From the NCBI GenBank assembly GCA_002363575.1, contig DEWI01000132.1, positions 1-28,475 on the forward strand: DNA of 28,475 nucleotides, read 5' to 3'. The first letter of the stretch is position 1, and the number at the start of each line of letters is the position of its first letter. The position numbers were made by a program, and so were the translations under genes. Positions 1 through 28,475 of the stretch are shown one piece after another. The notes below the pieces were generated by a model, which worked only from the letters and a program-made list of their open reading frames with translations, made no database searches and was not told the origin of the DNA. This stretch comes from Verrucomicrobia bacterium UBA3214. Lineage in GTDB: Bacteria; Verrucomicrobiota; Kiritimatiellia; RFP12; UBA1067.

Positions 1-1
1 G

Positions 2-1063
2 AGCGGAATCCGCACCGCCGCCGACTACGATGTTTCCGACTACGTCGCGGGCGGGCTGACGTTCCACCTCGACGGCATCCGCAACGCCGGTGCGACCGAG
101 GAGCATGATTCGAATGCGACGACTTGGGTGAACATCGGCACTGACGGCGAAGCGCGCAACGCGACCGTTACAAAGACGACCGATCTGGCGTGGACGGAAA
201 ACGGCTACACGTTCGACGGAACGCGCAAGTTCCTCGTATCGAACGCCACGGGACTTGGCACGGCTTCGCACACCGTCCAGTTTCTGACGGACGCCGTGCA
301 GAACGATCAGCAGGGATACGCAGGCGTAGAAGAGACGTCCAACCCGACGATATTCTTCTTCTCCGGCGCAAAGGACGTCTTTGCGGGTGCGACGTCAGGT
401 GGAAGTTTCTACTATCGCATCCAGGGCAAAGGCAACGACCTGAATCTGCGCTTCACCTTCGACAAGGACGCGCCGATAGGCTATGCTACGCTTATGACGG
501 ATGCGTCCGCGAAGAAAGCCTACGCCTTCCAAGGCGAATCGAAATCGGATGCGGAACCGAACGTCAAGTCTTACGATTCCATTTCCGCGCCGTCCTTCGG
601 CAATCTGGCTGTCGGCGGATGGGGCGGCGGCGCGGATACGTACATGAAAGGCACGATCAACTACTTCCGCTACTACGACCGCGTGCTTTCCGACGCCGAG
701 CTTGCGCACAACCGCGAGGTTGACGAGGCGCGCTACTTCGGCGCCCTCGCGGCCACGAACGTGATAGTGCAGACGAAGTTCGCATCCGTCGAAGGCGGCG
801 AAGAAGTGCTCGCCGAAGAGCCTGGCGAGTACAAGGTCGAGGGCGAATGGACGTTCTCCGCGGCCAAAGTAAAAGACAAGGATGGCGTCCTCAAAGACGC
901 TGCCGGCTGCTACATCGAAGAGTTGAAGCCGGACGGCACATGGACGCGGAAGACCTGGCACGACGGCACGTCATATACTTACAACGCCGAAACGCTTCAA
1001 AACAAGACGATCCGTCTGACATGGAGCACCAATCGCAACGGGTTCTTGCTGATCCTCAAGTAG
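2..1063 (+). CDS. LamG/concanavalin A-like domain surface protein, C-terminal part (5' truncated)
   Basis: The reading frame is already open at the window edge and ends with TAG at 1061-1063, so the first 42 visible codons precede the first internal ATG and the true start lies outside. The visible 353 residues begin with YVAGGLTFHLDGIRNAG, typical of LamG/jelly-roll lectin domains. The domain runs to about residue 240 and ends with the usual TINYFRYYDRVLSDAELAHN strand and helix. About 100 further residues form a beta-rich tail (VEGEWTFSAAKVKDKDG). Such domains bind carbohydrate or mediate adhesion in large exported proteins. No enzyme domain is visible here, so the substrate is unknown. It is the only plus-strand gene and converges on the next gene. 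The family call is by sequence pattern; the exact role is inference. Confidence 0.8.
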   Translation, partial: SGIRTAADYDVSDYVAGGLTFHLDGIRNAGATEEHDSNATTWVNIGTDGEARNATVTKTTDLAWTENGYTFDGTRKFLVSNATGLGTASHTVQFLTDAVQNDQQGYAGVEETSNPTIFFFSGAKDVFAGATSGGSFYYRIQGKGNDLNLRFTFDKDAPIGYATLMTDASAKKAYAFQGESKSDAEPNVKSYDSISAPSFGNLAVGGWGGGADTYMKGTINYFRYYDRVLSDAELAHNREVDEARYFGALAATNVIVQTKFASVEGGEEVLAEEPGEYKVEGEWTFSAAKVKDKDGVLKDAAGCYIEELKPDGTWTRKTWHDGTSYTYNAETLQNKTIRLTWSTNRNGFLLILK

Positions 1064-1134
1064 AACAACGCTCGCCACGCACGGCGACGGGCGGCGCGTT
1101 TGCGGCTCGCCCGGGAAGTCGCCGCAGCAAGACG

Positions 1135-1180
1135 ATAAAGCATCCGCCCGTCGGCTTTGGCCGACGGGCGGATGCTTTAT
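1135..1180. terminator. Perfect inverted repeat, bidirectional terminator
   Basis: Two 21-nt arms (1135-1155 and 1160-1180) are exactly complementary around the loop TTTG. The outer ends are ATAAAG and CTTTAT, so a short U-rich run leaves the stem on either strand. It lies between the LamG gene (stop 1063) and the convergent 1028-residue gene (stop at 1222), as expected for a shared terminator. A second, nested imperfect stem (1082-1088 with 1118-1124, inner 1089-1093 with 1108-1112) lies just before it. Confidence 0.85.
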
Positions 1181-1221
1181 CTGCAACGATTGCACTTGCC
1201 GGCGGCGCGCCAGCCCGCGCC

Positions 1222-4200
1222 TCACGGTACGAACATGATGGAGATGCGACGATTCGGCCCAGAGCCGCGATTTTCCTGCGGGGCGCCGGTATCGGGAATC
1301 GAGAAATATTGGAGCGTGCGCATGCCGTTGAACATTCCGCCCATGCCGGAAGGAATATCGATGCCGCGAGGGACGCGGAGGCGACCATCGACCGGCATAT
1401 TCTGATATTGGGACGCATGCTCCAGATTGCGTATATAGACATCCTTGCAAGAATCAAGCCAGCGCGCGATGTTGCCTTCGCGATCCTCGATGGAGAACGA
1501 GCCGGACTTCATCACCTTGCCCTTCTGCAGCGCCGCGATGTGCAGCGCGAGCGTGAACGCCGCGATATTCGCCTGCGTCGCCTCGAAAAGATTCACGTTG
1601 CCGGATTGCAGCGCGCGGACTATATCGAAGCCGCGGCGTATGCGCGCGCCGAGACTTGCGCGGAGTTCGTCCACGGAACGCGGACGCGACAGCGCCGACT
1701 TCGTGGTCGCCATGCTCTCGTAGTACGCCTTGGGAATTTTCACGACCTTGCCCTCGAACTCGACATCCAGCTCCGCGGGAAGCGCAGACGCGGCGACAGG
1801 CGCGGCGGGATTGCGGACGGCGGCGTATTTCGCCGGCGAATAGTCCTTCGCGACGGCGAGCGAATCCATGCCGGACTTGCGCGCCACATACTCGTCCGGA
1901 TGGGTGAGTTGCGCGACCTTCTCCTCGGAAAACACGGCGAATGCGCGCTCGCGGGCGTCCGCAGGAATCACAAGACGTGTGCAGCCGTAGTTGTCGTATT
2001 CAAATTTCGCGCCCGCGCTCCCGGCGAGCGCCTGGAGCATGGCGATGGTTTCACCGGCGAGCGGCTTGTCGCACACATACACGATGTTCGAGCCGTCCGC
2101 GAACGCCTTCCACGGCGTGCGGGCGCCCTGCTTGACTTCGAGATGCTCGAGCGCCACCTTGCCCTTCTTGCTCGTCCAAGTGGTCGGGGAAGTGAGTTTC
2201 TCCAGATTGGAAACAGTCTCGATTGCGCCCTTCTGAACGGCTTCGCCGTCGTTTGCCAGCGCATCATAGAGCTTGAGTTGCGCGTCGCCGACCTTCAAAA
2301 GCCTCTCCATGGAGAAATTGAACTCCGTCTCCTTGGCGTCGATATCCGCTACGATCATTTTGCGCAGCGCCTTCTCCTTCTCGGAAATCCCCGACGCTTT
2401 GGGATCGAATGCAGCGCGGTAGTCTTCGAAGAGCTTGTGGAATTCGTTGCTGACGACGAGATTGCGGAGCTTCACGAGCCCCTGGAGCTTGGCGAAGCGA
2501 GTATCGTCGTCGAAGACGGAGAAGTTGTCGAAGCGCGGCTTGATGCTCGCGCCGTAGGTATCAGTGAAGGAGAAGTCGTCGGCGATCTCGAGATACTTGC
2601 TGTTACCCTCGAGCGAATGCCCGGGATCGATGGCGAAGAACCTGCCGTTCGCAAAACCCTTGTTCTGCCCGTGCCTGCCGACGGCATCGCGGTCGGCCGT
2701 AAGCAGGAAGAACGCTTTGTACTTGCCAAGGCTTTCAAGTTTCCGCCCGTCCGGAGAAACCACGCGGCCGTCCTTGATCAAGCCGGCCTCGAGATCCTTG
2801 TAACCGTCGGCGAACCTCGCCTCGAGCATGATTTTCGGATGGCCGTCGGAATACTGGCCGCGGACGATCTGGAGCTCCTGCGAAGGAACGCCAGCGAGAC
2901 GTCCGAGATCGTTCGCGAGCGCCTCGGTCACGGCGCCGGCGGAAATCTTGTCTGCGGACTCCGCGCTTTGTAGGCGGTAGATGCTGCCGATGACGGGCGG
3001 GCGCGTCGTCAATATTCTCTCCGGGCGCATGAACGTCCCTTGGCTGGCGACGGAATGATTGACGATGCGATCGTTCTCGTTGTAATCGAGCTTGACGATG
3101 TGGCGATCCGAAAAATGCTTGAAGATGGGGGAAAGCGAGTAGAAGTCGTCGCCAGGCTTGACGCCGAGCACGGCATCGCGAATCTGCGCGAAGAGTTCGG
3201 TCTTTGCTTCTTCGAGAATGCTCTTGGCCGATTTCGTCGAGAATGCGCCCGACGCGAGCGTGGCGATGTCGTTGTCGCACGCGAAGTGCCGCTTGATGGC
3301 GCGGGCGAGCGCGCTGAACGGGTGGCCGCCGTAGAGATTGCCGGCCTTCGCGATGCCCGCCGCGACGACGATCGCGAATTCCGCGACGGCCGCCATGCCT
3401 GCGGGGTGCGCGCGGCCTGCCAGCATGATCTGCTCGCGCAGCGGCTTGCCTTCGCACTGGCGCGCGAGATTTTCATCGTTCTGCTTGAGGTTTTCGAGCG
3501 CGGCGCGGCTTTCTTCGGAGTTGATGTCCTGCATGAAGCCGTGGGTGTCGTCGATCGACCAGTCGTAGCGGCAGATGAAGCCGGGCTCCACGCCGTTCGT
3601 CTTGAGCTTTTCGAAGATCACGGGATTGGTCGCGGAACGGTTGACGCGCATTCCGGGACCGATTTCGCCGGACTTCACGCGGTCTTCGAGAGAGTTCGAG
3701 CCAGCCTCGAAAAGAATCGATTTGTTGAGCAGGCCGACGGGCGTATCCGGCTTTATCGTGTCCTCGACATACTTGCGCGGACCGAGTTTGGCCAGCTTGA
3801 AGTTCTGCTTTTCGTTGCAGACCGCGGAAATGGCCGCCTCGATGCGCTTTGCGGCGGCCGCGGTGATATCATCGGCCGTCTTCAGTTCTGCGAGCTGGAT
3901 GTTCTCGAAAGGCGCGGCGCTTATTTTGGCGCGCACGAGCTTGTTCATTTCGAGAGGAATGCCCATCGTCTTCGGCGATATGTCGAGCTGGCGGTTGAGT
4001 TCGCCGATCACGCGCTGCAGGCGGATCTGCGCCAGCGCCGAGAGCGTCGCCTTCACATCGCATGCGCGCAGCGACCTGGAAAATTGGCTGCGATGCCCGA
4101 GGATCGTATCGAAAGCATGCGTGCCCAGCCCGCCATACTCGTCGGCGAGCGCCTGCTTGAACGCTTCCATGACGGCGACATTCGCCGTTTTGCCGCTGGA

Positions 4201-4308
4201 GAAAAAGAAATTGCCCAGCTTGACGCCCTTGCCGTTATTGGCGAGGGCTATCTCGCGGTTCGCGAAAATCGTCGAATCCGCGACCTGCTTGAATGCTTCG
4301 ATTTTCAT
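1222..4308 (-). CDS. Large protein of unknown family with a PI3/4-kinase-like catalytic motif
   Basis: This is a 1028-residue protein with no signal peptide and no membrane segment. I do not recognise the full-length family. Residues about 455-570 resemble the lipid- and HipA-like kinase fold. A helix TEALANDLGRLAGVP is followed by a strand with IMLEARF. Then comes a catalytic-loop-like segment LLTADRDAVGRHGQNKG (D539, R540, N549) and FFAIDPGHSLEG (D561), which parallels the DR..N and IDFGH motifs of PI3/4 kinases. The N-terminal 300 residues are helix-rich and the C-terminal 450 residues are unassigned. The ATG at 4308 has a GGAAG only 2 nt upstream, so the start is uncertain. It is transcribed alone, 118 nt from the next gene. 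It could be a kinase, an AMPylase-like pseudokinase or an effector-type protein; only the motif is seen, and activity is inference. Confidence 0.75.
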   Translation of the reverse strand: MKIEAFKQVADSTIFANREIALANNGKGVKLGNFFFSSGKTANVAVMEAFKQALADEYGGLGTHAFDTILGHRSQFSRSLRACDVKATLSALAQIRLQRVIGELNRQLDISPKTMGIPLEMNKLVRAKISAAPFENIQLAELKTADDITAAAAKRIEAAISAVCNEKQNFKLAKLGPRKYVEDTIKPDTPVGLLNKSILFEAGSNSLEDRVKSGEIGPGMRVNRSATNPVIFEKLKTNGVEPGFICRYDWSIDDTHGFMQDINSEESRAALENLKQNDENLARQCEGKPLREQIMLAGRAHPAGMAAVAEFAIVVAAGIAKAGNLYGGHPFSALARAIKRHFACDNDIATLASGAFSTKSAKSILEEAKTELFAQIRDAVLGVKPGDDFYSLSPIFKHFSDRHIVKLDYNENDRIVNHSVASQGTFMRPERILTTRPPVIGSIYRLQSAESADKISAGAVTEALANDLGRLAGVPSQELQIVRGQYSDGHPKIMLEARFADGYKDLEAGLIKDGRVVSPDGRKLESLGKYKAFFLLTADRDAVGRHGQNKGFANGRFFAIDPGHSLEGNSKYLEIADDFSFTDTYGASIKPRFDNFSVFDDDTRFAKLQGLVKLRNLVVSNEFHKLFEDYRAAFDPKASGISEKEKALRKMIVADIDAKETEFNFSMERLLKVGDAQLKLYDALANDGEAVQKGAIETVSNLEKLTSPTTWTSKKGKVALEHLEVKQGARTPWKAFADGSNIVYVCDKPLAGETIAMLQALAGSAGAKFEYDNYGCTRLVIPADARERAFAVFSEEKVAQLTHPDEYVARKSGMDSLAVAKDYSPAKYAAVRNPAAPVAASALPAELDVEFEGKVVKIPKAYYESMATTKSALSRPRSVDELRASLGARIRRGFDIVRALQSGNVNLFEATQANIAAFTLALHIAALQKGKVMKSGSFSIEDREGNIARWLDSCKDVYIRNLEHASQYQNMPVDGRLRVPRGIDIPSGMGGMFNGMRTLQYFSIPDTGAPQENRGSGPNRRISIMFVP

Positions 4309-4426
4309 GACTTCCAGAATTGCCGTTTGACGATGGTTTTCAACGTCTTGCCCGCCGGCGAACGCTTCCCGTCCCGATGCGCAGGCTTCCGCTTCCGCCT
4401 TTACTACACGATAGGCCCTTTGCAGG

Positions 4427-5143
4427 TTACACGAGAAGCCGGAGCTCGCTCCCGTCCAGCTCGCGCCATTCGCCCGGCCGCATGTCTCGCGGAAGCGTCA
4501 GCGCGCCTATCGCCGTGCGCTTCAGCGAAAGGACGACCAGATGCGCGGCCGAACACATATAGCGGATCTGCCGCTTGCGCCCTTCGCAAAGCTTGAATTC
4601 GAGGATGGTCGTATTGTCCTCGCGCTCTGCCAGCACGCGAACGCCGGCCGCCGGCCGCGTCACATATCCATCCGGCATCTGCACGGGGCCGCGGAGAATG
4701 CGAAGCTTGTCTTCGCTCCACTTGCCTGCCGCCTTGACGACATACGTCTTGACATGCTCGTAGCGAGGATGGGTCAGGCGAAGCGCCAGCGCGCCGTCGT
4801 TGGACATCAGGATCATGCCTTCGGAATCCTTGTCCAGCCTGCCGACCGGCACAAGGCGCTCGGCGCACGCGCCGGCGACGAGTCCGGCCAGCGTGCGCCC
4901 CCCGAAAGGATCTTTCATCGTCGAAAGCACCCCAGCGGGCTTGTAAACCATGATCGTGCGCAGGCGCTCGCGCGGGCCGATCCGCTTGCCGTCGACAAGC
5001 ACGCGCGCAGACTCGTCGAAGCGCGCGCCAGGCTCGACGACGATTTTGCCGTTGACGACGACGCGGCCGGCGGCGACAATGCGCGCGGCTTCCCTGCGCG
5101 ATGCCACTCCAGCCTTGGCCAGAATATTTTGCAGTCGCTCCAT
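4427..5143 (-). CDS. RsuA/RluB-family rRNA pseudouridine synthase
   Basis: The enzyme converts a specific uridine in ribosomal RNA to pseudouridine. An N-terminal S4 RNA-binding domain (MERLQNILAKAGVASRREAA, residues 1-48) precedes the catalytic domain. That domain has the family motif VPVGRLDKDSEGMILMSNDG, in which D104 is the expected catalytic aspartate, and the conserved HPRYEHVKTYVV and CEGRKRQIRYM segments. The length of 238 residues is normal for the family. A TTG at 5167 would add eight residues (MRHLRGGH), but the ATG at 5143 places the S4 domain at the very start and is preferred. It follows thiD by 24 nt and is probably cotranscribed. The sequence does not settle whether it acts on 16S (RsuA) or 23S rRNA (RluB/E/F). 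Confidence 0.93.
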   Translation of the reverse strand: MERLQNILAKAGVASRREAARIVAAGRVVVNGKIVVEPGARFDESARVLVDGKRIGPRERLRTIMVYKPAGVLSTMKDPFGGRTLAGLVAGACAERLVPVGRLDKDSEGMILMSNDGALALRLTHPRYEHVKTYVVKAAGKWSEDKLRILRGPVQMPDGYVTRPAAGVRVLAEREDNTTILEFKLCEGRKRQIRYMCSAAHLVVLSLKRTAIGALTLPRDMRPGEWRELDGSELRLLV

Positions 5144-5167
5144 ATGGCCGCCCCGAAGATGGCGCAA

Positions 5168-5977
5168 TCAGTTTTCGCTTTCGGCCCAGCCGAGAACGCC
5201 GCAGCCGTCGGGACCTGTCAAATAGGAACTCTCGATCGCGCGCCAGACATAGCGCTTCGCGCCGCCGACGGCTTCCCGCAGCGTGCGCCCAAGCGCCATC
5301 TCCGCAGCGAGCGCGGCAGCGAGCGAGCAGCCGGTGCCGTGCGTCGAGACGGGATTGGCGATGCGCGGCGACGAGTATTCGACAATCTCCGTGCCACGGC
5401 CGCCCGCTTCTTCGCCGAAGCACAGCGTATCCACCGAGTCTCCTCCCTCGCCGTGCCCGCCCTTGACGAGTACGGCCGTGCCGAAAGTCTCGTAGAGCCG
5501 TCTTGCAAGTTCGCCGGCCGGCGTATCGGCGGAAGCGCCGCAAAGCTCGCAGGCTTCCGGGATGTTCGGAGTCACGATTGTCGCAAGCGGGATGAGGCGG
5601 GCGCGCAACGCCTCGGCGGCTTCGCGGGGAATCAGCCTCGCTCCGCTCGTCGCCACCATCACGGGGTCGATCACCTTGAGAATTTCAGGATGCTTCTCCA
5701 AACGCGCGGCGACCTCGTCTATCGCGCCAGGGCTGGCGAGCATCCCCGTCTTCAGCGCGCGGATCGAATAGACTCCGAGAACGGCGTCGAGCTGCGCGCC
5801 GACGAATTCCGGAGGCGCCGCGTGTATCGCCGAGACTCCGAAGGGATTTTGCGCGGTGAGCGCGGCAATGGCCGTACAGCCATGTACGCGGTAGGCATGG
5901 AAGACGCGCAAATCCGCCTGCACGCCGGCGTTGCCTCCGCTATCGCTGCCGGCGATCGTCAAACAGCATGGTCTCAT
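5168..5977 (-). CDS. thiD: Hydroxymethylpyrimidine/phosphomethylpyrimidine kinase ThiD
   Basis: A 269-residue ribokinase-fold enzyme that phosphorylates HMP and then HMP-P in thiamine synthesis. Visible signatures are the substrate loop LTIAGSDSGGNAGVQADL at residues 6-23, KTGMLASP, VIDPVMVATSG, the TPNIPEA segment, VKGGHG, and the anion-hole motif HGTGCSLAAALAAE with the conserved GTGC. Length and motif order match stand-alone ThiD. No other thiamine gene is nearby. The start ATG at 5977 lies shortly downstream of an AT-rich TATAAT element (6002-6007). The leader is under 80 nt and shows none of the TPP riboswitch consensus, so thiamine control by that route is not supported. It is followed at 24 nt by the pseudouridine synthase. 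Confidence 0.95.
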   Translation of the reverse strand: MRPCCLTIAGSDSGGNAGVQADLRVFHAYRVHGCTAIAALTAQNPFGVSAIHAAPPEFVGAQLDAVLGVYSIRALKTGMLASPGAIDEVAARLEKHPEILKVIDPVMVATSGARLIPREAAEALRARLIPLATIVTPNIPEACELCGASADTPAGELARRLYETFGTAVLVKGGHGEGGDSVDTLCFGEEAGGRGTEIVEYSSPRIANPVSTHGTGCSLAAALAAEMALGRTLREAVGGAKRYVWRAIESSYLTGPDGCGVLGWAESEN

Positions 5978-6001
5978 CGTTCGATCGACAAAGCAATATA
6001 T

Positions 6002-6007
6002 ATTATA
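6002..6007 (-). promoter_or_regulatory. Possible -10 element of thiD
   Basis: A perfect TATAAT on the minus strand sits in the only strongly AT-rich stretch nearby (5995-6013), 25 nt before the thiD ATG. No convincing -35 lies 17 nt upstream, so this is a position- and composition-based call. Confidence 0.4.
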
Positions 6008-6034
6008 TAGTTAGTGTGGAATATCCGCGGGAAC

Positions 6035-6053
6035 GCCGCGCCCTATGCGCGGC
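6035..6053 (-). terminator. GC-rich hairpin after the repeat-protein gene
   Basis: A 7-bp perfect stem (6035-6041 with 6047-6053, loop CCTAT on the plus strand) begins just past the stop of the secreted repeat protein. The following bases on the minus strand are not T-rich, so it may be a weak terminator or an mRNA-stabilising 3' hairpin. Confidence 0.4.
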
Positions 6054-6056
6054 CGC

Positions 6057-6503
6057 TCATTTGTCCGGCGTCAATCCGCCCTTCCTACGTCCTTGTGCGT
6101 CGCGATATGTGACGCGTCCGGAGGAATCCTTCTGGCTAGTTCCGATAATGCGCCCCTGCGCGTCGCGGTAGGTGGTCTTGCCGCTGGAATCCGTGTTCGA
6201 AGTCCATTTAACGCGCCCGAGCGAATCGCGATAGGTCGTCTTGCCACTGGAATCCGTCGATTTCGTGCCTTGCTTGCGGCCGAGAGAATCGCGATACACC
6301 GTCTTTCCGGAAGAGTCGCTCGTACCCGTCAGTGTAACGCGCCCGAGCGAATCGCGATATGTCGTCTTGCCGTTGGAATCCACGACGCGCGTTCCTTGTC
6401 TGCGTCCCTGTTCGTCGCGGATTGTCGCGCGGCCGTCCGCCGCAGCCGCCGCGAACGCCAGCGCGGCGCATGCGGACGCGATGATAGCGCAAGTCTTTTT
6501 CAT
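6057..6503 (-). CDS. Secreted 21-residue-repeat protein
   Basis: A 148-residue protein starts with a clear signal peptide (MKKTCAIIASACAALAFAAAAA). The ATG at 6503 is chosen because GGAGGG lies 7 nt upstream; an upstream TTG at 6518 would add five residues. The mature part is almost wholly tandem repeats of a 21-residue unit, DSSGKTTYRDSLGR plus seven variable residues. Copies start at D42, D63, D84, D105 and D126, and a degenerate copy precedes them at D23. The tail GGLTPDK closes it. The units recall YD/RHS-type beta-hairpin repeats in character, but no known family is claimed. It follows murJ by 30 nt, so cotranscription is likely. It probably functions in the periplasm or at the cell surface; the function is unknown. 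Confidence 0.85.
   Translation of the reverse strand: MKKTCAIIASACAALAFAAAAADGRATIRDEQGRRQGTRVVDSNGKTTYRDSLGRVTLTGTSDSSGKTVYRDSLGRKQGTKSTDSSGKTTYRDSLGRVKWTSNTDSSGKTTYRDAQGRIIGTSQKDSSGRVTYRDAQGRRKGGLTPDK
6066..6437 (-). repeat. 63-bp in-frame coding tandem repeat
   Basis: This is the DNA behind the 21-residue protein repeat: five clear units plus one degenerate 5' unit. Bases are strongly conserved around the GGAATCC..CTTGCC and GAGCGAATCGCGATA segments (plus strand). The conservation makes gain or loss of units by slippage plausible. Confidence 0.8.
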
Positions 6504-6533
6504 AGCCGTACCCTCCAAATATTGACCTTTCGT

Positions 6534-8174
6534 TCATCCGCGCCGCCGCCGGATCGCCGCGGCGATCCGCAGCGGATTGGCGCCGGTTGCCAGCATCGCG
6601 GAAAAATAGACGACGCCGCCGGACGCCACGAGAAGCGCGAGCGCGAAAATGCGCCGTGCGCCTTCACCGGCGAAAAGAGTTGCCGCGAAAGCGGCGGCGG
6701 GCTGGCGCGCCATCCATACGACCACGCCCATCACGACGGATGCGGCCGCGATCTTCGCCACCGGCGCCACGCACTCGCCAAGTCCGAGAGAACCGTTACG
6801 GCGGTGCGCAAGCACCGTGAGCGCGATGCAACCGGCGAACGAGCACAGCACCGTCGAAAATGCCAGCCCCACATGCCGCCATTCCCTGTCCAGCGTCAGC
6901 ACCGCGGCGATATTCAAGACGGCGTTCAACGCCACTGTCGCGACGGAAACTTTGAGCGGCGTCTTCATGTCGCCCTGCGCCTGGAACCACGGCACGATGG
7001 ATTTCATCAAGCCGAAGCTCGCAAGCCCGAGCGCATACACGCAAAGCGCGCGGCTCGTGCGCAGCGTGGCGAGCGCATCGAAGCTTCCGCCCTCGTAAAC
7101 AACTTCCGTGATTTCGCGCGAAAGCGCGAACAGCCCCGCGGAAGCAGGCAGCATCACGAACATCAGCGACTTGACACTGCCCGTGAACGCCGCCCGCGCC
7201 CCCTCGCGATCGCCCTTCGCAAACAGCCCGGCGAGCACGGGCAGCAGCACCGTGCCGAATGCCACCCCGACAATCCCAAGCGGCAAATCCATCAACCTCT
7301 CCGCATACACGATCACGCCGGCGGCCCAGTCGCTCGCATAGTACGCCAACGCTTGATCGAGGAGATAGTTCAACTGCACGGCGCCGGCGCCCAGCGCGCC
7401 GATGCCGACATTCCTCCAGACGAGCGCGACTTTGGAATCGCGCCAGCCGGAAAACGAAAGGCGCGCGCGCACTCCAGCCTTGCCCATCCGCCAGAAGAGA
7501 TACGACATCTGCGCCGCGCCGGCGCAAAGAATCGCAAATGCGACGATATGCACGCGCCTGGCGACCGCGACGCCGGGGAAAAACGCCAGCCCCGCCAGCG
7601 TGCCGATCCAGACTATATTCAATATGCACGGCATGAAGCTCGAGGCCTTGAAGCGCCCGAGCGCGTTCAGCACGCCCATGCAGAACGCCGCCGCGCAAAT
7701 GAAAATCATGTATGCAAGCAGCGTGCGCACCAGACGGAGCGTAAGCGCAAGGCGCTCGTCCAGCGCGCCGGCGCGCTCTGCCAGCGCGGCAAACGCCTCC
7801 ACGCCGCCGAGAGAAAGAATGACGAGTGCGCCGAGCATCAGCAGCACCATCGTCATAACGCTGCGCGCGAGTTTCGCCGCCTTTTCCAGCGACTCCGTCT
7901 CTACCGTCGCCTTGAAAACAGGGACGAACGCCGCCGTAAGCGCGCCTTCGCCAAACAGCTTGCGAGCCGCATTCGGGATGGCGAAGGCGATGGCAAAGGC
8001 GCTTTGCTCCATGCCCGCGCCGATCAGGCGCGACTGGAACATCTCGCGCACGAGGCCAAGCACGCGGGACAGCGCAGTAAATGCGCCGACGATCGCCGAA
8101 GATTTGACGATCCCCCTGCCCGGCGCCTTGCGTGCGCCCACTCCGCCGCCATCAAGGACGCGCCCGGCTTCCAT
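6534..8174 (-). CDS. murJ: Lipid II flippase MurJ
   Basis: A 546-residue polytopic membrane protein of the MOP/MATE-like superfamily that moves lipid II across the inner membrane for peptidoglycan synthesis. Family hallmarks are the N-terminal ALSRVLGLVREMFQSRLIGAG, AFAIPNAARKLFGEGALTAAFVPVF, YAERLMDLPLGIVGVAFGTVLLP, and the mid-protein PWFQAQGDMKTPLK region. Fourteen or so hydrophobic helices can be followed along the sequence. The start ATG at 8174 has GGGAG about 6 nt upstream. The first 20 residues form a variable cytoplasmic leader. It follows the thioredoxin-like gene by 28 nt and precedes the repeat-protein gene by 30 nt, suggesting a three-gene envelope operon. Confidence 0.95.
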   Translation of the reverse strand: MEAGRVLDGGGVGARKAPGRGIVKSSAIVGAFTALSRVLGLVREMFQSRLIGAGMEQSAFAIAFAIPNAARKLFGEGALTAAFVPVFKATVETESLEKAAKLARSVMTMVLLMLGALVILSLGGVEAFAALAERAGALDERLALTLRLVRTLLAYMIFICAAAFCMGVLNALGRFKASSFMPCILNIVWIGTLAGLAFFPGVAVARRVHIVAFAILCAGAAQMSYLFWRMGKAGVRARLSFSGWRDSKVALVWRNVGIGALGAGAVQLNYLLDQALAYYASDWAAGVIVYAERLMDLPLGIVGVAFGTVLLPVLAGLFAKGDREGARAAFTGSVKSLMFVMLPASAGLFALSREITEVVYEGGSFDALATLRTSRALCVYALGLASFGLMKSIVPWFQAQGDMKTPLKVSVATVALNAVLNIAAVLTLDREWRHVGLAFSTVLCSFAGCIALTVLAHRRNGSLGLGECVAPVAKIAAASVVMGVVVWMARQPAAAFAATLFAGEGARRIFALALLVASGGVVYFSAMLATGANPLRIAAAIRRRRG

Positions 8175-8202
8175 ACAAGGCTCCCACGCGCCGCCGCGGC
8201 AC

Positions 8203-8967
8203 TCAGCCGCCTGCGAGCTGTTCCTTCATTTTCTTCACCAGCACTTCGACTTCCGCGAGAGCGTTGCGCTTGTGCTCCGCGATCGCGTCCGGAACTTCCT
8301 GCGCGGCGAACGCGGAAATGTGCGGTTCGAGCTTCGCAAGCGCCGCAGGCAGAAGCGTGCGCGTCAATTCCTTCTCTTTGGCGGCTTTCGCCTCCGCAGT
8401 CGCCACGCCTGCCATCGCCGCTTCGTAGGGGCGCGCGATCTCTTCGCGGAGAATCGCGTGCACGCCGGCCTGGAAAGGCTCGATGTAGCGCTTGGCAAGC
8501 TCCGTGGCGAGCTTGATTTCCGGCCCCCTCTCGCGCATCTCGAGCAGATACTCGGCGTACGCGCGCGCGCCGCCGCGCCGGTAGCCCGTTTCAACGACAA
8601 GCGCGCCGCTGGAATCGAGTATCAGCGCCATGGGGAAGCCTTTCACGCCATACTTCTGCACGAGTTTCGGATTCTCGGTCTTCGCGCGTTCGCTCAGGCA
8701 CGACTTGTCTTCGGGAGTGTCGATGAAGACAAGCTCGTAGGCATTCGTGACGGCGTCGATGAAGCCAGGACGCGAAAAGACTTCCTTCTCGAGCTTCTGG
8801 CACCACGAACACCAGTCGCTGCCGGAAAAACATAGATATACAAACTTGTTGTTCGCTTTCGCCGACGCGAGAGCATCGTCGAGATTGTCGGTGAAACCCT
8901 GCGGCGTCGAGGTCGCGGAAAACGCCAGCAGCGGCGCCGCGGCGAGAAGAAGAGCTATTCGTTTCAT
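8203..8967 (-). CDS. Secreted thioredoxin-like protein with WCSWC motif
   Basis: A 254-residue protein with a signal peptide (MKRIALLLAAAPLLAFSA) and a thioredoxin-like fold. Visible are FVYLCFSGSDWCSWCQKLEK with the redox pair C53 and C56, VFSRPGF, and the cis-proline loop VKGFPMALILDSSG (P112). A charged helical C-terminal region of about 110 residues, rich in Ala, Glu and Lys, follows and is not part of the core fold. It belongs to the Thioredoxin_7/DUF255-like group that acts as a disulfide reductase or isomerase in the periplasm. Start: the frame stays open far upstream, but only ATG 8967 (or ATG 8979, adding MIKD) gives a leading signal peptide. It heads the run to murJ. Confidence 0.85.
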   Translation of the reverse strand: MKRIALLLAAAPLLAFSATSTPQGFTDNLDDALASAKANNKFVYLCFSGSDWCSWCQKLEKEVFSRPGFIDAVTNAYELVFIDTPEDKSCLSERAKTENPKLVQKYGVKGFPMALILDSSGALVVETGYRRGGARAYAEYLLEMRERGPEIKLATELAKRYIEPFQAGVHAILREEIARPYEAAMAGVATAEAKAAKEKELTRTLLPAALAKLEPHISAFAAQEVPDAIAEHKRNALAEVEVLVKKMKEQLAGG

Positions 8968-9050
8968 ATCCTTTATCATATTCCGTATTGTGTATGGCAT
9001 AAGCGCGAGGGTGCATCGCGGAAAGCCGGAGGGCGCCGGCGCCCCAGGAG

Positions 9051-9608
9051 TCAATCCAAAACATCCGTGACGAGGCCGCGCGCCACCTTCGAAGCGGTCT
9101 TCTCGTCTGTCAAAGCCTGCAGAACGACAAGCGCGAAAAGCATCGCCGCGCCAGGCGCCTGCCCGGTGATGACATCGCCATCGCGCACGACGGGGACGTT
9201 GGCGGACGGCCGGTCGAGTTCGACCATGCACGTCGGGTAGCATGTCACGTGCTGGCCGGGATCCAGCACGTCCGCATCGACGAGCACGAGAGGCGCCGCG
9301 CATATCGCGCAGATCAGCCTCCCCGCTCCCTTCTGGCGCTGCAACAGCGCGATCGTCTCTTCGCTGGCGCGGAGATTGTCCGTGCCGTGGCCGCCGCCGG
9401 GCAGAATGACGGCGTCGAAAGCGTCATCCTTGACATCCGCGAGGAGGGCGTCGGCCGTCATGGAGACGCCGTGCGCACCGGGGACTTCGCGACGCGGGGA
9501 GATCGAGGCGGTGACGACATCTACGCCGCCGCGCCTGAGGATGTCCACGATATTGACGGCTTCGATTTCTTCAAAGCCGTCCGCCAGAAGAACTATTGCA
9601 TTTGCCAT
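9051..9608 (-). CDS. DJ-1/PfpI family protein (DJ-1 type)
   Basis: A 185-residue, single-domain cytoplasmic protein. The N-terminus VLLADGFEEIEAVNIVDILR aligns with human DJ-1, with E16 as the acid that supports the cysteine. The nucleophile elbow is LICAICAAPLVL with C103. DAVILPGGGHGTDNL and the late YPTCMVELD and VVRDGDVITGQAPG segments match the YajL/ThiJ/DJ-1 branch. Proteins of this group are reported to act as glyoxalases, deglycases or redox-sensing chaperones; which applies here cannot be read from sequence. It lies 66 nt after the RRM gene and 83 nt before the thioredoxin-like gene, so a link to redox or electrophile stress is possible but unproven. Confidence 0.92.
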   Translation of the reverse strand: MANAIVLLADGFEEIEAVNIVDILRRGGVDVVTASISPRREVPGAHGVSMTADALLADVKDDAFDAVILPGGGHGTDNLRASEETIALLQRQKGAGRLICAICAAPLVLVDADVLDPGQHVTCYPTCMVELDRPSANVPVVRDGDVITGQAPGAAMLFALVVLQALTDEKTASKVARGLVTDVLD

Positions 9609-9674
9609 CTCTGCACGCCCCTTCGTTTTGTGTTCAATGGTTTGCTTTCACGCGCCGTGCGCGCCCGCGCGCCG

Positions 9675-10136
9675 TCAGTTCTTGGCGACGTTGCACTTGA
9701 GCTTGCGCCCGAGGATCTCCTTGTCGGAGAGCGCCGCGATGGCGGCATCCACTTCCTTGCGGTCGGGCATGTGCACGAATCCGAAGCCCTTGGACTTCCC
9801 GTTGTAGCGATTCGTGATTATGCGCGCGGAGTTTACTTTGCCGAACGCCTCGAACTCCGTGCGCAGGCGATCCTCGGTCAGATCGTAGCTGAGATTGCCT
9901 ACGTAGATTTCGATCGACCCGTCGGCAGGCGGCGCGTGGCGCGTCTGCGTCTTCTGGCCCTCCGGCTTCTGCACGGCGCCCTCGGGACGCTGGCGCTTGG
10001 CGCTTTTCCCGCACTTGCACCCGCCGTCGCATGCGCAGAGTTTCGCCAAAAGCGCGTAGATTGCGGCGCCTAGCAGAAACGCGAACGCCGCGAGCATGCC
10101 GGCCGCCGCCGGATTCGTCTTGAACAACTGGATCAT
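9675..10136 (-). CDS. Membrane-anchored RRM RNA-binding protein
   Basis: A 153-residue protein in three parts. First is an N-terminal hydrophobic helix, about residues 11-32. A short Cys-rich linker follows (CACDGGCKCGK; C34, C36, C40, C42) and then a basic, Pro/Gln-rich stretch. A complete RRM occupies about residues 75-151, with RNP2 IYVGNL and RNP1 KGFGFVHM; the final aromatic of RNP1 is replaced by Met. Bacterial RRM proteins are usually soluble and small, of about 80-120 residues, so the membrane segment and the four-cysteine linker are unusual. The start ATG at 10136 has an AAAGGAAAG site at good spacing. Binding of single-stranded RNA near the membrane is inference. The gene lies 124 nt downstream of rpoD. 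Confidence 0.88.
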   Translation of the reverse strand: MIQLFKTNPAAAGMLAAFAFLLGAAIYALLAKLCACDGGCKCGKSAKRQRPEGAVQKPEGQKTQTRHAPPADGSIEIYVGNLSYDLTEDRLRTEFEAFGKVNSARIITNRYNGKSKGFGFVHMPDRKEVDAAIAALSDKEILGRKLKCNVAKN

Positions 10137-10260
10137 TGTTTCTTTCCTTTCTTCTTCTTGTCAGTTGAGTTCGTCATTCATCATTGACAATTCGTCATTC
10201 GCAGTTTCTCGATTCCTCTTCCCCTTCGCTAATTCACTTCCACTCTCCACCATTCGCTCT

Positions 10261-12291
10261 TTATTGGTTCCGGTAGTCGCCGAGCGACTTCATGCGGCTT
10301 GGATGCCGCAGCTTGCGCAACGCCTTCGCCTCGATCTGGCGAATGCGCTCGCGCGTGACATTGAAAAGCCGCCCAACTTCTTCCAGCGTGCGCGTGTAGC
10401 CGTCGGAAAGCCCGTAGCGGAAATCTATCACCTGGCGCTCGCGGTCGGTGAGCGTCTCGAGAATTTCGCGCAGGCGGTCCTTCAGCAAGTGCCCCTCGGT
10501 GACCTCGAAAGGATTCTCGCTCGTGGAATCCGGTATGAAGTCGCCATAGTGCGCGTCGTCATTGTCGCCGACCTTGGATTGCAGGGAAATCGGCTGCTGG
10601 GCCATGCGGCGCACCGCGCGGACTTGATCCGGCGGCATCGCCATTTCCTCGGAAAGCTCCACCTCCGTGGGCTCGCGCCCAAGCTTCTGGATGAGCTTCT
10701 TCTGCACGCGCATGAGCTTGTTGATAGTCTCTATCATGTGCACGGGGATGCGGATGGTGCGCGCCTGATCGGCGATCGCGCGCGTCGCCGCCTGCCGTAT
10801 CCACCACGTCGCGTATGTAGAGAACTTGTAGCCGCGCTTGTATTCGAACTTCTCGACGGCCTTCATCAGCCCCGTATTCCCCTCCTGGATGAGGTCGAGG
10901 AACGAAAGCCCGCGGTTCATGTACTTCTTTACGATGGAAATCACAAGGCGGAGATTGGCCTCCACCATCTTCGTGCGCGCCTTCTGGCCCTCCTTGAGGA
11001 CCTTGCGCATCTCCTGGAAAGTCGTCATGAACTCGCCGGGCGGCATGCCGAAGCGCGCTTCGAGCTTGGCCATCTTCTCGTGCAGCGCCTCCAGCTCGCG
11101 GTCGCGGCGCTTGGATGGCTTCTCCTGCTGAAGCTTGGCGTTCTTGGCCGCCATCGCCCGGTACGGCAGGTAGATGCGCTCGTCGGCGTCCGCGCAGAGC
11201 GTCTCGAGGACTTTCTGCTTGAACGACAGATCGTCAAAGCACTGCCGCAGCGCCGCTCTCGCGTTTGCCAGCGTCTTCTCCGCGCCGCGCACGGCGCTGG
11301 GCGATGCATCGCGCTTCGCGATCGTCGCCAGATACTTGCTGCTTGCCTCGGACAGACGTTTTTCCACTTCCTTGATCTGCTTGCGGAAGTTCGGCACGAG
11401 GAGCATGTAGTCGTCGCGCTTCTCGTCGAAGCGATCGGTGACGATGCGGTCGAAGCGCTCGCCCTGCCCCTCTAGAATGTCGAGAAGACGCGAATACATC
11501 GCCGGCGCGAACAGGAAGCGGTTGAACATGTCGCGCGTCTTCACTTCCGCGCTTTCGATCGTCTGGCAAATGGAGATTTCCTCGTCCTTCGTCAGCAGCT
11601 GCACCTGCCCCATCTGATGCAGATACATTCTGATGGGGTCTTCGATCATCTCCTGCGCGCGCGCCTTCGCATCGACCTGGCGCTCGGCCTTCGCCTCCAC
11701 CCAGCGCTTGACGTCTTCCTCGCGGATCACCTGCACGCCGAGCGCCTCGAGAATCTTCAAGTAGCGCTCGGACTGGATTTCATCCACGATATTCTGCGGG
11801 AGTATCTGGTTCAGCTCTTCGTAGGTGATATAGCCGCCGTTGGCTTCGCTGCGCCGCTTCACGTCGTTCAGGACGTCGTTCAGCTCTTTTTCGCGGAGAA
11901 TCGATATTCCTTCCATCGACGGCAGCACGTCCAGCTCTTCGTCGGTATCCAGCGCGACCGCCGGCAACGGCTCCGGGGGCGGCACGTCGGGATCGTCCAG
12001 CTCCTCGCCGTCGCTGTCGCCGTTTTCCGCTTTCTGGACTTCGGCGACGAGGCGCTCGTCGTCGAATGCGTCGCTCAAATCGCCTGCTGAGTCTGGCGGC
12101 GGTAGATCATCGTCGGCGACAGCGTCTTCAAGCTCGTCGGCAAGTTCATCGACGGCCGCTTCCATTTCCATGTCAGAAAGTTCGGCGTCGCTTTCCTGCT
12201 CCGTCATCCGTTTAGCGGACTTCGGCGCGTCGGCTTTCTTCGCTTTTTTAGGCGATTTGGCCTTTTTTTGAGTCTTTTTAGCTTTCGCCAT
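10261..12291 (-). CDS. rpoD: Primary sigma factor RpoD (sigma-70)
   Basis: A 676-residue housekeeping sigma factor. The first 30 residues are Lys-rich and residues 30-125 are strongly acidic. Region 1.1 then follows (about 130-195, [14 protein letters not shown]). Region 1.2 is [20 protein letters not shown] from about residue 218, and a non-conserved region comes next. Region 2 ([37 protein letters not shown]) is the -10-binding core, region 3 follows, and region 4 ([20 protein letters not shown]) is the -35-binding helix-turn-helix. The long charged leader before region 1.1 is more than E. coli has. The ATG at 12291 is chosen because GGAG is 4 nt upstream and the Lys-rich start fits; upstream in-frame codons run through the promoter region. 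Confidence 0.98.
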
Positions 12292-12301
12292 CGTTCTCCA
12301 A

Positions 12302-12330
12302 GTATAATATACCCTACTGCACTTTGTCAA
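12302..12330 (-). promoter_or_regulatory. rpoD promoter with TTGACA -35 box
   Basis: On the minus strand TTGACA (12325-12330) and TTATAC (12302-12307) are 17 nt apart. A transcript from here would start only a few bases before the rpoD ATG and would lose the GGAG site, so it would be nearly leaderless. Confidence 0.55.
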
Positions 12331-12340
12331 GTAGATGATT

Positions 12341-12349
12341 ATTATACCA
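12341..12349 (-). promoter_or_regulatory. rpoD upstream extended -10 promoter
   Basis: TGGTATAAT on the minus strand is a perfect extended -10 (TGN plus TATAAT). It would give a leader of about 43 nt that keeps the GGAG ribosome site. The expected -35 position is not consensus, as is common for extended -10 promoters. The same nine bases occur before the DUF3127 gene (19098-19106). Confidence 0.6.
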
Positions 12350-12739
12350 TTTTTTCGCGGGCGCTTGCGTGCGAAAATCGCACTTTTTTGCGCACTCGCT
12401 GTTCGGCATTGCAATACCCGGCGGAAGAGGCAAGGTCTGGCGATGTCGCAAGCTGACGGAGACGGCGGGGAATACGCGCCGCCGTCTCCGGGTGCGCATG
12501 CCTTTCAGGACGCGCCATAATGTCGCCGTTCCGTCATGGGAAGCCTCGCGAGAGTGAAGGCGGCGTCAATATGTTATATGGAGAGGCGACAGGATGGAGG
12601 GGCACCGCGCGGGAGGTGGATAAAGCCGCGAAGAGGGAGGGCTGCCGTCAGAGCCGATATGCCGCGGCAAACGGAGGCGCGTGCCGGATGCCGGGAATGC
12701 CGAAGAGCGCGTGACGGGCGGAGAAACGCGCGCGAATAT
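12350..12739. other. Intergenic region between rpoD promoters and the esterase gene
   Basis: I see no gene here. Apart from the hairpin at 12458-12489, it holds GC-rich sequence with short chance reading frames that lack a ribosome site or recognisable product. Confidence 0.6.
12458..12489 (-). terminator. 11-bp hairpin downstream of the esterase gene
   Basis: Perfect arms 12458-12468 and 12479-12489 enclose a 10-nt loop. It lies downstream of the esterase stop on the minus strand and upstream of rpoD, where a terminator is expected, but no T run follows it on that strand. Confidence 0.35.
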
Positions 12740-14176
12740 TCATTTGGCGGTCTGCTTGTCGAAGAGGCTTCCACGGATGCGGAAGTCACGGCCTTCGTAG
12801 GGCGGCGGGACATAGCCGTGCTCCGACCCCTGCACCCAGACAATGGACTTGTTTTCGCCGGGGATGTTGTTCCAGAGCTTTGCCAGCCCCATCGGCGGGC
12901 AGCAGTAGTCGCCAAGCCCGGCGCGCGGAATGCAGGTGCGGCAAGCCGGCGGGATGCGCTTTGCCCAGTTGGCCGCGTCGTAATACGGCATGCCTTTGGC
13001 GCAGCGAATGTACCAACCGTCGCCGGAGGCCTTTTTGTCGAGCCGCGCATCGTTCATGTACATGTCGCAGCACCATGTTATGCTTGAATCCGCCCTGGTG
13101 ACGCCCTCGCCGCAGCCCGCCGCCCATATGGTCTGCAAACCGCCTTGGCTGCCGCCGTTGGCGAAGAGGTCGCGGCCGTTCCATTCCTTCAACGACTTCA
13201 GATATTGCAGGCCGCGCTTGACGCGCAGCACCATGCCGTTGAAATACGCCGTCTCGGGGTCGTTGTTCTGCGCGGGATCGAACGCATACGTGCAGCCGTT
13301 CGAGCGAATCTCCCACCGCAAGGCCTTGGTATCTGCGGCGGTGGCGCCAAACGCGGGCAACTTCAGACCATGCGCGTTGATGTTGAAGACGATCTCGTCG
13401 GCCGGGCACCATCCCGACAGGGAGTGGACGCAATTGTCGCCGCTGTAGCCATGCGTCACGAGCCTGCAAGGGAACTTGGCGCCGCCGTCCGCCGCCTTCG
13501 GAATGGAAAGATACCCCGTCACCGGCCTGAGGCCGGCGCAATCGACACGCACGGCGTACAAGCGCGCGGCGGGATTCGGCGAAACCAGCTCCACGCGGTC
13601 GTCGCGCACGGGCACGGCGTCGAGACGCGCGAACTGGCGCGCCCAGAACGCATCGAAATCCTCCGGCTCCGGAGCAGTGGCGAGCGCTTCGACATCGACA
13701 CCCGCACCGCCGTCGAAGAACACGTCCTTCTTGGATTTCTCGAAATCGTTCATCGCCTTGCGGCCCTCCGGCGTGTTCGCGTCGCCGGTGAAGCGGCGCT
13801 TCACGCGCCTGCCCTCGCGATCCGCCACATAAGCCTCCAGCCTCACGAAACCGGGCTTGTCCAGGCTCGTGCGGTACACGAAAGGCGCGGAAGTGAACGG
13901 CGCCTCGCCGCTCTCGAAGTTGCCGTAGTCGTCGGAGCGCTTCCACTTGAGGATGTAGTCGCCTTCTTTGATCTCGCCCTCGACGCTCATAGGCTCGATC
14001 GTGAAAACGATCTCCTCGCCGCTCTTGTATTCGAGAGGATTCTTGTCCGTCGTGCCTTTGAGCCAGGCGTTGTCGAGCGCAAGCGCGAAAAGCGCCAGCG
14101 TGTTGAATGCGAACGCGGCTGCCGCCGCAAGCGCTTTGAGCGCGGTATTCGCCCCGTTGCCGCATGGATGCTTCAT
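12740..14176 (-). CDS. Secreted CE7-type acetyl xylan esterase
   Basis: A 478-residue protein with an N-terminal hydrophobic export signal (about residues 12-35). About 130 residues form a beta-rich N-terminal domain, and an alpha/beta-hydrolase domain of the acetyl xylan esterase (CE7, AXE1) family follows. The triad is visible in family context: S343 in ANGGSQGGLQ, D423 in AGLGDYCCPP and H453 in GSEHGYVPP. The oxyanion-side THGYSGDN segment is also present. It would remove acetyl groups from xylan or other acetylated sugars outside the cytoplasm. The N-terminal extension makes it longer than the usual 320-residue single-domain CE7 enzymes. The ATG at 14176 has GGAG 9 nt upstream; a TTG at 14191 is less likely. 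The many Cys residues (about 12) suggest disulfides. Confidence 0.9.
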   Translation of the reverse strand: MKHPCGNGANTALKALAAAAAFAFNTLALFALALDNAWLKGTTDKNPLEYKSGEEIVFTIEPMSVEGEIKEGDYILKWKRSDDYGNFESGEAPFTSAPFVYRTSLDKPGFVRLEAYVADREGRRVKRRFTGDANTPEGRKAMNDFEKSKKDVFFDGGAGVDVEALATAPEPEDFDAFWARQFARLDAVPVRDDRVELVSPNPAARLYAVRVDCAGLRPVTGYLSIPKAADGGAKFPCRLVTHGYSGDNCVHSLSGWCPADEIVFNINAHGLKLPAFGATAADTKALRWEIRSNGCTYAFDPAQNNDPETAYFNGMVLRVKRGLQYLKSLKEWNGRDLFANGGSQGGLQTIWAAGCGEGVTRADSSITWCCDMYMNDARLDKKASGDGWYIRCAKGMPYYDAANWAKRIPPACRTCIPRAGLGDYCCPPMGLAKLWNNIPGENKSIVWVQGSEHGYVPPPYEGRDFRIRGSLFDKQTAK

Positions 14177-14303
14177 GTTGTCGGTCTCCAAGGTTGCATT
14201 GTGCTTCGATGAATGTTATGCCTTAAATTCGCCGTCTTGTGTGCACCGCGCCCGCACAAAACCGCCCTCCCGCCGCCTCGCGAAGGAACGCGGCGCCGCG
14301 CGC

Positions 14304-14885
14304 CTAGCGCATGAGTTCCGCCATCGTGAACCCGCGCAGCTCCAGAAGCGTCGCGGGGCGCCGCGAAATCTCTTCGCCCAGCACAAGAAGCACGGCGAAG
14401 GCGTGCTTGCACGGGTTCGCGTAGTCCGGGCAGCTGCACGACGTTCGCATGTCGTATTGCCCTGGGCCGAGTTTCCCGCCGGGGAAAAGTTCGCATCCCT
14501 CGGCGCGGAACAGCCCTTCCACAGCGCTTGGCAGCTCGCCGGCGAGCATACGCGCGACAAGCATTGGCTCGGCGCGCAGCGCCGCCGCGATGCGCTCCCG
14601 CGCCTCCCCCTCCGGCCGGCGGAAGACGATCTTCACGCAATACGGCTCTTCGCGCACGCCGACGACGCGCGCCTCGCAAATGTTGCCATGCAAGGCGAGT
14701 TCGACGACTTGCCCGGAAAGCGCATACACCCTGCCGCGCCCGAACCGGTTCTCCAGCGACTTGCACGCGAGCGCCTCCTGCCAGCGCGTCGCCCACCACG
14801 CGCCGGGGGTGACGCCGCGCGGGGTCTGGAGGCGTATGCCGCCGGCATACCGCGGCTTGCGCAATTCGTATTTCTTCTTGCCCAT
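14304..14885 (-). CDS. SWIM zinc-finger protein
   Basis: A 193-residue protein carrying a SWIM motif near its C-terminus, CSCPDYANPCKH (C150, C152, C159, H161; CxCx6CxH), followed by a hydrophobic helix AFAVLLVLGEEI. The N-terminus (KYELRKPRYAGGIRLQTPRG, TRWQEALACKSLENRFGRGR) matches the companion proteins usually encoded beside SNF2-family helicases. No SNF2 gene is visible here; the neighbours are the ABC-F gene 52 nt upstream and the esterase. SWIM domains bind DNA or protein through zinc. The start is ATG 14885 rather than TTG 14894. The role is unknown beyond the domain. Confidence 0.88.
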   Translation of the reverse strand: MGKKKYELRKPRYAGGIRLQTPRGVTPGAWWATRWQEALACKSLENRFGRGRVYALSGQVVELALHGNICEARVVGVREEPYCVKIVFRRPEGEARERIAAALRAEPMLVARMLAGELPSAVEGLFRAEGCELFPGGKLGPGQYDMRTSCSCPDYANPCKHAFAVLLVLGEEISRRPATLLELRGFTMAELMR

Positions 14886-14937
14886 CTGCCCCAAGGCGCG
14901 GCGCGCGCGCGTTTTGCGGTTTGCTTCCTGCGGCGCG

Positions 14938-16635
14938 TCAGCCGCCGGTCTTCGTCTCCAGCGCCGCCCATCTTTCCACCGCCGCCTCCAACTCCGTCTC
15001 GAGCGCGCCGAGGCGCGCGGTGAGAGCCTGCGCGCGCGCGGCGTCGCGCCGGTACAGCGTTGGATCGGAAAGCTCTTCGCGCAACTGCGCCTGCTCGCGC
15101 TCCAGCGCGTCTATGCGCTCCGGGAGCAGCGCGAGTTCGCGCTGCTCGTTGTACGTGAGCTTGCCGGCGGAGCCGCCAGCGCGCGGCGCGGGCGCCGCGG
15201 CCTTCGGAGCGGCGGCCGCCGGGGCATCCCGGCGCGGCCGCTGCGCCTCGTAGTCGGCGTAGCCGCCAGGGTACTGGCGCACGAGGCCGTCGCCTTCCAG
15301 CACGAATGTCGAAGTCACGACATTGTCGAGAAATTCGCGATCGTGGCTGACGAGAAGCAGCGTGCCTTTGTAGCCGAGAAGCTGCTCCTCCAGAAGCTCC
15401 AGCGTTTCGATATCGAGATCGTTCGTCGGCTCGTCCATCACGAGGAGATTGGCTGGCTCGAGAAAAAGCTTCGCGAGCATCAGCCGCGCCCTCTCGCCGC
15501 CTGATAGCGCCTTGACCGGCGTGCGCGCCCTCGCGGACGGGAAAAGGAAGTCGGCCAGATACGAATAGACATGCTTCTTGACGCCGCCCACGACGACTTC
15601 ATCGCGGTCTGACGCGATATTCTCCGCCACCGAAAGCTCCGGATTCATCTCGCTGCGCAGCTGGTCGAAAAACGCCATCTTGACAGCCGTGCCAAGGCGT
15701 ATCGAGCCTTGCGACGGCGCCAGTTTCCCCGTGAGCAGCTTGAGCAGCGTCGTCTTGCCGGCGCCGTTGCCGCCTAGTATCCCGATGCGCTCGCCCCGCA
15801 ATACCGTGGCCGTGAAATCGCGTATTACCGGACCGTCCGCGCCGGGATACGCGAACGCCACCCCCTCGGCCTTGATGACGCTTACGCCGCCGGGCGCCGC
15901 CGTGTCAAGCGTCATGGAAGCCTTGCCCGCTTCGCAGCGGCGCGCCGCGAACTCCTTGCGAAGTTCTTTCAACGCGGCGACGCGCCCCTCGTTGCGCGTC
16001 GTGCGCGCCTTGACGCCGCGCCGTATCCACGCTTCTTCCTGAGCGAGCTTCTTCGCCTTGCGCTCCCAGTAAACAGCTTCGTCGGCGAGGAGTTCCGCCT
16101 TGCGCCGCACGAACGTCGGATAGTCGCACTCCCAGCCGGAAAGCTCCCCGCGGTCGAGATCGAATATCTTCGTCGCCACGCGCCTGAGAAAGCGCCTGTC
16201 GTGCGTAACCGTTATCACGGCCATGTCGCGCGCGCGCCGGATGCAGCCTTCCAGCCAGTCTATGGCCTCCATGTCGAGGTGGTTCGTCGGCTCGTCGAGC
16301 AGCAGCACGTCGGGGCGCTTCACAAGCGCCTCTTCGAGTATCTGGCGCCGCCGCCGCCCGCCGGAAAGCGCGTTGAACGCATCATCTCCCGGCCGGTCCG
16401 CCGGGACGTCCTGCGCGACGTACTCTATCGTAAGCCCGGGGGCGCGCACGATTTCGCCGCTGTCGCACTCCAGCAAGCCCGCGAGGACTTTCATGAGCGT
16501 AGATTTGCCTTCGCCGTTGCGCCCGGTCAATGCGGCGCGCAGCCCTTTGGATATGGACAGGCTGACGCGCGAAAGCACCGCGTCCCCTCCGAACGCCAGC
16601 GTCACGTCTTTCAATGACATCAGAAAATCCGACAT
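14938..16635 (-). CDS. uup: ABC-F ATPase Uup
   Basis: A 565-residue soluble protein with two ATPase domains and no membrane part. Domain 1 has Walker A GRNGEGKST (38-46), signature LSGG (90-93) and LLLDEPTNHLD (111-121). Domain 2 has GGNGAGKTT (288-296), LSGGERARL (378-386) and LVMDEPTNDLD. The interdomain linker is charged and helical. The C-terminus, after an Ala/Pro-rich hinge near residues 470-490, is a predicted coiled coil (LPERIDALEREQAQLREEL), which marks the Uup branch. Uup acts on ribosomes and has been linked to structured or branched DNA. The ATG at 16635 follows GGGAGAGAGAG; an ATG at 16695 would overlap rsmI and is less likely. The spacing to rsmI is 46 nt. Confidence 0.92.
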   Translation of the reverse strand: MSDFLMSLKDVTLAFGGDAVLSRVSLSISKGLRAALTGRNGEGKSTLMKVLAGLLECDSGEIVRAPGLTIEYVAQDVPADRPGDDAFNALSGGRRRRQILEEALVKRPDVLLLDEPTNHLDMEAIDWLEGCIRRARDMAVITVTHDRRFLRRVATKIFDLDRGELSGWECDYPTFVRRKAELLADEAVYWERKAKKLAQEEAWIRRGVKARTTRNEGRVAALKELRKEFAARRCEAGKASMTLDTAAPGGVSVIKAEGVAFAYPGADGPVIRDFTATVLRGERIGILGGNGAGKTTLLKLLTGKLAPSQGSIRLGTAVKMAFFDQLRSEMNPELSVAENIASDRDEVVVGGVKKHVYSYLADFLFPSARARTPVKALSGGERARLMLAKLFLEPANLLVMDEPTNDLDIETLELLEEQLLGYKGTLLLVSHDREFLDNVVTSTFVLEGDGLVRQYPGGYADYEAQRPRRDAPAAAAPKAAAPAPRAGGSAGKLTYNEQRELALLPERIDALEREQAQLREELSDPTLYRRDAARAQALTARLGALETELEAAVERWAALETKTGG

Positions 16636-16681
16636 CTCTCTCTCCCGATTTCCCTTTTCCGCGGACGGCTTGAACGGCGCT

Positions 16682-17383
16682 TCATTCGTCCGCATCGGCG
16701 GGCCGTGCGAATTTGGCGTTCGCTCCGGCGATCACCAGCGCCACTTCGCCCTTCACCTTTTTGTCGCGATATTCCGCCGCGAGATCGGATAGGTAGCCGC
16801 GCGAAACCCTCTCGTGCGCCTTCGTGAGTTCTATGCAAACCGCCGCCTCGCGGTCGCCAAGCGCATCCAGCGCCGCCTCCAGAGTCGCGCCTATGCGGAA
16901 TGGCGATTCGAAGCAAATCAGCGTATGTTCCTTGTCGGCGTCTTCGGCAAACCAGTTCCGGAGCGCGCCCGGTCCGCGCGGCGGAAAGCCGCGGAACGTC
17001 CACGAACTCGTCGAAAGCCCGCTCATCAGAAGCGCGACGTTCACGGCGCTCGCGCCGGGCAGGACGTCGTAGGGCAGGGAGCGCTTGGCGAATTCGCGTA
17101 TCACGCGATAGCCGGGATCGGATATCGCGGGGTAGCCGCCGTCGGAGCAAAGCGCGACTTCGCGGCCGCCGGCCACTGCCGAAATTATTCTTTCCGCGAC
17201 GCGCTCTTCATTGCCTTGGCGGTACGAGACCATCTCCGGGCGGGGAATCCCGAAATGCGTCAAGAGCTGCCACGTGCGCCGCGTATCTTCGCATGCGATA
17301 AGATCGGCGCGGCGCAGCGCCTCCAGAGCGCGCGGCGTCATGTCTGCCAGATTGCCTATCGGCGTAGCGACTACATGCAACAT
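16682..17383 (-). CDS. rsmI: 16S rRNA (cytidine-2'-O)-methyltransferase RsmI
   Basis: A 233-residue SAM-dependent enzyme of the tetrapyrrole-methylase fold that methylates the ribose of C1402 in 16S rRNA. The signatures are the N-terminal VATPIGNLADMTPRALE, ACEDTRRTWQLL, VALCSDGGYPAISDPGYRV, the VLPGASAVNVALLMSGL loop and FRGFPPRG. Typical enzymes carry more C-terminal residues (about 270-290), so this version is on the short side, but the core is complete. The ATG at 17383 has GGGAGAGG at good spacing; an upstream GTG (17398) is less likely. It lies between prmC (56 nt) and uup (46 nt), a translation-related cluster. Confidence 0.95.
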   Translation of the reverse strand: MLHVVATPIGNLADMTPRALEALRRADLIACEDTRRTWQLLTHFGIPRPEMVSYRQGNEERVAERIISAVAGGREVALCSDGGYPAISDPGYRVIREFAKRSLPYDVLPGASAVNVALLMSGLSTSSWTFRGFPPRGPGALRNWFAEDADKEHTLICFESPFRIGATLEAALDALGDREAAVCIELTKAHERVSRGYLSDLAAEYRDKKVKGEVALVIAGANAKFARPADADE

Positions 17384-17439
17384 GTTTTCCTCTCCCACTT
17401 GCCGATCGTTCGCGATGCGCCGGCGCGGCGGATGCGCGG

Positions 17440-18291
17440 CTACGCCAGTTCGGCGGATGCGTAGCGGTCGTGGCCGGCGTAATCCTTCTCGATTTTTATT
17501 TCCGAGAAGCCGTAGGTCCGCATAAGGTCGCCGACGGCGGCACCCTGCCCTTCGCCAATCTCAAAAAACACCGCGCCGCCCGGCTTTAGGAGGTTCAGCG
17601 CATCCGCGAGGTAGCGATCGTAGAAATCCAGCCCTTCGGGGCCGCCGTCGAGCGCCAGCGCAGGCTCGTAGTCGCGCACGCGCTTTTCCAGCGTCTTGCA
17701 TTCCGCAGAGCTGATATACGGCGGATTCGAGACTATGGCGTCGAACATGGCCGGCTCGTCGAAATCGTCAAGGCCGTCCATCGCGACGAATTCCACTCTC
17801 TTGTCCAGCGCGAGGCGCGCAGCGTTCTCGCGCGCCAGCGCTATCGCGTCTTCGCTTACATCCGTGCCGACAAACACGCCGGGCGCGGCGAACTCCGAAG
17901 CGATAGAGAGGATGATCGCACCCGTGCCCGTGCCGGCATCCACCACGACGGGATCGGGGCGCTTCGCCAGCCACGCCAAAACGCGCGTCACCAGTTCCTC
18001 TGTCTCCGGGCGCGGTATCAGTGCGCGCTTGTCGCACTTCAGCGTCAAACGGCGGAAATCCCATTCGCCGATGACGTATTGGACAGGCTCGCCGGCTGCA
18101 AGCCGCATTATGCCGCGCCGCATCGCATCCACGAAACGCTCCGGCGTTTCTTCGGCGAGATGCGCGGCAAGCAGGCCGCGCGAACAGCGCAACAGGCGCG
18201 CGGCGAGGAATTCGGTCGCCGCCACGCCGTCGTCTATTCCTTTAGAGGCGAGAAAACCCGCCGAACGCTCGATAATTTCCCGCCAGTTCAT
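17440..18291 (-). CDS. prmC: Peptide chain release factor N5-glutamine methyltransferase PrmC
   Basis: A 283-residue SAM-dependent methyltransferase that methylates the GGQ glutamine of release factors RF1 and RF2. An N-terminal helical domain includes GEPVQYVIGEWDF. The catalytic domain has LIPRPETEELV (91-101), the SAM loop DAGTGTGAI (118-126) and the diagnostic NPPY (189-192), with SNPPYISSAE. Length and motif order are normal for PrmC/HemK. The start ATG at 18291 has only a weak ribosome site (CGAGACG), preceded by an AT-rich stretch with TTATTATTAG. The prfA gene, a frequent neighbour, is not present; a 360-bp gene-free stretch lies upstream. Confidence 0.96.
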   Translation of the reverse strand: MNWREIIERSAGFLASKGIDDGVAATEFLAARLLRCSRGLLAAHLAEETPERFVDAMRRGIMRLAAGEPVQYVIGEWDFRRLTLKCDKRALIPRPETEELVTRVLAWLAKRPDPVVVDAGTGTGAIILSIASEFAAPGVFVGTDVSEDAIALARENAARLALDKRVEFVAMDGLDDFDEPAMFDAIVSNPPYISSAECKTLEKRVRDYEPALALDGGPEGLDFYDRYLADALNLLKPGGAVFFEIGEGQGAAVGDLMRTYGFSEIKIEKDYAGHDRYASAELA

Positions 18292-18651
18292 CGTCTCGGG
18301 CGTCTAATAATAATATGAGGGGTTGCCGGTGTGCGCGCAGAGCGCGAATACTTGCGGAACATCTCTTCGCGGCCGCGCCGGACCAATGGTTCTAAAGCGC
18401 CTCCAATGCGTTCTGCGCCCGACCGCCGAAACCGGCGCTTCATGCCGCCGCGGCCTTGCGCAAGCCGCGCGCCTGCGCCTCCGGAGCCGGGCGCAGGCGG
18501 CGCCGCCATCCGGCGCGGCACTCCTCCAGCATCCCGGCAGCGCGGCATTGCACGCCGCCGCGCGGCTTGCGCATGACGCGCGCGCAATCGCTTGCTGGAT
18601 TCCGTGAGGGAAGCGCCGTGCGCCGCTCGCGCATGGCCGGAAAGGCGTGAA
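18292..18651. other. Very GC-rich intergenic region with strong predicted secondary structure
   Basis: No convincing gene is present. A 15-nt inverted repeat (18457-18471 with 18559-18573) brackets a second perfect 9-bp hairpin (18471-18479 with 18490-18498). An in-frame minus-strand reading frame overlaps the prmC start but is Arg/Ala-rich, lacks a ribosome site and resembles no protein I know. Confidence 0.55.
18457..18573 (-). other. Candidate structured RNA element or intergenic palindrome
   Basis: About 117 nt closed by a perfect 15-bp stem with an internal 9-bp hairpin. It sits between the DUF3127 gene and prmC on the same transcribed strand, so it could be a 3' or 5' mRNA structure, a processing site or a small RNA. 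It shows none of the conserved 4.5S, tmRNA or RNase P sequences. Confidence 0.3.
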
Positions 18652-19071
18652 TCAGAACGGGACGTCGTCCACAAACTCGTTCGCGCCGCCCATGATGTCG
18701 CCAGGGCCAGGCACGGCGGGCGGCGGCACGGCCGAGACGCCTGCGCCCGCTTCGGGGGAGACGGCGTTGCCGTCTGCGCCGATCACATCGATCTTGATGC
18801 CGGTCAAATCGACGAAATACTGCGTGCCGCGCGGGCCGTCCCAGCGGCGGCCGTCTATTGCGAAACGGACTTTTACCCGCTGACCTTTCTGGATAGAGTC
18901 GAGAAGCGAGCAATTCATCCTCTTGAAAGTGAACTTCACCGGGTTCGGGTAGCGATTTTCCGTATCGACATCATTGCCAACGATGATGTCCCTCTTCGTG
19001 AATCCGTTCGAGCCGACAGTCTGGGTCTGGCCGACTTCCTCGACCACCCCTTGATAATCATACATAGCCAT
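18652..19071 (-). CDS. DUF3127 OB-fold, SSB-like protein
   Basis: A 139-residue protein. The first 100 residues match the DUF3127 group: short beta-strands MAMYDYQGVVEEVGQTQTV, GFTKRDIIVGND, NPVKFTFKRMNCSLLD, KGQRVKVRFAIDGRRW and TQYFVDLTGIKI. A Pro/Gly/Ala-rich linker leads to the acidic end NEFVDDVPF. That tail copies the C-terminal peptide by which single-stranded-DNA-binding proteins recruit partners. A role in binding single-stranded DNA is therefore likely, though inferred. The ATG at 19071 has AAAGGAG 9 nt upstream, and an extended -10 promoter lies at 19098-19106. Its first 136 nt overlap the open frame of comEC, on the same strand but in another frame. Confidence 0.85.
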   Translation of the reverse strand: MAMYDYQGVVEEVGQTQTVGSNGFTKRDIIVGNDVDTENRYPNPVKFTFKRMNCSLLDSIQKGQRVKVRFAIDGRRWDGPRGTQYFVDLTGIKIDVIGADGNAVSPEAGAGVSAVPPPAVPGPGDIMGGANEFVDDVPF

Positions 19072-20573
19072 TGGCGTATTCTCCTTTGTTGGTACATATT
19101 ATACCATATTTGCGTCTCCACGCGGCGACGCTCGATTCGATAGAAGAGCCAGAACGCAAGCGCCAGCGCCGCATACCACGCCGCGCACTCGCAAAGCCCC
19201 CACTCGGCTATGGAAAATTCGGCGCATGGCAGGCGCGCCGAAAACCCCGCCAGCGCCGTCATCGCGCGCATGGACAATGCCGCGCAGCCGTTCGCGAGCG
19301 CGGCGAGCCAATCGAAAGCGAAACTCGCCGCGATGCCGGCGAAGCCGGCCATCGTGGCCACCGTGGCAAGCGCGCCGACGACGGGACTGGCGAAAAGCCC
19401 GGCGAACGATATGCGGCCGAAGAGCCGCGCGCATATCGGCACGGCCACCGCCCATGCCACGGCGGATACGACGATCGCGGCGAAGACCGGACGGAAAACG
19501 AAAATGACGGAAAAGCGCACGACCAGCGCAAGCGCCAACATTACCGCGAAAGAAAGCACGCTTCCCGGCGCGACCAGCTGCAATGGATCATATAGATGGA
19601 CGATGAAGAATGCGAGCGCCCACGCCACGATCGAATCCGGGCGCCGCCAGAAGAGCGGCGCGATGAAGGAGATGGAAACCATGATGGCGGCGCGCACGGC
19701 GCTGACCGGCTCGCCCGTCAGCGCGACGTAGAACCAGACGGCGGGGAGGGCCGCCAAACCTTCAAAGCGCCGCGGCACGAAGGCCAATTTGCAGACATAT
19801 AGGATCATGCGGGCGAAAATCATCACATGCAGCCCGGAAATCGCGAAGACGTGCATCACGCCCGCCTTGCGGAAAATCTCCTTGCTTTCGCGGCGCATGC
19901 CTTCGCGCTCGCCGAGAATCATGGCGCGGAGAAGCGCGGCGCACTCTTCGCCTTGGCGGCCGGCATGGAGGCGGCGCGCGAATTGCCGCCGCATGCCATC
20001 CACGAATCGCGCGAACGCGCCCATGCCGTTCTCGCAAAGCTCGATTTCCGCGTCCTTCCCGACGATGGAGAATTTTCGCACGGCCAGCAAATTCCCGATC
20101 GGCCAAAGCGAGAGCCTGCCGCGGCACTTCCATTTCTCTCCTCTTCGCGGCAATTTCGCGCCTTCCGGGAACACGGCACTGACTTTCACTTGCAAAGGCC
20201 CGAGATCGGAATAGAACTCGGCCAGGTTGCCTTTCTTCGCCGTCTTGCGGCATACCGCATCGCTGTGCGCCGTAAAAACCGCATCCACCGGCGCACCGGA
20301 ACGCCCGAATTGGACATCGTGCAAAACGGCGCGCCGCCGATCCAGCGCGATCGACGCCACCGCCATGCCGAGAAACAGGATCGCGAAGAACGGCCAGACG
20401 CGCACGCCCAGCCCGTAGCCGAACAGGAACGCCTGCAAGGCAAAGAACAACGCGACCGGCCAAAGCGCGCACAGCGTCTGGAAGCGCAACGCGACATATC
20501 CGCCCATGGCGTAAGCGCCGCAGGCACCTAGCCACTTCGCTTCGCTCAATAATATTCTAGGGGAGGCTGTCAT
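18936..20573 (-). CDS. comEC: ComEC/Rec2-type DNA uptake channel, membrane part only
   Basis: A polytopic membrane protein of about 545 residues. An N-terminal hydrophobic region is followed by an OB-like segment (LGPLQVKVSAVFPEGAKLPR). The ComEC competence domain then begins with ALLRAMILGEREGMRRE and has the hallmark GVMHVFAISGLHVMIFARM, with about eight further helices. ComEC carries single-stranded DNA across the inner membrane in natural transformation. The C-terminal metallo-beta-lactamase-like domain of long homologues is absent. The last 45 residues, after FWLFYRIERRRVE, are encoded by the DUF3127 promoter and gene in another frame, so the true end may differ. Two starts are possible, ATG 20573 (chosen) and ATG 20633; neither has a good ribosome site. 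A 110-bp tandem repeat lies upstream. Confidence 0.85.
   Translation of the reverse strand: MTASPRILLSEAKWLGACGAYAMGGYVALRFQTLCALWPVALFFALQAFLFGYGLGVRVWPFFAILFLGMAVASIALDRRRAVLHDVQFGRSGAPVDAVFTAHSDAVCRKTAKKGNLAEFYSDLGPLQVKVSAVFPEGAKLPRRGEKWKCRGRLSLWPIGNLLAVRKFSIVGKDAEIELCENGMGAFARFVDGMRRQFARRLHAGRQGEECAALLRAMILGEREGMRRESKEIFRKAGVMHVFAISGLHVMIFARMILYVCKLAFVPRRFEGLAALPAVWFYVALTGEPVSAVRAAIMVSISFIAPLFWRRPDSIVAWALAFFIVHLYDPLQLVAPGSVLSFAVMLALALVVRFSVIFVFRPVFAAIVVSAVAWAVAVPICARLFGRISFAGLFASPVVGALATVATMAGFAGIAASFAFDWLAALANGCAALSMRAMTALAGFSARLPCAEFSIAEWGLCECAAWYAALALAFWLFYRIERRRVETQIWYNMYQQRRIRQWLCMIIKGWSRKSARPRLSARTDSRRGTSSLAMMSIRKIATRTR
19098..19106 (-). promoter_or_regulatory. Extended -10 promoter of the DUF3127 gene
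   Basis: TGGTATAAT on the minus strand, 26 nt before the DUF3127 ATG, leaves a leader of about 20 nt containing AAAGGAG. It is the same nine bases as before rpoD (12341-12349). It lies inside the comEC open frame. Confidence 0.65.
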
Positions 20574-21031
20574 AGGATGAATCGCGCAGGAGCGGTCTTG
20601 CGGCGTGGAAGCCCTGCATCCATGTTGTAGCATCGTTCAAGGGTAGTATCGACTATTTTCGCTTCACAGGCTATTGCAGGCAGGGTGTCACGCGGCGCAT
20701 CGCGGCTATATGCAAGAATCGGTCGCTTTTGCTGTCGCTTTCGTGCGTTTGGATGGTTTATTGGTCGGCTGTTCGCGGGTCTGTAGGGGAGCGGCGAGGC
20801 GTCGGCGCGCTGCGGCTATATGCAATAATCGGTCGCTTTGGCTATCGCTTTCGTGCGTTTGGATGGTTTCTTGGTCGGCTGTTCGCGGGACTGCAGGGGA
20901 ACGGCGAGGCGTCGGCGCGCTGCGGCTATATGCAATAATCGGTCGCTTTGGCTATCGCTTTCGTGCGTTTGGATGGTTTCTTGGTCGGCTGTTCGCGGGT
21001 CTGTATGGAGTGAAGACACACCGGAACGTCT
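20574..21031. other. Gene-free region upstream of comEC
   Basis: This 458-nt stretch holds the 110-bp tandem repeat (20704-21006) and about 130 nt before the comEC start with no clear promoter or ribosome site. A further ATG at 20633 would extend comEC by 20 residues. No small gene is supported. Confidence 0.6.
20704..21006. repeat. 110-bp tandem repeat, about 2.75 copies
   Basis: Copies begin at 20704, 20814 and 20924, each with GGCTATATGCAA, and the third stops near 21006. Copies 2 and 3 are identical for about 75 bases; copy 1 differs at several sites (for example GAATCGG for TAATCGG). The period is not a multiple of three, and the repeat lies between the DUF2851 stop and comEC, so it is non-coding. 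The high identity points to recent duplication. Confidence 0.92.
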
Positions 21032-22219
21032 TCACGCGGCGACGATTCCACACTCCACGCAGTCCGGGTAGAGATTCAGGCAGAATTCGCGGTGGACCTG
21101 CAGGAGGCCTTGCATGAGAAGCCCGTTGTCCAGATACAGCGCGCGGGGGTTGTGATCGCGCCCGAACATGCGGAACGCCGTTAGGCGCATCGGGCTTGAC
21201 AGGTCTTCCGGGGGAAGCCAATCGGGGGCGCGCGCGAGTTTGCGCTCCGCCAGCGCGAGCGGTACAAGGACATTGGCAAGCGCGGCGGCCGCACGCGCCC
21301 TTCCCATGAGGCGTGCGCGCTCAATATATATAATGCAGTCCCTGCAACCGCGCGGCGAGAAGTCCCGCCAATCGAGGAGCGCGTCGAGGCGGCCGCCGCC
21401 GAAGAACGCGGCGGCGGCGCGCAGGCGCTCTTTCGGGGAATTGTTGGGGCGGATGCCGCGCATGTCCCACTCCACGAAACACGCCGCGGCGTTGTATGCC
21501 TCGAAAAGCGTATCCGGCTCTACTGCCGCGGCGTTGCATGGGACGCGACGCGCTATCGTCCTGAACGCGCCGGCGTTGTGGCAATACCCCAGCGTCTCCA
21601 TCAAGGCTTCGTAGTACGCCTGCGCACGGGAATAGCGTCCGCTGGAGAATTGCTGCGCGAAACGCTTCGCTTTCACGACCAGGCGCTTCCTGCCGGCATC
21701 GGCGAGGATGGCGCGCGCCTTGTCCGGGGCGCCGTCGAAGAACCTCCTGCACGGGCGCTCGTCGATGCTCAGACGGGCGAACGGATAGCCCGTCAGGTCG
21801 ATTTGCTCCGGCGAAAAGCCAATATCGGCGGCCATCAATTTGCCGACGCAAATCGAAAGCGCGGAAGGCGGCAGCGTCGGCGGCGCTGGGCCGTCCGCCC
21901 AGACGACATGCGCGACGACGTTGCGATAGGCGGGGTCGCCGGCGTGGCCGTGGCGCGTCCAGTCCGAAGGCCGCAGGTGGATTTCCACATCGCCCTGCAA
22001 GCGGTGGCGGGAGCTGCCGACTTCGAGCGTGGCGTTCTTGAAGTCCGGGCCGCATTCCAGATTCCAGGTGCCGGGATCGACGACGCGCACCTCGCGGCCG
22101 GCGGCGTCGAAGAGCACGGCCGGGCGCATGTCGCGATCGTACCACAACGCCTGCAAGTGGCGCTCGGTAAGCGGCTCGCAGTTCGGATCGAACTCGAAGC
22201 ATCTCAACGACATATCCAT
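21032..22219 (-). CDS. DUF2851 family protein
   Basis: A 395-residue soluble protein of the DUF2851 group, found mostly in Bacteroidota and PVC bacteria. Recognisable parts are the N-terminal PLTERHLQALWYDRDM, the segment VVDPGTWNLECGPDFKNATL, VEIHLRPSDWTRHGH, and VVAHVVWADG. The C-terminal half is helical and ends with Cys-bearing FCLNLYPDCVECGIV. The block with conserved GPDF, E and H residues recalls a nuclease-like or metal-binding core, but this is my inference and no function is established. The ATG at 22219 has GGAGG 5 nt upstream; longer upstream frames run through comM. It starts 2 nt after the comM stop, so the two are translationally linked and a role with ComM is plausible. Confidence 0.85.
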   Translation of the reverse strand: MDMSLRCFEFDPNCEPLTERHLQALWYDRDMRPAVLFDAAGREVRVVDPGTWNLECGPDFKNATLEVGSSRHRLQGDVEIHLRPSDWTRHGHAGDPAYRNVVAHVVWADGPAPPTLPPSALSICVGKLMAADIGFSPEQIDLTGYPFARLSIDERPCRRFFDGAPDKARAILADAGRKRLVVKAKRFAQQFSSGRYSRAQAYYEALMETLGYCHNAGAFRTIARRVPCNAAAVEPDTLFEAYNAAACFVEWDMRGIRPNNSPKERLRAAAAFFGGGRLDALLDWRDFSPRGCRDCIIYIERARLMGRARAAAALANVLVPLALAERKLARAPDWLPPEDLSSPMRLTAFRMFGRDHNPRALYLDNGLLMQGLLQVHREFCLNLYPDCVECGIVAA

Positions 22220-22221
22220 GA

Positions 22222-23772
22222 CTACCTCCACGGCGACGCCGCGACATTGTCCAGTTGCCGGTAGGAAGCCGCCTCGAAAATATCGGCGCGCTCGACCTGC
22301 TCGCGGCCTGCGAGGTCGGCGATGGTGCGGGCGACGCGCAAAATGCGGTCGTATGCGCGCGCGGATATGCTCACGGATTCCACGAGCCTCTGCAACTCGC
22401 CTTTGCCGGATTCGCTCAAGCGGCAAACATCGGCCAGATACCGCCCGCGGACATCGGAATTCGAGACCACCCCCGGCATGTTGCGATAGCGGGCGCGCTG
22501 AATCTCGCGAGCCGCGACGACGCGCGCGCGTATCGAACTGCTGGATTCGCCCTGCTTGAGGTTGTAAAGCTCCGTAAGCGGCACGGCCTTGACGTTGATC
22601 TGTATGTCGATACGGTCGAGGAGCGGGCCGGAGATTCTGTGCTGGTAGTTGGCGATCTGCCGCGCCGAACAGCGGCATGTGCGCGTTGGATCGTTGTAAT
22701 ATCCGCACGGGCAGGGATTCATGGCGGCGACGAGCATGAAGCGCGACGGGAAAGTCACGGCGGCGGCGGCGCGCGCGACGCTGACAAAGCCATCTTCGAC
22801 CGGCTGGCGCATGACTTCGAGGGCGTCGCGGGAGAATTCCGCGAACTCGTCGAGGAAAAGCACGCCGCGATGCGCCAGCGAGACTTCACCCGGCTTCGGG
22901 TGGCTGCCGCCGCCCAGGAGGCCGACAGAACTTACGGTATGGTGGGGGGCGCGGAAAGGTCGCCGCGTCACCAGCGTGCCGGGGCTCTTGGCTTGCCCGG
23001 CGACGGAGTGGATTTTCGAAACTTCCAAAGCCTCTTCAACGGTCATTTCAGGCAGGATGGACGGGATGCGGCGCGCAATCATCGTTTTCCCCGAACCCGG
23101 CGAGCCGATCATGAGGATATTATGGCCGCCGGCGACGGCGATTTCCACCGCCCTCTTTATCGCTTCCTGACCTTTGACATCGGCGAAATCGTCGCCATGC
23201 GCCATATCTTCCGAGACGAGATTCGCCAAATCCGAGGAGACAGGCTGAATTTGCAGCGTCCCGGCGAGCACCCCCGCCGCTTCCGCCAAAGTATCGACGG
23301 GAATAACGTCAATACCAGAAACTATGCTCGCCTCCTGCAAATTCCCGCGCGGGACGAGGACACGCTTCTTGCCGAGCTTCTTCATCGCCAAGACGATCGG
23401 GAGCGCGCCGTTTACGCGCCGCACCTGCCCGGAAAGAGCTAGTTCCCCGATCGACGCCGTGGAATCCACATCCACGCCGCACATGCGCTCCGTCGCCATC
23501 AACACACCCAGCGCAATCGGCAAATCGTACATCGGACCTTCCTTGCGGACATCCGCAGGCGCGAGATTGACGGTGATCGAAAACCGGTGCCGCGAGCCGA
23601 AGCCAGACTGTATAATCGCGGAATTTACGCGATCTTTCGATTCGCGCACACTGGTATCAGGGAGGCCGACGATCGTAAAGCGCGCTTCGTCCGCCGCGTG
23701 CGCGGTGACTTCGATTTCGACGCCGGTAGCGTCCACTCCCATAATTGCGCCTGAACAGCACTTTGCAAACAT
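22222..23772 (-). CDS. comM: ComM/YifB-type AAA+ Mg-chelatase-like ATPase
   Basis: A 516-residue protein with an N-terminal Lon-protease-like fold domain (about 1-170; FTIVGLPDTSVRESKDRV, KEGPMYDLPIALG). The Mg-chelatase-like AAA+ domain has Walker A GSPGSGKT (223-230), a Walker B region GVLFLDEFAEF and FRAPHHTVS. It also has a Cys-containing insertion (NPCPCGYYNDPTRTCRC), sensor SGPLLDRIDIQ, and the C-terminal ISARAYDRILRVARTIADL. ComM is a hexameric helicase that promotes branch migration when incoming single-stranded DNA is integrated during transformation. The start is supported by a perfect AAAGGAGG 8 nt upstream. It heads a run with DUF2851 and, after the 110-bp repeat, comEC. Confidence 0.95.
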   Translation of the reverse strand: MFAKCCSGAIMGVDATGVEIEVTAHAADEARFTIVGLPDTSVRESKDRVNSAIIQSGFGSRHRFSITVNLAPADVRKEGPMYDLPIALGVLMATERMCGVDVDSTASIGELALSGQVRRVNGALPIVLAMKKLGKKRVLVPRGNLQEASIVSGIDVIPVDTLAEAAGVLAGTLQIQPVSSDLANLVSEDMAHGDDFADVKGQEAIKRAVEIAVAGGHNILMIGSPGSGKTMIARRIPSILPEMTVEEALEVSKIHSVAGQAKSPGTLVTRRPFRAPHHTVSSVGLLGGGSHPKPGEVSLAHRGVLFLDEFAEFSRDALEVMRQPVEDGFVSVARAAAAVTFPSRFMLVAAMNPCPCGYYNDPTRTCRCSARQIANYQHRISGPLLDRIDIQINVKAVPLTELYNLKQGESSSSIRARVVAAREIQRARYRNMPGVVSNSDVRGRYLADVCRLSESGKGELQRLVESVSISARAYDRILRVARTIADLAGREQVERADIFEAASYRQLDNVAASPWR

Positions 23773-23845
23773 ACGGCAAACCTCCTTTCGTCTTTCGATC
23801 CTCCGGCAAGGCGCCTACGCGCCCATCGCTCGCGGAAACAGCGGT

Positions 23846-23854
23846 ATTATCGCA
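23846..23854 (-). promoter_or_regulatory. Possible extended -10 promoter of comM
   Basis: The minus strand reads TGCGATAAT, one base from an extended -10. It is 74 nt before the comM ATG, with the phased TTTCAAC sites directly upstream where activator or repressor sites usually lie. There is no consensus -35. Confidence 0.45.
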
Positions 23855-23873
23855 TATTCCGCCGCTTTTGAGT

Positions 23874-23912
23874 GTTGAAAATACGTTGAAAGAGCGTTGA
23901 AATTTTTCAACG
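23874..23912. promoter_or_regulatory. Phased GTTGAAA sites with a terminal palindrome
   Basis: GTTGAAA starts at 23874, 23885 and 23896, exactly 11 bp apart. The last is part of the perfect palindrome CGTTGAAATTTTTCAACG (23895-23912). Helical phasing and A/T tracts suggest either an operator for a dimeric regulator or intrinsically bent DNA just upstream of the comM promoter. Confidence 0.55.
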
Positions 23913-23995
23913 CCCGAAGCCCGCGGCGCGTGCGCCCGGCAAGCGGAACGCGACAGCCGCCGCGCGACGCCCGCGCTGCCTTGCAACGCTTCCTC

Positions 23996-24149
23996 GACCG
24001 ATACCTATCACCTCCGCAAGCGACAGTTATCGCCCGTCCAAGCGATAGTTATCGGTCGAGAAAGCGATAGGTATCGGTTGAAGAAGCGATAGGTATCGGT
24101 TGGGCAACCGATACCTATCGCTCCGGCGACCGATAGGTATCAGTTGCGG
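23996..24149. repeat. 22-bp iteron-like repeat array, seven units
   Basis: Seven head-to-tail 22-bp units (23996, 24018, 24040, 24062, 24084, 24106, 24128). Each contains GATA-NN-TATC at the same offset, starting at 24000, 24022, 24044, 24066, 24088, 24110 and 24132; unit 2 reads GACA. The core is an interrupted palindrome whose middle pair is GG, CC or GT, and units 1 and 6 are effectively inverted. Flanks vary (GGTTGAAG, GGTCGAGA, GCTCCGGC). A degenerate eighth unit may follow (24150-24171). There are no spacers, so it is not a CRISPR. Confidence 0.93.
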
Positions 24150-24346
24150 AGGCGACCAGCGCCGGTTCGCGAAACGGCCGGGGAGCGCCCGGCGATACGC
24201 CGGGGAGGATTGGCGGGCGCACGCCGGGCGCGGCATGGTTGAAACGGAAGAAGGGAAATCGCACGCTAGGGTGCGCCGGCGGTGCCAAAGGAGGGGAAAG
24301 AAAGCGCGGCAGGTGGAGCGTGCAGCGCGCGCCCCACCCGCGAAAG
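24150..24346. other. Intergenic DNA between the iteron array and the sialidase gene
   Basis: No gene is seen. A 7-bp hairpin with a 3-nt loop (24188-24194 with 24198-24204) and purine-rich sequence are present, but I find no clear promoter or terminator in this part. Confidence 0.55.
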
Positions 24347-24361
24347 TCGCCCTTCTGGCGA
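24347..24361 (-). terminator. Small hairpin directly after the sialidase gene
   Basis: A 5-bp stem (24347-24351 with 24357-24361) abuts the stop codon at 24362, and CTTTC follows on the minus strand. It is a weak terminator candidate only. Confidence 0.3.
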
Positions 24362-27300
24362 TCAAAGCCCCAAATACGGGCGAATATCGAACTTGCGAAG
24401 ATAGATATGCCCCTTGGACTCGAAGAGAATGCCGAGGGTGTTTTCATCCAGCATGACGAGCGACGAATAGGCGTAGCCGCCTGTCGCTTCGGGATAAAAA
24501 TCCACGGTGCCGCAGTCCCAGGTTATGCCCCGCGCACCGGCGACTCCGGAAGTATCGCGGCCGAAATGCAGCGTGATGTGGCTGCGACGCGCGCTCGAGG
24601 AGTTGCCGGAGACAGGGAAGCAGGCGACATAGCGGCTGACGCCATCGGCGTCTTCGCCTATGCGCAGGCAACTGCCCTGCACGCGGATGGAAGGCTCCAG
24701 ATAGCCGTCGAAAGTCCAGTCGGAGCAATTTCTGGAGCGGAAGAAGAGGCGCCGGCCCCTGGCGCCGGAGGCGTCCGTCCCGCCATTGCCGTACTTGCCC
24801 ATGAACTCCCACGTGCCGTCGTCAAGCTCGACGACGGAGCCTTCCTGCGCGTAGCACTCGAAGCCGTTGCCGTCGTCGGCGGGCGTACGCTTCGTCGCCT
24901 TCCACGTTGCGCCGCCATCGGTGGAATACGCGGCGAAATTGAACGTCCTATACGCATCGTCCGCAAAATACTGCATCGGGAAGACGAGAGCGCCTGCGGG
25001 CATGAGCACGGTGGCGCCGTCCTCGGCGAAGACGGGCTTGCGCTGCACGAAGCCATGCCCCGGACCTTGCAATATGCCCTTGACGGCGGATTGGTCGTTC
25101 GACGCGCCAGTATCGACGTCGGCGAGGCTGTCGAGAATCATCTGCTGGACGCTGCGGCGATTGCCGTCCGGCCCGCCCGTCCACTCCTGCCATTGCTCGT
25201 CGCGCCCGGTTCCGCGAGTATAGAGGACGACATCGGCGGAAGCGGCGGTGTCACGCAGCCCCATGCCGGTGATCGCCATGCACCAGAAGCGGTTGGAAGC
25301 AGGATCGTAGAGGATGCAGGGGTCGCCCACGTCCGTCGCCTTGCCGACGGTCTGTTCGCCGTTGTTCGGCACGTCGATAGCGATGCGCGGCTTCGTCCAC
25401 GTGGCGCCGGCGTCGCCGGACCAGTTTTCCGCGAGGTCGAAAGCGCCCGGCAGGTCTCCGGACTGCCTGTAGCGGCAGTCGTAGATGGCGACGACTGCGC
25501 CATTCGTGGCCATGGCTATCGCCGGGATGCGAAAGACGCCGTTGGCATTGCCGCCCAAACCATCGGCGAGGGGAGAGCGCGCCAGCAGCGTCATTGCATT
25601 CGTGACGCCGCCCGCGACCTCCGTACGCACGCCATCCGCCCACGAATACGAAGCGACTCCGGAGCGCCCGGCGAGCACATCCGCCGCGATCATGCCATCG
25701 TCGGTAGAAGTGGCGACCGAGAGCGAGAGCGTCGCGCCCTTTGCCAATGCGGGGAGATCGGCGAAGACGACGCGGCCGTCCGCGCCCACCTCCGCAATGC
25801 GGACGTCCTGGCCGACGGCGAGTCTGGCCACCGCGCCCTCAGCCACGCCCTCGAGCGCGAACTCCAGCGAACGATACGCCGCCGCGCCGTAGTCGGATTC
25901 ATCGCCGCCGCTCAGAGCCATGGAGAATACGAGCGCATCGCCGCCCGTCTCCGCGGCCGCGAGGTGGGAAGCGGAGCCGGTGCGCCCGCTGTCGCCGACA
26001 GCCAGACTCTCGCGCACCGCGTAGCCGGGCGACTGCGCGCCAAGCTCCGCGCGAATCTGGAAGAAGCGGTAGCCGGACGACGCGGCATCGTCGATCGCGA
26101 CAGTATCGCCGGACGGATTGACAGCGACGCGCTCCCAGCGGTCTTGGAGTTCGCGCTTGGCCATGACGGAGAGCGAGCCGGATTCCATCCCCGGCGAGAC
26201 CGTGATCTTGAAGTTTCCGGCGGAGGGGTCGATAGAGTCGATCTTGAAGACGACGCCGGCTTCGTCCAGCGCGGCGGGCCCGAACATATTGACAGCGGCG
26301 GCGCTCGCCTCCGGCGATACAAGATTATCATTGACCTTGACGGCCGCTTTCGATATGCCGTAGCGAAAATAATTTTCGAGCGCCGCGACGATCGTCTCCG
26401 GATCGTCCAGCTTCGCGACGCCCAGCACGGACTCGACGAGCGCGGCGTAGTCGCTCTGCGCGGCGCCGTAGATCGAATTGTCGTTCGCCGCCGACGTGGC
26501 GATCGAATAAACCTCCATCCCGTTCAGCGGGCGCGTCCCTGAGCGCTCGTTGCCGACATACACGGCGAACGTCGGCTTGCATACGGAGCTGGTCGTCCAC
26601 TTGATGTTATCGTCGCGCGCGATCTCGACGCCATCCTCGTAGAACCGCAGGCCGCCGTTGTACAAGCAGGCGAGCGTCCAAAGATGCGGGCGCGAAAGAT
26701 CGCGCACGCCGGAATCGACGCCCTTGCCGGTAGAAGAGCCGTTCCCGTAGCGCAAGCCGAAAGTGCCGTCGCCCTTCGCATAGACATAGACGCTGTACGA
26801 AGCGGTGGTGCCGTCGGAAAGCACGAGACCGATCACCGCGCCTTGGGCGGAGGCGGGAATTTCCGCCCAGACGCTGACGGCGACGGCATTCGTGGCAAGC
26901 CCTTCGATATCCTGCACTATCGGCGAAGCGCCGATCGCCGTGAATATCGCCTTCGTCGCATTCGTACATATAAATGCATCGGACGGCACGCTCCAGCGCC
27001 ACCAATCTTCATAGCCGGCGATCGTGGAACTGAATCCATCATAGACGGACGTACGGTCGCCGACGGGATCCGTCGCCCAGACGCTTGTGCCGTCGGCGGC
27101 GGCGAGCGCGATTTCGCCGCTCTTCCATTTCTTCGCGGGCACGTTGCCGATGATCACCTGATCGGTCAATTCGTCTGCATGCGCGGCGATGTACGCGCGA
27201 CGGTCGCGGACGATGTAGAGGCAGTCGTTGGCATCGCAAACCGCGCCTGCGGGCAGCGTCCACGATACGGCGCCGGAGAGCGTCCAGCCGCTCATATCGA

Positions 27301-28475
27301 CAGCTTCTGCGTTGCCGTTCGTGATGACGAGGACGTCGGGATCGCAGAACTCGCCTTTGATGCCGTGGCGCGCGGCGAGCGCAGGCACGGCGGAGGAATT
27401 CGCTATGCCGACAAGCGGCGCGAGGGCTTCGACGGGGCTTTGCGCCTCCGGTATGCCGGCGTTGAGGTTGGAGCCGTAGCCGACAGCCCTCGACGTGTTC
27501 GTCGCGGAGTGCGTGACGTAGAGGTGGACGCGGCGCGGAACGACGTAGTTCTCCCAGATGTCGTCTATGCCGGCGTCGATATTCTCCGGGCGCGCCGCGC
27601 CCCAGGCGTCGATCATGTCGTCGGTCCAATCGGGCGGCCACTTGTCGCGATCGAGAGCGGCGTCCTCGCGCATGGCGCCGGCGAGTTCGCGCATCTTGAC
27701 CATGAAAGGCGTCTCACTTTCCGGGGTGCCGGGCGCCTTGAGTTCGGCGTCCATGAGCGTGCGCAGGCGCCGCAGATAGAGGCGGCGGAACTTGGCGGAC
27801 TGCCAGACGGCCTCGAAGCCGCGGTTGCCTTCGTTCACTCTCGACGTCATCGCGGGCGAAGACCAGCAGCGCACGCGGTTGCCGCCGTAGAAAGGATGGG
27901 ACTTGAACCAGTCATTCGTCGCGGTCAGCGTCGAGCCTTCGAACGCGACGTCCTTGTAATACTGGCCGAAGGATATGTTGAAGTCGTAGCCGAGCGGCAT
28001 CCACGTATCGGTGCCGCGCACGCCCTGCTTCATTTCCGCATTGTCCCAGTAGGCGCAGACGTTCGCCCATACATCGTCCATCTCCTGCGTAATGCGCGCG
28101 GACGCGAGGTAGTTGAGCCATGCGGGCAGGTTGAACTTCTCCACCACGAACTTCGTGAGGGCGGCGTTGTCCAGCCCCGTATCGCTTCCGTCCACGTCGC
28201 TGCCGACAAGATTGACGCCGTTTTCGTCGAGCTTCTTGCGCAGCTCGTTCTCGAGCACGGAGATGTCCGTCTCGTTCTCGTCGTCCGGAGTCTTTTTCTC
28301 GATATCGCCGGCGGTGGTGCCGCTGCCGCTCTTGAGCGTGCCGACGTTCTTGTAGCCGTAGCCAAACTTGTCCAGCCCGTAAACGTCCTCAATAAGCTCG
28401 TCGGTAAAGCGCTCGGAGTTGAAGGCGAGCTGGAAGAATTCGCCGTTGAGGTTGCAGCGCACGGGGAAGTCGAAC
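24362..28475 (-). CDS. CotH-like / lamin-tail / LamG / GH33 sialidase fusion protein (5' truncated)
   Basis: At least 1370 residues; the frame runs off the right edge, so the N-terminus and export signal are not seen. Residue numbers count from the in-frame GTG at 28462. Residues 1-170 look like the CotH kinase family (NGEFFQLAFNSERFTDELIE, GYGYKNVGTLK, PLGYDFNISFGQYY); the usual WDLD metal motif reads YDFN. Residues about 365-460 form a lamin-tail domain (VDMSGWTLSGAVSWTLPAG). About 500-665 is a LamG jelly roll. From about 965 comes a sialidase: FRIP (977-980), Asp boxes SGDAGATW (1015-1022) and STDGGATW (1180-1187), QEGSVVELDDG with E1207, and the nucleophile region GYAYSSL (Y1332). It would cleave sialic acid from glycans outside the cell. 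The domain calls rest on motifs; kinase activity is uncertain. Confidence 0.88.
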   Translation of the reverse strand, partial: FDFPVRCNLNGEFFQLAFNSERFTDELIEDVYGLDKFGYGYKNVGTLKSGSGTTAGDIEKKTPDDENETDISVLENELRKKLDENGVNLVGSDVDGSDTGLDNAALTKFVVEKFNLPAWLNYLASARITQEMDDVWANVCAYWDNAEMKQGVRGTDTWMPLGYDFNISFGQYYKDVAFEGSTLTATNDWFKSHPFYGGNRVRCWSSPAMTSRVNEGNRGFEAVWQSAKFRRLYLRRLRTLMDAELKAPGTPESETPFMVKMRELAGAMREDAALDRDKWPPDWTDDMIDAWGAARPENIDAGIDDIWENYVVPRRVHLYVTHSATNTSRAVGYGSNLNAGIPEAQSPVEALAPLVGIANSSAVPALAARHGIKGEFCDPDVLVITNGNAEAVDMSGWTLSGAVSWTLPAGAVCDANDCLYIVRDRRAYIAAHADELTDQVIIGNVPAKKWKSGEIALAAADGTSVWATDPVGDRTSVYDGFSSTIAGYEDWWRWSVPSDAFICTNATKAIFTAIGASPIVQDIEGLATNAVAVSVWAEIPASAQGAVIGLVLSDGTTASYSVYVYAKGDGTFGLRYGNGSSTGKGVDSGVRDLSRPHLWTLACLYNGGLRFYEDGVEIARDDNIKWTTSSVCKPTFAVYVGNERSGTRPLNGMEVYSIATSAANDNSIYGAAQSDYAALVESVLGVAKLDDPETIVAALENYFRYGISKAAVKVNDNLVSPEASAAAVNMFGPAALDEAGVVFKIDSIDPSAGNFKITVSPGMESGSLSVMAKRELQDRWERVAVNPSGDTVAIDDAASSGYRFFQIRAELGAQSPGYAVRESLAVGDSGRTGSASHLAAAETGGDALVFSMALSGGDESDYGAAAYRSLEFALEGVAEGAVARLAVGQDVRIAEVGADGRVVFADLPALAKGATLSLSVATSTDDGMIAADVLAGRSGVASYSWADGVRTEVAGGVTNAMTLLARSPLADGLGGNANGVFRIPAIAMATNGAVVAIYDCRYRQSGDLPGAFDLAENWSGDAGATWTKPRIAIDVPNNGEQTVGKATDVGDPCILYDPASNRFWCMAITGMGLRDTAASADVVLYTRGTGRDEQWQEWTGGPDGNRRSVQQMILDSLADVDTGASNDQSAVKGILQGPGHGFVQRKPVFAEDGATVLMPAGALVFPMQYFADDAYRTFNFAAYSTDGGATWKATKRTPADDGNGFECYAQEGSVVELDDGTWEFMGKYGNGGTDASGARGRRLFFRSRNCSDWTFDGYLEPSIRVQGSCLRIGEDADGVSRYVACFPVSGNSSSARRSHITLHFGRDTSGVAGARGITWDCGTVDFYPEATGGYAYSSLVMLDENTLGILFESKGHIYLRKFDIRPYLGL

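Follow-up and report, generated by a model that had tools for sequence, protein, structure and literature searches.

The array upstream of comM

The window, i.e., the whole stretch of 28,475 nucleotides that was analyzed, belongs to a Kiritimatiellae-type gut metagenome-assembled genome (MAG) of 2.15 Mb in 180 contigs (74% complete). It carries comM, whose nearest named relatives among the matches listed are found in Kiritimatiellae MAGs from goat gut (64%) and yak gut (60%), and a 1366-aa open reading frame (ORF) with weak, partly sialidase-like matches, of which only BNR_3 reached the Pfam cut-off. Between both lies an array of seven GATANNTATC palindromes, six exact and one with a single mismatch, that follow each other in steps of exactly 22 bp (Table 1). 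The first core is separated from the comM start codon by 227 bp, and the last core ends 221 bp from the 3′ end of the sialidase-like ORF. Array and distances had been described in an earlier note on this DNA and were confirmed. Matches to GATANNTATC with at most one mismatch numbered 11 in the window, against 3.9 expected from 100 shuffles (largest 9). A tandem-palindrome detector that is blind to the core sequence gave the array its maximum score (72 of 72); among 40 mononucleotide shuffles of the window, the top score was 49.

Table 1. Features at and around the array, in positions of the window
Feature	Position	Strand
Whole array, seven palindromic cores, 22-bp steps	24000..24141	.
Unit 1, GATACCTATC, GG on minus strand	24000..24009	-
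Unit 2, GACAGTTATC, one mismatch	24022..24031	+
Unit 3, GATAGTTATC	24044..24053	+
Unit 4, GATAGGTATC	24066..24075	+
Unit 5, GATAGGTATC	24088..24097	+
Unit 6, GATACCTATC, GG on minus strand; long inverted pair with unit 5	24110..24119	-
Unit 7, GATAGGTATC	24132..24141	+
Unit 8, GACCAGCGCC, strongly decayed, in register; qualifies under a loose 6-of-8 rule only	24154..24163	.
comM (ChlI / Mg_chelatase / Mg_chelatase_C), downstream of array	22222..23772	-
1366-aa ORF, weak BNR (sialidase-like), CotH and LTD matches; 3′ end towards array	24362..28462	-
comM upstream region; tblastx match in relative G005, 39% over 61 codons	23773..23999	-

At 10.5 bp per turn, 22 bp amounts to 2.095 turns, so that adjacent cores face nearly alike, with a drift of 34° per unit that adds up to about 206° from the first core to the last. 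The earlier claim that all cores lie on one face of the helix thus nearly holds for neighbors and is lost along the array.

Elsewhere in the window, a 110-bp unit is repeated about 2.8 times at 95% identity (20702-21005), close to and upstream of a ComEC-type competence gene on the minus strand (18936-20633). This repeat is not of the 22-bp palindrome type.

Array families in the source genome

In the source genome, GATANNTATC occurs at least 102 times, against 2 occurrences of the reversed pattern, and three GATA units in register gave at least 77 matches (up to three mismatches), against 0 for the control. Two loci fetched for single GATANNTATC matches held arrays of another palindrome, GACTNNAGTC, at 22 bp. 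Three units of the GACTNNAGTC class were matched at least 193 times (up to two mismatches) and three units of the looser form GCGACNNNNGTCGC 214 times (up to one mismatch), the control giving 0 in both cases. Taken together, the genome contains at least 15 GATA arrays and at least 16 with the GACTNNAGTC or GACNNNNGTC palindrome, likewise with a 22-bp period. Forty loci (421,268 bases), many of them picked for a known array, yielded 15 GATA and 15 GACT arrays, and 20 additional stretches (179,874 bases) yielded one further array. Two detector peaks with periods of 24 and 18, which look unrelated, were left out of the count. A less biased subset of about 296 kb was composed of 13 stretches of contigs C1, C2, and C4-C14, four of which were previously known to hold arrays, and 20 other stretches; its 7 arrays correspond to roughly 50 per genome.

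Both classes are found together on contig C78. In addition, the array on C28 is mixed, one GATA-type unit being followed by eight of GACN type, and on C62 GATA units are mixed with GGAA-type units. Given the shared contig and the mixed array, a binning mixture of two species is unlikely.

Among the 30 arrays of the 421-kb sample, 28 are located between gene calls. The other two extend only into the 5′ end of a longest-ORF call that begins with TTG, a start that is probably over-extended. The arrays are extragenic, present in high copy, and, by their cores (3 of 345 and 1 of 345 genomes), species specific, as are REP and REPIN repeats. Flanking genes were tandem in 16 cases, convergent in 5, and divergent in 4, with 5 arrays at a contig edge; no orientation preference was seen relative to the other gaps (60 tandem, 21 convergent, 19 divergent), gene calls being crude and at least two contexts (L048 and L247) being misjudged through an ORF start over-extended into the array.

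Neighbors of GATA arrays include comM, two T2SSE-type ATPases, transporters, glycosidases, genes resembling dnaK, mfd, der, and xseA, and a Sua5-type gene. Next to GACT arrays, rpsB, tRNA synthetases of Thr type and D/K/N type, an Rnf-type subunit, GH20, GH123, and others were found. No function common to the 56 neighbor proteins scanned (19 without Pfam match) was seen. As a separate observation, 3 of the 15 GATA arrays (in the window, L039, and L042) adjoin either comM or an ATPase gene of T2SSE type (type II/IV secretion), which may reflect a link to DNA uptake or mere chance.

The array beside comM is therefore one of dozens of intergenic blocks of about seven palindromes and is not a comM element. 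The tie to comM considered in the earlier note finds no support, the same array being present at least 15 times in the genome, beside genes of mixed function. An operator array for comM or the sialidase-like gene would agree with the position upstream of comM and with an array at this place in the nearest relative as well. This explanation is nevertheless highly improbable: the genome has at least 30 other arrays, the scanned neighbors of 29 of which are of mixed function, and among the 30 loci fetched, from 53 genomes with a ComM match, an array at comM was present in the source genome and G005 only.

The repetition at 15 or more places also contradicts the once-per-genome origin or partition site that the earlier note had considered. 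Plasmid iterons of the R6K type consist of about seven 22-bp direct repeats, which the array resembles in period and number. Unlike these iterons, the arrays occupy dozens of loci on many contigs and have palindromic units, BLAST gave neither a plasmid nor a phage match for the array, and no replication gene of the Rep family was present among the 56 scanned neighbor proteins (19 without Pfam match). An iteron origin or partition site of plasmid type is contradicted by the copy number and has next to no probability left.

Constraint, size, and direction of the units

Adjacent interior units were compared site by site. GATA units differed at 0.019 changes per site in the arms and 0.304 in the spacers (66 pairs), GACT units at 0.058 and 0.239, respectively (78 pairs). 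Between different arrays, arms were identical at 0.96 (GATA) and 0.92 (GACT) of sites, and spacers at 0.54 and 0.52; detector and edge rule favor conserved cores and somewhat inflate the arm values. Such arm identity points to one recognition rule at many loci, and the difference in change rates supports the constraint on the core that the earlier note had supposed. The units consist of a core of 10-14 bp and a drifting spacer of 8-12 bp. These dimensions led us to reject a CRISPR array; CRISPR repeats measure 24-48 bp, with longer unique spacers (size figure as given in PMC3733652).

Run lengths were determined in 601,142 bases, requiring 7 of 8 arm positions for GATA and 6 of 6 for GACN. GATA runs contained 4 (1 array), 6 (6 arrays), 7 (7 arrays), or 8 units (1 array), and GACN runs 6 (2 arrays), 7 (5 arrays), 8 (8 arrays), or 9 units (1 array). 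Runs of 2, 3, or 5 units were absent from these bases, most of the stretches having been chosen for a known array by a three-unit selection that disfavors very short runs and hardly runs of 4 or 5. Lone sites at loose cut-offs numbered 122 (GATA) and 82 (GACN).

The center of the palindrome, written as NN in the earlier note, is not free. Among the exact units, GG or CC stands there in 71 of 90 of the GATA class and in 66 of 75 of the GACT class, counts that leave out the non-exact units (21 of 111 GATA, 48 of 123 GACT). Every unit consequently has a direction, and both directions are present in 19 of the 30 arrays. Units at the edges decay while staying in register. A symmetric site that is kept between free spacers is what an operator array for a dimeric regulator would look like, and the fixed period is consistent with the multi-site, dimer-type anatomy proposed in the earlier note.

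Within an array, spacer pairs are more similar when adjacent than otherwise (identity 0.68 vs. 0.57 for GATA and 0.75 vs. 0.68 for GACT), as would be seen in a neutral minisatellite made by slippage. The scattering of 22-bp units over the genome as a simple minisatellite had been named as an outcome speaking against a selected site. The units are indeed spread genome-wide, but with conserved cores, drifting spacers, and sizes within a tight range; uniform decay and a broad spread of copy number were not observed. Conservation confined to the core and a narrow size range contradict slippage, unless the core constraint is a detection artefact, and we regard this origin as very unlikely.

DNA or RNA element

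Folded as RNA, the array is far more stable than shuffles on either strand (z = −8.6 and −9.7), and long hairpins can arise from units in opposite orientation. A row of hairpins in RNA or single-stranded DNA, acting on RNA stability, termination, or processing, would account for this folding; however, good folding is to be expected of any palindrome array. Core arms vary too rarely to be informative on compensatory change. In the flanks, there was no Watson-Crick excess of the kind that marks REP stems. The second GATA flank position was paired in 29 of 90 units (43.5 expected) and the fourth GACT flank position in 10 of 75 (28.4 expected), deficits that result from the units being directional. 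Pairing at the remaining positions was near or below expectation, reaching at most 63 of 90 against 60.8 (fourth GATA position). Neither was there a strand bias: in the 19 scorable arrays, the GG strand agreed with read-through transcription in 9 and opposed it in 10. Searching the window against Rfam gave no match at gathering scores. The lack of flank-pair excess and of strand bias makes double-stranded DNA the form in which the element most likely acts, and a structural role in RNA or single-stranded DNA appears unlikely.

Arrays in related genomes

Two exact GATA units in register were matched in 1 of 58 genomes, the source genome itself, and three units with up to two mismatches in 3 of 345 genomes of the class (the source genome, G005, and G269 of another genus). 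A wider 18-bp GATA unit was present in 4 of 114 genomes of the family, with 80 matches in the source genome, 4 each in G005, G061, and G269, and 0 throughout for the control. The GATA-type unit occupies 1-3 places in G005, G061, and G269, against at least 15 arrays in the source genome, and the GACN class was restricted to the source genome among the 345. The reversed control pattern itself matched arrays of other palindromes. One, in G014, has ten CTATSSATAG-type units with a period of 22 bp; the other, in G081, is shorter and of CTATGCATAG type.

G005, which has the closest ComM (70%) among the genus genomes searched, was scanned in 40 stretches (690,804 bases). Arrays of CGTTSSAACG, of CTATATATAG/CCATATATGG at 23 bp, of GACAACTGTC, and, at two contig ends, of AAAAGATTTT were obtained; shuffles yielded none, and the peaks in L176 and L267 look unrelated. 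The AAAAGATTTT-type array has near-identical units at 22 bp and runs off the contig ends (L183:18581-18683, L266:15243-15353). It looks younger or of a separate class, and it may be the cause of the assembly breaks at these points. The build of the arrays is common to at least six genomes of the family, with a differing palindrome.

Core-blind scans of stretches of G021, G029, G010, and G014 (small samples of 42, 100, 75, and 28 kb) revealed no 22-bp array, the array of G014 lying outside the 28 kb scanned. The same was true for a small sample of five genomes of other families (G035-G039, 334 kb), where a 38-bp-period peak in G036 was set aside as apparently unrelated. Two IMG/VR contigs matching three units were likewise rejected; their spacers are near-identical, they look AT-rich, and they are apparently unrelated.

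Gene ends facing an array in the source genome were compared with the first 20 G005 stretches. Twelve gene ends were kept from 24 candidate rows after dropping second-neighbor genes, two genes at distances of 0.9 and 2.7 kb (L041, L247), and a threonyl-type tRNA synthetase at which the G005 contig ends. An array was present in both genomes at 3 of the 12, with a different palindrome each time, and absent in G005 at the other 9, including the sialidase-like gene, which in G005 is on a different contig from the comM array. At the point corresponding to the comM upstream region, G005 has its own array of TATATA type at 23 bp (GATA at 22 bp in the source genome), the predicted edge being 9 bp off. 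Upstream of rpsB, GACT corresponds to a TATATA-type array at a contig start in G005, 20 bp off. After a transglutaminase-type gene, GATA corresponds to CGTT; this pair is 52% identical over 340 aa and may be a paralogue, and its omission lowers the score to 2 of 11. Of the tblastx results for array flanks, which are mostly noise in DNA this rich in GC, the rows for comM and rpsB alone were used, and comparison of L296, L297, and L055 with loci of the source genome gave no usable match. The G005 comM array was recognized by inspection: its five-unit detector score is 51, against a shuffled maximum of 50 over all loci, and its four-unit score 42, where 50 shuffles of the region reached 34 at most.

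If 2% of G005 gaps bear an array, at least 3 of 12 would occur by chance with p ~0.0015 and at least 2 of 11 with p ~0.02; at 5%, these values are 0.02 and 0.10. The sharing of places exceeds chance, to the extent that our rough estimate of the base rate (2%) holds. The earlier note had taken absence or scrambling of the array in relatives as a mark against its reading. G005 keeps an array upstream of comM, yet with a different core and a 23-bp period.

Two possible readings: binding platforms or selfish repeats

The blocks of palindromes are probably landing pads for a putative DNA-binding protein. More specifically, we put at about even strength the reading that they are binding-site arrays for a dimeric protein, re-specified between lineages. 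Mixed neighbors, narrow size, constraint, and absence of strand bias favor such platforms, as do the 3 of 12 gene ends in G005 that bear an array with another core. Each would consist of 6-9 head-to-tail 22-bp sites, a GATA-GG-TATC or GACT-GG-AGTC palindrome plus a drifting linker, and each site would be bound by a homodimer encoded elsewhere (or by one of two related proteins, one per core class). Adjacent dimers might touch across the spacing of about two turns, and about seven of them may be required before a patch is stable. The role would most likely be local chromosome organization or insulation between adjacent genes rather than regulation of comM. Arrays presumably spread by copying with some flank, change internally via unequal exchange, and decay at their edges. 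The nine G005 gene ends lacking an array count against the platforms, and core sequences confined almost wholly to one species are odd for housekeeping architecture. Selection may act on copying, not on binding.

The main rival is a selfish dispersed repeat, the palindromes of which are recognized in trans by a transposase or recombinase that propagates only copies with intact cores. We consider it possible but distinctly less probable. Three GACT arrays (L248-L250) have common flanks of 88-252 bp at 83-94% identity, so that some arrays were copied with their surroundings. Decay of edge units and the contrast between few GATA places in relatives and at least 15 own arrays, with GACN in the own genome only, agree with such a repeat, as do other dispersed palindromes in the same gaps. 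On the other hand, arms are intact although adjacent spacers differ at 24-30% of sites, which means that cores were held long after copying, and array size is narrow. In addition, the Y1 transposase (PF01797), the proposed mover of REPs, was unmatched in the source genome and G005 (74% and 64% complete, respectively).

Several observations were made alongside. The copies at L248:9800-10400, L249:9580-9930, and L250:5270-5850 form an intergenic element of about 300-600 bp containing the GACT array and differ in array length and in whole flank blocks. Gaps with arrays in L240, L244, L247, L039, and L041 contain other dispersed palindromes, e.g., a GC-rich inverted repeat with a gggacgcgctcccgc arm. 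PF01797 was matched in 8 of 8 other genus genomes searched, 7 above cut-off, and in neither of the array-rich genomes.

Returning to protein platforms, a tentative and rather unlikely extension is a fast-changing recognition code. One or two organizing proteins would use arrays of which some positions are inherited, the palindrome being replaced genome-wide as specificity changes, comparable to the turnover of eukaryotic satellites or of PRDM9. If the arrays are protein platforms, they provide a countable, species-specific site set for a putative chromosomal protein in a group represented mainly by MAGs, as well as a natural series of changes in a binding code at persisting positions. If they are selfish, they represent a repeat family without known mover, the narrow size of which is unexplained.

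Comparison with known systems

In searches of plasmids, phages, Rfam, and the open literature, most papers of subscription journals being outside their scope, nothing was recognized as a 22-bp palindrome array comparable to the present ones. The palindromes at which chromosome-organizing proteins bind, such as matS and parS, are likewise dispersed, but they are single sites of conserved sequence; here, sites are arrayed and cores are lineage specific. Eukaryotic satellite arrays of the CENP-B type have tandem units, edge decay, and spacer turnover around a kept protein site. Unlike these, the present arrays are short, narrow in size range, and scattered in a bacterial chromosome.

REP, BIME, and REPIN repeats are short, intergenic palindromes in many copies, with several families per genome, some of them species specific (PMC3733652), features that the arrays share. 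REPIN tandem clusters exist as well, the largest consisting of four in P. fluorescens SBW25, as far as PMC3116915 describes them. REPs are, however, hairpins of 20-40 bp with an unpaired GTAG or CGTC tag, often in opposed pairs with spacers of mostly 20-100 bp, whereas the arrays consist of 6-9 direct copies at a fixed 22 bp, with no Y1 transposase matched in the incomplete genome. Neither tag is constant in the unit profiles of either class, GACGSSCGTC being a minority variant only. CGTC REPs, too, occur without a dedicated RAYT, i.e., Y1 transposase (PMC3733652). Finally, mycobacteriophage stoperators are dispersed sites for one DNA-binding protein with a consensus that differs between related lineages (PMC6550527). 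This lineage-dependent consensus is shared with the arrays; stoperators, which are reportedly asymmetric, are 13-bp sites on a phage genome, mostly in one orientation, whereas those described here are palindromic, chromosomal, and arrayed without strand bias.
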